From Laspinema palackyanum D2c (GTDB taxonomy: Bacteria; Cyanobacteriota; Cyanobacteriia; Cyanobacteriales; Laspinemataceae): DNA of 64,000 nucleotides. The position numbers and the translations under genes were made by a program. Location: NCBI RefSeq assembly GCF_025370875.1, contig NZ_JAMXFD010000030.1:1-64000 (forward strand), read 5' to 3'. The number at the start of each line of letters is the position of its first letter. The stretch's first letter is position 1. The notes beneath the pieces were generated by a model. The model saw nothing but the letters and a program-made list of their open reading frames with translations, did not search any database and had not been told where the DNA came from. This document shows positions 1 through 64,000 of the stretch, in pieces.

Positions 1-54
1 CGACCGTACCTACCGTATTGAGTTCAAAATACATACTTACAAGTATCCGCCTGA

Positions 55-630
55 CTAAGTTTTGTCAGTCAACCAGGTAAAATATTTACGAGTAGCAGCA
101 TTTTTCACGCCGCAAGCTTCGTTTGTTTTATTCAGAGGAAGCCCTGATCTGAGCCACTCATACCGTAACCACTGCTGCATCGGTAAGCGATCGCCATCCT
201 CTGTCGGTAATTCCACATTCCGAACGTAATGGACACAAACTTCAGTCACAATTGGAAACCGTCGAATCGTCTTGCTATTCACATTTCCGGCAATATGAGC
301 TACCCCTTTATCCCAAATATTAACTGAGCGATATTGCCAGCCATTTTTTGCTAATAAAGGGTGTACGGTTGCCCAACCGATTTCACTGCACCAAAACCAT
401 AAAGTGGTTTCGGGCAAACAAGAGTGAGACCATGCCTCAATGTGGCGATCGTACCAGTCTGCCAAGTGGGTTGGGGTCGGTGGATCACCGGGGAAAAGCC
501 CCAGCCCATAAGCCCCGTCAGACACAATCACCGTAGGCGCTTGCCAACATTCATAACGGGTTGCCACATCAGCATTCTCGATCTGGACGCCACCGATGGC
601 AGTAGTTGGGATAGGAGTCAAATCTTGCAT
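55..630 (-). pseudogene. Probable DNA methyltransferase fragment (N4/N6-type), 3' truncated
   Basis: 191 codons from an ATG at 630. The residues SDGAYGLGLFPGDPP near position 37 resemble the catalytic (D/N/S)PP(Y/F)-type motif region of N-4/N-6 adenine/cytosine methylases. The following WFWCSEIGW and CVHYVRN segments fit the same fold as I remember it. The C-terminal NEACGVKNAATRKYF looks like the start of a region that goes on further in full-length relatives, but here a stop follows six codons later and no continuation is visible in any frame to the window edge. I infer a truncated, probably inactive copy. No restriction endonuclease partner is visible. The family assignment is tentative. 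Confidence 0.4.
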
Positions 631-860
631 TGTTTAATTCAGTATCGCTGGATATGAAAGTTCTGGGTTGGGGGTGGCGATCGCCCCTCAACTCATACCG
701 GAAAGCGAAGGTTCTCGGGTTGAGGGACCGCGTTGCGCGAGGGACTACCCAACTCATACCGGAGAATCCCGCACTCGCCCTTGCCGTCCATTCCGTCCCG
801 CTTTGACGTATGATTAACATTTGAAATCCTTTTGTTATCATGACTGGCGAAATTAAGACT

Positions 861-950
861 ATGGATATTCTGACTGTAGGTTGGGCTGCTTTTTTAGGTG
901 TTTTTACTTTCTCCATCTCGATGGTAATTTGGGGCCGCAACGGTTTCTAG
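861..950 (+). CDS. petN: Cytochrome b6f complex subunit PetN
   Basis: A 29-residue single-span protein, [20 protein letters not shown] followed by MVIWGRNGF. It has the invariant WGRNG C-terminus and the usual PetN length of 29 residues. PetN is a small membrane subunit that stabilises the dimeric cytochrome b6f complex in thylakoids. An in-frame ATG at 840 would add seven residues (MTGEIKT), but the family starts at MDIL, so 861 is preferred. The stop codon lies at the edge of the inverted-repeat element at 951-1082, whose last hairpin could end the transcript. It stands alone, with no operon partner visible. Confidence 0.93.
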
Positions 951-1082
951 CAACATCCGGCGGGGGATTAATCCCCCGCCTCATAGCTAAAGTCGGTTAA
1001 AACCGACTAAAAATAAGACGTTCAGTCGGTTTCAACCGACTTAAGTTGTTAGACGGGGGTTTTAACCCCCGTCGGTTTTTGC
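951..1082. repeat. MITE-like element made of four nested palindromes (copy 1)
   Basis: Four perfect or near-perfect hairpins follow one another: ggcgggggattaatccccc with its closing gcc (959-980), agtcggttaaaaccgact (991-1008), agtcggtttcaaccgact (1024-1041) and a gacggggg/cccccgtc stem (1052-1073) followed by ggttttt. The outer ends are also complementary (caacatccggcggggg against cccccgtcggtttttg). A related element with the same ends lies at 26082-26219. The last hairpin plus T-run probably also works as a petN terminator. Confidence 0.75.
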
Positions 1083-1110
1083 CTATTAAATTTTGCCAAG
1101 GAGTCTAAAC

Positions 1111-1710
1111 ATGACTGGAAAGCGGATTTTAATGTTGGTGGGCGATTATGTGGAAGATTATGAAGTAATGGTCCCCTTTCAAGCGCTGCAAATGGTGGGC
1201 CATATTGTTCATGCCGTCTGTCCGGATAAGACTGCCGGGGAAACGGTTCGGACTGCAATTCACGATTTTGAAGGGGACCAAACCTACAGCGAAAAACCGG
1301 GTCACAATTTCGCCCTGAATGCAACGTTTGCGGAAGTGGATCCGGCGACTTATGATGCTTTGGTGATTCCCGGGGGACGTGCGCCGGAATACATTCGCCT
1401 GAATCAGCGGGTTTTGGAAATTACCCGTCATTTTGCTCAGGAAAATAAGCCGATCGCCTCGATCTGTCATGGATTACAACTGTTAGCGGCAGCGGATGTG
1501 CTGCAAGGGAAACGCTGCACCGCTTATCCCGCCTGTGGTCCCGATGTGACTCGCGCTGGGGGGACTTATGTGGCGATCGCCGTAGATGAGGCGATCGTGG
1601 ATGGCAATTTGGTCACGGCCCCCGCTTGGCCCGCTCATTCCGCTTGGTTGGCGGAATTTCTCAAGGTTTTAGGCACTAAAATCGAGCATCGCGACCTGGC
1701 GGCAGTTTAA
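1111..1710 (+). CDS. DJ-1/PfpI family protein
   Basis: 199 residues with the DJ-1/PfpI (class I glutamine amidotransferase-like) fold: a beta-strand start [15 protein letters not shown], the core [16 protein letters not shown], and the nucleophile elbow [16 protein letters not shown], whose Cys-His is the expected catalytic pair. Members include deglycases, chaperones and proteases, and the exact substrate cannot be read from the sequence. The start at 1111 is chosen because aaggag at 1097-1102 is well placed before this ATG; an upstream TTG at 1093 would overlap it. The gene is monocistronic and follows the repeat element downstream of petN. Confidence 0.88.
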
Positions 1711-1723
1711 TCCTAAATCCGGG

Positions 1724-1960
1724 TTAGAACCACCCCCACCATCGCCCTAGAAATTGCCAAAAGCGATCGCCCCATTGGGCCGCACAGAGTCCGAAAAGGG
1801 TCCCTAATACTAAACTCCAGGCGACTGCACCTCCGGCAGTCATCCCATCCCAAAGGAAGAAAATCGCGATAAATATTCCGGCGATCGCCCCACAGACAAA
1901 TCGGACAATCCATCCGAAGAGATCCGGGCGACGCTTGGGATGGGGATGTTGCTGGGTCAT
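1724..1960 (-). CDS. Small two-helix membrane protein, unknown function
   Basis: 78 residues. A short basic N-terminus (QQHPHPKRRPDL) precedes two hydrophobic stretches, roughly residues 16-38 and 44-62, and a Trp-rich end. The Gly-rich spacing of the helices (GAIAGIF, GAVAWSLVLGTLFG) suggests packed membrane helices. It converges on the DJ-1 gene, with only 13 bases between their stops. I do not recognise a family. A G+A-rich sequence (gaggaatcc) precedes the ATG and may be its ribosome binding site. Confidence 0.6.
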   Translation of the reverse strand: MTQQHPHPKRRPDLFGWIVRFVCGAIAGIFIAIFFLWDGMTAGGAVAWSLVLGTLFGLCAAQWGDRFWQFLGRWWGWF

Positions 1961-2095
1961 GATGGATTCCTCTTGATTTGGGTCCTTTCCCGCCTTCTAT
2001 ATCATACTTTTGGCAAGTTGGTGACGATATTTACAAAAATTTATTAAAAACCGCGTCATAATCAGAATCATAAGAAACCATCTGGAGGAAAATCT

Positions 2096-2536
2096 ATGAG
2101 TTTAGCTAAATCTGTTAAAATCCGGCCTTTAGAAACCATGCAGTCTGGAATGACTGAGTTTTATACTCCTCAGTCAAGTCATGAAACCATGTTAGTCCAG
2201 GTGAAAGCGCGGACCTGCGATGATTTATTCGTCCATCATTTTCAGACGGATCAATTGCTGGTGGTCCGGGGCAGTTTTGTGTTAATAGTGTTACAGAATC
2301 GTCAATATCGCTATATTCCTTTGAGCGATCGCTATCCGGCAGTGGTGACGATTCCTCCGGGGGTTCCCCATAGTGCGATTAATTTCAGCGATGAACCCTG
2401 TCTGGTGGTGAATGCAGTCTTACGAAATGGAGACCCCAATCCCCGAGATTATCGCCCGATGAAACCCCGGATTCCTTATGATTTAGTCGCGGCGCGATCG
2501 GCGTTGGATCAGATGATTAGTCCTGTTGTTGCTTAA
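2096..2536 (+). CDS. Cupin-fold protein
   Basis: 146 residues resembling small RmlC-like cupins: LLVVRGSFVLIVLQNRQYRY and PLSDRYPAVVTIPPGVPHSAIN match the two cupin motif regions, with PPGVPH carrying the usual His. No fused domain is present, so the ligand is unknown. A strong Shine-Dalgarno (ggagga, about 2084) precedes the ATG. The downstream DUF167 gene begins three bases after the stop, so the two are very probably cotranscribed together with the ABC-2 permease that follows. Confidence 0.7.
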   Translation: MSLAKSVKIRPLETMQSGMTEFYTPQSSHETMLVQVKARTCDDLFVHHFQTDQLLVVRGSFVLIVLQNRQYRYIPLSDRYPAVVTIPPGVPHSAINFSDEPCLVVNAVLRNGDPNPRDYRPMKPRIPYDLVAARSALDQMISPVVA

Positions 2537-2539
2537 ATT

Positions 2540-2761
2540 GTGCCACTCTACCGAATTAAAGTTAAACCCAATTCTAAACAGCAGCAGATTACGGAAGAAG
2601 CTGATGGCAGTTTGACGATTCGTCTGAAATCCCCTCCCGTTGATGGCAAGGCGAATGCAGAGTTAATTAAACTGTTGGCGGATAAATTTGAAGTTCCCAA
2701 ATCAGCGATTGTGATTAAATCGGGTGTTTCTTCTCGAAATAAACTCGTGGAAGTGTTGTAA
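2540..2761 (+). CDS. DUF167 (YggU) family protein
   Basis: 73 residues with the complete DUF167 pattern: [13 protein letters not shown], then [20 protein letters not shown], and [21 protein letters not shown] at the end. The length is typical of YggU-type proteins, whose biochemical role is still not established. The start is a GTG only three bases after the cupin stop, which implies translational coupling. Confidence 0.88.
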
Positions 2762-2797
2762 AACTGAAGAAGGAAAACAAGACAACAAGCGGGTATT

Positions 2798-3622
2798 GTG
2801 GCATCTGAACTTAGATTAAAACCGGAAGTGACTTCTGGGCGATCGCGATCGCCTCTATCCACCCTCTGGGACGATAGTATCACGATTTTATGGGGAGACT
2901 GGCTCGATTTACGGGTGCGGGTGGTCCAAGTGGCCGCCTCGGGCCTGGTTTCTCCTTTGATTTATATCCTAGCATTTGGTTTAGGGTTAGGAAATACCAT
3001 GCGATCGGGCATGGGTGGGGGAAATAGTTACCTAGAATTCATGTTACCAGGAATGGTCGCCCTGTCTTCCATGACGATCTGTTTTGCCGGGACGGTTTTT
3101 TCCATTTGTGGGAAACGTTTATTTACCAAAAACTTTGAAGAAATGCTGCTGGTGCCGATTCATCCTCTTTCCTTATATCTCGGCAAAATGATGGCCGGAA
3201 TTTTGCGCGGGTTGATGACATCGGGTTCCGTCCTCTTGGTTGCCATTCTGTTTACTGGCAAAATTTGGAGTTTCCTCAACCCCTTATTTTTACTGTTGTT
3301 GTTGCTGAATTGTGCCGTCTTTTCGGGATTGGGTGTTTTGGTGGGATTAACGGTAAAATCCTTAGAAAGTGTGGGAATTTATAACAATTTTATCATTGTC
3401 CCCATGTCGTTTTTAGGCGCTACTTTTTTTGACCCAACCCAATTACCGGCAGCCCTAAAAGTGGTGGTCTATCTGTTGCCTTTGACCTATACGAGTATTG
3501 GATTAAGGGCGGCAGCTTATGATATGAGTCAGTTTCCCTGGTATAGTATTGTAGTTCTGGCAATTATTGCCGTGGGATTATCCATTCTCGGAGCCCGCCA
3601 GTTTGCCAATCAGCAGGATTAG
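2798..3622 (+). CDS. ABC-2 type transporter permease
   Basis: 274 residues with six hydrophobic segments (about 48-68, 82-108, 130-155, 165-190, 200-230, 245-265) and the ABC-2 family signature region LPLTYTSIGLRAAAYDM before the last helix. ABC-2 permeases export drugs, polysaccharides or lipids in partnership with a separate ATPase, and no ATPase gene is adjacent, so substrate and partner are unknown. The start is a GTG at 2798, 36 bases after the DUF167 gene, suggesting a three-gene operon. No better ATG lies upstream of the first helix. Confidence 0.82.
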   Translation: MASELRLKPEVTSGRSRSPLSTLWDDSITILWGDWLDLRVRVVQVAASGLVSPLIYILAFGLGLGNTMRSGMGGGNSYLEFMLPGMVALSSMTICFAGTVFSICGKRLFTKNFEEMLLVPIHPLSLYLGKMMAGILRGLMTSGSVLLVAILFTGKIWSFLNPLFLLLLLLNCAVFSGLGVLVGLTVKSLESVGIYNNFIIVPMSFLGATFFDPTQLPAALKVVVYLLPLTYTSIGLRAAAYDMSQFPWYSIVVLAIIAVGLSILGARQFANQQD

Positions 3623-3649
3623 AAATTCCTTGCTTTGAAGGTAGATCTA

Positions 3650-3765
3650 CATGAAGAAAGCCCGCGCTTCGACCCCCTACGACGGGGCTCAGGACAGGCT
3701 TCGACGGGGCTCAGGACAGGCTTGGCTCAGGACAGGCGTGACTCAGCACAGGTCTGCGCGGGCTA
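3650..3765. repeat. Interspersed repeat built from gcttcgacggggctcaggaca units
   Basis: Between the permease and the J-domain/HNH island there are tandem partial copies of a ttcgacggggctcaggacag unit (about 3680-3740), enclosed by cccgcgc...gcgcggg arms. The same unit family occurs at 9515-9600 and 29375-29535. It is probably a non-autonomous repeat, and no reading frame is evident in it. Confidence 0.65.
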
Positions 3766-3818
3766 AAACTGAAACCTCTAGATCCGGATGGCAATAAACT
3801 AAGGACACTAACGAGAAC

Positions 3819-4850
3819 TTAATCTTTACTTTCAGGTAATGTTCCTTGTAATTGAGCCAATTTAATCATTAGAACTCCTCGCTTATTGTGCAAGGTTAAG
3901 ATTAATTCATGCTTTTCTGGATAGAGCCTCTCCACATAATCAATGAAGTCGTCTATTGTACAAGTTGTGTTGGTTCCTCCATTCCATTGATGAAAATTTT
4001 CATGCACTCTTTTATCAATTGTTAATATGTTATCTGGCTCGTCGCTAAGATAATGGTAAGTATTTTTATCATAAAGATGATGACCAACTAATTCAATTAG
4101 TTCGTTATACTTATCTCTATAAGCTCCAGTCACCTGACAAGTTTTCTTATCTCTACTTTTGGCAAAGTTTACAGCTTTGCGAATTTGTTCTTGAGTTGGA
4201 GAAGGCTTGATCGCCAGAAATTTTAATACAGGAGGAGCAACTGTAGGAACCCTTTTACAATAATCCCGCCTCTGCTCTGAGCGCAATTTTAATGACAATT
4301 CTATACTAAGTTTTTCTAATCCAGACAAAGAGAAGAAGGTTATGCCTTCATAATATTCAAAGTCTATATTCATTCTCATTGGGTCTTCAGATTTTTGAAT
4401 ATCTTTAAATGCCTTCTGTAACCTAAGGGAAGTTGTAATAAATATCCGTATTACATCTTCTCGACTAAGCCAGTGGCGTTGATTTCTGAAAACTAAAGAA
4501 GAACTATTTTGATATAGCGCCGTCCGAACCCTTCTATCTATTTGATTAAGACGATAGTTATCTAGTAATGCAATTACTCTTTTGAGGGAAAATTCAGTGG
4601 CTCCACCGCTCAAATCTAGATAGCTTGCAATAGCCAACGCCCCTTCACGAGAAAATATCCTAATCGGCTGTTGCTTGTTTACATAATTTTGAACTACAAA
4701 ATGCAAGCATTCTTTGATTTGAATACTTTCATCAGTCGATGCCTGTAAACAATCAACTATTTCGTCAAAAGCTTGTTGCGGTAGTTCTAAAGCTTGAGCA
4801 AGCTTAGTTTCTTCAATATAGAAAACTTCTCTATCAAAATTCATGATCAA
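3819..4850 (-). CDS. HNH nuclease-like protein with N-terminal helical region
   Basis: 343 residues, product uncertain. The C-terminal third shows an HNH-like pattern: C238-x2-TG, paired H257-H258 in LVGHHLYDKN, N274 in EPDNILTID, then H283 and H287 in RVHENFHQW. The N-terminal part contains RIFSREGALAIASYLD, resembling the DNA-binding helix seen in phage BRO/antirepressor-like proteins. The middle is charged and helical. The ATG overlaps the last four bases of the J-domain gene, so the two are translationally coupled. The pair is visibly richer in A+T than its neighbours and holds no HIP1 octamer. I infer an acquired nuclease module; activity and target are unknown. Confidence 0.55.
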   Translation of the reverse strand: MIMNFDREVFYIEETKLAQALELPQQAFDEIVDCLQASTDESIQIKECLHFVVQNYVNKQQPIRIFSREGALAIASYLDLSGGATEFSLKRVIALLDNYRLNQIDRRVRTALYQNSSSLVFRNQRHWLSREDVIRIFITTSLRLQKAFKDIQKSEDPMRMNIDFEYYEGITFFSLSGLEKLSIELSLKLRSEQRRDYCKRVPTVAPPVLKFLAIKPSPTQEQIRKAVNFAKSRDKKTCQVTGAYRDKYNELIELVGHHLYDKNTYHYLSDEPDNILTIDKRVHENFHQWNGGTNTTCTIDDFIDYVERLYPEKHELILTLHNKRGVLMIKLAQLQGTLPESKD

Positions 4851-5398
4851 AATCCAGCAATTATACTCTTATACATATTTTCCACTTCCTCAAAAATTGC
4901 TCGATCACCCGTTACCAAATTATCAGGATGATAAATTTTGGATAGTTGATAGTAAGCAGTTTTAACATCATTCTTCGTGGCAGTTTGGGGATTTAGACCA
5001 AATACTTGCCAGGGCTTAAAGTATTTAAAGATATCAATTCCATTAATACAACCATATCCTTCCTGGCTTTGCTCATTTGGAAGAATACCCACAAATTTTC
5101 GATATAGTGTTTCCCAAGTTGGTTTTAAGCGAAAGTTTAATTTGCCCATGCCATCCGTAGCCATCCTGAATGCACCAGATTTTTTCAACTCTGATGTATC
5201 CTTTACGCTAAAACGCTCATAGATAGCTTGTTTTAGGTCATTAGTCTTCAGCGACTGAGCTTTCTTACTTGACTTTTCTTTTGATATCTCAAGAACGAAA
5301 TAGGCAAACTCCTCCAAAAGTTTGGAGTCAACCTGCCTGACTTGAGCAAGACGATCTATCTCAGTCTTTACTTGGGGAGCTAGAACTACCTGTGGCAT
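4847..5398 (-). CDS. J-domain (DnaJ-like) protein, C-terminal J domain
   Basis: 183 residues. The C-terminal 55 residues form a compact J domain: KPWQVFGLNPQTATKNDVKT, AYYQLSKIYHPDN with the diagnostic HPD at 157-159, and a helix IV-like FEEVENMYKSI. J domains recruit and stimulate Hsp70. The first ~75 residues are charged and helical, and residues 76-125 are an unrecognised segment. In ordinary DnaJ proteins the J domain is N-terminal, so a C-terminal position on a small unknown domain is unusual. The gene heads a two-gene operon with the HNH-like protein. The ATG at 5398 gives the full helical N-terminus; the next Met would be at residue 79. Confidence 0.65.
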   Translation of the reverse strand: MPQVVLAPQVKTEIDRLAQVRQVDSKLLEEFAYFVLEISKEKSSKKAQSLKTNDLKQAIYERFSVKDTSELKKSGAFRMATDGMGKLNFRLKPTWETLYRKFVGILPNEQSQEGYGCINGIDIFKYFKPWQVFGLNPQTATKNDVKTAYYQLSKIYHPDNLVTGDRAIFEEVENMYKSIIAGF

Positions 5399-5454
5399 GG
5401 GAGTACCAACACAATTTTATTTTATCCATTATACCAAGACATTTATTGTAAGTC

Positions 5455-5545
5455 AAGCGCAGGGCTGGGAGCATCCCAGTTTTTCATTCAGTAGAAATAC
5501 TTAAAGAAAAGGCCCGATTCAGATAAGCACAGCGCAACCTTAGCG
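5455..5545. repeat. Short intergenic segment with ctgggagcatcccag hairpin
   Basis: The segment upstream of the J-domain gene contains the perfect palindrome ctgggagcatcccag near 5466, then cattcagtagaaatactt and a cggtt-poor spacer. It has the look of a dispersed cyanobacterial repeat and bounds the A+T-rich island on its other side, but I see only this copy in the window. Confidence 0.35.
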
Positions 5546-5567
5546 GTAATCCTAAATATGTAATGAT

Positions 5568-5618
5568 TCATGATTTAGCAAATAATTTACGGAATTGTGC
5601 CGTAGTCCGAGACTTCAT
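5568..5618 (-). pseudogene. RelE/HigB-type toxin remnant, 16 codons
   Basis: An ATG at 5618 overlaps the antitoxin stop in an ATGA arrangement and opens a frame reading MKSRTTAQFRKLFAKS, then a stop. The beginning matches the start of RelE/ParE-superfamily toxins as I remember them (MKSRTT.xFRK.FAKLP), which normally run about 90 residues. No continuation is found in the bases that follow, so the toxin gene has been cut off and replaced by unrelated sequence. Confidence 0.55.
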
Positions 5619-5833
5619 AGGGTCTCGGGATCGAGTTCTTGGGTTTTACCGGCGTGATACTCCGTCATTGCTGAAGAGGCGAGTTGGGCAAGGAGATCGG
5701 GCGATCGCGAGAAGGATTCATCCCAGCGTTGCTCCTCCTCAATTTCTGCCAAAATCACCGACGCGATCGCATCTTGTTCCGTTTCCGGTAAAGCCTGCAT
5801 CAGGGCAATTGCTCGTTCAAGTAACTCAGTCAT
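5615..5833 (-). CDS. Putative type II antitoxin, orphaned
   Basis: 72 residues, acidic and helical: MTELLERAIALMQALPETEQ, DAIASVILAEIEEEQRWDESF, ending KTQELDPETL. This is the pattern of the small acidic antitoxins that precede RelE/HigB-like toxins in cyanobacteria; they normally bind and neutralise the toxin and repress their own promoter. The expected toxin gene starts in the 4-base overlap but is truncated after 16 codons, so this antitoxin is probably an orphan. Confidence 0.65.
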   Translation of the reverse strand: MTELLERAIALMQALPETEQDAIASVILAEIEEEQRWDESFSRSPDLLAQLASSAMTEYHAGKTQELDPETL

Positions 5834-6106
5834 GGCGATTACTTAATTATAAAAAATTTAGTTTATCCATTATAGCAGTTTTGATGTTATAAATTGCCCC
5901 CGAATGTTAGACAGGCGTTGGACTGTTTGGATGCGGGGATTGGGTTTGGGGAGAACGGTACAGAAAAGCGATCGCCCAGTCGTGATTCCAACGAGATGCC
6001 TGAGTATCGACAATTGTCTTTGTTTTAAGTTCGGTCGGAGGCGATCGCTTTTGTATTTATCCCATTTCGGGGGAAGTTAGGCGGGGCAATATTCCCCTGT
6101 TTAGGA

Positions 6107-6460
6107 TTAAAGTCTTGCCAACAGGTTAAACAGGATGGAGTTGATAAAGCTGAGGGCTAAGGTCCCGATGAGGGCACTCCAAAATCCCCAACGGAGGCGA
6201 AATCCCGTCACTAACCAAGCGGCTAATCCAAAGATAATCGCATTGATAATAAGGCTGAACAATCCTAGGGTTAGGAAGGTTATTGGGAAAGCTAAAACCT
6301 GTAAAATTGGCTTAATCAGCGCATTTAATACGCCAAATACGGCAGCGGAAATTAAGGCTTTTTGAAATCCATCTATTTCTACGCCGGTGGGCAGTTTAGA
6401 AATAATAAACAAGCTGATTGAGGTGATGAGCCAGGTAATGAGCAAGCTAACGATATCCAT
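6107..6460 (-). CDS. Phage holin family protein (DUF/PF04020-like, four TM)
   Basis: 117 residues with four hydrophobic helices and the family landmarks LPTGVEIDGFQKALISAAVF, GVLNALIKPIL, LTLGLFSLIINA and GFWSALIGTLALS. This family of small bacterial membrane proteins is named after mycobacterial holins, but in free-living bacteria no lysis role is established. The length is typical. The gene stands alone; neither flank suggests a prophage. Confidence 0.85.
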   Translation of the reverse strand: MDIVSLLITWLITSISLFIISKLPTGVEIDGFQKALISAAVFGVLNALIKPILQVLAFPITFLTLGLFSLIINAIIFGLAAWLVTGFRLRWGFWSALIGTLALSFINSILFNLLARL

Positions 6461-6690
6461 GAGAATGTCTCCTATTGATCGCCTAAAGGATTATGATACA
6501 GGGAAAGCAGGATTTCTGCTGGGACAATTGGATATTCTGTCTCGGCAGGAGAAATCCGCACTCCCTGGACAGGTTATACAGACGGTAGGCTGTCTGGTGG
6601 AGGTTGCTTGGGATTGATACAGAAAATTTATATAACTGAGGCGATCGCCCGGTTTTCTTGGGTGTCGGTACCGCATGAAATCGATGAGGA

Positions 6691-6759
6691 CAAGAAACCG
6701 GGTTTCTGGCACGAATTTCTGGCAAATTAGCAGAAATTTTGACAAGAAATCCGGTTTCT
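6691..6759. repeat. Interspersed repeat with aagaaaccgggtttct palindromes
   Basis: Within the 334-base gap at 6461-6794, two copies of an aagaaaNccggNtttct palindrome (6693-6707 and 6744-6759) frame a short A+T-rich spacer. Similar paired arms occur at 23206-23276 and 38762-38830, and a single arm at about 29648-29665. No gene is evident in the gap. Confidence 0.6.
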
Positions 6760-6794
6760 AATGGCGAGTGTCCCTCTGCGCGCAGGGTCCGGGA

Positions 6795-7634
6795 TTAGGG
6801 GTGATGAAGTGGGCGATGGCGGAGGAGGGAGTGGGGTTTTTCTAAACCATGTGCTTCCATTAGGGGTGCATCTGCCATGACGACATCGGGACTGCCGGTG
6901 GTGATGATCCGTCCTTCGTCCATGAGAATGACCCGATCGCACACTTCGAGAATCAGTTCTAAATCGTGAGAGGAAATGAGTACGGTTTCCTGGGATGCTT
7001 GCAAAAAGTGGATTAAACGCCGACGGGCTCGCAAATCTAGGTTGGCGCTGGGTTCATCATAGAGGATAATTTGGGGTTGCATGGCTAGAACTGTGGCGAT
7101 CGCCACCATCCGCTTTTGTCCGCCAGAAAGATGGTGGGGGGGACGAGTTTCTAGGTCCCGGACTCCCGTTAAGTCGAGGGCGGTTCTAACGCGATCGCTC
7201 AATTCTGACCCAGACAGTCCCATATTTTGCGGTCCAAACGCCACATCATCCCAGACGGAGGCAGAGAAGAGTTGATCGTTGGGGTTTTGAAAAACTAAGC
7301 CAATTTCCGGACGGAATTCACCCGGGATAACGGGGTGATTAAAGAGGGTGATTTGGCCTGAAATGGGCTTGAGAATGCCACAAATGGATAAAAATAAACT
7401 GGTTTTGCCTGCACCATTGGACCCAATCAGTCCCACACGATCGCCGGGGTGGATTCGCAGACTGATGTTCTGTAAAACGTCGGCTTTATCCGGGTAGGAA
7501 AAGCAGAGTTCATCAATGGCGACTGCCACATTCTCCCGGTTTCGCACCACAGAATTCGATGAGACTTCTAAAAGATTCCCGGGGAGATTATCTGCGAGGT
7601 TGTTAGAGGTTAAAGGTTCTATCTGTTCTTTCAT
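6795..7634 (-). CDS. ECF transporter ATP-binding subunit (CbiO/NikO type)
   Basis: 279 residues. It is an ABC ATPase: Walker A GSNGAGKTS, ABC signature LSGGQKRM, Walker B IILYDEPSANLD and the switch His in LISSHDLELI. The QNPNDQLFSASVWDDVAFGP stretch is typical of energy-coupling-factor ATPases (CbiO/EcfA). It powers uptake of Co2+ or Ni2+ with the CbiQ- and CbiM-like subunits encoded at 8658-10266. I take the ATG at 7634 as start; a TTG at 7655 would add seven residues. Unlike most such clusters, the ATPase is separated from cbiQ by an opposite-strand channel gene. Confidence 0.85.
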   Translation of the reverse strand: MKEQIEPLTSNNLADNLPGNLLEVSSNSVVRNRENVAVAIDELCFSYPDKADVLQNISLRIHPGDRVGLIGSNGAGKTSLFLSICGILKPISGQITLFNHPVIPGEFRPEIGLVFQNPNDQLFSASVWDDVAFGPQNMGLSGSELSDRVRTALDLTGVRDLETRPPHHLSGGQKRMVAIATVLAMQPQIILYDEPSANLDLRARRRLIHFLQASQETVLISSHDLELILEVCDRVILMDEGRIITTGSPDVVMADAPLMEAHGLEKPHSLLRHRPLHHP

Positions 7635-7700
7635 CGGATATGATAGGATGAGCAATAGTGCGGTTAATTTTTTAAAGCGTCATGAGTTAAATCACACATC

Positions 7701-8663
7701 ATGAGCCAATCCCTAAAAGCTAGAGTTTATCAAATTCTCGAATCTTCGGACCCGACGGATTTATTAAGCCGAGTTGATGACTGGGCGGTCAGTCTGTTAG
7801 TTATTTTAGACGTGACGGCTTTTATTTTGGAAACTTCAGCATTTATTTCCTCTAATTTTAAGTTATTTGTAAATGAAATCGAACTGGTGGCGGTAGCCTG
7901 CTTTACTTTACTCTATATTATCCAACTTTGGTGCTGTACCGTCGATCCGCGATATGCTCATCCGCTTTGGGGACGATTGCGCTATGCGATGACGCCGTTA
8001 GTGGTGATTGATTTAATGGCAATCTTGCCTTTTTATTTGATGTTATTATTTCCATTGATTCGTTCGATAAAATTTGCTAATGTTTTTCGCTTGTTGCGAC
8101 TGCTTAAATTAATTCGATACTCGGAAGCGCTGCAAACCATTCTTCGGGTGATTGATTCTAAAAAAAATGAGTTAATCATGACTTTGTTTACGGTGTTTAT
8201 TTTACTAATTTTTGCCTCAAGTTTGATGTTTTTTGCTGAAAGTCAGGAACAACCGGATGCGTTTCCGAGTATTCCGGCGGCGATGTGGTGGGGAGTGGTG
8301 ACATTAACGACGGTGGGGTATGGGGATGTGTATCCGGTGACGGTTTTGGGTAAATTATTTGGGGCAACCCTAGCCTTTATTGGGATTGGATTGTTTGCCT
8401 TGCCTGCGGGGATTGTTGCTGCTGGATTTTCGGAGGAACTGCAACGAAAAAAGGTAGAACAGTTGACGACTCCAAAGATACCCCATTGGGAAGATGCGGA
8501 ACGGTTGGCGATCGCCCATCATCTCGATCGCTCATCAGATGTGATGAAAACCTGTATTGAAATGGCGAAAACTAAATTTGGAGATAGTTTTGAGAATGAA
8601 GAACTGATCCGCGATTTAGCCTTGTCTTTGTATGAGGAAGCCTCGCGGAAGTTTAAGTTATAA
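7701..8663 (+). CDS. Voltage-gated-type potassium channel
   Basis: 320 residues. Six membrane helices are evident: S1-S3 before residue 115, a basic S4-like helix (RLLRLLKLIRYSEALQTILRV), S5, then the pore loop with the K+ selectivity filter TLTTVGYGDVYPV near residue 205, and S6 (FIGIGLFALPAGIVAAGFSEE). The cytoplasmic tail is about 80 residues with no RCK or cyclic-nucleotide domain. The product should be a tetrameric K+ channel of the inner membrane. Its 3' end overlaps the 3' end of the oppositely oriented cbiQ-like gene by six bases, and it diverges from the ATPase gene. Confidence 0.88.
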   Translation: MSQSLKARVYQILESSDPTDLLSRVDDWAVSLLVILDVTAFILETSAFISSNFKLFVNEIELVAVACFTLLYIIQLWCCTVDPRYAHPLWGRLRYAMTPLVVIDLMAILPFYLMLLFPLIRSIKFANVFRLLRLLKLIRYSEALQTILRVIDSKKNELIMTLFTVFILLIFASSLMFFAESQEQPDAFPSIPAAMWWGVVTLTTVGYGDVYPVTVLGKLFGATLAFIGIGLFALPAGIVAAGFSEELQRKKVEQLTTPKIPHWEDAERLAIAHHLDRSSDVMKTCIEMAKTKFGDSFENEELIRDLALSLYEEASRKFKL

Positions 8664-9434
8664 AATCCCAGAAGATAGCCAAAATTCAGCCGCTATAAAA
8701 GTACCGGCAAGGGCCAGGACCACCCCTAAACCCATCAGATCTTTGAATTGCCAAGACTGAATCTGAGATAAAACGTTTTTTTGACCATAACCCCGCAATC
8801 GCATCGCCTGATAAATCCGTTCGGATTGTTCATAACTTTGGACTAAAAGTGTTCCCGCAACCGAGGCAAACGTTTGTAAAGCGCGGGGGGTGAGGCGGGT
8901 CCGTTTGAACCCTCGCAAGCGCATGGCGGACTGCATCGTATGCAGGCGATCGCCGAGTTCAAATAAATACCGATAAAACAACACCATCATATCGGTTAAA
9001 ATCGGAGATAGCCCAAGGGAACGCAGGGTTCTAATCGTGGTTAAAAAAGAAGCCGTCCCAAACAAAACCAGAGACAGGGTAATAATCGCTAAAAACCGAC
9101 TGGCGATGGTTACCATTGCCAGCAGTCCTTCTTGATATAGGGCAATCGGACCGAGTTGAAATAGCACCGTCTGTCCCGAAATAAAGGGCAGAAATCCCAC
9201 GACTCCCAGCAAAAAAAATCCCGGATAGCGCAACCGCTTCCGCCAGTAAGCAACCGGCAGTTGAGACAGGGCATAAATTCCCGCACTCACCCCTAACATG
9301 GGCAGAATCAAGCGATGATCCCGCACCATTGCAAAAGCAAAAATTAATCCCATCAACCCCATTAATTTACAGCGGGGTTCCCATTGATGTAAGGGGGATT
9401 CTAAATGAGCATAATCGTCTAATCCAAATTTCAT
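8658..9434 (-). CDS. ECF transporter transmembrane T component (CbiQ/NikQ type)
   Basis: 258 residues with five to six hydrophobic segments and the T-component signature ARG-like coupling helices: QSAMRLRGFKR and YQAMRLRGYGQ, both containing the Ala-Arg/Leu-Arg-Gly motif that contacts the ATPases. In the Co/Ni importer it couples ATP hydrolysis to the CbiM substrate subunit. An ATG at 9434 preceded by aaagga is chosen; an upstream TTG at 9479 would add 15 residues without a good ribosome site. It is transcribed with the cbiM-like gene, from which the repeat at 9515-9600 separates it. Confidence 0.86.
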   Translation of the reverse strand: MKFGLDDYAHLESPLHQWEPRCKLMGLMGLIFAFAMVRDHRLILPMLGVSAGIYALSQLPVAYWRKRLRYPGFFLLGVVGFLPFISGQTVLFQLGPIALYQEGLLAMVTIASRFLAIITLSLVLFGTASFLTTIRTLRSLGLSPILTDMMVLFYRYLFELGDRLHTMQSAMRLRGFKRTRLTPRALQTFASVAGTLLVQSYEQSERIYQAMRLRGYGQKNVLSQIQSWQFKDLMGLGVVLALAGTFIAAEFWLSSGIL

Positions 9435-9514
9435 CCGGGTTCCTTTACAATTCGTTCTAATCCTAAATCTGGTTGTCAAAAACCAGTTTTATCTATGACG
9501 CTGGGGAGGCAGGC

Positions 9515-9600
9515 CCCCTTCGTCAAGCTCAGGACAGGCTTCGACCCTTCGGCAGGCTCAGGGCAGGCTTAGCTCAGGACAGGCTTTGTCCGCAAATGCC
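9515..9600. repeat. Interspersed repeat, ctcaggacaggcttcgac family
   Basis: Four tandem variants of a caggctcaggacaggctt unit occupy the spacer between the cbiM- and cbiQ-like genes. They belong to the same family as 3650-3765 and 29375-29535. The position inside an operon suggests that insertion was tolerated; polarity effects cannot be judged. Confidence 0.6.
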
Positions 9601-9624
9601 CAACCCTACTTATGTGCGGGTTTC

Positions 9625-10266
9625 CTAATCTCCAATGAGTTCCGGTTTGACCCGATTGAGAAAGATGACTAACATCGCGGTAAACAATCCTTCAATTAGC
9701 ATTAAGGGAATGTGAGCCAACATCAGTCCATAAATAGCATTTTTTTCCGTAGTAACATCTAATTCCCCGGGAATGGTGGTGATGATGAGAACGAAAAAGA
9801 TGGCGGCAGCGAGTCCTAAGCCAATGCCACCGGCAAGAAAGGCAAATAAACTCAGGGTAATGTTTCCCCATTGGGTTTTAAACCAATGGCGCATCTGAAA
9901 GATTTGGTATGCAATTAAGGCGGGAATTCCCATCAGGATGGCATTGACTCCCAGGGTCGTTAGTCCCCCATGACCAAACATAATGGCTTGGAAAAATAAC
10001 CCAATGAGAATGGCGGGAAAGGCATAATAACCGAGGACAGTGCCTAAGAGTCCATTGAGAACTAAGTGAACACTGACGGGAGGGACGGGGATATGAATCC
10101 AAGAGGCAACGAAAAACGCTGCGGTGAGTAAGGAAGCTTTGGGAATTTGGGCTTGGGGATTGCGATCGCGATTAATTTGGCGCAGGGAATACCAAGTGGC
10201 GGCCCCGGTTGCGCCATAACCGGCGATACAAAGACTAGCGGGAAGAATACCATCGGGAATATGCAT
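9625..10266 (-). CDS. ECF transporter substrate subunit CbiM/NikM
   Basis: 213 residues beginning MHIPDGILP, the conserved N-terminus whose His2 and amino group bind the metal in this family. The signature segments WIHIPVPPVSVHLVLNG and FGHGGLTTLGVNAILMG are present, with about six to seven membrane helices. It is the membrane-embedded Ni2+/Co2+ binding subunit. No cbiN gene is adjacent; instead a NikL-like protein is encoded upstream, which favours nickel over cobalt, although the sequence alone does not prove it. The start ATG is fixed by the required MHIPDG terminus. Confidence 0.88.
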   Translation of the reverse strand: MHIPDGILPASLCIAGYGATGAATWYSLRQINRDRNPQAQIPKASLLTAAFFVASWIHIPVPPVSVHLVLNGLLGTVLGYYAFPAILIGLFFQAIMFGHGGLTTLGVNAILMGIPALIAYQIFQMRHWFKTQWGNITLSLFAFLAGGIGLGLAAAIFFVLIITTIPGELDVTTEKNAIYGLMLAHIPLMLIEGLFTAMLVIFLNRVKPELIGD

Positions 10267-10327
10267 TGAATCACATCGAAAAGAGAGAATGCCCGGGGGC
10301 TGAATTTATATTAAGGGAGAGATTTGA

Positions 10328-10912
10328 TTAGGCAACGGAATCTTCTTTTTTGCGGGGACCGCCTCGTCCGTTGCCATTAAACCGGGAAAAAAACAAGGCT
10401 GTTCCCACAAATCCCCAGACTCCGGAGGCGATCGCCAAGCCGGTGGGAAGAGGGTTGACCGAGGGACTCCGAACACTCAGGGTCTGGGAACTGGGGGCTA
10501 CCTCGGGAACGCCGGTGGCATCGGGAGGGGCGACGGCTGCCTCGGGGGAAGGTCCGGGGGCGATCGCCACATTCAGGATTGCCCCGTGACCCGCTTGCCG
10601 GACCCGAACGGCCCAATTTCCCGCCAGGGAGGGGTCTGGGGCAAACAAAAACCGCCCGTTTTTGTCCGCAGTCCCTTCCTGCCAAGGCGTTTCTGGGTCC
10701 GTGGGGGCATAAACGGTGATTTGGGCATTGGAGATGGGGTCGCCATTATCGAAGAGGGCCTGGACCTCTACCGCTTCGAGGGTCTGATGAGTCAGTTGAA
10801 CCCCGTGGGCGATCGCAGGCAGAGGATTCCCGAGGGTCCAGGCAAACAGCCCACTGGCAAACGCCCAGAGGACTGCCTCCGCAGCAGTTGGAGTGTTTGG
10901 TCGATTAATCAT
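10328..10912 (-). CDS. NikL-like periplasmic/membrane accessory subunit of metal importer
   Basis: 194 residues from the ATG at 10912. It has a signal peptide ending near PAIA-HGVQ, so that the mature protein would start with His-Gly. It then has a carboxypeptidase-regulatory-like beta domain (VEVQALFDNGDPISNAQITV, GTADKNGRFLFAPD), a Pro/Ala-rich linker, and one C-terminal membrane helix (LAIASGVWGFVGTALFFS). This layout is that of the NikL/CbiL-type extra component seen in nickel ECF importers that lack CbiN. It lies directly upstream of the CbiM-like gene (61-base gap). An ATG at 10978 would make a longer product with a poor signal peptide. Confidence 0.7.
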   Translation of the reverse strand: MINRPNTPTAAEAVLWAFASGLFAWTLGNPLPAIAHGVQLTHQTLEAVEVQALFDNGDPISNAQITVYAPTDPETPWQEGTADKNGRFLFAPDPSLAGNWAVRVRQAGHGAILNVAIAPGPSPEAAVAPPDATGVPEVAPSSQTLSVRSPSVNPLPTGLAIASGVWGFVGTALFFSRFNGNGRGGPRKKEDSVA

Positions 10913-10974
10913 AGTTAATGTTCGATCCCTGAGTAGATAGTTCTCCTGCAACGATGGCAGGGGCGGGCTGTCTA

Positions 10975-11856
10975 TCATGATGACGCAGATTCCTGACAAT
11001 GACCTTCTCCAACGTGCCCCAAGGAGGGGAGGAGGTTTTGCAGGGTTTGATAATCTGCGGGGGTGAGGGCTTGTTGGAGTTCTGTACTGGTCATATTCAC
11101 CTGATCCCCGGAGGCGATCGCCGCGATCGGCTCAAATCCCAGGGCCTTGACGTTGATTTCATCATCTGCCGGTGCATCGGCATCCCCAAACAGGTGATCA
11201 AAATGGAAGGTGGCTTCTAACTGGCCCTGACTACCCGGGGAAACCATGCCTTTGCGTTGGTCCCCGATGAACTCGCCGCAGGTGAAGGCCATTTCGCGCT
11301 CGACTTTGAGGACAAAAGCGATGGTTTGTCCGTCTTTTTCCGCTGTTCCATCCATGATTAAGCTAGAGCCTGCCCCAGGGCCTTCGGTGCCTTTGACCAT
11401 TTTCCAGGAGAGAGCATTGTACTGACCCGGAGGTGCAGGGACTTCCGCGAGGACTGGGGAGGGGTTTTCTGGAGTAGCAGTTAAGTCTACGGTTTTCACC
11501 CCATCCAGTTGGACTTGTTGCTTGGGGTTAAGCGGACTGCCGCTTTCGGGATTGTAAGGGGGGTCGGTTTGGTAGGCGGTGACTTCGGCGAGGTTGACGT
11601 AAACGTGATTAAAGTTGATTTCCCAACCATCTTTCGAGGTAAAGCCGTCTCGCACGAAGTCCTCGCCGTTGGCGACAATTTGGAGCATTCCGGTTTCTCC
11701 CGAGGCGGTTTCGGTTCCCAGAGTCGCCGGTGGGTTGGATTCTAGGGCGACGGGTTCGGGAGTTGAGGTGATCGCGGTGCCATCTCGTTCACACCCCATG
11801 AGTAGGGTGGGGATGACACCGGCTAAGAGGGTGAGAATAATTAAATTTTTCTTCAT
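10975..11856 (-). CDS. Putative lipoprotein linked to metal importer
   Basis: 293 residues from the ATG at 11856. MKKNLIILTLLAGVIPTLLM precedes Cys22, a clear lipobox (LLMGC). The mature part holds KDGWEINFNHVYVNLAEVTA and a His/Asp-rich FHFDHLFGDADAPADDEIN, which could bind metal; the protein ends GHVGEGHCQ, again with His and Cys. I do not recognise a firm family. It heads the group of minus-strand ECF metal-import genes, and its stop lies 63 bases upstream of the NikL-like start, so I infer a role in extracytoplasmic metal capture. An upstream TTG/GTG-type extension to 11898 is less likely because it would bury the lipobox. Confidence 0.6.
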   Translation of the reverse strand: MKKNLIILTLLAGVIPTLLMGCERDGTAITSTPEPVALESNPPATLGTETASGETGMLQIVANGEDFVRDGFTSKDGWEINFNHVYVNLAEVTAYQTDPPYNPESGSPLNPKQQVQLDGVKTVDLTATPENPSPVLAEVPAPPGQYNALSWKMVKGTEGPGAGSSLIMDGTAEKDGQTIAFVLKVEREMAFTCGEFIGDQRKGMVSPGSQGQLEATFHFDHLFGDADAPADDEINVKALGFEPIAAIASGDQVNMTSTELQQALTPADYQTLQNLLPSLGHVGEGHCQESASS

Positions 11857-12474
11857 TTTTTTAGGGTTTAAAGGAGGATTGGTTGAAGCGATCGCCACAG
11901 CCTGATTCGGAATATTGGCGAGGTTTCTCCGGATTGAGCACAGGTTGCGATCGCGGTAATATTCATAGGAAAGCGCGTTTTTGAAAACTTGACAATGCCC
12001 TCCTAGGGGATGAGATTCGGCCTGAAAGACTAGGGATAAAGCGGTCTAAGGCTGATTCTGTCAGGGGTTTACTCCCAGACTTACTCTCCCTTGAAGCGGT
12101 TTATAAAGTGGGAATTTTGTTCATCAGGTTCCCCATAAGTGATGAAACCTTAATTTTTCTGAAAATTTGGGTCAACCCGATCAGAATTGTGCTATCAGTT
12201 TGTAGTTACAATAGCGAATAGGCTTAAACTATCCGTCTCCAGAGGGATTAAGTTGTTTAGATATTGTGATATCTATTTCGATGCTCAACAAATCTAACCA
12301 GGGTGTGGTGGCGATCGCCCGCCACTTCCCCTCATCACCCTTATGGATTGCAGGTTGGTAATAACTGGAACTGTTAAAGACAAATCACCCATCCCAACCG
12401 GGAAATCCCTACTTGATAATCCCCTCCAAAAAATGCTCAAATAATTCATCCCATCTGAAACCCTAGAAAACGAT
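11857..12474. other. Intergenic region between metal importer and ferritin-like genes
   Basis: About 620 bases between divergent transcription units. It must hold both promoters. I searched by eye for a cobalamin riboswitch core on both strands and saw none, nor a convincing Fur or NikR palindrome. No small gene is evident. Confidence 0.5.
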
Positions 12475-12909
12475 ATGAAAGACCTTGATCTCCCAAAAAC
12501 CATTGATTTGCTCAATACCATCATGGAATTTGAGCTGGCGGGTGTGGTCCGCTATACCCATTATTCCCTGATGGTAACCGGACCCAATCGGATTCCCATT
12601 GTCAGTTTTTTTCAAGCGCAAGCTGCGGAATCCCTCACCCATGCTCAACAGGTGGGAGAAATTATCACCGGGTTAGAAGGACATCCTAGCCTGAGAATTG
12701 CACCGATTGAGGAAAGCGATCGCCATTCCGTCCGTGACATTTTAGAGGAAAGTCTCAACCACGAGAAAAAAGCCCTGGATATGTACAAAGAATTGCTCCA
12801 TACCGTAGAAAATGCCAGCGTGTATTTGGAAGAATTTGCTCGGACTCAAATTGGCCAAGAGGAAATGCACAACATAGAAATTAAAAAAATGTTGCGGGAT
12901 TTTATCTAA
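12475..12909 (+). CDS. Ferritin-like protein (bacterioferritin-type), ligands mostly intact
   Basis: 144 residues forming a four-helix bundle. Likely metal ligands are E20 (MEFELAGVVRYTHY), E52/H56 (AAESLTHAQQ), E97 (LNHEKKAL) and E129-x2-H132 (GQEEMHN), which match the ExxH layout of ferroxidase centres. A role in iron storage or detoxification is expected, in the cytoplasm. A second, very similar gene begins at 13096 and an FTR1 iron permease follows at 13715, so the three look like an iron-handling cluster. It is shorter than typical bacterioferritin (~155-160), and whether it forms 24-mers is unknown. Confidence 0.8.
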   Translation: MKDLDLPKTIDLLNTIMEFELAGVVRYTHYSLMVTGPNRIPIVSFFQAQAAESLTHAQQVGEIITGLEGHPSLRIAPIEESDRHSVRDILEESLNHEKKALDMYKELLHTVENASVYLEEFARTQIGQEEMHNIEIKKMLRDFI

Positions 12910-13095
12910 GTCCGGTTTAACGGGCGATCGCCTCTCTCAATCTAGGCATTAAATCCGCACCACCTTGAGGAGTCTTCCCCCCTCCATCCGGTGGTGCAAT
13001 GGATCCAAATTATCCGCTTTCCCCGGGGATGAAACTCAACAATTCTAGGCTTTAATATTCAGTTCATTGGTCCTCGAACCCTAACCTCTAAAAAC

Positions 13096-13530
13096 ATGAA
13101 ACAACTTAACCTTAAAACAACCCTTGAATTACTCAATAGTATCATGGAATTTGAACTAGCCGGGGTAGTGCGCTATACCCACTATTCCCTCATGGTAACC
13201 GGACCCAATCGGATTCCCATCGTTAATTTTTTTCAACTCCAAGCAACTGACTCGTTGAATTCGGCTCAACAAGTGGGAGAAATTATTACTGGGTTAGAAG
13301 GACATCCCAGCCTGCGGATTTCTAACATGGAGGAAAGCTACACCCATTCGGTTAGGACGACTATCGAAGAAAGTATTAATCATGAAAAAAAGGGTTTAGA
13401 ACGGTATAGAAATTTATTGGATATCGTCAAAAATAGCAGTATTTATTTGGAAAAGTTTACTCGCAAAATGGTAGCTTCCTCGGAAATTAATATTATTGAA
13501 TTGAAGAAAATGCTGCGAGATATGACTTAA
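13096..13530 (+). CDS. Ferritin-like paralogue with lost metal ligands
   Basis: 144 residues, aligning without gaps to the gene at 12475; the stretch from VVRYTHYSLM to GPNRIPIV is identical. At ligand positions it differs: E52 is Asp, H56 is Ser, E129 is Ser and H132 is Asn, while E20 and E97 remain. A dinuclear iron centre is therefore unlikely to form in this subunit. By analogy with the two-subunit bacterioferritin of Synechocystis, it could be a structural or partner subunit for the first protein, but that is inference. The gap between the two genes is about 190 bases. Confidence 0.78.
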   Translation: MKQLNLKTTLELLNSIMEFELAGVVRYTHYSLMVTGPNRIPIVNFFQLQATDSLNSAQQVGEIITGLEGHPSLRISNMEESYTHSVRTTIEESINHEKKGLERYRNLLDIVKNSSIYLEKFTRKMVASSEINIIELKKMLRDMT

Positions 13531-13714
13531 ATGATTCCATTCATTCACCCCGGACCGGGCGTACTGTTCCCAGAGAAGAGGGTGGGGAAGAAACCGGACT
13601 GAGCCTCAGCTCCAGGGGCTGATTTACAAGTAAAAGTAAGGGGGGCCACGGATTTTAACGGGATTAACGGTTCATTATTTGGGGTTCAAAACTAATTTTA
13701 TCTAGCTTATAACT

Positions 13715-14710
13715 ATGGAATTGAGTGCTGCTTTACCCACTTTTTTAATTACATTGCGGGAAGGATTAGAAGCTGCTTTAGTGGTGGGGATTGTGTTAGC
13801 TTGTTTGAAAAAAGCGCAACAAAGCCAGCTTAATCCTTGGGTGTATGCCGGGGTCGGAACGGGAATTGTTGCCAGTGGATTAGTGGGGATTATCTTCGGC
13901 GGAATTCTGCAAGCGGTGGGAGAGTCGGATTGGCGGTATGCACCGGCGATCGCACCGACTTTAAAAGCGGGATTTTGTTTGATGGCGATCGCCATGCTCA
14001 GTTGGATGCTAATTTGGATGACAAAACAAGCCAAATCCCTCAAAGGCAAAGTCGAAGGGGCGGTAAATGCGGCATTATTTGAAGGAAAGACGGGCTCAGA
14101 ACCCTCTACCCAACCCCATGAATCGTCCGTAAATTTGCGCCCATCTCAGGCAGGTTGGGGGGTATTTACCCTAATTTTTATCGCGGTTCTCCGCGAAGGA
14201 TTTGAAACCGTGGTGTTTATTTTAGCCCAATTTGAGCGGGGTTGGACTCCGGCATTCGGTGCGTTTGCGGGGTTAATCGGGGCCTTTGTAATTGGCACGT
14301 TGCTGTTTAAATGGGGATTGAAAATTAACTTGCGCCTATTCTTCCAAATCATGGGAGTGTTGTTACTATTAATCGTGTCCGGATTGGTGATTTCTGCCTT
14401 GAAAAGTGCCAATTTAGCCCTGATAGAATTCAGTGCGATCGCCCCTCAATTTGCCAGTTGGTGTCATGCCGGGACCGATTCCTGTATTTTAGGACCCCAA
14501 GTATGGGATGCAAGTCAGATTCTCCCGGATAACCGCTTCCCCGGGGTCATTTTAAAAGCCTTATTTGGATACCGATCGCAACTGTATCTCGTTCAAGCTA
14601 TCGCCTATCTGGTCTTTTTAATCACCGCCGGAGGCTTATATTTTCAAAGTATTACCGGAAACGGAACCGGAATCCAGGGTTCTGAAAGTAAGAGAGGGTT
14701 AAGTCATTGA
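13715..14710 (+). CDS. FTR1 family iron permease
   Basis: 331 residues, seven hydrophobic segments, and both REXXE iron-binding motifs: LREGLEAALVVG near residue 13 and LREGFETVVF near residue 160. FTR1-type permeases import ferric/ferrous iron across the inner membrane. About 185 bases separate it from the second ferritin-like gene. The following MOSC gene starts inside its stop codon (TTGA overlap), so those two are cotranscribed. Confidence 0.9.
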   Translation: MELSAALPTFLITLREGLEAALVVGIVLACLKKAQQSQLNPWVYAGVGTGIVASGLVGIIFGGILQAVGESDWRYAPAIAPTLKAGFCLMAIAMLSWMLIWMTKQAKSLKGKVEGAVNAALFEGKTGSEPSTQPHESSVNLRPSQAGWGVFTLIFIAVLREGFETVVFILAQFERGWTPAFGAFAGLIGAFVIGTLLFKWGLKINLRLFFQIMGVLLLLIVSGLVISALKSANLALIEFSAIAPQFASWCHAGTDSCILGPQVWDASQILPDNRFPGVILKALFGYRSQLYLVQAIAYLVFLITAGGLYFQSITGNGTGIQGSESKRGLSH

Positions 14711-15513
14711 AAGAAGCTCAAGTCAAGCAGTTATTCTCCTATCCAATTAAGGGATTATCACCCCATCCAATCCAGGGTGTTACCCTAGAACAGGATTATG
14801 GTATCCGAGGCGATCGCGCCTTTGCCTTGATGTTTTTAGATGGCAGTGATCCGCCACCTCCTACCCTCGTGCCTTGGATGAGTAAAGGACATTTTGCCGT
14901 CCAGAATGATTGGCCGAAATTAGCCAAATTAGAATGTTTTTATAATGCACAAACTGACTGCCTAACCGTTCGTCACCAGGGAGTAACTCTCCTAGAAGCG
15001 GCAACGGAAACTCCAGCCGGACGCGATCGCATCAGTGCCTTTTTTACCGGATTTCTAGCCGATGCTAAACCCACTCCGGAAGCGAGACATCCTCACTATT
15101 CCCCCCTCCAGTTAGTCGGCAGTCGAACGGGTGAAACCCGCTATCCGGATCGTGCACCTGTGCATATTTCTCTGATGAGTCAAGCTACTTTAAATGAATT
15201 AAGTGAAGCTTGTGAAGCCCCTGTCGATGTGCGACGATTTCGACCGAATATCTTACTCGAAGGAATTGCACCCTGGGAAGAGTTTAATGGTGTGGGAGAG
15301 GAATTTTGCGTAGGAGAAGCCAAGATTATCATTACGGCTAGAATTGGACGCTGTGCAAATATCGAAGTTGATCCCGACAGTGGCGATCGCAATTTAGAGT
15401 TATTATCGGTTCTGAAACACCGATATGGTCATTTACAAACGGGGGTACTAGCTAAAATTATCACCTCGGGTTCCGTGAAAATCGGCGATCGGCTTACCCC
15501 AGTCACCAGTTAG
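14707..15513 (+). CDS. MOSC domain protein
   Basis: 268 residues: an N-terminal beta-barrel MOSC_N part (QLFSYPIKGLSPHPIQGVTL then YGIRGDRAFALM) and a MOSC domain with DVRRFRPNILLEG, IITARIGRCANIEVDP and the ending GSVKIGDRLTPV. The conserved Cys in GRCANIEVD is the likely molybdenum-cofactor sulfur site. MOSC proteins handle molybdenum cofactor sulfur or reduce N-hydroxylated compounds. The start is a TTG overlapping the FTR1 stop by four bases. A functional link to iron uptake is not obvious beyond cotranscription. Confidence 0.85.
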   Translation: MKEAQVKQLFSYPIKGLSPHPIQGVTLEQDYGIRGDRAFALMFLDGSDPPPPTLVPWMSKGHFAVQNDWPKLAKLECFYNAQTDCLTVRHQGVTLLEAATETPAGRDRISAFFTGFLADAKPTPEARHPHYSPLQLVGSRTGETRYPDRAPVHISLMSQATLNELSEACEAPVDVRRFRPNILLEGIAPWEEFNGVGEEFCVGEAKIIITARIGRCANIEVDPDSGDRNLELLSVLKHRYGHLQTGVLAKIITSGSVKIGDRLTPVTS

Positions 15514-15596
15514 AAAATCCGAGATTTATACAATTTTCCCAAAGGGAGAACCCTTTTCTCCCTCTCCCCTACCCTTCCCCTCGGCAACCGGGATAC

Positions 15597-15893
15597 TTGG
15601 TTCCTTCCTGGCGATCGCAGATAGGCGCAATGTTACCCACCCTCGGGGGTTTAGATGCCTTAGTCTTTACCGGAGGTGTCGGAGAACATCATCCCAGCGT
15701 GCGATCGGCAACTTGTGAGGGATTCGAGTTTTTAAAATTACACCTCGACCCCCACAAAAACCAAAATTCCCCCACAGACGCCGATATTGCTACAACCGAC
15801 TCAAAAGTGAGAGTCTTCGTCATCCAAGCGCAGGAAGATTGGGCGATCGCCCGCGAATGTTGGCATTGCCTGACCCAAAACTGTAGTAAATAA
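15597..15893 (+). pseudogene. Acetate kinase C-terminal remnant
   Basis: About 98 codons reading RSQIGAMLPTLGGLDALVFT, GGVGEHHPSVR and a tail ending AIARECWHCL. This matches the C-terminal quarter of acetate kinase (normally ~400 residues, with GAM...GGLDALVFT.GVGEN). The N-terminal three quarters, including the ATP and acetate sites, are absent: upstream there is only a short C-rich spacer after the MOSC gene. I infer a degraded acetate kinase gene. The Asn of the usual GVGEN is His here, consistent with decay. Confidence 0.75.
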
Positions 15894-15936
15894 CCACAAC
15901 CCCAGAAGTTTAAATTCCTGGCGGTTGTTGCCATCC

Positions 15937-18882
15937 TTACTTCGCTTCCATCCAATTCTCCCCCGCATGAATATCCACCATTAACGGAACCGAAAGCGGA
16001 ACTGCCAATTCCATTGTGGACTTAATTTTCGGCTGCAACTCCTCCCATTCATCCCCAGGAATTTCAAACACTAATTCATCATGCACTTGCAGCAATAACC
16101 TCGCTTGATAGTCCTTTAAAACCTCGTGCATTTTCACCATTGCCACCTTGATAATATCTGCACTTGACCCTTGAATTGGGGCATTAGCAGCCGCCCGTAA
16201 ATTCTGCGAATCTTGCATCCCCATCTTCTTATTCAGCTTGTCTAAATCAATCGCTTCCCAAGCAGTTCCTTTGAGTTGATTGAGACTCTCTCCTTGGAAG
16301 TCAAAATATCGACGCCGCCCTAAAATTGTTTCCACATACCCTTGGGCGATCGCCTGCTTCTGCAACCCATTCAAACATTCAAAAACCTTGCCATAGCGTT
16401 CATAAAACCGCTGGATAAATAGCTTCCCTTCCTGAGAAGTTTTGCCGATCGCCCGCGCAAACCGGACCGAACCCATCCCATAAATCACCCCAAAATTAAT
16501 CGTTTTCCCCATCCGCCTTTCTTCTGCCGTTACCGTCTCCTTTTCAAACAGCAGTTGCGCCGTCACCGTATGCACATCTCGGTTATTCTGATACGCCTCA
16601 ATCAACACAGGTTCTTGACTCAAATGCGCCAAAATCCGTAACTCAATCTGAGAATAATCTGCGGATACTAATAACCATCCACGTTCCGGCAAAAACGCCG
16701 AACGAATTTGGCGGGAAAACTCCGTTTTAATCGGAATATTTTGCAAATTTGGATTAGAAGAAGACAATCGTCCCGTTGCCGTTGCCGTTTGATTAAAATC
16801 CGTATGCACCCGCTGGGTATCTTGCCGCACCATCTTGGGGAGTGCATCAACATAGGTTGATTTTAATTTCGCTAAGGTGCGATTTTCGATAATTAAATCC
16901 ACCAGGGGATGTTCCCCTTGCAGTCGTTCCAACACTGCCGCATCCGTCGAGTAACCCGTCTTGGTTTTGCGAGATTTACTAATCGGCAAATCCAATTTTT
17001 CAAACAAAATATAACTCAGTTGTTTCGGAGACCCTAAATTAAATTCTTCCCCCGCTGCTTCATACGCTTTGGTTTCTATTTCCTGCAACTGTTCCTCTAA
17101 CTGCTGGGAGAAAGTCCCTAAATAGTCGCTATTAATTCTAATTCCCGTATATTCCATCTCTGCTAATACAGGTTCCAGGGGTTGTTCCACCTCTAGCAGT
17201 AGTTGATGCAATTTAGATTTATCCGCCAGTTCCCCTTGCAGTTTTCCGACTAGCTGATAGGTGGTAAACACATCTAATCCGCAATATTGGGCCGCTTTGG
17301 GAATGGCTAAATCCGCGATGGTTTGGCCTTTTGTCAAGTCTAAATTTTTATAACTTTCTGCGGTAACCTCTAAATATCGACTTGACACATCGGTGAGATT
17401 ATGCGTTGTTTCCGGATTAATTAAATAACTCGCCAGCAGCGTATCAAATACCACCCCCGCCAGTTGAATTCCCTGACAGCGCAACACCAGACGGTCAAAC
17501 TTGGCATTATGCAAAGCTTTGGGATAGTCAATACTTTCTAAAATAGGACGCAATGCCTCTAATACCTGATTTAAAGGCAAATTTTGCCCAATTTTATGTC
17601 CAATCGGAATATAGGCTAAATCCCCCTCGCCACTTCCCCAACAACAGCCAATTCCCACTAATTTTGAGTCTCGGGGTTCTAAATCTGTAGTCTCCGTATC
17701 CCATGCCACAGGATGAGCTGAATCGGTGTAAGTTTTCAGCCGATTAACTAATTCTTCCAGCTTATCAGGAGTATCAATAATGGCTGGATTAATCGGCGAG
17801 GGAGCTAATTTTGTAGCCGCTTCCGTTTCTTCTGCGGTCCAAAAAGAGGTCTCATCATCATGAGATGAATGAGTTGTTTGGACGGACTGGGTTTCAGTTT
17901 TATAGACTTCCTGAGTTTCGGCTAAGGATACTCCCCCAAACCGTTGCTGTAATTGCTTGATTTTAGGGAGAAATGACTTAAATTCCAGTTGTTCTAGCTG
18001 GGGGATTACGGCAGTTTCATCAAATCCGCGTAATTGGCATTGCTCTAATTCCAGTTCTAAGGGAACATCGACCACAATTCTGGCTAAATGTTGGGAGTGA
18101 TAGGCTTCGTCTTTTCCTTCCTCTAATTTTTTGCGATTCGCTCCTTTAATATCGGCGATCGCCTCGTAAATTTTGTCCAAACTGCCATAAGTCGTCAGTA
18201 ACTTAATCGCCGTCTTATCGCCAATCCCTTTCACCCCGGGAATATTATCCGAAGTATCCCCACAAAGGGCTTTATAATCCACCACCAATTCCGGCGGAAT
18301 TCCCATCTTTTCTTGCACCTGTTCCGGTCCAAATTCCTGGGATTTAGCCCCACCCGAAAGACGGAACGCATCGCGACCTAAATAGAGCACACTGATTTGT
18401 TTTTCAGCATCTACAAGCTGAAATAAATCGCGATCGCCCGTTAAAATCTTCACCTGAAACCCCGCCTCACTTGCCCGAGTCGCCAGAGTTCCTAACACAT
18501 CATCCGCTTCATACCCCGGCGCTGTCACAATTTGCAGATTCAGCGCCGTGAGTAATTCTTGTAAATATTTAAGGTCTGTAATAAAATCTTCTGGAGTTTC
18601 TGCCCGATCGCTCTTATAGGTATCATCCGCTTCATGACGAAACGTCGGCAAACCCAAATCAAAGGCGACTGCCAAATATTGCGGGTCCTGGACTGCCATC
18701 ACCTCAATCAGCGACTTAAGAAACCCAAACGAGACACTCGTGGGAATGCCGGTTGAGGTACTCAAACCCCCATCGCGACTTTTTGCTAACGCATAATAAG
18801 AGCGAAAAGCCAAAGAATGACCATCAACCAGGATAAACGTAGGAGAAGTTGCAGACACGAGGGAGTTACCAGAAAAAGACAT
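15937..18882 (-). CDS. polA: DNA polymerase I
   Basis: 981 residues with all three domains: 5'-nuclease (residues ~15-310; FILVDGHSLAFRSYYAL, GYEADDVLGTLA, GDTSDNIPGVKGIG), 3'-5' exonuclease (~365-545; AWDTETTDLEP, with the catalytic Asp/Glu retained) and polymerase (~600-980; VSADYSQIELRILAHLS, RRMGKTINFGVIYGMG, LLQVHDELVFE). It fills gaps and removes RNA primers in replication and repair. The length is slightly above the E. coli enzyme because of an acidic Ser/Thr-rich linker around 325-360. The gene stands alone, with about 55 bases to the acetate kinase remnant. Confidence 0.97.
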   Translation of the reverse strand: MSFSGNSLVSATSPTFILVDGHSLAFRSYYALAKSRDGGLSTSTGIPTSVSFGFLKSLIEVMAVQDPQYLAVAFDLGLPTFRHEADDTYKSDRAETPEDFITDLKYLQELLTALNLQIVTAPGYEADDVLGTLATRASEAGFQVKILTGDRDLFQLVDAEKQISVLYLGRDAFRLSGGAKSQEFGPEQVQEKMGIPPELVVDYKALCGDTSDNIPGVKGIGDKTAIKLLTTYGSLDKIYEAIADIKGANRKKLEEGKDEAYHSQHLARIVVDVPLELELEQCQLRGFDETAVIPQLEQLEFKSFLPKIKQLQQRFGGVSLAETQEVYKTETQSVQTTHSSHDDETSFWTAEETEAATKLAPSPINPAIIDTPDKLEELVNRLKTYTDSAHPVAWDTETTDLEPRDSKLVGIGCCWGSGEGDLAYIPIGHKIGQNLPLNQVLEALRPILESIDYPKALHNAKFDRLVLRCQGIQLAGVVFDTLLASYLINPETTHNLTDVSSRYLEVTAESYKNLDLTKGQTIADLAIPKAAQYCGLDVFTTYQLVGKLQGELADKSKLHQLLLEVEQPLEPVLAEMEYTGIRINSDYLGTFSQQLEEQLQEIETKAYEAAGEEFNLGSPKQLSYILFEKLDLPISKSRKTKTGYSTDAAVLERLQGEHPLVDLIIENRTLAKLKSTYVDALPKMVRQDTQRVHTDFNQTATATGRLSSSNPNLQNIPIKTEFSRQIRSAFLPERGWLLVSADYSQIELRILAHLSQEPVLIEAYQNNRDVHTVTAQLLFEKETVTAEERRMGKTINFGVIYGMGSVRFARAIGKTSQEGKLFIQRFYERYGKVFECLNGLQKQAIAQGYVETILGRRRYFDFQGESLNQLKGTAWEAIDLDKLNKKMGMQDSQNLRAAANAPIQGSSADIIKVAMVKMHEVLKDYQARLLLQVHDELVFEIPGDEWEELQPKIKSTMELAVPLSVPLMVDIHAGENWMEAK

Positions 18883-18977
18883 CCCTCCATTTTATCGGCT
18901 GATTCTACGATTGCGATCGCCACCTCCGTGACTTTTGTCCCCTACCCACCCCTGATAGATACCACTGACCCCCAAAA

Positions 18978-19015
18978 CCATTCGAGGTGAGGGATTAATC
19001 CCTCACCTCGAATGG
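18978..19015. repeat. 38-base perfect palindrome
   Basis: Arms ccattcgaggtgagggatt and aatccctcacctcgaatgg form a perfect palindrome without a loop, in the 360-base gap between polA and the PEP-CTERM gene. Its gggattaatccc core is the same as in the elements at 959-980 and 26092-26107. It may be a degenerate repeat-element copy or a terminator for the PEP-CTERM gene, though no T-run follows. Confidence 0.65.
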
Positions 19016-19242
19016 ATAATTAAATCTTGCACCTTTTGTTCCAAACGGAATATCCCAGTTATAAAGTCCTCCTGCGGATTAATATCATCTGATATATTAG
19101 ATCCTAGATTTCAGTCTCTCTCTGGGGTAGAGGTAGTCCCTCTGAAAAGGAGTTGCACCACTGATGCCGCAAAAGATGAGCTGTTTTGAGCGGACGGCGA
19201 TAGAATCAACTGGGTTCTCAGCCAGATTTTACGCTCAACCCC

Positions 19243-20031
19243 TTAGCCTTGTTGCGCCTTCTTGCGACGGCTCGAAACCAACATTCCCGAGGCGATCGCC
19301 CCTAAACCCATCACCGTACCCGGTTCCGGGACCGATGCTGCTGAACCGACCACTTTCCAGTCAGGTCCATTAAACAATGCCTTTCCCTGAGCACTGACGC
19401 GAACCCCAGCAATTGCCGAAGAGAGTCCTAAATCAGCCAGAGATACCCCCAGGGACCCCACTTTTTGAGTACCACCGATTTCCACCGTATTGAGGTCAAA
19501 TCCCGCATAATCCCAGGTGAGCGAGTTGATTGTCAGGAGGTTACCAATACTGTTGCCCAGTTCATCAATCGCCTGAATCTCCATCGCACTGTTGCGACCC
19601 CGTTCCCAGAAAAATAAATTATCGACAGCCTTATCAAACCAAACATTCATCGAAAAGGTCCCACGGTCTTCTCCGTCGATAATATTATTGAGGTTGCGGT
19701 TTCCCAAAGCCGTCACTGCTCCTTCGTCAGTGAGCAGTTCCTGAATTAGCCCATCGGCTAAGTCACCCCTGTCTGCACTACCAGCCCCGCTATTGCCTCC
19801 AGTCCAGAGGTCATTGTAGAGAATATCCGCCCGATTCACTAAGCCAAAATTGCTGACGGTGGTCCCGCCGAACTCCACGGAATTCAGCCAGATGTTCCCT
19901 CTAGCCGCATCGTGGCCGTTTAAATCCTCCGTGAAATTGGTGGTGAAGGAAAAGGCTTGGGCGGATGCGGCCATCCCCATACTACCTGCGATGATCCCGA
20001 GACAAATCGATAGACTGAATTTAGTATGCAT
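19243..20031 (-). CDS. PEP-CTERM anchored exosortase-target protein
   Basis: 262 residues from the ATG at 20031, which is preceded by gaggg. It has a signal peptide (MHTKFSLSICLGIIAGSMGM, cleavage near AQA), a secreted beta-rich middle, and the C-terminal sorting signal VPEPGTVMGLGAIASGMLV with the basic end SRRKK. Such proteins are cut by an exosortase and exported to the surface or matrix. The body (NGHDAARGNIWLNSVEFGG, YNDLWTGGN, MEIQAIDELGNSIGN) has no assigned enzymatic motif that I can see. No exosortase gene is present in this window. Confidence 0.85.
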   Translation of the reverse strand: MHTKFSLSICLGIIAGSMGMAASAQAFSFTTNFTEDLNGHDAARGNIWLNSVEFGGTTVSNFGLVNRADILYNDLWTGGNSGAGSADRGDLADGLIQELLTDEGAVTALGNRNLNNIIDGEDRGTFSMNVWFDKAVDNLFFWERGRNSAMEIQAIDELGNSIGNLLTINSLTWDYAGFDLNTVEIGGTQKVGSLGVSLADLGLSSAIAGVRVSAQGKALFNGPDWKVVGSAASVPEPGTVMGLGAIASGMLVSSRRKKAQQG

Positions 20032-20649
20032 GGTTTTTCCCTCTAACAAAACTTAGACTTTTACACAACTCTATGTAAAAATACTGACTTTTTAGTTCTA
20101 ACCTAGATTTCTGTGGAAGTCCAGGAAAAAGCTTAGAGTTTACAAAAAATTTATATAGGCAGTCTAGCGTGCCGTTGGCGATTAAAGATAGAGATAGCGA
20201 TCGAGATGTGATGCAAGTAGAAACACTGACGGAAACCAAGCACAGGCTGACGGAAAATGCGATCGCCCCACATGACCAGCTATCCCTACTTGAAGAACCC
20301 GCTCACGTTGGAGCGGGTTCTATCCATTGTCACCTTGATTGAGATGGGCTATAGCCCTCTTGAAGTCAAACCCCGTGGAAAGCCTGCTCCCTCGTTGCCT
20401 GAAACAAAGCCAAATTGTTAAGTTACCGTAAAGTCACACAAGAAGGAGAGAGTGAAAAATATTAGGGTTATTCTTCCAGATGAGCCTTTCCTTCTTTTTA
20501 TGTCAATATCATTACACTTGTAATGACCAGGTAAAGGACAGATTTAATTCCAACACTTATCCACTAATAATTCCCCGGTTTGTACCTGAGCAAGCCACCT
20601 GTATGACCTCACCCATTTCCTTGAACCGCGCAAATCAGGAAGGCTTGAA
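20032..20649. other. Intergenic region with two inverted repeats
   Basis: About 620 bases. It holds a perfect hairpin, gaacccgctc-acgttg-gagcgggttc (20295-20320), and a small palindrome, tcattacacttgtaatga (20509-20526), that has the form of a dimeric repressor operator. No gene is evident; minus-strand promoter elements for the PEP-CTERM gene are presumably near 20060-20150. Confidence 0.45.
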
Positions 20650-21993
20650 TTATTGAACAATCGTACTGACATCCACATCGGTGAGATTGGCACCATCCAG
20701 ATTCGCCCAATGTAAATTAGCCTTCGTCAAATCCGCCTCTCTTAAATCCGCCCCACTTAAATTGGCCCCGCGCAAATCTGCTCGGGTTAAATCCACCCCC
20801 CGCAAATCTGCCTCAGCCAAATTGACCTGATTTAAACTTGCCCCGGTTAAATCCGCTTCTCGCAAATCCGCCCATTTTAAATTAGCCCCACGCAAATCCG
20901 CCCGAGTTAAATCCGCCTCGCGCAAATCCGCCTGAGTCAAATTCACCTTATTTAAACTCGCCCCAATCAGATCGGCACCGCGCAGATCCGACCCTTTCAT
21001 ATTCGCGTCGGCTAAATAGGCTTTTCTGAGGTTCGCCCGGGACAAATCCGTGCCCGTCATATCCGCTTCGCTTAAATTGGCACTACTTAACGTTGCCCCT
21101 CTTAAATCCGCCCCACTCAGGTCCACCCCTACCAGATTCACTTCCGACAAGGAGACATTCGGCGCAATCCAGTAGGCTCCTGCCAAACTCAAGTCAATCC
21201 CTTCGCTGACGATGGTTTTTAAATCGTAAACCGCCTTTTGCAGGTTCGTCCCTTTAAAATTGACCCCGGCGAGATTAGCACCACTCAAATTTGCCCGAAA
21301 TAGATTCGCCCCCTCTAAATTCGCCCCGATTAACTTGGCATAGCGCAAATTTGCCCCCCTGAGATCCGCGCGTCTGAGGTTAAATCCCGTCAAATCTACC
21401 CCACTCAGATTAGCTCCCGGGAGGACAACATCTGCTCCAATTAAGTAAGCGCCGGTTGTCTGGGGGTCGAGACCCTCACAGAACCGGGTTCTTAAGTCAT
21501 AAACCGCCTTTTGCAGAATCGTCCCGCGCAGATCCGCTTCACTCAAATCTGTTCCGCTGAGGTTGGCACCACTGAGATTCGCTTCTGCCAGTTTGGCCCC
21601 AATTAAATTAGCGCCCTTGAGATTGGCACCGCGCAAATCCGCCTCACTCAGATCAGTGCCCACTAACAGTGACCCTTTGAAGTTAGCCCCCGTTAAATTG
21701 CTCTCGCTGAGATTTGCTAAGTTTAAATTGGCATCACTCAAGTCTGCTCCACTGAGGTTTGCCCCTTTTAAATCGGCTCCAATCAAGTCGGCATAACAAA
21801 GAATCGCTTCGCTTAAGTTAGCGCCACTGAGTTGGGCATCTCGCAGGTAGGAACCCCGCAAAGATGCCCCAATCAGGTCTTTGTTCCTTAAATCCGGGGT
21901 CAGAAAGTTTGGGCTTTGGCTTTCCGAACTCACGGGATCTCGATTGGGTAATTCTGGTGGGACGCGAAAGAAATTTTGGCTATTGTCTTGCAT
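20650..21993 (-). CDS. Pentapeptide-repeat protein
   Basis: 447 residues made almost wholly of A(D/N)LXX pentapeptides, predicting a right-handed quadrilateral beta-helix. The array is interrupted twice by related 35-residue insertions beginning LQKAVYDLRTRFCEGLDP and LQKAVYDLKTIVSEGIDL, a pattern known in cyanobacterial pentapeptide proteins. The first ~30 residues (NFFRVPPELPNRDPVS) are low-complexity. No enzymatic domain or signal peptide is present. The function is unknown. Confidence 0.9.
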   Translation of the reverse strand: MQDNSQNFFRVPPELPNRDPVSSESQSPNFLTPDLRNKDLIGASLRGSYLRDAQLSGANLSEAILCYADLIGADLKGANLSGADLSDANLNLANLSESNLTGANFKGSLLVGTDLSEADLRGANLKGANLIGAKLAEANLSGANLSGTDLSEADLRGTILQKAVYDLRTRFCEGLDPQTTGAYLIGADVVLPGANLSGVDLTGFNLRRADLRGANLRYAKLIGANLEGANLFRANLSGANLAGVNFKGTNLQKAVYDLKTIVSEGIDLSLAGAYWIAPNVSLSEVNLVGVDLSGADLRGATLSSANLSEADMTGTDLSRANLRKAYLADANMKGSDLRGADLIGASLNKVNLTQADLREADLTRADLRGANLKWADLREADLTGASLNQVNLAEADLRGVDLTRADLRGANLSGADLREADLTKANLHWANLDGANLTDVDVSTIVQ

Positions 21994-22183
21994 AAATCCC
22001 GAAGCTTGGCAACCGATCGCAGTTATCTACCACTCTAAATCAATGGGGCTGGGGTTTTGTGATGGTTCCTAACCACCGATGGCTTCTAAGGCGATCGCCT
22101 GGGGGATGCCATCTGTTGAAGTGACGCTCTCATGAAGCCTTAAAATCTGGACAATAACCTATTGCAAGAGATGGAGTCGTGAA

Positions 22184-22747
22184 GTGGTGTTAAAACTGTA
22201 TGGCGGTGCGCGTTCTCGGGCATCCATTGTCCAGTGGTATCTGGAAGAACTGGGGGTTCCCTATGAATTTGTGTTGTTAGATATGCAGTCCGGGGAACAC
22301 TTACAGCCGGAGTACCTGAAGATTAACCCCGTGGGAAAAGTCCCGGCGATCGTTGATGGAGACTTTCAACTCTGGGAATCTGGGGCCATTTTGGTGTACT
22401 TGGCCCAAAAGTATGGCAATGCCGGGAAGTCCCCAGAAGAACAAGCGACCCTGATCCAGTGGGTGCTGTTTGCCAATGCCACATTTAGTCCCGGAATTTT
22501 TATCGAATCCAACCGCGATCGCGAATTGGCTCGATTAATGAAACCCCTCAATCAAATTTTCACCACCCATCCCTTTTTGTTGGGTCAAGAGTTTACCGTC
22601 GCCGATGTGGCCGTCGGTTCGATGTTAGCCTACAGCCAAATGATGCTCAAGCTAGATCTGGGCGAATATCCAGCAGTGCTTGAGTACATCAACCGCATCG
22701 GCGATCGACCAGCGTTTCAGAAAACTATCGCTCCCCGCGCTCAGTAG
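22184..22747 (+). CDS. Glutathione S-transferase family protein
   Basis: 187 residues. The N-terminal thioredoxin-like half has LKLYGGARSRASIVQWYLEE (an Arg/Ser-rich active-site turn) and NPVGKVPAIVDGDFQLWESG with the cis-Pro VPA and the glutathione-binding ES pair. The C-terminal half is helical with the N-capping box FTVADVAVGSML. The start is GTG; the adjacent codon is also GTG. The substrate cannot be assigned. The gene is monocistronic. Confidence 0.87.
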   Translation: MVLKLYGGARSRASIVQWYLEELGVPYEFVLLDMQSGEHLQPEYLKINPVGKVPAIVDGDFQLWESGAILVYLAQKYGNAGKSPEEQATLIQWVLFANATFSPGIFIESNRDRELARLMKPLNQIFTTHPFLLGQEFTVADVAVGSMLAYSQMMLKLDLGEYPAVLEYINRIGDRPAFQKTIAPRAQ

Positions 22748-22880
22748 ACCTCTTGCTTTCATACCGGATTGATCCCCCTTTACCCCCGTGAGATCCCCCT
22801 CCCGTCCCCGTTAAAAAAGGAGGAAGCCAAAGGGCATTCAAAGGTAGGAACAGGTAGAAAGAAAGCTGGTATTGAGATCG

Positions 22881-22912
22881 GGAAAGGGGCGCTCAACTGA
22901 GCGCCCCTTTCC
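22881..22912. terminator. 15-bp perfect hairpin downstream of psbK
   Basis: ggaaaggggcgctca and tgagcgcccctttcc pair perfectly with a two-base gap. It lies 38 bases after the psbK stop (minus strand) and beyond the GST stop on the other strand, so it could terminate both. There is no long T-run on either side, so factor-independent termination is uncertain. Confidence 0.6.
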
Positions 22913-22949
22913 TTGTTGATGGTCTTGGAGTTGGATAGAAGTCGGTAAT

Positions 22950-23087
22950 TTATCTGAAACCGACCGCTGCTTGCCACACGAAAGCCAGCAACAAGAAAAA
23001 CACGGGGATAATCGGCAAAACATCTACCAGGGGATCGAAAATCGAGTAGGCTTCTGGTAGTTTTGCCAGTAGTAGTGCTGCTTCCAT
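22950..23087 (-). CDS. psbK: Photosystem II protein PsbK
   Basis: 45 codons: [20 protein letters not shown], then [18 protein letters not shown] and QAAVGFR. The mature PsbK sequence conserved across oxygenic phototrophs begins at KLPEAY and ends [11 protein letters not shown]. The first eight residues are the cleaved leader. It is a single-span subunit bound to CP43 in photosystem II. A ggagat sequence sits 7 bases before the ATG. The tgt gene lies just upstream on the same strand, an arrangement seen in other cyanobacteria as far as I recall. Confidence 0.95.
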
Positions 23088-23205
23088 GTTGATATCTCCC
23101 TCTCAAACAGAAATTTCATAATCGACACAGATTTTAACATAAGGGAGGATGGGGATTTCATTTTTCTGCCAGCAACTCTCATCTACCCAAATCGATACCG
23201 CAAAA

Positions 23206-23276
23206 GTTAGAAACCGGCTTTCTTGACTTGAGACGGCAACGAAGCAACCTCTTAGGGTCAGAAACCCGGTTTCGGG
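23206..23276. repeat. Interspersed repeat, paired agaaaccgg(g/c)tttct arms
   Basis: Two arms, gttagaaaccggctttctt and cagaaacccggtttcggg, about 45 bases apart between tgt and psbK. This is the same family as 6691-6759 and 38762-38830. Confidence 0.55.
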
Positions 23277-23302
23277 TCCCCAGGATCTCAATCCCACCGG
23301 CC

Positions 23303-24424
<1,122 letters not shown>

Positions 24425-24562
24425 TTACTCTGTAAATTTTCGACTCATTATATCAGCATATTGGCAATATGTTATTTTTTAGGCATGGTAAGTAGAAACT
24501 GCATTTAAGAACCAGCAGAACGGCAGGACAATTAAGTTTAAATACCGAGGGGCGATCGCCAC

Positions 24563-25018
24563 TCAAAAGGGCAGCATTCCCTCATCATCAATTTCCGCAT
24601 CTAATTTAGCGATGAGGACCTCTCGCAAAACCGCCTCTAATGCCGCAGCACTATCGAGGGTTCTAGCAGATTGCTCCTTGAGGGGGTTAGAGACGGGAAG
24701 TAAGCGTAATTGACGACCATCTTGAACGAGATCGAAGTAAGATTCAGAGTCAGAGGATTGTCTGAGTTCTAAACAATCAAAACTCTGCACATTGATATAG
24801 AGACGATGATTGGCGATCAGGGTTGAGCGTTGAGGATCGGCAAAAACTTCCATCACATAACCTTCCCCTTGGGTTTGGAGATGACCCTCTTGGAAGTGTG
24901 CATAACGGACTCGGCCTAAATCAGCCAGGAGTCTATACATATCTTGCTTATTGACCACAGTACCCGTATCGACAATGCAGGGAGCAGGCAGGCTAGTAGG
25001 AGATTGATCTGGCATCAT
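24563..25018 (-). CDS. Conserved cyanobacterial protein, unknown function
   Basis: 151 residues, soluble and acidic, without membrane segments. It contains VNKQDMYRLLADLGRVRYAH, an alpha/beta-looking centre (GYVMEVFADPQRSTLIANHR, LYINVQSFDCLELRQ) and an acidic end DAEIDDEGMLPF. I do not recognise a family with an assigned function. It lies between tgt (same strand, downstream) and cobS (divergent). Two adjacent Met codons are possible starts. Confidence 0.7.
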   Translation of the reverse strand: MMPDQSPTSLPAPCIVDTGTVVNKQDMYRLLADLGRVRYAHFQEGHLQTQGEGYVMEVFADPQRSTLIANHRLYINVQSFDCLELRQSSDSESYFDLVQDGRQLRLLPVSNPLKEQSARTLDSAAALEAVLREVLIAKLDAEIDDEGMLPF

Positions 25019-25224
25019 AGAGAAACCGCCCTTAATTTACAATCGAAACCCTCTGTTGGAATTGAGACCCTCTGTTGGGTGCCCTATAGAGGGAATATCA
25101 AGAAAGCTTTGCGCGTCATGCCGAAGGGAGTTCGGCAAAAAATCACTTTTATCAATTCAATTCTGGCACAGGTTATAAAGTGGACGTATCAGTAGAATGG
25201 CGGAAATAAATATAGATTTTGACT

Positions 25225-26037
25225 ATGAGGGATAATCGCCGGGTGAGACGGGTCGTTGAGTTTGTGCAGACAAAAGTAGCCCGAATGAGAACTCTCGGTT
25301 CGGGATTGGCAGCAGCGATCGCCTTCTATACCTGTTTGCCGGTTCCGCTAAGTTGGACCTTAGAGTTTCGCGGGATTGCTCGGTATGCGCCTTTTGTCGG
25401 CGTGGCGATCGGGGCGATGCTGGGCCTGTTGGATGTCCTGTTACAGGCATTAGCCATGCCAGGACTGACGCGCAGCACCCTGGTGATTGTGGCCTGGATT
25501 GGGATTACCGGCGGATTGCATCTGGATGGGGCGATCGATACCGGGGATGGGTTGGCGGTGCAAGAACCCCATCGCCGCTTAGAAGTAATGGCCGATAGTG
25601 TTACCGGCGCTTATGGCGTGATGGCAGCGGTTGCCCTGATTGCCCTGAAAGTGGCTGCCTTGAGTGATTTAGGGGCAAATCGGGCCGTGGTTTTAATGGC
25701 TGCTGCCGGTTGGGGACGGTGGGGACAATTAGTGGCGATCGCCCGTTATCCCTATTTAAAAGTTTCAGGCAAAGGAGCCATTCACCAGGATTCTATGGGG
25801 TCTCCCTGGGATTTACTCCCTGGTTTTTTGTTTTTGGTCGCCTTGAGTGGGGTGCAACTGTTGCTTGATGGCAATTCCTGGATTTTAGCCGCAGGAATGG
25901 TCACCGGCGGCAGCGCAGTCGCCATCCTCACCGGGGCCTGGTTTAATCACAAACTCGGGGGCCATACCGGCGATACTTACGGTGCCGTGGTGGAATGGAC
26001 GGAAGCCCTCTTACTCTGTCTGTTAGCGGGATTATAA
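25225..26037 (+). CDS. cobS: Adenosylcobinamide-GDP ribazoletransferase (CobS)
   Basis: 270 residues, six or more hydrophobic segments. The signature cluster is GGLHLDGAIDTGDGLAV (normally GGLHLDGLADTADG) followed by RRLEVMADSVTGAYGV, the metal and GDP-cobinamide binding region. A later stretch, WFNHKLGGHTGDTYGAVVEW, is also diagnostic. It joins the lower ligand to adenosylcobinamide-GDP in the last steps of cobamide synthesis, in the membrane. I choose the ATG at 25225; a TTG six bases upstream or a Met 22 codons later are alternatives. Confidence 0.93.
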   Translation: MRDNRRVRRVVEFVQTKVARMRTLGSGLAAAIAFYTCLPVPLSWTLEFRGIARYAPFVGVAIGAMLGLLDVLLQALAMPGLTRSTLVIVAWIGITGGLHLDGAIDTGDGLAVQEPHRRLEVMADSVTGAYGVMAAVALIALKVAALSDLGANRAVVLMAAAGWGRWGQLVAIARYPYLKVSGKGAIHQDSMGSPWDLLPGFLFLVALSGVQLLLDGNSWILAAGMVTGGSAVAILTGAWFNHKLGGHTGDTYGAVVEWTEALLLCLLAGL

Positions 26038-26081
26038 ACGGGCGATCGACCTGGACCATTCCCGAGTCCGGGAGTACAGTG

Positions 26082-26219
26082 GCAACAACCGGCGGGGGAT
26101 TAATCCCTTGGCAGCCTCATAGAATCAAGTCGTCTCAAGACGACTGCAAGTCTGATATAGCTGAGATCTTGCACTATTCTCAACACCTATAGGGATTTTA
26201 ACCCCCGCCGTTTGTTGCA
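26082..26219. repeat. MITE-like element (copy 2)
   Basis: Outer inverted repeats gcaacaaccggcggggg and cccccgccgtttgttgc bound about 138 bases that contain an aagtcgtctcaagacgact hairpin (26125-26143). The ends match those of the element at 951-1082. It lies between cobS and the ChW-like protein, convergent genes. Confidence 0.72.
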
Positions 26220-26262
26220 ACGGGTGCAAGATCTCAGATTCATCTAATCCTGTCCTGACGCC

Positions 26263-27594
26263 CTAGTGGCGATCGATATGGATTTCAATGCCTTCCACCC
26301 GCATACCCGATCCACGCCGTCCGCAGAATTCACCATTAGAAAACTCCTGGGTATCTCCCACGCGCTCAATATGCGCCTTGTAATAAACTGAATAATTCGG
26401 TGCTTCGGGACCCGTTAATTCGATCGCCAAACCCTCAATTCGCAAACCCGAACCGCGAGCACCAACCCACTCACCCTCGGTTACCCAAGGCGTATCTCCG
26501 CTACCTTGGATATGGGCCAGATAGCGAATCCCCAATCCAGGAATCGGGGGTTTGATTTCCAGCGCAAAGGCTTCGAGGCGCAGGGCTTTCCCCCTTGTTC
26601 CGGCAAATTCATGTTCATGAAACTGGTGATCGCCGACTCGTTCGATATGAACCAAGACGTTTAATCCCACTTCGATTCCCACACCGGAAAGCCCTGACAT
26701 CTTGGCAGGAGTTGGGGCAAAATTTGGGGCGGGGGGAGCAATCTGACTCCGGGAGGGGGATTCATCGGAACTGGGAAGGATAATCACATCGGGCAAGTTA
26801 GACGGAGGTGAGGAAGGCTGTTGCGAGAGTAAGCGTTCCACTTCTGCTTCGGTGTCCGTGGGTTCCACCGACTCATCCGACCCGGCAATTACGACCATTT
26901 CCGGCGATCGCCGAGGCGGTGGTGGAGGGGTTGGGGCTGTTACCGTAGGGGCTGGGGCCGCGACCGTCCCAGAAAATTGCAGTTTTCCTCGACTGGCTGC
27001 CAGAGTTAAGGGTTTGCCAAAGGCTCGCCCGCAAAAATCGAGCATTCTTTCCCACTCTTCATCGGCGATATTGCCATCCGGTTCAATCAGACTCAGGAAC
27101 GCACAACAGGGATGTTGACCGGAAAGTAACGCCGGGACATCGGGGGGAAAATTACTCGGGGAGGAGTTAAGCATAATGTGGCGCAATTCCCGCGCTTTGA
27201 CTTTCGCCTCCTCTAACGGCGCAAAATGCGGTTGCTCGCGATGGGTCAGGGATAAAAAGCGATCGATGTAGTAGAGGGCTTTTTGGGACTCGTTGACTTC
27301 TCCTCCCGACCGGGCGATCGCTTGTAAAACTCCCTGGATATCATGCAAGGAAGAAATCTGCGTTGGGGCTACAACCCCGGGCACCGAGTATGTTTTTGCC
27401 AGCTCGATCGCCCTGGATTTGAGTCCCGCAAACTCTTGCCGATAAGCTATCAGTTGCTCGCTGAGTCGTTCGTCTACGGGGACTCCTGCTTCTTTCAGTT
27501 CCACAGCCGCTTGTGAAAGGCGACTGCTCAAGCCCGGTAAGCGTTGTTTCAGATGGTTGAGTTGTTGTTGCAACTGTTGATGATCTGCATTCAT
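26263..27594 (-). CDS. Protein with three C-terminal ChW-like repeats
   Basis: 443 residues. The N-terminal 150 residues are helical, with a coiled-coil start (QQLQQQLNHLKQRLPGLSSR). A globular part follows around 150-215 (HPCCAFLSLIEPDGNIADEEW), then a Pro/Ser-rich linker. The last ~140 residues are three tandem repeats of about 43 residues (LVHIERVGDHQFHEHEFAGT, YLAHIQGSGDTPWVTEGEW, YKAHIERVGDTQEFSNGEF), each ending G(K/S)(A/G)(L/M)R(L/V)E. These match clostridial hydrophobic (ChW) repeats, but the eponymous Trp after GW is missing. No signal peptide is present, so a surface location is not supported. The role is unknown. Confidence 0.65.
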   Translation of the reverse strand: MNADHQQLQQQLNHLKQRLPGLSSRLSQAAVELKEAGVPVDERLSEQLIAYRQEFAGLKSRAIELAKTYSVPGVVAPTQISSLHDIQGVLQAIARSGGEVNESQKALYYIDRFLSLTHREQPHFAPLEEAKVKARELRHIMLNSSPSNFPPDVPALLSGQHPCCAFLSLIEPDGNIADEEWERMLDFCGRAFGKPLTLAASRGKLQFSGTVAAPAPTVTAPTPPPPPRRSPEMVVIAGSDESVEPTDTEAEVERLLSQQPSSPPSNLPDVIILPSSDESPSRSQIAPPAPNFAPTPAKMSGLSGVGIEVGLNVLVHIERVGDHQFHEHEFAGTRGKALRLEAFALEIKPPIPGLGIRYLAHIQGSGDTPWVTEGEWVGARGSGLRIEGLAIELTGPEAPNYSVYYKAHIERVGDTQEFSNGEFCGRRGSGMRVEGIEIHIDRH

Positions 27595-27984
27595 GGTCAA
27601 TAGCGTCTAATCGGTTCCCATCTTATTTTGCCTGATCCTTAGCCTTTCAACCGTTTAATCCCGAGGGTCGATCCCCAATTGCTCAATTGATGGATAAGTC
27701 TGGTTTATTAGTCCAGGGATAAACCCCTACAAATCAAGAAGATGGACTCTCATCTGCTCCACTTCTCTCGATTCCTTTATAAAATCACGGCAATATTGCC
27801 ACAAAAGAGATCTCTTGGTCCTAAACCGCAAAATTCCCACCCCATAAGCCTGTGGGAATGATTGAAGTCTCATTGAGATGGCTCTGAACCCGGAATTTCG
27901 CCGATCGCAATACCTCTGAAGGTTGGCAAACTGCTCCGGTCACAAGCTACGATCCAGGTATTGTTCGTCAAGGAAAACTATTTT
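27595..27984. other. Intergenic region upstream of the CURT1 gene
   Basis: About 390 bases between divergent genes. It presumably contains both promoters. I see no gene, strong hairpin or recognisable riboswitch. Confidence 0.4.
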
Positions 27985-28449
27985 ATGAATCCTCAAACTG
28001 AAACCAAAGCAATCTCCCGGGAAAAATCTGCCCAGTTAGCTGATGAAGCCGAGCAACTTAGAATCGAGATCAACGCCACAGAAGCTGGTGCTTTGGCTCC
28101 TTTCTCTCCGGTTACTCAAGAACCGAGTCGATTCGAGGAAATCGTCGATAGCGTCACGGCAATCTTAGGGGATCTCCCGCTCTATGTCACCAGTTTTGTC
28201 AGCGAGTACCAACGACCCATTGTCACCGTCGGACTGTTTTTGTCTGCACTGGTGACCGTCAGAGTGATCCTCGCGATGGTGGATGCCGTGAATGATATTC
28301 CCCTACTTGCGCCGTTTTTTGAATTTGTCGGAATCGGATACTCGGCTTGGTTTGTCTATCGCTATTTACTCCGCGCCTCTAATCGTCGGGAGTTAGTCCA
28401 GGATATTTCTACCCTCAAAGACCAAGTGGTCGGTCACCATTCTTCATAG
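27985..28449 (+). CDS. CAAD / CURT1 domain thylakoid protein
   Basis: 154 residues from the ATG at 27985, with aagga 13 bases upstream. A disordered N-terminus leads to an amphipathic helix, two adjacent membrane helices (PIVTVGLFLSALVTVRVILA and FFEFVGIGYSAWFVYRYLL) and a final coiled helix (RRELVQDISTLKDQVVG). This is the CAAD domain layout of CURT1, which curves thylakoid membranes at their margins, called CurT in Synechocystis. The length is similar to the family. Confidence 0.88.
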   Translation: MNPQTETKAISREKSAQLADEAEQLRIEINATEAGALAPFSPVTQEPSRFEEIVDSVTAILGDLPLYVTSFVSEYQRPIVTVGLFLSALVTVRVILAMVDAVNDIPLLAPFFEFVGIGYSAWFVYRYLLRASNRRELVQDISTLKDQVVGHHSS

Positions 28450-28639
28450 TTGTTTTCCCGATCTTGCGATTGGATGCAAGTCTGGGAAATTCTGGGGTTG
28501 GCGATTCCCTACGCGATAGCTCCGCTTACCGCCAAAGCGCGTTAACTTCGATGAATTGGGGCGGTCAATTTGTCCGCCCTATGGCCTGAATCCCTCCGAC
28601 TATCGGTTTAATGGGGTTATTTTTGAACGCCTGGAATGC

Positions 28640-29059
28640 TCATGAAGGCGGACAGTTCAGATGATGGAGGCAGAGGACCAAATCTTCTACCGTTCCCATC
28701 GTCTGTAGGTCAAAGCGATCGCCAATCTCTATACCAAACTCCTCCAAAAAATCATCACACAGATAAAGATTCCAGTCAAACCAGGAAACAAGCGTTAACT
28801 GTAAATCTTGCTCTAAGCGATCCCCAGGTAACACTCTCCCCATTTGTAAACCTGAATATTTTTCCAACTGAATATAAACAAAACTCACCACTGAAAAAGA
28901 AATTTCCCGCGATCGCCAAAAACAGTTAAACCACTCATCTAGCGACAAGTTAGCCCGGTCACTTAATGTCTGATTTACCTGCTTCCTGATGTACAAATCT
29001 GGACTGAGATCAGAATAAGTCCGCACCGTCCAGAAAATATGTTTGATCTGGCGCAGCAT
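28640..29059 (-). CDS. Small protein with acyl-carrier-like C-terminal half
   Basis: 139 residues. The second half (MGRVLPGDRLEQDLQLTLVS, DFLEEFGIEIGDRFDL, then MGTVEDLVLCLHHL) resembles acyl-carrier-like DUF1493 proteins, with P.D.L..DL and T(V/L).DL landmarks. The Ser that would carry phosphopantetheine (DSL motif) is not present, so it is probably not a carrier. The first half is Trp/Phe-rich (WTVRTYSDLS, EWFNCFWRSREIS). The family assignment is tentative. Confidence 0.5.
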   Translation of the reverse strand: MLRQIKHIFWTVRTYSDLSPDLYIRKQVNQTLSDRANLSLDEWFNCFWRSREISFSVVSFVYIQLEKYSGLQMGRVLPGDRLEQDLQLTLVSWFDWNLYLCDDFLEEFGIEIGDRFDLQTMGTVEDLVLCLHHLNCPPS

Positions 29060-29330
29060 AATTCCGTGCGCTCCATTACCTTACCTTTTCCCCAGTATTC
29101 CCATCTTTTCCAAGGGTTTCTCATGCCTGAGTTCAATTTCTATTTTTTTTTTTAATTAAGTTCTCCTGAACCAACCCCATCCAGACTCCGGGACAGGTGA
29201 TTAGACCATTCCCTCACCAACCCCCCTATAGAATTCCAGGTTTTTTGTCAGCAAAACCCCACCCTTATAAGCTCCGGTCCCCTCCAAGCACCTCTACAAA
29301 GGGTTAGGGTAAAGGTTAGGGTGGGCTCTA

Positions 29331-29560
29331 ATACGGAATTCGGTTGTGATAGGTCTTTAAAAACGAGTAGGCCCTTCGACTCCCCCCCTTCGACGGAGCT
29401 GCGGGACAGGCTTCGACGGAGCTGCGGGACAGGCTTCGACTGGCTCAGGACAGGCTTCGCCCAGCTCAGAGATCAGGAGGCAATGCCCACCTTTCTGTGC
29501 AGGTGGGCATTGCCTCCTGAGCTTGTCGAAGGGCCTACTTTTACCAACCGGATTCCGTAT
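29331..29560. mobile_element. MITE-like element with 20-bp internal hairpin
   Basis: The terminal sequences are inverted: atacggaattcggttg on the left and caaccggattccgtat on the right, with gtaggcccttcgac/gtcgaagggcctac further in. Inside are three cttcgacggagctgcgggac-type units and a perfect hairpin with 20-base arms (29473-29492 and 29501-29520, starting tcaggaggcaatgcccacct). No transposase is encoded in the 230 bases. It fills most of the 630-base gap at 29060-29691. Confidence 0.7.
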
Positions 29561-29691
29561 AATCCATTTTGGGGCGAGGTCTTGAGATTAAAAAGAGCAA
29601 AAACCCTGTTTCTGCCCCTAATTTTTTGCGGATGGGTAGAGATTTTGTCAAGAAACCCGGTTGTCTTCTGGCAGTACCCACCATCTAGGGA

Positions 29692-30240
29692 TTAGGGATT
29701 GGGGGTTGAGTCCGTAGTCGCTTCAGTTGTAGGCGTTGCCAAGGGAGATGAAGTGCGGTTTGGGGACTCTCCAGACTCTGTTGGGATACTTTCCTCCGTT
29801 GTCGGACTGGAGAGAATCGGCGTCTCCGGTGCGGGAGAAGTTGCTTCTCTTGACCCTTCCCCAGTGGGTGCTTTTGTAGGGTTCAAGTCGGGGTTGGGGG
29901 AGAAAAGCGGGACTGCCAACCCACCCCAAGCGGTTGAAGCGCCGCGCAAAGGTGTTGGATTCCCTTGGGGGGAGGTTGTGGAATTGCTGGACTGAGGGCC
30001 AACGGCGGGAACTTGTCCGGGATTGACGAAGGGATTCACTGGGGTTTGAGGGGTTTGCTCCCTGGGTACAACCCCTTCAGAACTGGGAGAACGGGTTCCA
30101 GTTTCAAAAATATTTAAGCTTCTCTCTGTGCTGGGGAAGGATAATATAAAAATTGTACCTAGGGTCGAAAATGCCACAAAAATTGCAATGATTTCATCAA
30201 ACCCTAGAGGGCTTTTCGGTTTAGAACTCGGTTCAGACAT
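29692..30240 (-). CDS. Membrane-anchored Pro/Ser/Thr-rich protein
   Basis: 182 residues from the ATG at 30240, chosen because aggag lies 8 bases upstream. One N-terminal membrane helix (DEIIAIFVAFSTLGTIFIL) precedes about 130 residues of disordered Pro/Thr/Ser-rich sequence (TPQTPVNPFVNPGQVP and similar). It looks like a single-pass protein with a long extracytoplasmic tail. No family is recognised. Confidence 0.55.
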   Translation of the reverse strand: MSEPSSKPKSPLGFDEIIAIFVAFSTLGTIFILSFPSTERSLNIFETGTRSPSSEGVVPREQTPQTPVNPFVNPGQVPAVGPQSSNSTTSPQGNPTPLRGASTAWGGLAVPLFSPNPDLNPTKAPTGEGSREATSPAPETPILSSPTTEESIPTESGESPNRTSSPLATPTTEATTDSTPNP

Positions 30241-30343
30241 TATGATTTCTCCTGATTTGCTCGAATTGATTTTAGAAAAATTTTTAAATTCCGATCGCCG
30301 GTCAGCTTTGCCCATGAAACTGACCTAAACGATCGCGTTTAAA

Positions 30344-31696
30344 TTAGCATTCTTCGCAAACTTGTCGCAAAGTCGCTGTAAAATCTGGGTAAGAAATAGC
30401 GGCAGCTTCAGCATGGTGAATCGTGGTTGTTCCGCTGGCATTCAAGGCAGCGATCGCCAAGCTCATGGCAATCCGATGATCGTCATAACTCTCTACATCA
30501 GTGCCTCTTAAGGGCGTTCCGCCAGTAATTTCCAACCCATCAGGCAACTCGGTGATTTTTGCCCCCATCTGATTGAGTACCGTGGCCGTCACCGCAAGGC
30601 GATCGCTCTCTTTCACTCGCAATTCTGCTGCATCGGAAATCACCGTCTGACCCTGAGCAAAAATTGCTGCCACTGCCAAAATCGGAATCTCATCAATCAG
30701 TCTGGGAATGATATCCCCGCCAATGCTGCAACCCTTCAGTTGAGAATGACGCACCCGGATATCCGCCACGGGTTCCCCCGCAACTATCCGCTCATTTTCT
30801 AATTGAATATCTGCATCCATCATTTCCAGGGCCTCTAAAATCCCCGTCCTTGTCGGATTGATCCCGACATTTTCAATGGTCAAGTCTGAATCCGGCACGA
30901 TCGCCGCTGCCACAATCCAGAATGCCGCAGAACTGATATCTCCAGGCACAATCACCGATTGACCCTGAAGTTGAGCAGGTCCCGTGATCATCACACTTTT
31001 CGTGTCGGGATCCGTGGTAATTTCTGCCCCAAAGGCCTTGAGCATCCGTTCACTATGGTCCCGAGACACCGCTGGTTCCGTGATGGTAGTCGTTCCCTCT
31101 GCCATCAAAGCTGCAAGTAAGATACAAGACTTAACCTGAGCCGAGGCGATCGGTGAGTGATAATGAATGGGCCGTAAGGATTGACCTTGAACGGCTAGAG
31201 GGGCCAGCGAACCGCCATTGCGACCCCAGATTTGAGCGCCCATTTGTTGTAAAGGCTGAACCACCCGAGACATAGGGCGCGATCGCAGAGATTTATCTCC
31301 AGTTACGGTAAAAAATCGGTCGGGATGACTGGCAAGGATGCCCAGCATTAATCGCATCGTCGTCCCAGAATTTCCCGCATCTAATATATCCGTCGGTTCC
31401 ACTAATTCTCCGACCCCGACACCACGCACCCGCACCCGTTGTTCATTCAGGGGGGAAATTTCAGCCCCCAATGCCTGAAAGCATCGGGCGGTACTCCGAG
31501 GGTCTTCTCCCAATAGCAGTCCCTCAATCGTGGTTTCACCCTTGGCGATCGCCCCTAACATCAAAGCCCGGTGGGAAATTGACTTATCCCCCGGCACTCG
31601 GATCCGTCCTTGGACGGATAAACCCTGAGCCGGTCTATCAATGGTTAATTGTTGCTGAGATTCCGTAATTCTTACATTTACTATCGAACTGGGCAT
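30344..31696 (-). CDS. aroA: 3-phosphoshikimate 1-carboxyvinyltransferase (EPSP synthase)
   Basis: 450 residues. It condenses shikimate-3-phosphate with phosphoenolpyruvate in the aromatic amino acid pathway. Landmarks: [17 protein letters not shown] near residue 33, [15 protein letters not shown] near 105, [16 protein letters not shown], and [11 protein letters not shown] near 360. The ending [13 protein letters not shown] is also standard. The length is normal. The gene is alone on this strand, and the start Met at 31696 precedes a 30-residue non-conserved lead. Confidence 0.96.
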
Positions 31697-31836
31697 TGGG
31701 CTAAACTGTGATGGGATGGCTTAGGGCGATCCTACACCGTTCTTGACTCTGCTGACATACTAAAATTGAGAGCAACTCACCTCCTAGTCTTGTCGATTGC
31801 TGGAAAACTCTTCACACGCTGTTCGTTACAACCCTC

Positions 31837-32328
31837 ATGCTGACCCATCGCCGCAAACCTGTAAGCCTTTGCTTGATCTCCACTGACCTCCCCCTTTGGT
31901 CTGTGGTGGAAACCGCCGCTACCCTTTATCAAAAGGACCAAGAGCGCTTTCATCTACTTCTGACTGAACCTGCACTCAGCGATTTTCAGGAGTCAGATTC
32001 GACTCCGGAAGTCGGTACGGGACCCACTGCGATTACTTCCCGACTCTTGTGGTTAGAAATTTCTCCCTACCGCGTAATTATGACCATGCAGGGGAATGGT
32101 CAATTTAGCTATCGTCACCAGTGGGAACGCGGAATGTATGGCACGAGCCGCTATTGGCTGCAAAATGAAACTGACGGCACGAATGGTCAGTTACGCATGA
32201 GAAATTATACTCGCCGATTAACCCTCTCCGGTCGCCCAATTCCCGAGCATTTGCGCCTAGAATACGAGCTTTGGTCCCAAAATGTTCAGTTAGGTCACTA
32301 TATTTTAAACCTAGAAATTCATCTTTAA
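31837..32328 (+). CDS. Conserved hypothetical protein
   Basis: 163 residues, soluble, with Trp/Tyr-rich beta segments (LLWLEISPYRVIMTMQGNGQ, FSYRHQWERGMYGTSRYWLQ, HLRLEYELWSQNVQLGHYIL). I do not recognise the family. It is divergent from aroA and followed by the hairpin at 32350-32412. The length and composition are consistent with a real gene. Confidence 0.65.
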   Translation: MLTHRRKPVSLCLISTDLPLWSVVETAATLYQKDQERFHLLLTEPALSDFQESDSTPEVGTGPTAITSRLLWLEISPYRVIMTMQGNGQFSYRHQWERGMYGTSRYWLQNETDGTNGQLRMRNYTRRLTLSGRPIPEHLRLEYELWSQNVQLGHYILNLEIHL

Positions 32329-32349
32329 ATATTTCTTTAAATATTAATG

Positions 32350-32412
32350 AATCAAGCCAAAAATCGGGAAATTGTTGAGCAAAATTCCGGAACAATTGGC
32401 TTGATTTTTTTC
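32350..32412 (+). terminator. Rho-independent-like terminator
   Basis: aatcaagccaa (32350-32360) pairs with ttggcttgatt (32396-32406), with an inner attgtt/aacaat pair, followed by ttttttc. It ends the gene at 31837 and lies just before the convergent kinase gene. Confidence 0.72.
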
Positions 32413-32436
32413 TGAGGACCTATTCGACTGAACCTA

Positions 32437-33996
32437 TTATTTTTTACAGGAATTATGAATTTGGCCAGCTACTCCATCGGCTGTTTTTGCGGCTAGAGCA
32501 GCGACTCGACCGGCTTCTTCGGCTTTTTTGCGGGCGGCTTTTACCTGGTCTAAACCGGCTTTGGATAAGGGTGCCGCATCGACAATGGCGATCGCTTCTC
32601 CAATTTGCCGAAATGACAGACTCAATTGTTGGTAACTTTTCCCCAACTGCAAAGGATAGGGTTGCACTTGAGTATCAGATATCTTCATCCCTAACAATTC
32701 TTCCGCAAGGCGATCGAGATGTTGGGCCATTTTGTTAGCGGCAGTGGCATCGGTTCCCTCAATTTGAGTCACTTGTTGTCCCCCTTCGTCGATCATTGCC
32801 AACAATCGTTGGCACTGATAAGCGCTACTCGTGCGCGTGACTAAAAACCACGAGCCCATTCCCCCCACTAATCCAATCACGGCCCAGATTCCTAACACCC
32901 CAGCCAATCTCCACCCTTTGCGATCGCCTTTAAACCGGGATGCCGCATCAACGGTTTCCTCACTTTTCCCGGGGAGGAGTTGCGGAAAGCTAGGCAGTTG
33001 CAACCCAGGCAACAGGAGAGTCCCTGAAGGAACAGCTTCTTGACCCGGGGAGGGGGCGATCGCCTCCACTGACTCCGATCCCCATTCCATCTGCATCACC
33101 TGGGGTTGCAATTCCCTTAATTGCTGTAAAATTTCTTCCACGGTTTGGATGCGCTGACTCAAGGACGGATCCATGAGGCGATCAATCAAATCCGCCACCT
33201 GTTCCGAAATTTGCGGGGCGCGATCGCGCCAAGAAAACGCCGAAGTTTCTGCACTGTAAAACCTCAACGGCTCCATCGCCGTGAGCAAATACACCATCGT
33301 TCGTCCCAAAGCAAAAAAGTCCGATTGCGCCACTGCTTCATGTTTGAGTTGTTCCGGTGGCGTATATCCTCCCGAGTCAATACTCGAAAGACGAGGAGAG
33401 AGTTCCACCGTGCGTAAATAACTCGCACTCACCTGTCTGGCCGTGCCAAAATCAATCAAGACCAATTGTCCAGAATCCGTCAGGATAATATTACTGGGCT
33501 TAATATTCAGGTGTAAATAAGGGGTTTGATGAATGGGCTGTAAAATTTCCGCAATCTGTTGGAGCCACTTGAGCGCTAAGTCTTGAGAAATGGGTTGATA
33601 GCCCCGATTTTTCATCCACTGCTCTAAATTGAGCCCCGCCACTTTTTCCATCAACATTCCATGCACCGCAGTCGCACTGTTCGTCCCTGCAAAGCTGAAG
33701 TATCCGCCTTGTTGCAGTTGGGGAATTCCTGGATGTTGAATTTTCCCTAAGAGTAAGGCTTGTTGTTGAAACAGGGTCACAGCTACTGGGTCATCAATCT
33801 GGAGAACCTTCAAAATTTTGGCGGTTCCGGCTTCAGTCACTTCAAAGGTTTTTTCATAGCTGTTGCTACCCAGCAGGTGAAGCGCTCGACAGCGTTCTGC
33901 TACTAATAAATCAGCGCCACACTGGGAGCAATAGCGGGTATTTTCATTCACGGGATTGCTGGGATTGGGGCAGCTAGGATTGAGGCAGTAACTCAT
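32437..33996 (-). CDS. Ser/Thr kinase-like membrane protein, catalytic Asp replaced
   Basis: 519 residues from ATG 33996. Order: a zinc ribbon (C4, C9, C23, C26), a kinase fold (about 40-310), a Pro-rich linker, one membrane helix (~362-388), and an extracytoplasmic domain beginning at C395 and ending at C517. The catalytic loop reads HLNIKPSNI, so the HRD Asp is Asn (N164), and the alpha-C Glu appears to be Gln (FQQQALLLGKI, Q79). The DFG motif (D182) and the ATP-binding Lys (K63) remain. This suggests a pseudokinase or a very weak kinase. The C-terminal domain resembles the lipoprotein encoded 40 bases upstream. An alternative start at 34095 would add SPISPI repeats. Confidence 0.8.
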   Translation of the reverse strand: MSYCLNPSCPNPSNPVNENTRYCSQCGADLLVAERCRALHLLGSNSYEKTFEVTEAGTAKILKVLQIDDPVAVTLFQQQALLLGKIQHPGIPQLQQGGYFSFAGTNSATAVHGMLMEKVAGLNLEQWMKNRGYQPISQDLALKWLQQIAEILQPIHQTPYLHLNIKPSNIILTDSGQLVLIDFGTARQVSASYLRTVELSPRLSSIDSGGYTPPEQLKHEAVAQSDFFALGRTMVYLLTAMEPLRFYSAETSAFSWRDRAPQISEQVADLIDRLMDPSLSQRIQTVEEILQQLRELQPQVMQMEWGSESVEAIAPSPGQEAVPSGTLLLPGLQLPSFPQLLPGKSEETVDAASRFKGDRKGWRLAGVLGIWAVIGLVGGMGSWFLVTRTSSAYQCQRLLAMIDEGGQQVTQIEGTDATAANKMAQHLDRLAEELLGMKISDTQVQPYPLQLGKSYQQLSLSFRQIGEAIAIVDAAPLSKAGLDQVKAARKKAEEAGRVAALAAKTADGVAGQIHNSCKK

Positions 33997-34032
33997 GATG
34001 GGGGAGATGGGGGAGATGGGGGAGATGGGGGA
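33997..34032. repeat. Tandem 9-bp repeat (gatggggga, four copies)
   Basis: Four exact copies of gatggggga abut the ATG at 33996 on its 5' side. If translation began upstream (34095), they would encode in-frame Ser-Pro-Ile repeats. Copy number could vary between strains and alter the spacing in front of the kinase start. Confidence 0.8.
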
Positions 34033-34036
34033 GAGG

Positions 34037-34516
34037 TTAGGGTTGGGGTTGGGGGAGACAGTATTCCTCGATTTCGGCGAGTAGGACTGTGGCATCTTGG
34101 GTGGATTGTTTGATGGAGGCGATCGCCTTTGCGACTTGGGTTTGGGCTTGCTTGCGGGTTTGCAAACCTTTCGGCGTGGGTTGGAGATTGCTCACCATTG
34201 TGGCAATGGCGCTCGTCTCTCGCAAGGCTGTCCCGATTTGTTCGTAGAAGGCGACGGCCCGGGTTTGAAAGCTGATGATGGTTTCGTCCGTTAATTGGAC
34301 GGTTTTGATGCCTTCCAGGGAGAGTTCCACCTGATCCGCCGCTTGACTCCCGGTCATGGGCGTTAGTTCTAAGCGGTTGAGGGTGGTTGTGCCTTGGTCT
34401 AGGGCTTGAATTAGGCGGCGGCACTGACTGGTTTTGGTGGAGGTGCAACTGGCCAATAACAGGAGAATCAGAGCGTATAGGGGAAGACGAAATCGGTGGG
34501 GGAACGAGTGGTTCAT
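34037..34516 (-). CDS. Lipoprotein sharing the kinase's extracytoplasmic domain
   Basis: 159 residues from the ATG at 34516. The signal peptide ends with the lipobox LLASC24. The mature part, from C32 (SQCRRLIQALDQG) to C153 (EIEEYC), is helical and aligns with the kinase C-terminal domain (YQCQRLLAMIDEGG ... HNSC): the two Cys are 121 residues apart here and 122 in the kinase. It lies 40 bases upstream of the kinase start on the same strand, so cotranscription is very likely. I infer that the two arose by duplication and act in the same envelope signalling or assembly step. Confidence 0.72.
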   Translation of the reverse strand: MNHSFPHRFRLPLYALILLLLASCTSTKTSQCRRLIQALDQGTTTLNRLELTPMTGSQAADQVELSLEGIKTVQLTDETIISFQTRAVAFYEQIGTALRETSAIATMVSNLQPTPKGLQTRKQAQTQVAKAIASIKQSTQDATVLLAEIEEYCLPQPQP

Positions 34517-34746
34517 AGGAGGGGGTGCGATCGCTCGAATCGCCATTGATTTTAACGAAGCCGGTGTGATTTGTCAGCCTAAACTGTAGCAATCTTGAAT
34601 CTAACTAAAAAAAGCGGATAACTTCTGATATGAAGTTACCCGAATTTGAGTGTGCCACAGGAAGTATGAGTGGGTTGGGTGGAAACGGCGCGGTTCAGGG
34701 GTGGATGGATTAAGCGCGATCGCCACCCTACTCAAACTCTCTGGCA

Positions 34747-35556
34747 CTAAGGCGCTGATGCTCTAGGCCCTGATGCTATTGCTCTAGGCAATCGAGCCGA
34801 TAATCCCGATTCGGGAAGATAAGCCAAGGGATTGACGGACCCTTGTTCGGGAAGATGGACCTCAAAGTGCAAGTGGGGTCCGGTACTAAAGCCGGTACTG
34901 CCCATTTGAGCGATTAATTGGCCCCCTTCCACCTGATCCCCTTTGTTGACCAAAATGCGATCGTTGTGGGCGTAGAGGGTAATACTGCCGTCAGAATGTT
35001 CGATTTCCACGAGGTTGCCATAGCCGCCGGTATGCCATTCAGCCGTAATCACCACCCCACTGGCGGCGGCTAGGATGGGGGTGCCGGTGGGTCCAGCGAT
35101 ATCAATGCCGTGGTGCATCCGTCCCCAACGCCAGCCATAGCCGGAAGAGAGGACCCCTTGGGCGGGCCAAAGATAGCCGGTCATTGTCGGGGCTAATTCG
35201 GGTAAGTAAATGCTGGCAGCCGCTAGGGGAGGTAATTCCGGGGAGATAGTCGGGGCATCGAGGGTCTGAAGCGGTGGGATCTCGCTGCTGGGTCTACTCG
35301 GGGAATCGGGGTTATTCAAAAATTGGCTGATGGCAGCGATCGCCTGTTTGTTGATCTCGATGCCAGCCGCAACCCTGGCATTGTGCTGGAGCGTAGAAGG
35401 GGTCTGGGTTGAGGGTGTTTTTCTAACCGAATCCGGGTTGCGTTTTGAGGTCGCTTGGGTGCGCGTGTCGTAGTTGACACCGGGTTGAGCCATGACTGAA
35501 CCTGTAAAGCCAAGTGCAATCACGAGTGCTGTGGTAGACAAAATTCCTGGTTTCAT
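34747..35556 (-). CDS. M23 family metallopeptidase, secreted
   Basis: 269 residues. A signal peptide (MKPGILSTTALVIALGFTGS, cleavage near AQ-PG) is followed by a linker with disordered Ser/Pro sequence and a LytM/M23 domain at ~135-250: SSGYGWRWGRMHHGIDIAGP with the first His and Asp ligands, and TGPHLHFEVHLPE with the HxH pair. Such enzymes cleave peptidoglycan cross-links in the periplasm. All zinc ligands are intact. A leader of about 500 bases with possible RNA structure precedes the gene. Confidence 0.92.
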   Translation of the reverse strand: MKPGILSTTALVIALGFTGSVMAQPGVNYDTRTQATSKRNPDSVRKTPSTQTPSTLQHNARVAAGIEINKQAIAAISQFLNNPDSPSRPSSEIPPLQTLDAPTISPELPPLAAASIYLPELAPTMTGYLWPAQGVLSSGYGWRWGRMHHGIDIAGPTGTPILAAASGVVITAEWHTGGYGNLVEIEHSDGSITLYAHNDRILVNKGDQVEGGQLIAQMGSTGFSTGPHLHFEVHLPEQGSVNPLAYLPESGLSARLPRAIASGPRASAP

Positions 35557-36847
35557 TTTCCTTCACCTGAGAGGGGGTCACCCGCAAGTGAACTGCCCCA
35601 GTTAACCTGAAAGCTAGGCGCGATCGCGTGAGATTTTCCACAGCTCAACCCTTGAGCAAAAACGAAGGGGTGAGCGGGTTTCAATTCACGATTGCCATCC
35701 AATTTACGTCTCTTGCTTTTCAGCTAGTGGGTCAGTTCATCCGGTTACTTCCTGCAAATTATTTGTACTGAACGATAAATCCCTGGGTAGTCTCGGATAG
35801 ACCGACTTTCCCCCTTTGAGTTGGGGCCTCAAGTTTTCCCTGCTGCCCGTTCTCCTCCGGCGCACCCTGCATTTTAAAGAATGTTTGCTTGTTTCCTCGT
35901 TGCAGTAGATTCCCTGGAATTCTGCTCCGTAAAAACCGCAATATTTCTTATCTTTGACCGATGAGCGTTAGCTCTAGCACCCTCTAAACGGTTCAATGGA
36001 GTTTAGCATTGAATCCCATTCATTTTATTGTCCCTGGAGATTATTATATATGCTAGGGGGAATTGTCAAGGTTGTGCTCCGATTTTGTAAAATTTTCGTG
36101 AACATTGCTGACGGGATAAGCCTTTACGCCTATAAAAATTTTTCCGGCCATTTAGGCTAGATTATTATTCCCAATTTATCCCCGTTAATTGCTTTCAGAT
36201 TGGGGCGATCGCTGCGGAATTTTACCGCTAAGAACAGGACTCTCTCTTCTTGGGCCACTCAGATCTCCCCCTACCTCGCCCCCAGATCCCCTCTCAAAAC
36301 CTATCCTGATGACCGTGATCCCGGCCCCTTATGGTTTAATTCGGGTCGTTTTAACCCGGGAATCATCCCCCCTTTCACTTCACTAAAAATCACCTGAAAA
36401 TTTACCTAAATCAGGTTCTCCTGCGGTTAATCCTGTTTTTAAAATCCCTAGAGATTCTTGTCAATCCCTAAAGCCGTCGAATTCCCCCAAGGGTTTCAGC
36501 TTTGGGGCCGAGATTACCGCATCAGACGAGGAACTGCCTGAGAGCCATTGTTTCAGGGGCGATCGTCCGTTCCCGCATTTTCCCTGCTCTTCGGGCCATT
36601 TTCCTCATTTTCTGATAGTTTTATGAGGAATTTATCGGAATTATCCCTAGAAAAGGAAAATTTTAATATTTTTTAATATTCTGGCTTGAAAACTAGCACC
36701 TGTTAAGTATAAAGTATTACATCAATAGGGGAAAGATTTGTTTAGAATCAGTCTCAGTCTGACCGAATCTTAAAGGACACGCTTGCTACAGTCATCCCCC
36801 TAAGACAATGCAGGCAAAACTCCATCTATAAACTTTACCTTATAGCA
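35557..36847. other. Long intergenic region, candidate structured leader on the left
   Basis: About 1.29 kb between the divergent M23 and lipoprotein genes. The 140 bases next to the M23 start (minus strand) contain complementary segments: acccgctcacccc upstream and gcgggtgacccc near the start codon. Alternative pairings are possible, as in a riboswitch. The sequence hallmark of the c-di-AMP riboswitch (GCTAAC...CGTAGGC) was not found. I see no gene in 36000-36840, only A+T-rich promoter-like sequence near 36660-36760. Confidence 0.45.
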
Positions 36848-37405
36848 ATGCGTACACTGTCCTTATTCTTCCAATGGTTTATCGGTGTGCCACTCCTCCC
36901 GGCTGCCTTGATGCTGGGGGGATGCGACAGCCGAGATCCTGGCCTCAACTCCCACAGTTCCTTTAACATTGAACAAGCCACTGCTGAGTACATGGAAAAC
37001 TCCCACTTTATCAAAGATATTGTCGGAGTAGATGCCCTAGTAAATCGTACCTTTTGTGCTTACCAGGTCTATGGAATGGAAGCCAAAAAACGAGACATTC
37101 ATCAATATTTGTGGGTGGTTTGTCATGAATATGATGTAGAGAACAATCAACTCTTCGAGAAGCGAGGGGGGAGTTTTCCCGTAGCCCTGATTTTAAATAA
37201 AAATTCTCAGGGGTATCAAATTATTAATCATAAAATTCCTCGCCAGGGAAAAGAAGGAACCTCTGATTTGACAGCGATATTTCCTGATTTTATTCTGGAA
37301 AATTCCAGTTTTCCATTAAATAGTAGCGCCTATAGCGAGTATCTCATTACTCGATTGGGAAATGATACCCAGCAAGCAGCTAAAGCGTATTTGAAAATGG
37401 AGTAA
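36848..37405 (+). CDS. Lipoprotein, unknown function
   Basis: 185 residues with a signal peptide and lipobox LMLGGC26. The mature protein is mixed alpha/beta with WVVCHEYDVENNQLFEKRGG and PRQGKEGTSDLTAIFPDFI. No family is recognised. Codon use resembles the neighbours. A perfect stem (ggggtacag/ctgtacccc, 37413-37435) directly after the stop may terminate it. Confidence 0.65.
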   Translation: MRTLSLFFQWFIGVPLLPAALMLGGCDSRDPGLNSHSSFNIEQATAEYMENSHFIKDIVGVDALVNRTFCAYQVYGMEAKKRDIHQYLWVVCHEYDVENNQLFEKRGGSFPVALILNKNSQGYQIINHKIPRQGKEGTSDLTAIFPDFILENSSFPLNSSAYSEYLITRLGNDTQQAAKAYLKME

Positions 37406-37412
37406 ATCCCCA

Positions 37413-37435
37413 GGGGTACAGCATCACTGTACCCC
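37413..37435. terminator. Hairpin after the lipoprotein gene
   Basis: A nine-base perfect stem, ggggtacag-catca-ctgtacccc, begins eight bases past the stop codon. No T-run follows, so intrinsic termination is only likely. Confidence 0.55.
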
Positions 37436-37548
37436 TTCCCTGGAGTTGGGGAAAACGGTCAGATTGAGGCGTGAACTAAGATGGCGATCGCCCGGGTAAT
37501 TTTGCTTCCCCTAACGCCATTCATCCCAGGGATATCCGCACCCCCAGA

Positions 37549-38640
37549 TTAAACATTAAACCGGAACAACATCACATCCCCTTCTTGCACCACATACTCT
37601 TTTCCTTCACTGCGAATCAAACCCTTTTCCTTCGCCGCATTCATGGAACCCGTACTCACCAAATCCTGATAGGCAACCGTTTCAGCACGAATGAAACCCC
37701 GCTCAAAATCCGTATGAATCACCCCTGCTGCTTGAGGCGCTAACATCCCTTCCCGAATCGTCCAAGCCCGGGTTTCTTTCGGTCCAGTGGTCAGAAATGT
37801 GCGTAACCCCAACAATTGATAAGTCGCAGCAATCAAAGACTTTAATCCCCCTTCTTCCACCCCCAAAGAGGCGAGAAAATCTCCTCGTTCCTCTTCCGGC
37901 AGGTCCACCAGTTCCGATTCAACCTGAGCCGAAATAATTACCACCTTGGCATTTTCTGCCGAGGCCACTTCTCGGACTTTTTCTACCCATTCATTACCCG
38001 TAGCTAAGTCCTCTTCCGAGACATTGGCTGCATAAATAATCGGCTTACTCGTGAGTAAATCAAGGGTGAGAACGGCTTCACTTTCCTCTGCCGTTAAAGA
38101 CACTTGCCTCGCTTGTTTGCCTTCATTCAAGGCTGCCGCTAATTTTTCTAAAGCAGCCATTTCGAGTTGACCCTCTTTACTGCTGCGCGCTAATTTGCGG
38201 GTGCGATCCATGCGCCGCTCAATTTGTGCTAAATCAGCTAATCCCAGTTCTAAGTTAATGATTTCAATATCCCGCACCGGATCGACAGAACCGGCGACGT
38301 GAATGATATTTTCATCGTCAAAACAACGCACCACCTGCACGATCGCATCGACTTGGCGGATATGAGATAAAAACTGGTTACCCAGACCCTCGCCTTTGCT
38401 GGCACCTTTGACTAATCCAGCAATGTCCACAAACTCGATGCGGGTGGGGACGATTTGCTCAGATTTTGAGAGTTTTGCCAGCATCGTTAACCGCTCATCT
38501 GGCACCGCCACCACCCCCACATTGGGTTCGATGGTGCAGAAGGGGAAGTTAGCCGCTTGCGCTTTAGCATTGGCAACTAAGGCATTAAATAAAGTAGATT
38601 TTCCCACATTCGGGAGTCCGACAATTCCGGCTCTTAGCAT
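37549..38640 (-). CDS. ychF: Redox-regulated ATPase YchF (Obg-like)
   Basis: 363 residues from the ATG at 38640, so that the protein starts MLRAGIVGLPNVGKSTLFNA as usual. It has the P-loop GLPNVGKST, the switch/G3 region FVDIAGLVKGASKGEG, an NxxE-type base-recognition motif (YAANVSEED) in place of NKxD, a coiled-coil insert, and the C-terminal TGS domain (RAWTIREGMLAPQAAGVIHTD, ending DVMLFRFNV). YchF binds ATP rather than GTP and associates with ribosomes. An upstream TTG-type start at 38676 is less likely. Confidence 0.95.
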   Translation of the reverse strand: MLRAGIVGLPNVGKSTLFNALVANAKAQAANFPFCTIEPNVGVVAVPDERLTMLAKLSKSEQIVPTRIEFVDIAGLVKGASKGEGLGNQFLSHIRQVDAIVQVVRCFDDENIIHVAGSVDPVRDIEIINLELGLADLAQIERRMDRTRKLARSSKEGQLEMAALEKLAAALNEGKQARQVSLTAEESEAVLTLDLLTSKPIIYAANVSEEDLATGNEWVEKVREVASAENAKVVIISAQVESELVDLPEEERGDFLASLGVEEGGLKSLIAATYQLLGLRTFLTTGPKETRAWTIREGMLAPQAAGVIHTDFERGFIRAETVAYQDLVSTGSMNAAKEKGLIRSEGKEYVVQEGDVMLFRFNV

Positions 38641-38761
38641 TTTAGAAGTTACAAGTAGAAGTTTCGGTATGAGCATTCAAGCGGAGATTGACTCCGAATG
38701 AAATACTCTAGCAAACATTGGTCAGGGAAGGCTATCTAGGGGGTCAACACTGGAGCGGTGA

Positions 38762-38830
38762 GCAACCGGGTTTCTTCACAAAATTTATCGCAATTAGCAA
38801 CAAATCTGGAACAAAAACCCGGTTTCTTGT
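38762..38830. repeat. Interspersed repeat, paired accgggtttctt arms
   Basis: gcaaccgggtttcttcac and gaacaaaaacccggtttctt flank an A+T-rich centre, as in the repeats at 6691-6759 and 23206-23276. It lies in the 383-base gap between ychF and the FHA-pentapeptide gene. Confidence 0.58.
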
Positions 38831-38858
38831 CCTAGGGATTGCAGACTGTTCCAACACT

Positions 38859-38968
38859 CTAGTAGCACGTCTAGGCTAAAATTGTGGGTAAAAATTTCTG
38901 AGTTCCCGCCTTGGCAAGGCGGGTTAGGAGGGATAGAACCCACAATTTTAAGCTGGACGCGCTACTAG
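38859..38968. mobile_element. 110-bp MITE-like element with ~31-bp terminal inverted repeats
   Basis: The left end ctagtagcacgtctaggcta and the right end, read on the other strand, ctagtagcgcgtccagctta pair with few mismatches, and both continue into aaaattgtgggt. The centre has a cccgcc-ttggcaa-ggcggg hairpin. The size, perfect CTAG ends and lack of coding sequence fit a non-autonomous transposable element. Confidence 0.72.
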
Positions 38969-39023
38969 GTCGGCTGTAGAGGTTCAAACCCTCGCCGGTT
39001 GTGGGGATCACTGTATCGATCGC

Positions 39024-40373
39024 CTAGGGATGAATTGACCCATCTGGCATTGTAGCGCCGGAAAGGTTGGTATGGCTCAGATTGCTACCCGTGAGGTTCG
39101 CGCCATACAGGTTAGCACCTTTAAGGTTAGCCCGATAGAAATTAGCCCCAGTCAGGTTAGCATTCCGCAAGTCCGCTTGACTTAAATCAGCCTCACTCAG
39201 GGAAGTGGGTTGCCGGTTCTGCTCATCCTGCAATTCGAGTTCATCCCCGTTGAGAATTAACAGAAAAGGTCCGATGCGAATTCGGGCCCCATCCGGTAGG
39301 ACCATTGATTCCTCGATCTGCTGGTCATTGACAAAAACCCCATTCGTGCTGTTGTGGTCACGGATGATATATTGTCCGTTGTCTTCGATGTCGATGGAAG
39401 CATGACGACGAGAGACAAAGGGGGAATAAATCTGTAAGGAGACGCTGGGATCGCGACCCAGCATGACGGACTTTTTGTTTTTCAGGGATAAGGACCGCTC
39501 GGCGATCGGCTCTTTCTTGGGACTCGACAGATCCGCTCCGACTAACTTCGCTTCGCTGAGGTTAGCCCGACTCAGATTAGCATCGCACAATTTGACCCCG
39601 CTGAGGTTCGCTTTCCTTAAAGTCGCTTCACTGAGGTTCGCTTCGGTCAAGTTTGCTTCAGTCAAACTGGCTTCACTTAGGTTGGTGCGACTCAGATTAC
39701 TCCCAGACAGGTTCGTTCCATCTAGCTTGGCTTTGCTCAAATTGGCTTCACTAAATTTGGCGTTGCGTAAGTCGGCTTCTACTAAATTGGCTTCGATTAA
39801 TTTAGCGGCGAATAGTTCGGCATTTCTCAGGTCAGCTTTTTCTAATTTGGCCCCAGTGAGGTCACTATCAAAGAGTCGCGCTTCACTTAAATTGGCCCCA
39901 TTCAATTTAGCCCCATTCAACTTGGCATTATTCAGGCTGGCAAAAGAAAGATTACTATCGCTTAAGTTGGCTTGACTTAAGGTGGCTTCATTCAAATTAG
40001 CCCGAGTCAAATTGGCTCCACTGAGGTCGGCGCGAGTGAGATTAGCGCGATGAAGGTCCGCATCACTGAGTTCAGCTCGAAATAAATCCGCCCGAAACAA
40101 ATCCGCCCGACTGAGGTCGGCATAGCTTAATTTAGCGCCAAAAAGCTTGCCGTTACTCAAGTCCGCACGGCTCAGGTGAGCATTTTCTAAATTGGCTCCA
40201 CTGAGTTTGATCCCACTGAGTTTGGCCTCAAATAGGTCAGCACAACTTAGGTCGGCATCGTATAAATCCGCCAGACTGAGTTCAGCAAACATCAAGTCAG
40301 CACGGACTAAGTAGGCACCCCGAAAATCCCTTTCTCCTGCTGCATACCGCTTCAGCAGTTCATTCGCATCCAT
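39024..40373 (-). CDS. Pentapeptide-repeat protein with embedded FHA domain
   Basis: 449 residues. After a short helical cap (MDANELLKRYAAGERDFRGA), about 250 residues are pentapeptides (A(D/N/K)LS.). Then comes an FHA domain at ~290-385, with GRDPSVSLQI, SRRHASIDI and NSTNGVFVNDQQI carrying the phosphothreonine-contacting Arg, Ser and Asn. A final block of pentapeptides (TGANFYRANLKGANLYGANL) follows. FHA domains bind phosphothreonine peptides, so this protein probably docks onto a Ser/Thr-kinase substrate. The same-strand kinase gene at 32437 is 5 kb away. Confidence 0.88.
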   Translation of the reverse strand: MDANELLKRYAAGERDFRGAYLVRADLMFAELSLADLYDADLSCADLFEAKLSGIKLSGANLENAHLSRADLSNGKLFGAKLSYADLSRADLFRADLFRAELSDADLHRANLTRADLSGANLTRANLNEATLSQANLSDSNLSFASLNNAKLNGAKLNGANLSEARLFDSDLTGAKLEKADLRNAELFAAKLIEANLVEADLRNAKFSEANLSKAKLDGTNLSGSNLSRTNLSEASLTEANLTEANLSEATLRKANLSGVKLCDANLSRANLSEAKLVGADLSSPKKEPIAERSLSLKNKKSVMLGRDPSVSLQIYSPFVSRRHASIDIEDNGQYIIRDHNSTNGVFVNDQQIEESMVLPDGARIRIGPFLLILNGDELELQDEQNRQPTSLSEADLSQADLRNANLTGANFYRANLKGANLYGANLTGSNLSHTNLSGATMPDGSIHP

Positions 40374-40459
40374 ATTGGTTTAGTGGTAGAGAGTTAGCAA
40401 GGAAAGCTGTATCTAAAAATCTTCCCAAAACCGAACCCTTTTGACTGCCTGATAATCCC

Positions 40460-43297
40460 CTACGGCTGTTGAATGGAGTCCCGGGGAAAATATTGGGCCA
40501 GATAAGCCTCGGCATCAGAGCGGCTTTGGATTTCCCCGTCTAGGGTGGCCGCAAGCAGGCTGTCTAAAATGGTCTTAAACTGGGGTCCGGGTTTGTAACC
40601 GAGGGCTTTGAGATCGTTGCCGTTGAGTAACGGTTTGACATTCATCCAGTGATAGATATATTGCCAAATTCTCCGCCTGAGAGCTTTGGGACTCATGACA
40701 GCGATCGCCATCAACAACGTCCGGTCATAAGGGCTTAACAATCGGACTACCTCGCTGGGTCGGGAAGTCTCCCTCACCGGCATGATTGCGATCTCCGCCG
40801 TTGCCAACTGTTCTAAGCGCTCAATGCTATCGGTACTCATTTGCAAATTTTGGGCCACCTCGACCCTCCATTGCGGCTCTAAATGAGCAATTAGCAGTTC
40901 TAAGCGAATCTGCCACGATTCGGGAAGGGTCTTAAGCGGCGATTCTGCTCCATTCACCGTACCCTGAATTTGACGAATCCAGCGATCGACCGATCGCAAT
41001 TGCTGCCATAAATCCCGGTCTAATTTTAAGCTGGGATGGATGCAGCGTAATGCATCAAACGAGTCTAATAATTGCAAAGCCCGTTGCCAGTAGGGGGCTT
41101 GTAAAATATATTTCAGTTCATTTTTCAGCCTGGTTTCCAATGCGGGCACGCGCCGAGTTAACTCCGGCGATCGCAAATAGACCCCACTCTCCATCGCCAG
41201 CCGAATATACCCTTGCGTCTGAGGTTCAATCTCAAATCCCAGCCTTACCGCAAACCGCACCGCCCGATAAATCCGCGTCGGGTCCTCAATAAAACTATTG
41301 GCGTGTAACACCCGAATCTGTCCCGCCTGCAAATCCAACCATCCCCCAAAGAAATCCAAAATTTCCCCCCGACGATTCGGTCCGGTAAGCCTCACCGCGA
41401 GAGCATTCAGGGTGAAATCTCTGCGGTAGAGGTCTTGCCGAATGGAGGAAGCTTCCACTTCTGGATTCGCCGCTGGATATGGATAAAATTCTGTCCGAGC
41501 CGTGGCAATATCAACCCACAGGGAGTCTAAATCCGGGTCTTTATGCCACAACAAGGCAGCGGTTTGGAATTGGCCGTGAATATCTAAACGAGCGTTGGGA
41601 TAGAGTTTTTGGAGCTGTTCAGCCAGTTCTACCCCGGCAGCATCATCGGTCCGGGAATCGAACCCATCCACGACGAGATCAATATCCGTGAGCAGCAAGG
41701 GTGAGCGATCGCCTTCGATCTCTTTCTGGCTCTTTTCTTTTTCTACTAAATTAAACCCCGAACTGCCTTCTTGGTGATAAATTGCCCAGAGGATGTCCCG
41801 GACTGCTCCACCGACGAGATAAAGATGCCAACCCCGTTCTTGGGCAAGTTGGGCCGCACGGTTGAGGAGGTTGACCAGTTGTGGCGCAAGGCGATCGCTC
41901 AGGAGGGAGGCCACTTCCCGAGGTAAGGGACAGTAGGGCGGGCTTCCGCTTAAATTGCTCTGAGAGCCGATCGCACTATCCTGGTGCAGTTGTCGCAAGA
42001 CATCGGTGCGCGTGACAATGCCTTGTAATGACCCCTCCGACAACACCGGCAATCGCCCGATATCAAAGGTAACCATCAGGTCCTCAATCTCTGGTAACGG
42101 CGTATCCGGGGCGATCGTTCTAACATTGCTACTCATGTACCCTTTTACCGGCGCATGACCCAATCCATGATGCAGGGCAATATCTAGGTCCCGGCGACAA
42201 ATCACCCCTACCAGAGTTCCAGTTTCATTCACCACGGATAACCCAGAATGTCCGTAGCGTAACAGAATGCGCTGGGCTTCATGAATGGTGGTTTCAGGTC
42301 GAATCGTCCGCACTGGGGAGGACATCAATTCTCGGGCGACAGGTTGATGAGGAATCTGCTTTTTAAATTCTTCGAGGATTTCCTGGAAGGTAACCATTGG
42401 GTTCGTGAGGCGCAAACTGACCGAACTGGCACGGGGATGTCCCCCACCTCCCCAAGGACTCAATAAGGTTTGCAGATTGGTCCCGGAAATGCGCGATCGC
42501 CCGATCACCACTAGCCGCTGTTCGTCGGATCCTTTAATGGAATAGCGATTTCCCAACAGCAGCGCTTCCGTGTCGATAATCTCCATGATTTGCGCCGCAA
42601 CACTGGATAACCCAGCAATGTATTCGGGAGTTTCCAACAGTATCGTAGAAACGAGATGACCCTGGATCGTTTCTGTGTGCAGGGTGTCTAATGCTGTAGT
42701 GAGCAGGTCCTGGAGTCGGGGAGATAATCCCGGTTCGATATATTCGGCAATTACCGATAAAGAAGCGCCTTGCTCCATTAACCAAGCTAAGGCGATCGCA
42801 TCCCGTGGGGTCGTATGGTCAAAGGTTAGGGACCCCGTATCCACATGAATGCCCAGGGCCATGACGGTTGCTTCCGCCACATTCAAGACTAGCCGGTTCG
42901 GATCGGGCTCCAATCCCAGACGAAGCTGTTCCACGATCGCCGTCGTCGTGGCTCCTAGGGCTTCAATATGAGTCTCTGTCGCGGGAATATCACTCTGAGC
43001 ATGAGGGTGATGATCCCACACCGAAATGGGGACTGGCAAATCTAACCATTCCGCTACTTTACCCAGGCGATCGCGCTGTTGGGTATCCACCACCGTCACG
43101 GAACGAATGCGATCGGGATTGACCGATCGCCGTTCAATCAAGGGATACTCATCGCGATGTAAGGCCAAAAATTGCCGGACTCCCGGATGGCAACCCCCCG
43201 CGAGTACAATTCGACTTCCGGGGGATAACCGAGTCACTCCCACCGCAGCCCCCAAAGTATCGAAATCTGCCGTGGTATGACACAAAATAATGTCCAT
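40460..43297 (-). CDS. Fused DHH-CBS-tRNA nucleotidyltransferase (CCA/A-adding type)
   Basis: 945 residues from ATG 43297. The N-terminal DHH phosphoesterase-like part (VVDTQQRDRLGKVAEWL, SVWDHHPHAQSD, GGGGHPRASS) covers ~1-315. Two CBS domains (ELMSSPVRTIRPETTIHEA and MSSNVRTIAPDTPLPEI) follow to ~445. A class II poly(A)/CCA polymerase domain (LYLVGGAVRDILW, TDIDLVVDGFDSR) and helical RNA-binding end (RRDFTLNALAVRL, EDPTRIYRAVRFAVRLGFE) complete it. This three-part arrangement is known from cyanobacteria and Aquifex, where it adds A to the tRNA 3' end. An ATG at 43309 is an alternative start. Confidence 0.9.
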   Translation of the reverse strand: MDIILCHTTADFDTLGAAVGVTRLSPGSRIVLAGGCHPGVRQFLALHRDEYPLIERRSVNPDRIRSVTVVDTQQRDRLGKVAEWLDLPVPISVWDHHPHAQSDIPATETHIEALGATTTAIVEQLRLGLEPDPNRLVLNVAEATVMALGIHVDTGSLTFDHTTPRDAIALAWLMEQGASLSVIAEYIEPGLSPRLQDLLTTALDTLHTETIQGHLVSTILLETPEYIAGLSSVAAQIMEIIDTEALLLGNRYSIKGSDEQRLVVIGRSRISGTNLQTLLSPWGGGGHPRASSVSLRLTNPMVTFQEILEEFKKQIPHQPVARELMSSPVRTIRPETTIHEAQRILLRYGHSGLSVVNETGTLVGVICRRDLDIALHHGLGHAPVKGYMSSNVRTIAPDTPLPEIEDLMVTFDIGRLPVLSEGSLQGIVTRTDVLRQLHQDSAIGSQSNLSGSPPYCPLPREVASLLSDRLAPQLVNLLNRAAQLAQERGWHLYLVGGAVRDILWAIYHQEGSSGFNLVEKEKSQKEIEGDRSPLLLTDIDLVVDGFDSRTDDAAGVELAEQLQKLYPNARLDIHGQFQTAALLWHKDPDLDSLWVDIATARTEFYPYPAANPEVEASSIRQDLYRRDFTLNALAVRLTGPNRRGEILDFFGGWLDLQAGQIRVLHANSFIEDPTRIYRAVRFAVRLGFEIEPQTQGYIRLAMESGVYLRSPELTRRVPALETRLKNELKYILQAPYWQRALQLLDSFDALRCIHPSLKLDRDLWQQLRSVDRWIRQIQGTVNGAESPLKTLPESWQIRLELLIAHLEPQWRVEVAQNLQMSTDSIERLEQLATAEIAIMPVRETSRPSEVVRLLSPYDRTLLMAIAVMSPKALRRRIWQYIYHWMNVKPLLNGNDLKALGYKPGPQFKTILDSLLAATLDGEIQSRSDAEAYLAQYFPRDSIQQP

Positions 43298-43325
43298 TTT
43301 TCTTGTCATGTCTTTGTTAGAGATA

Positions 43326-43571
43326 GGGGAGATGGGGAGGATGGGGAAGATGTTTGTAGTAACGACTTCAGTCGTTTCCTCGTTACTTGGCGTGAGCCAA
43401 GTAACGCCCTCATATCAGGCGGGTCCTCCAGTTCCGAAGCCGCCGCTAGACCCTTGGATTGCTCCTGTGATGGCTTACGCCATCACACGATAGCAACGAC
43501 AGCAAGTCGTTACTACAAACTTCCCCATCCTCCCCCTCTCGATGGCGGTCCTCCCCATCTCCCCCATCTCC
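43326..43571. mobile_element. Composite inverted-repeat element with G-rich ends
   Basis: gtttgtagtaacgactt (43352-43368) and aagtcgttactacaaac (43504-43520) form a perfect 17-base terminal inverted repeat. Outside them lie matching ggggagatggggaggatggg and its complement. Inside are hairpins cgttacttggc-gtga-gcca(agtaacg) and gtgatggcttacgccatcac. No coding sequence of significance. Similar gtttgtagtaacgactt elements are widespread in cyanobacteria as I remember them. The element occupies most of the gap between the nucleotidyltransferase and psbZ. Confidence 0.7.
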
Positions 43572-43710
43572 TTAACAATAAAGCCTGTACTCCCTCTATG
43601 AGTGTGGGTCATTTTTTGGTAGGTTAAGAATTAGAGCAATTAATTAACCGATATTTGCTCTAGTTTGAACTCTGATTACTAGACCACTGCTGTCAAAGGA
43701 AGAAAAAAAC

Positions 43711-43899
43711 ATGACAATTATTTTTCAACTGGCTCTTGCCGCTCTGGTTTTCTTGTCTTTTGTGATGGTCGTGGGCGTCCCTGTCGCTTATGCCTCTCCC
43801 CAAAACTGGGATCAATCTAAACCCCTGCTGTTCATTGGTTCGGGTGTTTGGTTTGCTCTGGTGATTCTGGTGGGAGTTTTAAACTTTTTGGTGGTATAA
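43711..43899 (+). CDS. psbZ: Photosystem II protein PsbZ (Ycf9)
   Basis: 62 residues with two membrane helices and the family ends [20 protein letters not shown] and [19 protein letters not shown]. The loop reads [20 protein letters not shown], normal for PsbZ. It sits at the PSII periphery near CP43. ggaagaaaaaa precedes the ATG. The ribH gene follows 160 bases later, a common cyanobacterial arrangement. Confidence 0.95.
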
Positions 43900-44059
43900 G
43901 CACCCTGCTATTTGGGGCAGTGATCGAAAGGTGCAAGGGGCGCTCGGTCTGATTCCGATGGTCTTTTGTCCTTTCGATTCCCGATCGCCCGTTGCACAGG
44001 GGGAGCCTGAACGCTTACCCCCACAACTTTATCGATAATCAATTAGACCTAAAACTAAT

Positions 44060-44662
44060 ATGGCCGTTTTTGAGGGAACGTTTACCCAGACTGAAGGCTT
44101 GCGGTTTGCGATCGTGATCAGTCGCTTCAATGATTTGATTGTAGGCAAACTGTTACAAGGCTGTGAAGATGCTCTCAAGCGCCACGGTGTGGACGTGGAT
44201 CCCCAGGGGACTCAAGTGGATTATGTTTGGATTCCCGGGAGTTTTGAGGTGCCCATTGTGGCACGTCAACTGGCGCTGTCGGGACGTTATGATGCTGTGA
44301 TTTGCTTAGGTGCAGTCATCCGAGGTCAAACGCCTCATTTTGATTATGTGGCAGCAGAGGTCTCGAAAGGGATTGCAGCGGCTGGATATCAGTCGGGGGT
44401 GCCGGTAATTTTTGGCATTATTACGGCAGATACGATGCAGCAAGCCTTAGAACGGGCCGGGGTGAAGAGTAATAAGGGCTGGGATTATGGGATGAATGCC
44501 CTAGAAATGGCGAGTTTAATGCGGCGCTTAAATCAGGTAGGTCCCGGGGAGGGGACGGCCTCTGATGCGGCGGCCCTAAGCGGTGGCGATCGCTCTTTAC
44601 CGGCTTCTTCATCAAATCCCTCTCGGTCTGCCCAGGTTTCCACCCATATTGAAGGCGCATAA
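44060..44662 (+). CDS. ribH: 6,7-dimethyl-8-ribityllumazine synthase
   Basis: 200 residues; the synthase domain occupies ~1-160 ([55 protein letters not shown] with the catalytic His, [18 protein letters not shown]). It makes the riboflavin precursor lumazine in an icosahedral or pentameric particle. The last ~43 residues ([20 protein letters not shown] onward) are a Ser/Gly-rich disordered extension not found in typical bacterial enzymes, although some cyanobacterial copies have one. Confidence 0.95.
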
Positions 44663-44698
44663 GCCTTGCCTGCTGGACGTTTCGGGGCTTTGAGCGAC

Positions 44699-44717
44699 GC
44701 TCAAAAAATTTTTGAGC
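44699..44717. terminator. Palindrome gctcaaaaaatttttgagc after ribH
   Basis: A 19-base palindrome with an A5/T5 centre, 37 bases past the ribH stop and preceded by a second tgagcg-ac-gctca stem. It is placed to end ribH transcription before the tRNA promoter. Confidence 0.5.
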
Positions 44718-44724
44718 GATCGCC

Positions 44725-44753
44725 TTGACAAACCTGGGTGACTCTGCCATACT
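44725..44753 (+). promoter_or_regulatory. Sigma-70-type promoter of tRNA-Gly
   Basis: -35 ttgaca (44725-44730) and -10 catact (44748-44753) with a 17-base spacer. Initiation is expected near 44760, about 11 bases before the tRNA. Confidence 0.6.
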
Positions 44754-44770
44754 AATAAAGTCAAAGATTT

Positions 44771-44842
44771 GCGGGTATAGCTCAGTGGTAGAGCGTCACC
44801 TTGCCAAGGTGAATGTCGCGCGTTCGAATCGCGTTACCCGCT
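44771..44842 (+). tRNA. tRNA-Gly (GCC anticodon)
   Basis: A complete cloverleaf: acceptor gcgggta/tacccgc, D-arm agctcagtggtagagc, anticodon arm with loop ttgccaa giving anticodon GCC, and T-arm gcgttcgaatcgc. The 72 bases exclude a CCA end, which would be added after transcription. Confidence 0.96.
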
Positions 44843-45186
44843 TTAAAAATAAAAAATCAATTACCCTGGCAGAAACGGGTTTTACAATCTGGATTCGGGT
44901 TGAGAATCTCGATTGCAGTTGTTATGATCCAGTTGGAAGACCTTAGTGGTTGTGACATGGGGAAGTCAACCAAAAAAACCATCTGAAGATCCTCCTTCAG
45001 ACAACCGCAAGGCGATTAAAACTCCCGAATGCTACAATCAGTCCTGTAATATAAACGGGAAAACGGAGTATTATGCTCCGCTCATAAACTGTCAAAATTT
45101 CCAGGCGATCGCCGAGAATAACCGATCGCAGAGATTGGCCAGTCTATGTTGTAAAAAAGTCGTGGAATTTTTATGGATTAGCGCCT
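44843..45186. other. Intergenic region after tRNA-Gly
   Basis: About 340 bases. A cggag-tattatg-ctccg mini-stem occurs near 45065. No gene or strong regulatory structure is visible; the promoter for the zinc-ribbon protein is presumably within the last 80 bases. Confidence 0.4.
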
Positions 45187-45594
45187 GTGCCATCTCAAAA
45201 ATCCCAAAAGATCGACCTCAATGCAGAGTACCCCTGTCCCTGTAGGCGGAGGGGACGTTTAGTACCGATCACCCTAACCGAAGCCTTGGGGTGCGATCGG
45301 TGTCAAAATATTTTTGTGGTCACCGAAGATGGACAGGGGATCGAGCAACTCCCCACCAATTCCCCCTATAAACGGTGTTGGAACTGGAACGGCAATCAAT
45401 GGTGCATAGCCAATACCCGTCTGAGGGAAAGCTACTTACCCATGTCCCTCGTGATTGTCATCGGCCTAGTGGTATTCTGGTTACCCTACGCTCTGGGTTT
45501 ACCCCTAGGCCCAAGCGTGATCCCTTGGGTCATTTTAGCGGTGTTGCTGGCAACCTTGCCAGCCTTAATGGTTTGGTTGGCTTACAGGCGATAG
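45187..45594 (+). CDS. Zinc-ribbon-like two-helix membrane protein
   Basis: 135 residues starting at GTG. The N-terminal half has CPC at ~17-19 (YPCPCRRRG) and CDRC at ~36-39 with an FVV strand after it, together a likely four-Cys zinc site. Two C-terminal helices follow (YLPMSLVIVIGLVVFWLPYA and VIPWVILAVLLATLPALMV). A cyanobacterial protein of unknown role. The stop is immediately followed by the proA start, so both genes are cotranscribed. Confidence 0.75.
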   Translation: MPSQKSQKIDLNAEYPCPCRRRGRLVPITLTEALGCDRCQNIFVVTEDGQGIEQLPTNSPYKRCWNWNGNQWCIANTRLRESYLPMSLVIVIGLVVFWLPYALGLPLGPSVIPWVILAVLLATLPALMVWLAYRR

Positions 45595-46872
45595 ATGAGC
45601 TCGATGACAACAGATTCTACTTTTCCCCCTGATCCTGATGCGATGGCAGTCGTGGAGAGCGTCTATCAAGCTTCTTTGATAATGGCGCAGACTTCCAGCC
45701 AACAACGAACCCGTGCTTTGGAGGGGATGGCAAAATCCCTCAAGGAAGCCTCGGATGAGATTTTAGAAGCCAATACCCTCGATTTGGAAGCCTCCCGGGA
45801 AATGGCAGTGCCTGATTTGATTCTGGAATGGCTGAAGTTGACGCCAGAACGGATCCAGACAACGGTTCAAATTCTGCAACGGTTGGCGGAGTTGTCCGAT
45901 CCGATGCGCCGGGTGATGAATGCCTCCTACCAAGTGGAGGGGTCACAATCCTACTGCCAATTAATGCCTTTAGGGGTGATCAGTTTAGTCTATGAAGCGT
46001 TACCGGATTTAGGGGCGATCGCCGCCGGGTTGTGCATCAAAACCGGCAACTGTCTGATTCTCAAAGGCGGAATGTATGCAGCTCACTCCAACGCTGCGAT
46101 CGCCGATGCCTTGCAACGATCGCTATTCAAAGCCGATATGCCCGAAGGCTGTCTGGAAATGATTCCGGCAGAAATGGGAGTCTCCACCCGCGATTTAGTC
46201 CGCCAAGATAAATATATCAATTTAGTCATCCCTTATGGTCGCCCTAGTCTCGTCCAGCAGGTGATTCGGCAAGCGACGGTCCCCGTACTTAAGTCCGGCA
46301 TGGGCAATTGTTACCTCTATTGGTCCCCCAGCGGCAGTATGGATTTAGCCCGATGGGTGATTCAAGACTCTCACGAAAGTGAACCCGATCCCGTCAATGC
46401 CATTGAAAAGGTCCTGATTCATCGCAATCAAAAACCCTCTTCCCTCTCGATGTTGTTTAACAGCTTGCAGGATAAAGGGTTTGAAGTTCGGGTGGATGAG
46501 ATTCTCAGCGAAGAATTTCCCGAGTTAAAAAAAGTAGAAGAATCAGAATGGGCCTCGGCCTATTTAACCAAAACTGTCGCCTTTAAAGTAGTGGAGAATT
46601 TAGAAACGGCGATCGCCTGGATCAATCAATACAGTAGCGGTCATGCCGATTCTATCGTCACTGAATCCTATCTCGAAAGTTCTCAATTCGGGGGAGGAGT
46701 CAACAGCGCCTCAACCTATATCAACGCTTCCCCTCGCTTTTACCGCTATCCCAAACAGGGAGATGCCATTTTTCTGGGAATGTCCAACCAAAAAGGCCAT
46801 CGCCGAGGCTTAATTGGCCTAGAAAGCTTGACTACCGTCAAACATATCATTCAAGGCAAAGGACAGGTTTAA
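45595..46872 (+). CDS. proA: Glutamate-5-semialdehyde dehydrogenase (gamma-glutamyl phosphate reductase)
   Basis: 425 residues. Landmarks: LGVISLVYEALPDLGAIAAG, GNCLILKGGMYAAHSNAAI, VIPYGRPSLVQQVIRQAT, VLKSGMGNCYLYWSPSGS with the catalytic Cys, and NASPRFYRYPKQGDAIFLGM. It reduces glutamyl phosphate to the semialdehyde in proline synthesis. The catalytic segment differs from the usual VIKHLDGICHVYVD, so this may be one of two ProA paralogues known in cyanobacteria. The ATG at 45595 follows the preceding stop directly; a second ATG lies three codons later. Confidence 0.88.
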   Translation: MSSMTTDSTFPPDPDAMAVVESVYQASLIMAQTSSQQRTRALEGMAKSLKEASDEILEANTLDLEASREMAVPDLILEWLKLTPERIQTTVQILQRLAELSDPMRRVMNASYQVEGSQSYCQLMPLGVISLVYEALPDLGAIAAGLCIKTGNCLILKGGMYAAHSNAAIADALQRSLFKADMPEGCLEMIPAEMGVSTRDLVRQDKYINLVIPYGRPSLVQQVIRQATVPVLKSGMGNCYLYWSPSGSMDLARWVIQDSHESEPDPVNAIEKVLIHRNQKPSSLSMLFNSLQDKGFEVRVDEILSEEFPELKKVEESEWASAYLTKTVAFKVVENLETAIAWINQYSSGHADSIVTESYLESSQFGGGVNSASTYINASPRFYRYPKQGDAIFLGMSNQKGHRRGLIGLESLTTVKHIIQGKGQV

Positions 46873-46913
46873 ACTCTAATCCCAGAGGGTTGATCCTTTG
46901 GCTATGAATTAAA

Positions 46914-46958
46914 AGTGGGGAGGACAATTCAAATTCATCCTCCCCACTCTTTTTTTTC
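46914..46958. terminator. Bidirectional terminator between proA and the desaturase
   Basis: agtggggagga pairs with tcctccccact across a 13-base loop, flanked by aaaa on the left and a run of ten bases, mostly T, on the right. It serves the converging proA and desaturase genes. Confidence 0.82.
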
Positions 46959-46997
46959 TCAACCCAATCCGAGTTTTGCCGGTTTAAACCTCAGTGG

Positions 46998-47867
46998 TTA
47001 TTTTGCTACTAACTTGACATTTTTCGCAAGGCCCAGGGCTTGTAAAAATTGAATCGTCATCCAAGTAAAATCAATTTCCCACCACTGCATTCCATGTCGG
47101 GCAGAATATTGATAGGCATGGTGATTATTGTGCCAACCTTCGCCATAGGTGACTAATGCAACCCACCAGCAGTTTGTAGAACGATCTTCACTTTCGTAGG
47201 TGCGATAGCCAAACTTATGAGTAGCGCTGTTCACAAACCAGGTGCAGTGAAACACCACCACCAGGCGAACAAAAATTCCCCAAACCACAAAGGACCAGCC
47301 GAGTCCTGGGGAAATGGCTTCTCCTAAAAAGTAGAAACTAATCCCTAAAGCAATTTGAATCGGAAGTAAAAACTTGTCGCAAAACTGATAAAACGGATCG
47401 TCTGCAATATCTTTTGTTAAGCGAGGGATTTCAGCCTCAGCAGGAGAATGATAGAATAGCCAACCCATGTGGCTCCACCAGAAGCCCTGATTGGAGTCAT
47501 GGGGATCGGCAGTATTATCCGAGTGGAGATGATGTGCTCGATGCAGTCCAACCCAATCGATCGGACTCCCTTGACAGCTTAGGGTGCCGCAAAAGATTAG
47601 AAAATACTCTAACCACTTGGGTGCGGTAAAGCTGCGATGAGTCACTAATCGATGAAATCCCAGGGTGACTCCCAGACCCCCGGTTACCCAGTGGAAGAAG
47701 ACCGCTAACCCCACTGCCGCCCAACTAAAGGTGCTCGGCAGGAATGCGAACAGGGCAAAAGCATGAATGGCAATCATGAAGATGATAACCGGCCAATCAG
47801 GTGGCATCCGGGATAGATCTTGCCCTATTGTTTCTTGTGTTTCTTGTGTTGAACTGACAATCGTCAT
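46998..47867 (-). CDS. Acyl-lipid/acyl-CoA delta-9 desaturase
   Basis: 289 residues from the ATG at 47867. It has the three His boxes of membrane desaturases: HRLVTHRS (residue ~75), HRAHHLHSD (~110) and HNNHHAY (~245), with four hydrophobic segments between. The domain resembles DesC, which inserts the first double bond into stearate on membrane lipids. An alternative start at 47939 would add 24 residues with no ribosome site. It converges on proA. Confidence 0.87.
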   Translation of the reverse strand: MTIVSSTQETQETIGQDLSRMPPDWPVIIFMIAIHAFALFAFLPSTFSWAAVGLAVFFHWVTGGLGVTLGFHRLVTHRSFTAPKWLEYFLIFCGTLSCQGSPIDWVGLHRAHHLHSDNTADPHDSNQGFWWSHMGWLFYHSPAEAEIPRLTKDIADDPFYQFCDKFLLPIQIALGISFYFLGEAISPGLGWSFVVWGIFVRLVVVFHCTWFVNSATHKFGYRTYESEDRSTNCWWVALVTYGEGWHNNHHAYQYSARHGMQWWEIDFTWMTIQFLQALGLAKNVKLVAK

Positions 47868-48111
47868 CTGTGACCTTATTGTGACCTTATTACAAATTTT
47901 TCTGCCAAAATCTGCTGTGGGATGTTGCAATGGCACCATCGCCGATTAAGCGTGAGGTCTAGTCTTTTTGCCCTAAAGCGCGATCGCCTCGACTCCCGGT
48001 AAGAGTCCGTCAGAACGCCCAAGGCAGGCAAAACCCTCGATTGGCTGAGATTATTTTACATCAGGGCAATTTTTCCCCTTAACTAACTGTAACATTTCAC
48101 ACGAGGTTTTG

Positions 48112-49341
48112 ATGGATCGCTCCCAATGGCTGCAAGAAGCAGAAACTGCACTGTTCCCTCTGTTTTGTCAAATTGATGCTCAGGTCAAGAAAAACCTAGA
48201 GCGGGTCCTCGAAGCTTATCGCCGTCACCGCGTAGGGGTTCACCATTTTGCGGGGGTGACGGGATATGGTCATGATGATTTAGGGCGTCAGACCCTGGAT
48301 CAAATTTTTGCTGAGGTGATGGGTGCTGAAGCGGCGACGGTGCGGGTGCAGTTTGTTTCTGGAACTCATGCGATCGCTTGTGCCCTCTTTGGGGTACTGC
48401 GTCCCGGAGATGAAATGTTGGCCGTTGCCGGTGCTCCTTACGACACCTTAGAGGAAGTGATTGGGTTACGAGGCACGGGTCAAGGCTCCCTCATGGAGTT
48501 TGGGGTCAGTTATCGCCAATTAGAACTCACTCCCACCGGGGAAATCGATTGGGTGGCACTCCAAACAGCTATCACCAAAAAGACCCGTTTAGTATCGATT
48601 CAGCGTTCTTGTGGCTACTCCTGGCGTCCGAGTCTTTCCATTGCGGATATTGAAAAAATTATCCATCTCGTCAAGGGACAAAATCCCGAGACGATTTGTT
48701 TTGTGGATAACTGCTATGGCGAATTTATTGAAGATCGTGAACCCCCGGCAGTGGGGGCGGATTTAATTGCCGGTTCCTTGATTAAAAATCCGGGCGGCAC
48801 GATTGTTGAGGGTGGGGGCTATGTGGCTGGGCGCGCAGATTTAGTCGAAGCGGCCACCTGTCGGCTCACTGCGCCAGGAATTGGCAGTAGTGGGGGGGCG
48901 ACGTTCGATCGCAATCGGTTGTTGTTTCAGGGGTTGTTTCTCGCCCCGCAAATGGTGGGAGAGGCGATGAAGGGAAATCATTTAACCGCTTATGTGTTCG
49001 ATCGCCTAGGATATCCAGTCAACCCCGCCCCCACTGCACCCAGGCGGGATGTGATTCAGGGGATTCAGTTGGGTTCACCAGAAAAACTGATTGCGTTTTG
49101 CCGTGCCATTCAGAAGTATTCCCCCATCGGGTCCTATTTGGATCCGGTGCCTGCACCGATGCCTGGGTATGAGAGTCAGTTGGTGATGGCGGGAGGAAGT
49201 TTTATTGATGGCAGTACCTCGGAGTTGTCTGCCGATGGTCCCTTGCGGGAACCTTATGTGGTGTTTTGCCAGGGCGGAACCCATTGGACTCATGTGGCGA
49301 TCGCCCTAGAAGCGGCAGTCGCAGCAGTGGGTCCGGCTTAA
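48112..49341 (+). CDS. Methionine gamma-lyase / aluminium-resistance family PLP enzyme
   Basis: 409 residues. PLP-dependent fold: the cofactor Lys lies in SLIKNPGGTIVEGGGYVAG, with FVSGTHAIACALFGVLRPG and FVDNCYGEFIEDREP as the phosphate and pyridoxal-binding regions. The family is described in annotation as methionine gamma-lyase or aluminium resistance protein; the real substrate is unproven. I take the ATG at 48112, directly after a TTG at 48109. Confidence 0.85.
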   Translation: MDRSQWLQEAETALFPLFCQIDAQVKKNLERVLEAYRRHRVGVHHFAGVTGYGHDDLGRQTLDQIFAEVMGAEAATVRVQFVSGTHAIACALFGVLRPGDEMLAVAGAPYDTLEEVIGLRGTGQGSLMEFGVSYRQLELTPTGEIDWVALQTAITKKTRLVSIQRSCGYSWRPSLSIADIEKIIHLVKGQNPETICFVDNCYGEFIEDREPPAVGADLIAGSLIKNPGGTIVEGGGYVAGRADLVEAATCRLTAPGIGSSGGATFDRNRLLFQGLFLAPQMVGEAMKGNHLTAYVFDRLGYPVNPAPTAPRRDVIQGIQLGSPEKLIAFCRAIQKYSPIGSYLDPVPAPMPGYESQLVMAGGSFIDGSTSELSADGPLREPYVVFCQGGTHWTHVAIALEAAVAAVGPA

Positions 49342-49409
49342 CCGGCTGGCCTCCTCATGAATGCTTTTCCTGGCAATAGCAATGAGGATGACAGCCTGAT
49401 CCCGGAACT

Positions 49410-49431
49410 CCAGAGGGCCGAGGCCCTCTGG
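49410..49431. terminator. 10-bp hairpin between convergent genes
   Basis: ccagagggcc-ga-ggccctctgg, 69 bases past the PLP-enzyme stop and just before the stop of the small minus-strand gene; it may end both transcripts. Confidence 0.6.
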
Positions 49432-49433
49432 GG

Positions 49434-49613
49434 TTAAGCAACTTGTTGTTGCGTCTCCACGAAGCCAAACGAGGATTCTAAGTAACTCTGACGGCAGGTA
49501 AATACGGTGTAGCCCTGAAGTGGCATCAAAGAGATAAACTCGCCACAACAATCAATGACCCGATAGTAGCGGCCATCCCTGGAAATTAAACAATCTCCCG
49601 TTTGGATTTTCAT
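49434..49613 (-). CDS. Small protein, unknown function
   Basis: 59 residues from the ATG at 49613: MKIQTGDCLISRDGRYYRVI, then DCCGEFISLMPLQGYTVFTC and RQSYLESSFGFVETQQQVA. It looks like a compact beta-barrel of the small SH3-like type. It is probably real because its composition and Met-start match similar small cyanobacterial proteins, but I cannot name the family. Confidence 0.5.
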   Translation of the reverse strand: MKIQTGDCLISRDGRYYRVIDCCGEFISLMPLQGYTVFTCRQSYLESSFGFVETQQQVA

Positions 49614-49782
49614 AGGTAGTATCCAAAAAGGCGTACTCAATATTCTATGCGGTTGTTAATTTAAGTTGATTTTCACAAACTTTACTTAATTTTACCGGAT
49701 ATTTTTTAAGAACTATCAATTATTGTTATAAAAAACATAAACTTTTGTAAATAAATCGTTACAATGAGCCGCCAAGGTATGA

Positions 49783-49814
49783 AACCCCCAGGGGAGCAAA
49801 TGCTTCTAGGGGTT
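49783..49814. terminator. Hairpin downstream of the RimK operon
   Basis: aacccc...ggggtt with an inner gagca/tgctt stem, 64 bases past the deacylase stop on the minus strand. A candidate operon terminator. Confidence 0.45.
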
Positions 49815-49877
49815 GAACTGGATCGGGGGGGGATTCTATATCATCTTTGATAAGTCGCGCCGTTAAACCAGAAGGGC

Positions 49878-50831
49878 TTAGGGTTCAATGGCGGCCAGGT
49901 TCAAAATCGCATCGCCTTGATTAACCAATGGGTTTTGGGTATGACCAATGATCACCCCATCAAAGGGAGCATAAACTTTCATCGTCTGGTCTCCAAAGGC
50001 ATCACAGATAATCCCTAAGCGTTGTTTTTTGGAGATAGATTGGCCCAGTCCTACTTCTAGGTGCAGAATTCCACTAGAGGGCGATCGCACCCATTGGGTT
50101 TTTTTGACCTCTAAAGAAGGAGGGAATGGGGAGGGTGCAAACGTGGAGATCATCCCCAGCATCGCCATGACTCGCAGAATTCCCCTTGTCCCCACTGAGA
50201 TCCCCTTCTCATCAAATCTGAGCGCTTCTCCACTTTCATAGAGCAGAACGGGAATTCCCAACTGAGTCGCCGCTTGTCGCAAGGAACCATCCCGAGTTGT
50301 GGCATGAATCATCAGGGGTGCGCCAAATGCTTGAGCGCAGCGATAGGTTTCGCGATCGCTCAGATTGGCCCGAATTTGAGGCAGATTAATTCGATGATGG
50401 GAAGCTGTATGTAAATCAATGCCATGAGTACAGCGCATCACCACTTCTTTCATAAACAGATGCGCCAATCGAGAGGCTAAGGAGCCCCGCGCTGAACCGG
50501 GAAAAGAGCGGTTTAAGTCGCGGCGATCGGGCAAGTAGCGTGACTGTTCAATGAACCCGAACACATTCACAATCGGGACAGCGATGATGCTGCCACAGAG
50601 TTGACGCGGGGAAATTTGATGCAGCACTTGCCGAATAATTTCCACCCCATTAATTTCATCGCCGTGAATGGCGGCACTCAACCAGAGTCGAGGCCCTGGG
50701 CGGGTGCCATTGATGACCGTAACGGGCAATCCTAGCAGAGTTTGCGTCGGCAGTCGGGCAACCGGCAATTCTAAGCGCCTTTGTTCTCCCGGTGGGATGG
50801 TGGCATTGCCGATTTGAATGACTCCGGACAT
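49878..50831 (-). CDS. Succinylglutamate desuccinylase/aspartoacylase-like (AstE/AspA) protein
   Basis: 317 residues. The zinc site of the M14-like deacylase family is visible: WLSAAIHGDEINGVEII with the HxxE pair and GIDLHTASHHRINLP with the third His. A beta-rich end (VRSPSSGILHLEVGLGQSIS ... PFDGVIIGHTQNPLVN) follows. It should hydrolyse an N-acyl amino acid or peptide amide. It lies downstream of rimK, the deacylase partner often found with RimK and RimB-type proteases. Confidence 0.85.
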   Translation of the reverse strand: MSGVIQIGNATIPPGEQRRLELPVARLPTQTLLGLPVTVINGTRPGPRLWLSAAIHGDEINGVEIIRQVLHQISPRQLCGSIIAVPIVNVFGFIEQSRYLPDRRDLNRSFPGSARGSLASRLAHLFMKEVVMRCTHGIDLHTASHHRINLPQIRANLSDRETYRCAQAFGAPLMIHATTRDGSLRQAATQLGIPVLLYESGEALRFDEKGISVGTRGILRVMAMLGMISTFAPSPFPPSLEVKKTQWVRSPSSGILHLEVGLGQSISKKQRLGIICDAFGDQTMKVYAPFDGVIIGHTQNPLVNQGDAILNLAAIEP

Positions 50832-50973
50832 ACAGTTTAGCGTTCGCTTTGCAGCTGGCTGACAATTGAAGGGAAGCTGTGAATGTATTCTAATTTACAA
50901 TGCTTTGGCCCCCGGTTAAAGCCAAATCAGTCAGGGAGTGGGTAGAAATGGCATGGAGTCTGGTCAGTTCTGG

Positions 50974-51879
50974 TTAGTATTGAATGCGATCGCGGGTTTT
51001 TTTCGGGGCTGAATTTTTCTCAATAAACTCGATAATCTTGCTTGCCACATCCACATTGGATGCCGCCTCAATCCCTTCCAAACCCGGTGAGGAATTCACC
51101 TCAATCACCACCGGACCATGATTCGATCGCAAAATATCCACTCCCGCCACCTTTAACCCCATGGTCTTAGCGGCTCTTACCGCTGTTGAGCGTTCCTCTG
51201 GAGTCAGCTTGATTTTTTCCGCTGTACCTCCCCGGTGCAGATTAGAGCGAAATTCTCCCGGTTCACTCTGGCGTTTCATCGAGGCGACGACCTTATCTCC
51301 CACCACAAAACATCGGATATCAGCACCTTCGGCTTCTTTAATAAATTCCTGCACCAAAATATTGGCATCCAACCCGCGAAAGGCTTCAATCACCGATTTG
51401 GCGGCTTGGGTGGTTTCGGCTAAAACAACCCCAATCCCTTGGGTGCCTTCCAGTAGTTTGATCACCAGAGGTGCACCCCCAACAATTTCGATTAACCCTT
51501 CAATATCTTTCGTGGAATTGGCAAACCCTGTGACAGGCAGTCCGATCCCTTCACGCGCCAGCAGTTGCAAGCAGCGCAGTTTATCGCGCGATCGCGAAAT
51601 CGCCTGAGACTCATTCGCCGTAAACACTCCCATCATCTCAAACTGGCGCACCACCGCCGTTCCGTAGAAAGTTTTAGAAGCCCCAATCCGAGGGATAATC
51701 GCATCAAAGTCTTCTAACTGTTTCTGCTGATAGACCACCGTTGGCCGATGAGAGGCGATATTCATATAACAACGCAGGTAATCGATCACCTTCATCTGAT
51801 GGCCTCGTTGCTCACCCGCTTCTTTCAGTCGTCGAGTGGAGTACAGCGAAGCCTTTTGCGACAAAATCGCGATTTTCAT
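50974..51879 (-). CDS. rimK: ATP-grasp ligase RimK (S6 L-glutamate ligase-like)
   Basis: 301 residues. ATP-grasp fold: start [20 protein letters not shown], then [19 protein letters not shown] with the ATP-binding Lys, [20 protein letters not shown], and the metal-binding end [14 protein letters not shown]. RimK adds glutamate residues to the C-terminus of ribosomal protein S6 in E. coli, and relatives act on other substrates. It stands between the RimB-like protease and the deacylase on the same strand. Confidence 0.92.
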
Positions 51880-52355
51880 AATTCTCTATTTTGATGCTCT
51901 GAGCTTGACCTGCCTCGACCCTTTGGCTCTTTAGTCTTGATTGGACTAATCAACTGATATTGCTGACTCAGTAAAGTAGTTTTCAGGATAAGACATTTCT
52001 CAAGTTTTTATTGATTCTACCTGATTTTAAACCTTTGTCAATCCTCCTTGGATTAGACTCAGGCTCTAAATTTTGGTTAAGCACTATAATCCACAATTAA
52101 ACGTTTTGTTATACTTCATAAAAACCCCCATTCTAAATAAATCTAATAAAAATTTTATAGGGGCAATAATAAACCTGGCTTTCAAATTTTCTTGCTACTT
52201 ATCAAAAGGGTCGATTTATGGATTTAAAAATAGCATTTACCAACGATATGTTAAACGCTATTTTTAAATAATTAAAAGCCTAATTTGAAGAAACTCAGCC
52301 TAATGGGGGTTGGTTTTAAAAGATACCCCCGGGAGCGGGGGAAAGAATTTTACTC
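51880..52355. other. A+T-rich spacer inside the RimK cluster
   Basis: 476 bases between rimK and the protease gene. It includes a long inverted repeat, atttaaaaatagc ... gctatttttaaat (52222-52269), and a C/G-rich cccccgggagcgggg near 52330 that could be a terminator for the upstream genes. The spacing makes it uncertain whether rimK shares a transcript with the protease gene. Confidence 0.45.
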
Positions 52356-52796
52356 CTACTTATGACTGAGTAAAAATGACTTTCCGGGATCGACTAAAAA
52401 GCGATGCCGCAACGCCTGACGTCCCAGCAACATCCGAAATCCCATAACATCCCGATTGGTGAGGGTGAGTTCAATGGGCCATTGGTAACCTAAAATTTCT
52501 ATGGGGGTGAGAATGACCAATCTTAACTCAGCATGACCGCCAGAATTGCGGACCTGTCTGGCATCGACCAAGGGAGAAACTGTAGCAACGGTTTGAATGC
52601 TATCCCGTTGATACGGATGCACTTTGAAACCAACTAAATGTTTTCCTTCCTGGTTGAAGGTTTCAATATCAAAGGCATGGATGGCACAAGACCGCGCACC
52701 CGTATCAATTTTGGCTTTAATTTTCTCGATTCCCAGCTCAGGCAGGGAAACCCACTCCCGCCAACCAATAATCGGGAGTTGTGGTTTTTGTGTCAT
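52356..52796 (-). CDS. RimB-like ATP-dependent zinc protease family (PF05618)
   Basis: 146 residues. A retropepsin-like aspartic fold: KIKAKIDTGARSCAIHA with the catalytic D-T-G, LTNRDVMGFRMLLGRQALR as the family signature, and GWREWVSLPELGI at the start. Such proteins partner RimK and remove or control glutamate tags. The gene lies 12 bases downstream of the pentapeptide gene at 52809-53663, so the two are cotranscribed. Confidence 0.86.
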   Translation of the reverse strand: MTQKPQLPIIGWREWVSLPELGIEKIKAKIDTGARSCAIHAFDIETFNQEGKHLVGFKVHPYQRDSIQTVATVSPLVDARQVRNSGGHAELRLVILTPIEILGYQWPIELTLTNRDVMGFRMLLGRQALRHRFLVDPGKSFLLSHK

Positions 52797-52808
52797 CGAG
52801 TTTTATTC

Positions 52809-53663
52809 CTATTCAACATGGTTATGTTTAGCTATGAGCGCGTCTTTTAGATCACTGTGATAGAGGTTGCCATCGATTATATTGGCTTGGCTCAGGTTCG
52901 CCAGTTTTAAACAAGCGCCAACACAATCGGTATTTTTTAGATTAGTGTTGGTTAGATCCACCCATTTGACTTCCGCATCCTGAAGGTTCGCTTGGCTCAG
53001 ATCAGCGCCATCTAAAAGGGATCCATTCATTTTTGCACCATCTAACTGAGCGGATGTCAAAATCGCCCCGGTCAAATTGGCTCCGTAAAGTATAGCTTCC
53101 GTGAGTTGTGTATGGCTTAAATCTGCATAGCTAAGATTAGCACCACTCAGGTCCGTATGGCTGAGATCTAATCCGCTTAAATTGGCTCTAGACAGATTGG
53201 CATTATGGAAGGTAACCTCCGTGATATGTGCGTCTTGTAAGTTCGCACCACTCAGGTTAATCCCGCTCAAGTTCAGTCCCTGGAGATTGGCTTGGCTCAA
53301 GTTGGCGTCGGCGAGGATAACTTGACTAAATATCACCTCCGTGAGATTTGCTTGTTCTAGATTGGCACTGCGTAAGTTAGTTTCAATCAAATCCGCCCGA
53401 CTTAAGTCAGCTCCCCTTAAATTGGCATGACTCAAGTCGGTTCGGCGCAGATCAGCGGCTCTGAGTTTGGTTTGCTCTAAGTTGGCTTCAATGAGTGTCG
53501 AACCCTGAAGAATCGCGGAGCAGAATTGGCTATGACTCAAGTCTGCACCTGTCAGATTGGTGTAGCTCATGTTAACCCACGCTGCTTTCTCTTGAGATAA
53601 ATCCCAATGGGAAAAATCTCGGTTTCCTTCTCGGTAAAGGGTCTCAAATTTTTCGATATTCAT
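52809..53663 (-). CDS. Pentapeptide-repeat protein heading the RimK cluster
   Basis: 284 residues. After a short start (MNIEKFETLYREGNRDFSHW) nearly all residues are pentapeptides (ADLSH, ANLRG, ANLSG), predicted as a beta-helix of about 10 coils. It ends NLYHSDLKDALIAKHNHVE. It directly precedes the RimB-like protease (12-base gap), so it probably belongs to that operon. Function unknown; a substrate or scaffold for the RimB/RimK system is possible. Confidence 0.85.
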   Translation of the reverse strand: MNIEKFETLYREGNRDFSHWDLSQEKAAWVNMSYTNLTGADLSHSQFCSAILQGSTLIEANLEQTKLRAADLRRTDLSHANLRGADLSRADLIETNLRSANLEQANLTEVIFSQVILADANLSQANLQGLNLSGINLSGANLQDAHITEVTFHNANLSRANLSGLDLSHTDLSGANLSYADLSHTQLTEAILYGANLTGAILTSAQLDGAKMNGSLLDGADLSQANLQDAEVKWVDLTNTNLKNTDCVGACLKLANLSQANIIDGNLYHSDLKDALIAKHNHVE

Positions 53664-54356
53664 AACAAGTCTTTCCTATCATAATTTGATAAATCCTAAT
53701 CAACTTTTTAAACGACTGCCCTCACTCTTTAGACCGATCCCCACTTCTTTTATAAGTAGATTTTGGGGCCGATCGCCTTTACAAAACGAAATAATCAGAG
53801 GGAAGATTAACCCTGGTTTCATTTTGGGTCTCAATTTCAGAAGTCGATGTAAGTCCCCGAGGAGTCGGTGAATTATCCTTAAATAAATCGCTTAAAAGAT
53901 TTGTCTAATTCTTACGCCAGACAGAGACAGATCCGCCTAGTGAGGGACAGCATCTACAAATTCAGGACTAATTCCCGGTATTTAGATCCCCTCGTTCCTC
54001 TGCCTGTATCTGATTCAATTGAGTTGAAATTGTGGGTCTAAATTGGGGCTTAATATACCTACACTCTTTAATAGGTCTCTGGCAAAAATCCGTATTGATC
54101 CCCCCAAACCCCTTTAAAAACGCCAATCGGCTTTTGAGAATAAGGGTGCTAACAGAGCAGACCAGTTAGGATTGCACCGAAACTGAGCAATCTATTCGGG
54201 ATGTTTGAAATTTTGGATTTCCCTAAACAAACGTCAAAAGTTTGGCTCTAGGGAAGTTGTTTGAAACAGGCGGGTTGAGACGGAAGAGGAGAGGACAGAG
54301 GAGGCATCGGTGATTAAGTTAGGTAAAAGCAGCCGATCGCCTCCACAACTGCGATT
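53664..54356. other. Intergenic region without recognisable gene
   Basis: About 690 bases. A short ORF-like stretch exists on the plus strand, but it has no recognisable domain. The promoter of the pentapeptide gene is expected near 53680-53760. I see nothing else of note. Confidence 0.4.
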
Positions 54357-55562
54357 TCAAGATTCTGGCAATTGATATTGACTCACAATCTGCTTGGCAA
54401 ATTCGGGAACATGAGCCTCTAATTTTTCGGGATGATTCCGTTTGACATACAGATAGTTGCGAGTGAAGTGGGAATCAATGGAAAAGCGAGCATACTCTAA
54501 TCCTTTCGGACCAATTCTTTCGATCGCCACTCCCATCAGTTTGGCGGCCCACATCGGCAGGGTCACCCCTTTTTCATAGGCGGGAATGCTCTGTTGGACC
54601 GCAGCACGGCGATCGCCTCGGGACATCACCGGCTGAGTTTCCAACTGTTCCGTGACCAAATCAAGCATTTCCTGTCCCGTTTGATTCCGAACCACAATCC
54701 ACTGCCAACCAAAAGGCGCACCCATATATCCCACCACTAAATCTGCCAGGGAGTTGACATAATCAAAGCAACTCAAACAAGAGGGTGCAAAAACATCTTT
54801 GAGTTCTTTCGTATTCAGGCCAAAAAATGGGACTTTCTCGATAGAACCGTCCTCATGTTTAAAATGAATCCGAAAATCCTGCATGAATTCGTAATGCACC
54901 ACCGTTTCTGGGGATTTACTGGTGGTTTCTAAAAATTTCTGTAATCCTTCCCGGGAAACGTTATCAACGCAGGGGGTCCCTAACACATAGAGTTTTTCTA
55001 ACCCCATTTCCTTTTGGACCGCGCGTAATGCCTGGATCTGACAACCGACTCCAATCACCAGTAAGCGTTTCATCCCAGACTTTTCTACTTGTTCTAGGAC
55101 GGACAGATTGGGGGAGAGGGTGGGTTTATTGACTTTGGCGGCGAGGATTTCTTCTTTGGTGCGCGCCAGGATTGGCATGGGTCCGAATCGGTCTTCGGGG
55201 GTATTTTGAACGCAGACGACTCCTTCAACGAGGCCGCGATCGAGCATTTCACAGGCGATCGTGCTCACGATTCCGGTCCATTGTGCACCGGGGATCGGGT
55301 CCTGCTTTCGCGCTGCCATCATTTGTTGATGGACGCCAAAATACACTTCATCGGGGTTCTCTAAGTTGCGGCTGAGTCCGTGGGCGCTTTCTTCCAGGGT
55401 GGCGATTTGTTGGTTGAGAAAGGCGCAGGCTTCTTTGACGTAATGGATGTAATAAGTATCGCAAAGGCCACACTCGCTGCACAATTCTTTCGCGGGAGGA
55501 CGGCTACCGGGTTTGAGTGCTTTGGATTTCTGGTGCTTGGGGGAGGGCTGTACTGCGGTCAT
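54357..55562 (-). CDS. bciB: Ferredoxin-type divinyl (proto)chlorophyllide 8-vinyl reductase BciB
   Basis: 401 residues of the FrhB/FdhB-like family. The iron-sulfur Cys occur in ELCSECGLCDTYYI (N-terminal 4Fe4S) and SCLSCFDYVNSLADLVVGYM. Motifs GVGCQIQALRAVQKEMGL and LGTPCVDNVSREG contain further conserved Cys. The cyanobacterial protein of this type reduces the 8-vinyl group of chlorophyll precursors with ferredoxin. Paralogues act as 7-hydroxymethyl chlorophyll reductase, so the assignment is by length and similarity. Start ATG 55562. Confidence 0.82.
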   Translation of the reverse strand: MTAVQPSPKHQKSKALKPGSRPPAKELCSECGLCDTYYIHYVKEACAFLNQQIATLEESAHGLSRNLENPDEVYFGVHQQMMAARKQDPIPGAQWTGIVSTIACEMLDRGLVEGVVCVQNTPEDRFGPMPILARTKEEILAAKVNKPTLSPNLSVLEQVEKSGMKRLLVIGVGCQIQALRAVQKEMGLEKLYVLGTPCVDNVSREGLQKFLETTSKSPETVVHYEFMQDFRIHFKHEDGSIEKVPFFGLNTKELKDVFAPSCLSCFDYVNSLADLVVGYMGAPFGWQWIVVRNQTGQEMLDLVTEQLETQPVMSRGDRRAAVQQSIPAYEKGVTLPMWAAKLMGVAIERIGPKGLEYARFSIDSHFTRNYLYVKRNHPEKLEAHVPEFAKQIVSQYQLPES

Positions 55563-56112
55563 GGAAGGCTCTATCTATCAGAGAGAGGACTTTTAAACAC
55601 AATACCCTAAAGCTTGGAGCAATGGTAGCTGGAAGGGGGGCGACTAGGTTAATTTTCCCCGTTGGTGTTGGGGGATGTTCTAGGGGATTTTGGAACTGAT
55701 GATGTTCCCAGGAGTTTTTTGCAATCTTTTAATCCGGGGGTTTGGGAAAGGGGAATCGCTGGATTCAACAGGGGGTTTTTGAAAGGAAGAATTGTGGGTT
55801 TAGCCCAGAGGATGCGATCGCACCGAAAAGGCCATTTCAGGTTGCCAAACCGCAACTCTTGGGAATTTGAGTTGATTTTTGTAGCCTTTCTTACGGTATT
55901 TTTTCGGATTAATGGGTTCAACCCTGACAATCCTGGGGTAAAGAAGCTCTTAAGGGTGGGGCTAGGGAGATCCTCCGTATTTTTCAACTTTTAGCCAGAG
56001 GAATTGGCAAGAATATAAAAGAATTATTAAGTTTAGAGCATTTCCAGCCAAACTATTAGATTATTAGATGAAACGTTGAAGCATCAGTAAAAGAATAGGG
56101 ATAAAAACGTCT
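55563..56112. other. Intergenic region between bciB and the hybrid kinase
   Basis: 550 bases between divergent genes. No gene, hairpin or operator is convincing; a purine-rich tract near 55730-55800 and A+T-rich sequence from 56010 may hold the kinase promoter. Confidence 0.4.
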
Positions 56113-59100
56113 ATGGAGTTTTTAAAGCAAATTCTTGCCTTTGAACCGGACATTTTCTACGGGTATGCTTACTTATGGAATGTTAACGGGATCAAACTCC
56201 ATCTGGCGGAGGCTTTGGGAAGTACCGCCATGCTACCGGCCCTAGCTTTTGCTGACTGCTCACTTTTTTTAATTTTCCTCTATTTAATTTGTACCGATCG
56301 CCATCTTCCGGACCCGAGATTCCCGAAAAATGAAACCCCTCGGTTTCGGGAAATTTTCAACTCCAGCTTTCAGTTTATGGCGGTGTTAAATCCCGAAGGG
56401 ATGATTCTGGATGTGAATCAAACCGCCCTAGAGTGGGGGGAGTTGCAATTAGAACAGGTGCTCGGGGTTTCCTTTTGGCAAACCCTTTGGTGGAGTGGGA
56501 ATCAGCCGAGTCAAGACCGACTGATGGAGGCGATCGCCGCTGCGAACTCGGGAAAATCCCTGCGGTATGAAACGGAAATCGGCGGGTGCGGTTGTCCTTT
56601 GCGAACCTTGGATTTTTCCATTCGACCGCTGTTGGGGGATGGGGGCCAGGTCACCCAATTGATTGCCGAAGGTCGAGATATCACTGCGCGAAAAGGATAT
56701 GAGTCAGAACTGCTGAGGATTCGCAAAGCGGTAGATAGTGCCGGGGATGCGATCGCCATCTCCGATCTGACGAGAAATCGGATTTATCAAAATTTCGCCT
56801 GCACTGAGCTATTCGGCTATACCCGGGACGAAATGAATGCTGCCGGAGGTCCCTGGAGGCTCTATCAAGACCCTGCCTTGAGTCGGCAAGTCTTTGAGAC
56901 GGTTTCCTCTGGCGGTTCCTGGCAAGGGGAAGCCGAAATGAAGTCGAAAAGGGGTGACTGTTTACAGATTGCCGTCCGCGCCGATGCAATCCTAGACGAA
57001 CGCCATCAAATCATCGGATTTATTGGGATTTATACCGATATCACCGCAAGACGACAGTTAGAAGCGGAACTTCATCACCAAGAAACTGATTACCGTCAGT
57101 TAATGGAACAAGCCTCGGAAGGCATATTCATTATCGATGCTCAGGGAAATTACCTGAATGTCAATCCCCGAGCCTGCGAGATGTTAGGCTATTCCCGAGA
57201 AGAACTTTTACAACTTAATTTCAAGGCGATCGCCTGTCAACCTGAAATTGAGATATTTTCCAGTCCATTGGATGGACTTTGGGTAGGAAAAAGCCGCAGA
57301 AGTGAACATTGGTTGCGGCGGAAAAATAATACCTTACTGCCGGTGGAATTGAGTGCTAAAATACTGCCAGATGGGCGAATGCAAGCGATTGTCCTGGACA
57401 TCACCGAGCGCAAGCGGTCTGAAGCGGCTTTACGAAAATATCAAGAACAGCTTGAGAATTTAGTTGCCCAGCGCACCGCCGAACTCACCCGCGCTAACCG
57501 CCAACTGCAAAGCGAAATTGTGGCGCGCCAAAAAGCTCAAGCGGAATTGGAACAATTTTTTAAAGTGTCCGCTGATTTGATGGCGATCGCCTCTTTTGAT
57601 GGGTACTTTAAGCGGGTTAATCCAGCCATTACTGATATTTTGGGGTACAGTCCAGAGGAGTTTTCCCGTCAGTTTTCCCTAGATTGGGTTCATCCCGATG
57701 ATCGGGAACTCTCTGAGGAAAAAACCAAGCAAATGCTGGCTTCAAAAGAGGCGATCGCCTTTGAAAATCGCTATCGGACCGGGGATGGGTCTTATAAATG
57801 GATTTCTTGGTCCGCAGTTCCGGTTCCCGAAGAACAATCCATTTATTGTGTCGGACGGGATATTAGCGATCGCAAGTCGGTGGAAGATGCACTCCACCAA
57901 GAAACCCTCCGCGTCACCGAACTACAGAATCGCTTCCAACGCCTCGCGGATAATTTACCCGGGGTAATTTATCAATACCTCATTACCACTGAGGGCACAA
58001 TTTCTTTTCCCTATATCAGTTCCGGTTGCCGGGATATTTTAGAATTAGAACCGGAAGAAATCGAACAAAATGCCCATTTAATGTGTTCTTTGATTCATCC
58101 CGAGGACTCGCAAATTTTCAACGAATCCATTGCGCGATCGGCTCAAACTCTACAACCCTGGAAGCGCAAATTTCGGGTAATAACCCCCGGGGGGAAAATA
58201 AAATGGCTGCAAGGGGAATCCCGTCCCGAACCCCAGCCGAATGGAGATATTCTTTGGGATGGCGTTGCCATTGATATTACGGATCTCAAACAGCTTGAAC
58301 AAGAATTGTTACACAGTGAAGAACGGTTTAGAACTTCGGTGGAAAATATGCTGGACTGTTTTGGGATTTATTCCGCCTGCCGAAATGAATGGGGTGAAAT
58401 CGTAGATTTTCGTCGGGAATATGTCAATGCTTCAGCAAGGCAACAGTGTCATTGCAGTCAAAATGAGAGAGAGCATGACTGTTCGTTTTGCCAAGTGATG
58501 CCGGATTTGAGTCAAAGCATTTTGTTTAGTAAATATGCTCAAGTTGTCCAAACGGGAGAACCGTTAAAGGAAGAATTAATTTTGTATGAAATTGAGGGCA
58601 ATCATGACCTCAACGGGATGAAAAATCGTCCGCCTGTGCGGGAAGCGTTTGATATCCGCGCTACGAAACTGGGGGATGGATTTGCGGTGGTGTGGCGTGA
58701 CATTAGCGATCGCAAGCAGATGGAAACGGCGATCGAACGGGAACGGCAGCAGTTACAACAAATTGTTAATTGTGCACCTGTGGCGATCGCGATGTTTGAT
58801 ACCCAAATGTGCTATCTCGCTCATTCCAGCCAATGGTTAACCCATCATGGACTAGACTTTTGTGGGCGATCGCAAACCCCGGACAGCAACAACGGCACTC
58901 AACCCTCGTTAATCGGTCGGAATTACTATCAAGTCTCATCGGATATTCCCGAACGCTGGCAACAAGCTCATCAGCGGGCTTTACAAGGGAAAATTGTTTC
59001 CGTCACCGAAGACCTTTGGCAAAAATTAGATGGGTCTTATACCTACATTCGGGGGACCGTTTCTCCCTGGTATCTAGCTGAAGGTGAAATCGGGGGAATT

Positions 59101-61197
59101 GCCATTGCGATTGACTGTATTGATGAATTAGTAAAAGCCCGGGAAGCCGCCTTAGAATCCGCCCGGTTTAAATCTCAATTCCTCGCCAATATGAGCCATG
59201 AAATTCGCACCCCCATGAATGGCGTATTAGGCATGGCGGGCTTACTCTTAGAAACCCCCCTCAGTACCCAACAATACGATTATGCCAAAACAATTCGCGC
59301 CAGCGCCCAACATTTACTCAGCATTATTAATGATATTCTCGACTTCTCTAAGTTAGAAGCCGGAGAAATGCACTTAGAACAATTCGACTTTAATCTGTAC
59401 GAAAGTATCGAACAAGTGCTGGATTTATTAGGTGCACAAGCCGAAGCAAAAGGGTTAGACTTAAGTTGCTTATTTGACCCAAAGTTATCCCAAAATTTGC
59501 AGGGCGACCCCGTGCGATTGGGTCAAATTTTACTGAATTTAGTCGGCAATGCAATTAAATTTACAGAAGTCGGGGAAATTATTATTCAAGCCTCGGCAAT
59601 TGCAGAAACAGAAGAAACCGCTTTTATACGCCTGAGTGTCAAGGATACGGGAATTGGCATTTCTCCTGAAGGGCAAAATAAACTTTTTCAATCCTTTTCC
59701 CAAGTGGATGCTTCGACCAAGCGTCAGTATGGAGGGACCGGCTTAGGCTTGGCTATTTGCAAGCAGCTTGTAGAAATGATGGGCGGACAAATTGGGGTTG
59801 ACAGTAAACTCGGTGAAGGTTCCACCTTTTGGTTTACTGCTGAGTTCAAAAAACAACTCCATTTCACGCCGATAGAGGGTATTTCTCATTGTAAACTCCC
59901 AAGTTTACGGGTATTAGTAGTTGATGATAACCCGCGAATTCGTCAGTCTGTCCGAGAGTTAACCCAAGCTTGGGGAATGCATACTGATGATGCCGCCAAT
60001 GCCACAGAAGCTTGGAATGCTTTACAACAAACCCTCAAGCTCAATCAACCCTATGATGTACTGTTACTGGATTTACAACTGCCTTCAAAGGAGGGATTGC
60101 AGCTATTAGAAAGCCTGCATTACAATCGCGATAAATTTGAATCTCACCTGTTTCCCGAAACTCAGGTCATTTTAATGACCAATCAAAGCCAACGAGACAT
60201 TGCTGAATCCCTGTTATCTAAAGGGGTAGCCAGTTATTTCTTTAAACCCGTCCGGGCTTCCCGATTGTTTGATACCCTGATTAATGTGGTGAATGGTCCA
60301 TCCTCCATCGCCTCTCATCTGAGTTCGCTGCACTCACCCATTCCCCCAGCTTATGCGATTAATATTTTAGTGGCGGAAGATAACCTAATTAACCAAACGG
60401 TGATTTTAAGTCAGTTAGAAATGTTAGGGTATCAACCGGATTGTGTCACGAATGGCATAGAAGCGTTGGAATCTATCACTAAAAAAACCTACGATTTGGT
60501 TTTGATGGATTGTCAAATGCCGGTGATGGATGGGTATGCGGCTACAAAAGAGTTGCGCCGTCGGGAGGAGGCACAACGACATACCATCGTGATTGCACTC
60601 ACCGCCAATGCCATGCGAGGCGATCGCCAAAAATGTCTCGATGCCGGGATGGATGATTATCTGAGTAAACCTATCGAACGAGAAGATTTAGCCGCCGCCA
60701 TCCGCCGTTGGATTCATAAAAAACCGGGACCGGATAACTGTCTCCAAGTCCCATCCCCCATCAAAATTCCTCGCATTGAACCCACAGCCATTCCCTCTAG
60801 CCTCCTGACTCTAAATACCGCATCTCCCTTACCTCTTTCTGTTCCAGAATGCCCGGTCAATATGGAACGGTTGCTAAAAGTAACCCGAGGGAATCTGTCT
60901 CTACAGCAGCGACTTTTACGGGTATTTCTTGATAAAATACCCGAGGATATTGGTGGGATTACCCAGGCATTATCCACCCAAGATTTAGCCCAAATGGAAC
61001 ATTACGCTCATCGAATTAAAAGTGCGGCTAGTAATGTTGGGGTATCTTCTATGTCTGCGATCGCCGCTCAATTAGAAAGTTTAGCCCGTCAACAAACCTT
61101 AGAAGGTACGGCTGAACTGGCGAGTCAGTTGCCGACTATTTTAGAACAAGTCCAAGGATTTTTTGACGAACACTTTTGTCAGAAAACATCAGTTTAG
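56113..61197 (+). CDS. Very large hybrid histidine kinase with multiple PAS domains, two REC and HPt
   Basis: 1694 residues. One N-terminal hydrophobic segment (~40-60), then about seven PAS/PAC units between residues 75 and 1010 (separated by [62 protein letters not shown]). The kinase core follows: H1029 in [14 protein letters not shown] lid [10 protein letters not shown] and [13 protein letters not shown]1 carries D1320, REC2 D1466 ([11 protein letters not shown]) and the HPt H1633 ([12 protein letters not shown]). Phosphotransfer likely goes H1029 to D1466 to H1633, with an output partner elsewhere. The PAS6 region has several Cys/His ([17 protein letters not shown]), possibly a metal or redox site. 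Confidence 0.92.
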
Positions 61198-61237
61198 ACT
61201 CCTCTCCTACCCCATCCGGTAGAAGTTCAGAGAACAA

Positions 61238-61260
61238 AGCCCGCTTATGCGGGCTAATTT
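61238..61260 (+). terminator. Terminator after the hybrid kinase
   Basis: agcccgc-ttat-gcgggct stem followed by aattt, 40 bases past the kinase stop. Confidence 0.6.
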
Positions 61261-61346
61261 ATGCTTTTTGGAGATAACAAAATGACTTTGTAAAAGCTAC
61301 AATAAAGAAAACTGTTCCCTATCAACCCACAGCAGGAGATGAGACT

Positions 61347-61838
61347 ATGGCATTAGGCGATCGCATTAATCGACTGATTCGTTCCAATATCACCGATTGG
61401 AAACATCAACGGAAAGACTATCAACGGGAACTCGAACAAACCTTAACTGAATTCAAAACAAGTGTTCAAAATGCCGTATCCAGTCAAGAAGTCCTCTTGC
61501 GGGACTATTACAATGCCCAACAGCAAGCTGATGAATTAGTCGCATCCGCTAAACTCGCCTTACAACAGCAAAATGAACCCCTCGCCCGGGAACTCTTAAC
61601 CCGCAAACAAAGCTACAGCAAACAGGCAGACGAACTCAAACAACGACTGAATGAATTAATCCCCACAGTGACTCTGCTCAAACAGCAACTTTCTGCCTTA
61701 GAATCTGAACGAGATATTTTTAAAGCCAGTCTCGCTTCCGCTAACTTAGAACAAGATTTAGAAGCCATGCCGGACCTAGATTTTGCAGAAATTGATGCCG
61801 AATTAGAACTGTTGCGATCGCGCCTGCATCGACTGTAG
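61347..61838 (+). CDS. Short PspA/IM30-like coiled-coil protein
   Basis: 163 residues, nearly all helical and charged, beginning MALGDRINRLIRSNITDWKH and with long heptads (ELEQTLTEFKTSVQNAVSSQ). It ends in an acidic LEAMPDLDFAEIDAELELL. Layout and start resemble PspA/IM30 proteins (usually 220-260 residues) that form membrane-protecting ESCRT-III-like assemblies, but it is about 60 residues shorter. A strong ribosome site (aggaga) precedes the ATG. It may be a structural paralogue rather than vipp1. Confidence 0.62.
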   Translation: MALGDRINRLIRSNITDWKHQRKDYQRELEQTLTEFKTSVQNAVSSQEVLLRDYYNAQQQADELVASAKLALQQQNEPLARELLTRKQSYSKQADELKQRLNELIPTVTLLKQQLSALESERDIFKASLASANLEQDLEAMPDLDFAEIDAELELLRSRLHRL

Positions 61839-62028
61839 AAGAGTTTTCAGCATTACCCTTCCCTGGAAATCACCAATCCCTGCAAAATTTCCTCCGTCAC
61901 TGGGTTAAGAACCGTTTATAATCTTAAGTCCGACTCATTCTAAGTAAAAAACAAATTAGAACCGCCAAGTTTTATCGCGATTTCTATAGAATGTGGCTGC
62001 TTTCTACACTCTCAACCCTACCTTGTCA

Positions 62029-63399
62029 ATGTCTAATCCGCGCCAAATTGCCTTTTTAGCCCTCCGCGATGTCCATCGTCGGGGCGTTTTTGCCGATATT
62101 GCCCTGGATAAATGGCTGCAAAAAGCCAAACAGCAGGAAGAGTCTGCTCTTATCCCCAGCGATCGCAGATTAGCCACGGAATTAGTCTATGGTTGTGTGC
62201 GGAGAATGCGAACCCTTGATGCTATCATCGACCAACTGGCTAAAAAGAAATCCGCCAATCAACCCGATGACCTTCGCATCATTCTCCATCTGGGATTATA
62301 TCAACTGCGGTATCTTTCCACCATTCCTGCCTCTGCCGCTGTCAATACCACAGTGGAATTAACCAAAGACAATAAATTTAAAGGACTTGCCGGGTTTGTT
62401 AATGGATTATTGCGCCAATATATTCGATTAGCCGAAGCGGAAAATACGGACCCTTTAGTGCTTCCCGATGATGAGATATCCCGATTAGCAATATTGCATA
62501 GTTTCCCCGATTGGATTGTTGCCAATTGGTGCGATCGCCTGGGAATTGCAGAAACCGAAAAACTCTGTACCTGGTTCAACCAATCCCCGACCCTAGATTT
62601 ACGCATCAATCCCTTAAAAACCACCCTAGAAGAAGTTGAAACCGCCTTTCAATCTGCTGGAGTTCAAGTTGCCAGATTGCCCCATTTACCCCAAGCATTG
62701 CGCTTATGTAGTGGTGCCGGTGCCATTGAAAACTTACCCGGATATCAAGCAGGATGGTGGACAATCCAAGACAGTAGCGCCCAATTAGTCGGGTCCTTAC
62801 TGGAACCGAAACCGGGACAAGTGGCGATCGATGCCTGTGCCGCCCCAGGAGGAAAAACCACCCATCTTGCAGAGATGATGGAAGATACCGGCACAATTTG
62901 GGCTTGTGATAAAGCCCCTTCCCGACTCAAAAAAGTCACAGAAAATGCCGATCGCCTCCAACTTCACTCCATTCAAACCCTCAGTGGAGATAGTCGCAAC
63001 TTCACCCAATTTCATCAAACTGCTGATTGGGTCCTTTTAGACGCCCCTTGTTCCGGACTGGGAACCCTTCATCGTCGTGCCGATGCCCGTTGGCGTCAAA
63101 CCCCAGAAAATATCCAGGAACTGTCCCAACTCCAGGGGGAATTGCTTGCAGAAACTGCAAACTGGGTGAAACCTGGGGGTCACCTCGTCTATGCTACCTG
63201 TACGATTCATCCCAAAGAAAATGAAGAGGTGATTCAAGGATTCCTCGCCAGTCATCCCACTTGGGAAATAGACCCCCCCACCACTGACTCCCCTGCGGCA
63301 CACTTTGCCAAACCCGAAGGCTGGATCACGGTTTGGCCCCACCATCATGATATGGATGGATTTTTCATGGTGAGATTGAGGAAACAGCAGACAGCGTAA
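62029..63399 (+). CDS. rsmB: 16S rRNA (cytosine-967-C5)-methyltransferase RsmB
   Basis: 456 residues from ATG 62029. The N-terminal NusB-like domain (ARQIAFLALRDVHRRG-like start, LVYGCVRRMRTLDAIIDQL) spans ~1-140. The SAM-dependent domain carries DACAAPGGKTTHLAEMM, LLDAPCSGLGTLHRRADARW and YATCTIHPKENEEV with the two catalytic Cys. It methylates C967 of 16S rRNA. A GTG at 61993 would add 12 residues; the ATG matches the usual start. Confidence 0.94.
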   Translation: MSNPRQIAFLALRDVHRRGVFADIALDKWLQKAKQQEESALIPSDRRLATELVYGCVRRMRTLDAIIDQLAKKKSANQPDDLRIILHLGLYQLRYLSTIPASAAVNTTVELTKDNKFKGLAGFVNGLLRQYIRLAEAENTDPLVLPDDEISRLAILHSFPDWIVANWCDRLGIAETEKLCTWFNQSPTLDLRINPLKTTLEEVETAFQSAGVQVARLPHLPQALRLCSGAGAIENLPGYQAGWWTIQDSSAQLVGSLLEPKPGQVAIDACAAPGGKTTHLAEMMEDTGTIWACDKAPSRLKKVTENADRLQLHSIQTLSGDSRNFTQFHQTADWVLLDAPCSGLGTLHRRADARWRQTPENIQELSQLQGELLAETANWVKPGGHLVYATCTIHPKENEEVIQGFLASHPTWEIDPPTTDSPAAHFAKPEGWITVWPHHHDMDGFFMVRLRKQQTA

Positions 63400-63464
63400 T
63401 GCCAGGGCGATTGATCTGCGATCGCCCTGACTTAGATTTTATTATGGGGATATTGACTTAAGTT

Positions 63465-63659
63465 TTACTTATCAACCTTGGGGACCACATCCGGACGATC
63501 TTTATCTTCCCAGCCGGGGGGACGCTTGGAGTTATACCAGGCAACAGAACCCAGGGTCACTGCCGCAATAAAGCCTACGACGTAGACTAAGGTAAAACTT
63601 ACAGGAAAATTGTTAGCACTTGCCCCTGCAGCCGCAGAGACTTCCATCAATATATTCAT
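63465..63659 (-). CDS. Psb35-like small membrane protein
   Basis: 64 residues, one membrane helix (SFTLVYVVGFIAAVTLGSVA) and the C-terminal WYNSKRPPGWEDKDRPDVVP. This matches my memory of Psb35 (Ssl2148 of Synechocystis), a photosystem II assembly factor that stabilises the CP47 module and high-light-inducible proteins. I have not compared it with a database. A second Met at residue 5 is an alternative start. It converges on rsmB. Confidence 0.55.
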   Translation of the reverse strand: MNILMEVSAAAGASANNFPVSFTLVYVVGFIAAVTLGSVAWYNSKRPPGWEDKDRPDVVPKVDK

Positions 63660-63918
63660 AAGCGTTTTTCACGAACTACACTCTCAGCTTACGGCAAGAG
63701 GCAACCTCCTGTCTCCCTCTAAAGAGGAATATTGGGGGAGATTGAACGATTACAAAAACTTATGGTTCGGCGGTGGTGACGAGGGGAGGTTTTAAGTGGA
63801 TGGAGGGCGATCGGGCGATCACTCCACCACATTTGCTTGACTGGGAAGATGCAGCCCGACTACATAATACACAAATGAATGTATCAGCCGATCTTTAAAG
63901 TGCCAGCATTTTACCAAT

Positions 63919-63999
63919 TTACTTAATATCGCAGAGTTCTTTTGCTTTTTGAAGTAGCAATTCAGCTCGGCGCTCTAAAAAACGATTATAGTCATTCTC
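63919..63999 (-). CDS. 3' end of an unidentified gene, cut by the window edge
   Basis: The last 26 codons of a minus-strand frame: ENDYNRFLERRAELLLQKAK then ELCDIK and a stop. Charged and helical; a continuation beyond the window is needed to name it. Confidence 0.5.
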   Translation of the reverse strand, partial: ENDYNRFLERRAELLLQKAKELCDIK

Positions 64000-64000
64000 T

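Follow-up and report, generated by a model that had tools for sequence, protein, structure and literature searches.

A paired J-domain and HNH-like gene unit of cyanobacteria that may be a chaperone-controlled defence or toxin system

Two adjacent genes of the cyanobacterium Laspinema palackyanum D2c raise the question of why a protein ending in a J domain should be encoded directly before one that carries an HNH-like motif. They lie in the window, which is the whole stretch of 64,000 nucleotides that was analysed (contig NZ_JAMXFD010000030.1) from a genome of 7.03 Mb, and they are called J and H below. A sequence-only reading had proposed a nuclease-chaperone system. Searches of open-licence PMC papers turned up no description of a J-HNH pair, and the one studied here could be a defence or toxin system, under chaperone control, that has yet to be described.

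Both genes lie on the minus strand (Table 1), which corrects the first reading. H had been read as a protein of 343 residues whose gene overlaps that of J by four bases. Both statements hold only if a TTG is the start codon. At that position the window and two of five near relatives have TTG, two others have CTG and one has TTA. All six, however, share an ATG two bases past the J stop. The start of H is taken to be this ATG, at 4844, which leaves 341 residues and no overlap. A promoter-like site is placed at the upstream edge of the two-gene unit, although the region holds four such sites against a shuffle mean of 5.4, which is not above shuffles.

Table 1. Positions of the genes, the unit, the slot and the viral J modules
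Sequence	Feature	Position	Strand	Remarks
Window	ABC-transporter permease-like gene (reading)	2798-3622	+	Left slot border; adjoins the variable stretch in 8/8 genomes of the genus
Window	Mobile two-gene unit (putative)	~3814-5457	both genes -	Homology to L003, L004 and L005, which share one other context
Window	H gene	3819-4844	-	341 aa from ATG; N-terminus with antirepressor-like duplication, C-terminus with HNH-type motif
Window	J gene	4847-5398	-	183 aa; middle region conserved (~residues 48-128), J domain at C-terminus
Window	Promoter-like site TTGACT-17-TATAAT, TG ahead of second hexamer	5428-5456	-	11/12 consensus matches
Window	ParE-like toxin gene, first 14 codons	5577-5618	-	Same 14 residues start an 86-aa protein of congener G418
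Window	72-aa ORF in antitoxin position, upstream of the broken toxin gene	5615-5833	-	Similar ORF before the ParE-like gene in G418
Window	C5-cytosine methyltransferase remnant, last 41 codons	5903-6028	+	Similar to C-termini in five congeners
Viral L066	J module ending a larger protein	5131-6519		462 aa; SPP1-type portal gene nearby (Pfam)
Viral L067	J module ending a larger protein	1509-4304		~930 aa; LPD1; follows portal gene (Pfam)
Viral L068	J module ending a larger protein	3100-5889		~930 aa; then Mu gpF-like gene (Pfam)
Viral L069	J module ending a larger protein	3697-6489		~930 aa

The assignment of J is straightforward. The HPD motif stands at residues 157-159 of the 183, and the match to Pfam DnaJ (PF00226; 29.2 bits against a cut-off of 27.8, E 1e-6) covers residues 131-177, which places the J domain at the C-terminus as the sequence-only reading had it. 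HPD is found in 29 of 29 rows of the J family alignment and at 16 of 16 later loci. The families matched by window J are all of the DnaJ type apart from one chance-level row; no SecB family and no LPD family is among them. The C-terminal part of PHROG 9210, a phage family of 204 positions and unknown function, also matches window J (E 3.6e-4), and this family may share the layout with the J domain at the end. Both genes are under purifying selection: among six sequences (15 comparisons) dN/dS ranges over 0.08-0.20 in J and 0.15-0.43 in H.

What of H? The residues singled out in it at the start are all present: C238, H257/H258, N274, H283 and H287 counted from the TTG, which become C236, H255/H256, N272, H281 and H285 from the ATG. 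In an alignment of 29 H proteins, later extended by 16 to 45, C236, H255, H256, N272, H285 and C295 (ATG numbering) occur in every protein and H281 in 43, and the motif residues are still kept in aligned proteins with as little as 22% identity to window H. The spacing HH-x15-N-x8-H-x3-H is that of colicin-type enzymes. The order HH, N, H, H is common to H and the HNH_2 (PF13391) and colicin-type nucleases, but H differs from these in having extra invariant cysteines, two antirepressor-like repeats in front and scores that are mostly below the cut-off. With E limited to 5, HNH_2 is matched by eight of the 29 members (best E 2.9e-4); with the limit at 10, it is matched by 17 family H genes out of about 50, drawn from 49 pair-bearing or related genomes. 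The matches span the motif region. The curated cut-off of 21 bits is passed by one family H (G135, 24.5 bits), with another just under it (G304, 20.3 bits). Window H itself gives no HNH_2 match, and its best score against Pfam, NCBIfam, PHROGs and PADLOC does not go below E 0.16.

The AlphaFold models, from an input alignment of six sequences, are poor (pLDDT 39.7 and 51.3); the second, at low confidence, has a strand-strand-helix order at the HNH motif. Foldseek returned no match to the models at E 0.001, and the H profile gave six weak matches to solved structures, none an HNH protein by name. The nuclease fold of H is a prediction from invariant residues and mostly sub-threshold HNH_2 matches rather than from a confident structure. 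The antirepressor-like helix also proposed for the N-terminus is weakly supported, in that two of the 29 members match Bro-N (best E 0.002). One domain is present twice within the first 200 residues (hhalign 86%, pairwise E 5e-6).

Homologues living apart would speak against a joint system, and within the family no intact H is found apart from J. In 386 genomes of the phylum there are 31 intact H loci, in 29 genomes, and at all 31 the gene follows J immediately and in the same orientation; J and H also adjoin at 18 of 18 later loci that are absent from the profiles. H is downstream of seven out of seven further J genes; J is upstream of eleven out of eleven further intact family H genes. From these counts the pairing goes beyond chance, and the coupling of J and H is real. 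Across the 386 genomes the profile searches located 34 J-family loci (32 genomes) scoring above 100 bits and 31 loci with an intact H (29 genomes), all of them in the class of the window. Single-protein searches gave J matches in 66 genomes, many to ordinary DnaJ domains, and H matches in 31, one a remnant and one at chance level. Both genes are also present in five named relatives (genera Oscillatoria, Arthrospira, Phormidium and Geitlerinema), two of them within the sample. At the 31 loci the gap between the genes is -10 to +38 bases except in G131, where the H reading frame begins 289 bases past J and the profile match about 100 bases past it. The partnership with an HNH gene is kept down to 31% J identity. 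Over 26 pairs J and H distances correlate with r 0.90, a value that includes shared ancestry and that none of 2000 permutations reached.

The departures from pairing are asymmetric. J occurs without an intact H at three loci (two with an intact J, one with a cut J), and an intact family H without J at none. Behind the J of G121 there is no trace of H in 20 kb, behind that of G022 there is an 18-codon H stub, and in G157 it is J itself that is cut. This cut gene, which has no J domain (L035:1453-1872), lies directly upstream of a gene reading as dnaK. Remnants of H without J are found in G415, G237, G221 and G539.

The eleven further H genes were reached with a divergent HNH protein, that of G080, as query against 233 genomes. 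Of its 42 matches, 15 were known family members or G080 itself and 21 were examined; six ORFs of 625-701 aa were left out (G083, the second of G482, G454, G159, G547 and G091). The 21 comprise the eleven new family H proteins, seven long ORFs, the HNH protein of G552, a 110-aa H piece (G539) and a lone HNH protein in G121. The long ORFs (624-694 aa) begin alike, have no HPD ORF near them and are presumably ThyX with an intein.

The HNH proteins of G080 and G552 have other N-termini, and each is encoded just after a protein with a C-terminal HPD. The HPD protein of G080 matches Pfam DnaJ at E 0.0011, below the cut-off, and that of G552 was called from the motif and a family-profile score of 18.9 bits. 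The G121 HNH protein, 52% identical to that of G552, has no J beside it. Divergent J-HNH operons are located at L147:6360-8085 and L235:1160-2313, and a relative of the second HNH protein (L194) is without J. The two operons suggest, from sequence, a wider family. Six weak matches of the H profile (G340, G327, G052, G168, G259 and G076) have no HPD ORF within about 2 kb and read, by eye, as other HNH proteins; two more, G098 and G381, were left out of this inspection. Beside the J-like matches on Bosea and Euzebya plasmids no neighbour is annotated as HNH.

How far does the unit extend? It had been described as an island bounded by repeats at 3650-3765 and 5455-5545, and this proved wrong: no repeat links the two sides, and the homology to L003, L004 and L005 ends near 3814 and 5457. 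Measured from the genes, the shared stretch begins 59 bases ahead of the J start and stops 5 bases beyond the end of H; it holds a promoter-like site and two genes. Tandem repeats of 22 and 16 bases do occur at 3680-3752, within what looks like the terminator hairpin of the permease gene, a hairpin that is plain in G416, G417 and G418. In L003, L004 and L005 the pair sits between a CHAT-like gene (by Pfam in L003) and a pair of genes for 123-127 and 538-558 aa, which in L003 have no Pfam match.

The idea of a variable insertion fared better. Within genus g23 three species carry the pair with the same flanks, and two others match those three over 1756-1757 bases around the pair, with short matches elsewhere. 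The flanks of these two differ from each other where compared, one lying near a contig end. Together with the varied contents of the slot in the window's own genus, these flanks indicate that the unit is mobile. A larger operon was considered and rejected: among the compared loci, wide recurrence is confined to J, in 26 locus groups, and H, in 24. The next recurring neighbour is an ABC-ATPase cluster, in five locus groups and also at seven control loci. No transposase gene recurs beside the pair among the compared loci.

In the window's genus the variable slot runs from the permease gene to the genes from 6107 onward, and its contents differ across the eight sampled species; J-H is therefore one of several alternative occupants. 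It fills the slot in two (the window and G417), a C5 methyltransferase in five and a ParE-like toxin in one (G418, an 86-aa protein with Pfam ParE_like at E 1e-13). G416 and G421 have a 258-aa gene with the methyltransferase gene. In G416 the methyltransferase matches Pfam C5 methylase at E 3e-63 and the 258-aa protein has no Pfam match; the 258-aa gene of the two species is a probable restriction gene. The methyltransferase is also present in G420, in G419 with what remains of the 258-aa gene and in G415 with the C-terminal half of H. Next to the pair the window itself holds nested remnants (5577-6028), namely a ParE-like toxin stub, an ORF in antitoxin position without a Pfam match and a methyltransferase tail. 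They appear to mark a slot refilled more than once.

Does the pair then belong to defence islands, as had been suggested? At this slot the suggestion stands; elsewhere it is weak. Of 20 pair-bearing genomes only two, G131 and G262, have a C5 methylase no further than about 7 kb from the pair, and alternation with a methyltransferase is not a general rule. General enrichment near defence genes was weak in a scan of one locus per group (23 loci), in which 148 of 228 eligible neighbour proteins of 120-1299 aa were drawn at random, small toxin genes below 120 aa being left out. The 142 controls are those left of 148 drawn from 153 eligible proteins after removal of six that were too large. The PADLOC families matched number 144 among neighbours and 116 among controls; single methylase models hit 3-4 of 148 neighbour and one of 142 control proteins, the controls having other PADLOC matches. 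The neighbourhoods are mostly housekeeping genes. Among the matches listed, PIN toxins within about 7 kb occur only in G187 and G207, with no clear enrichment. Neither J nor H matches a family of PADLOC-DB 2.0.0 at E up to 1.

The reading that we prefer, which has close to an even chance of being right, is that J-H is a self-contained mobile conflict cassette of the toxin or defence kind, with a predicted nuclease tethered to a chaperone. H would be a DNA-binding HNH nuclease effector and J its private partner, holding H through its front and middle. The C-terminal J domain would bring the cell's DnaK to the complex. An adaptor to DnaK is the likeliest role for a private J that moves together with a DNA-binding HNH protein. 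In a resting cell J and DnaK would keep H folded yet restrained. Infection or stress would then titrate or break the tether, and H would be freed and cut DNA, presumably to the host's benefit. The order of the genes, with J first, the survival of J without H and the lack of any intact family H without J fit restraint, on few loci. More broadly, the conflict-cassette reading is supported by the adjacency (31/31, then 18/18) and the same HPD-HNH order in G080 and G552, by motif invariance, dN/dS and the correlated distances, and by the alternation in the slot and the finding of J without an intact H but never of an intact family H without J. It is weakened by the poor models, the empty Foldseek search and the single HNH_2 pass, by the PADLOC result, the housekeeping neighbourhoods and the PIN counts, and by the lone G121 HNH protein and the few loci behind the J/H asymmetry; in sequence, moreover, restraint and activation would look alike.

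What if J activates rather than restrains? H would then be a selfish or homing-type endonuclease by which the unit spreads, with J and DnaK folding H or freeing it from DNA. The DnaJ/DnaK machinery remodels replication complexes of phages and plasmids. Such a role would suit a unit found at different sites with no recurring transposase gene, and an H whose duplicated N-terminal half weakly resembles DNA-binding antirepressor domains. However, no gene but J and H recurs widely and no common target gene is seen, and the flank comparison covers only a few loci. We consider activation unlikely.

Another possibility is that the pair is a domesticated phage module, derived from virion or packaging genes and without a role in conflict. 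J-like sequences are found at 52 viral loci. Four of them score 144-163 bits with the J-family profile, the others about 51 bits or less among the matches listed, and in these four contigs the J module ends larger proteins (the Pfam scan of viral J proteins left out L068 and L069). Pfam places a portal gene near the module in two of these contigs, L066 and L067; in L068 its neighbour is a Mu gpF-like gene. Against this, H has no relative in the 52 viral loci (by profile), in annotated phages or in viral sequence scans, and phage structural genes are not among the widely recurring neighbours of the pair. A phage origin of this kind is improbable, below activation in our estimate. The G080 HNH protein is likewise missing from the viral sequence scan. 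H and the two divergent H proteins have no match among plasmids, and J has none among annotated phages and plasmids.

Perhaps the viral J modules are instead weapons against the pair. Here J-H would be an immune cassette with its nuclease gated by Hsp70 through the private J, and a phage J module, carried on virion-associated and possibly injected proteins, would serve as a decoy, binding H or tying up DnaK ahead of the release of the nuclease. Polyvalent proteins, the class of LPD1, are predicted to be injected with phage DNA (PMC5512222). For the DnaJ proteins of jumbo phages the prediction is instead that they enlist host Hsp70 in folding and assembly (PMC7824862), which speaks against a decoy. 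This extended proposal is a long shot, on a par with the phage module. Least probable of all is that H is a regulator or a dead nuclease whose HNH part only shapes the fold while J controls its turnover, for the two antirepressor-like repeats and the want of a confident nuclease fold would allow it, but the motif is kept in 45 of 45 proteins (one His in 43) down to 22% identity.

Where would the preferred conflict cassette stand among known systems? The comparisons that follow hold for the portions of the cited papers available to us. The toxin-antitoxin-chaperone (TAC) systems resemble it in that a dedicated chaperone gene helps to check a toxin (PMC11618068, PMC5105189, PMC6377645). In CmdTAC, an anti-phage system, the chaperone senses capsid protein, which causes it to depart and sets the toxin free (PMC11618068). 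However, TAC systems have three parts, with a SecB-like chaperone backing the antitoxin, whereas J-H consists of a predicted HNH effector and its J-domain partner, encoded by two genes. Because J is no SecB-like chaperone, J-H does not belong to the TAC systems; as an analogue it would be closest to them, and above all to CmdTAC. An Hsp70 co-chaperone is also required by the defence protein bNACHT25 in order to sense phage, but there the host's own DnaJ works with a NACHT protein, whereas J is encoded with a predicted nuclease (PMC12169576). The predicted GAP1-N2 GTPase conflict systems encode a DnaJ domain beside Hsp70-type proteins; they differ in being multi-gene and GTPase-centred, with DnaJ fused to FNIII repeats and no HNH partner named (PMC7159879). 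Polyvalent LPD proteins of phages come near through L067, whose protein has LPD1 and the J module at its end and lies by a portal gene. The available text on polyvalent proteins has no mention of DnaJ or a J domain, and window J is without an LPD match (PMC5512222).

If the conflict-cassette reading is true, Hsp70, a near-universal chaperone, would control a bacterial nuclease weapon, and the folding state of the cell would be tied directly to immunity. It would also predict why some viral contigs carry the J module of this family. The family is compact and patchy, in 29 of the 386 sampled genomes. Even with another function, a J-HNH partnership kept down to 22% identity in H and 31% in J is a well-defined unknown.
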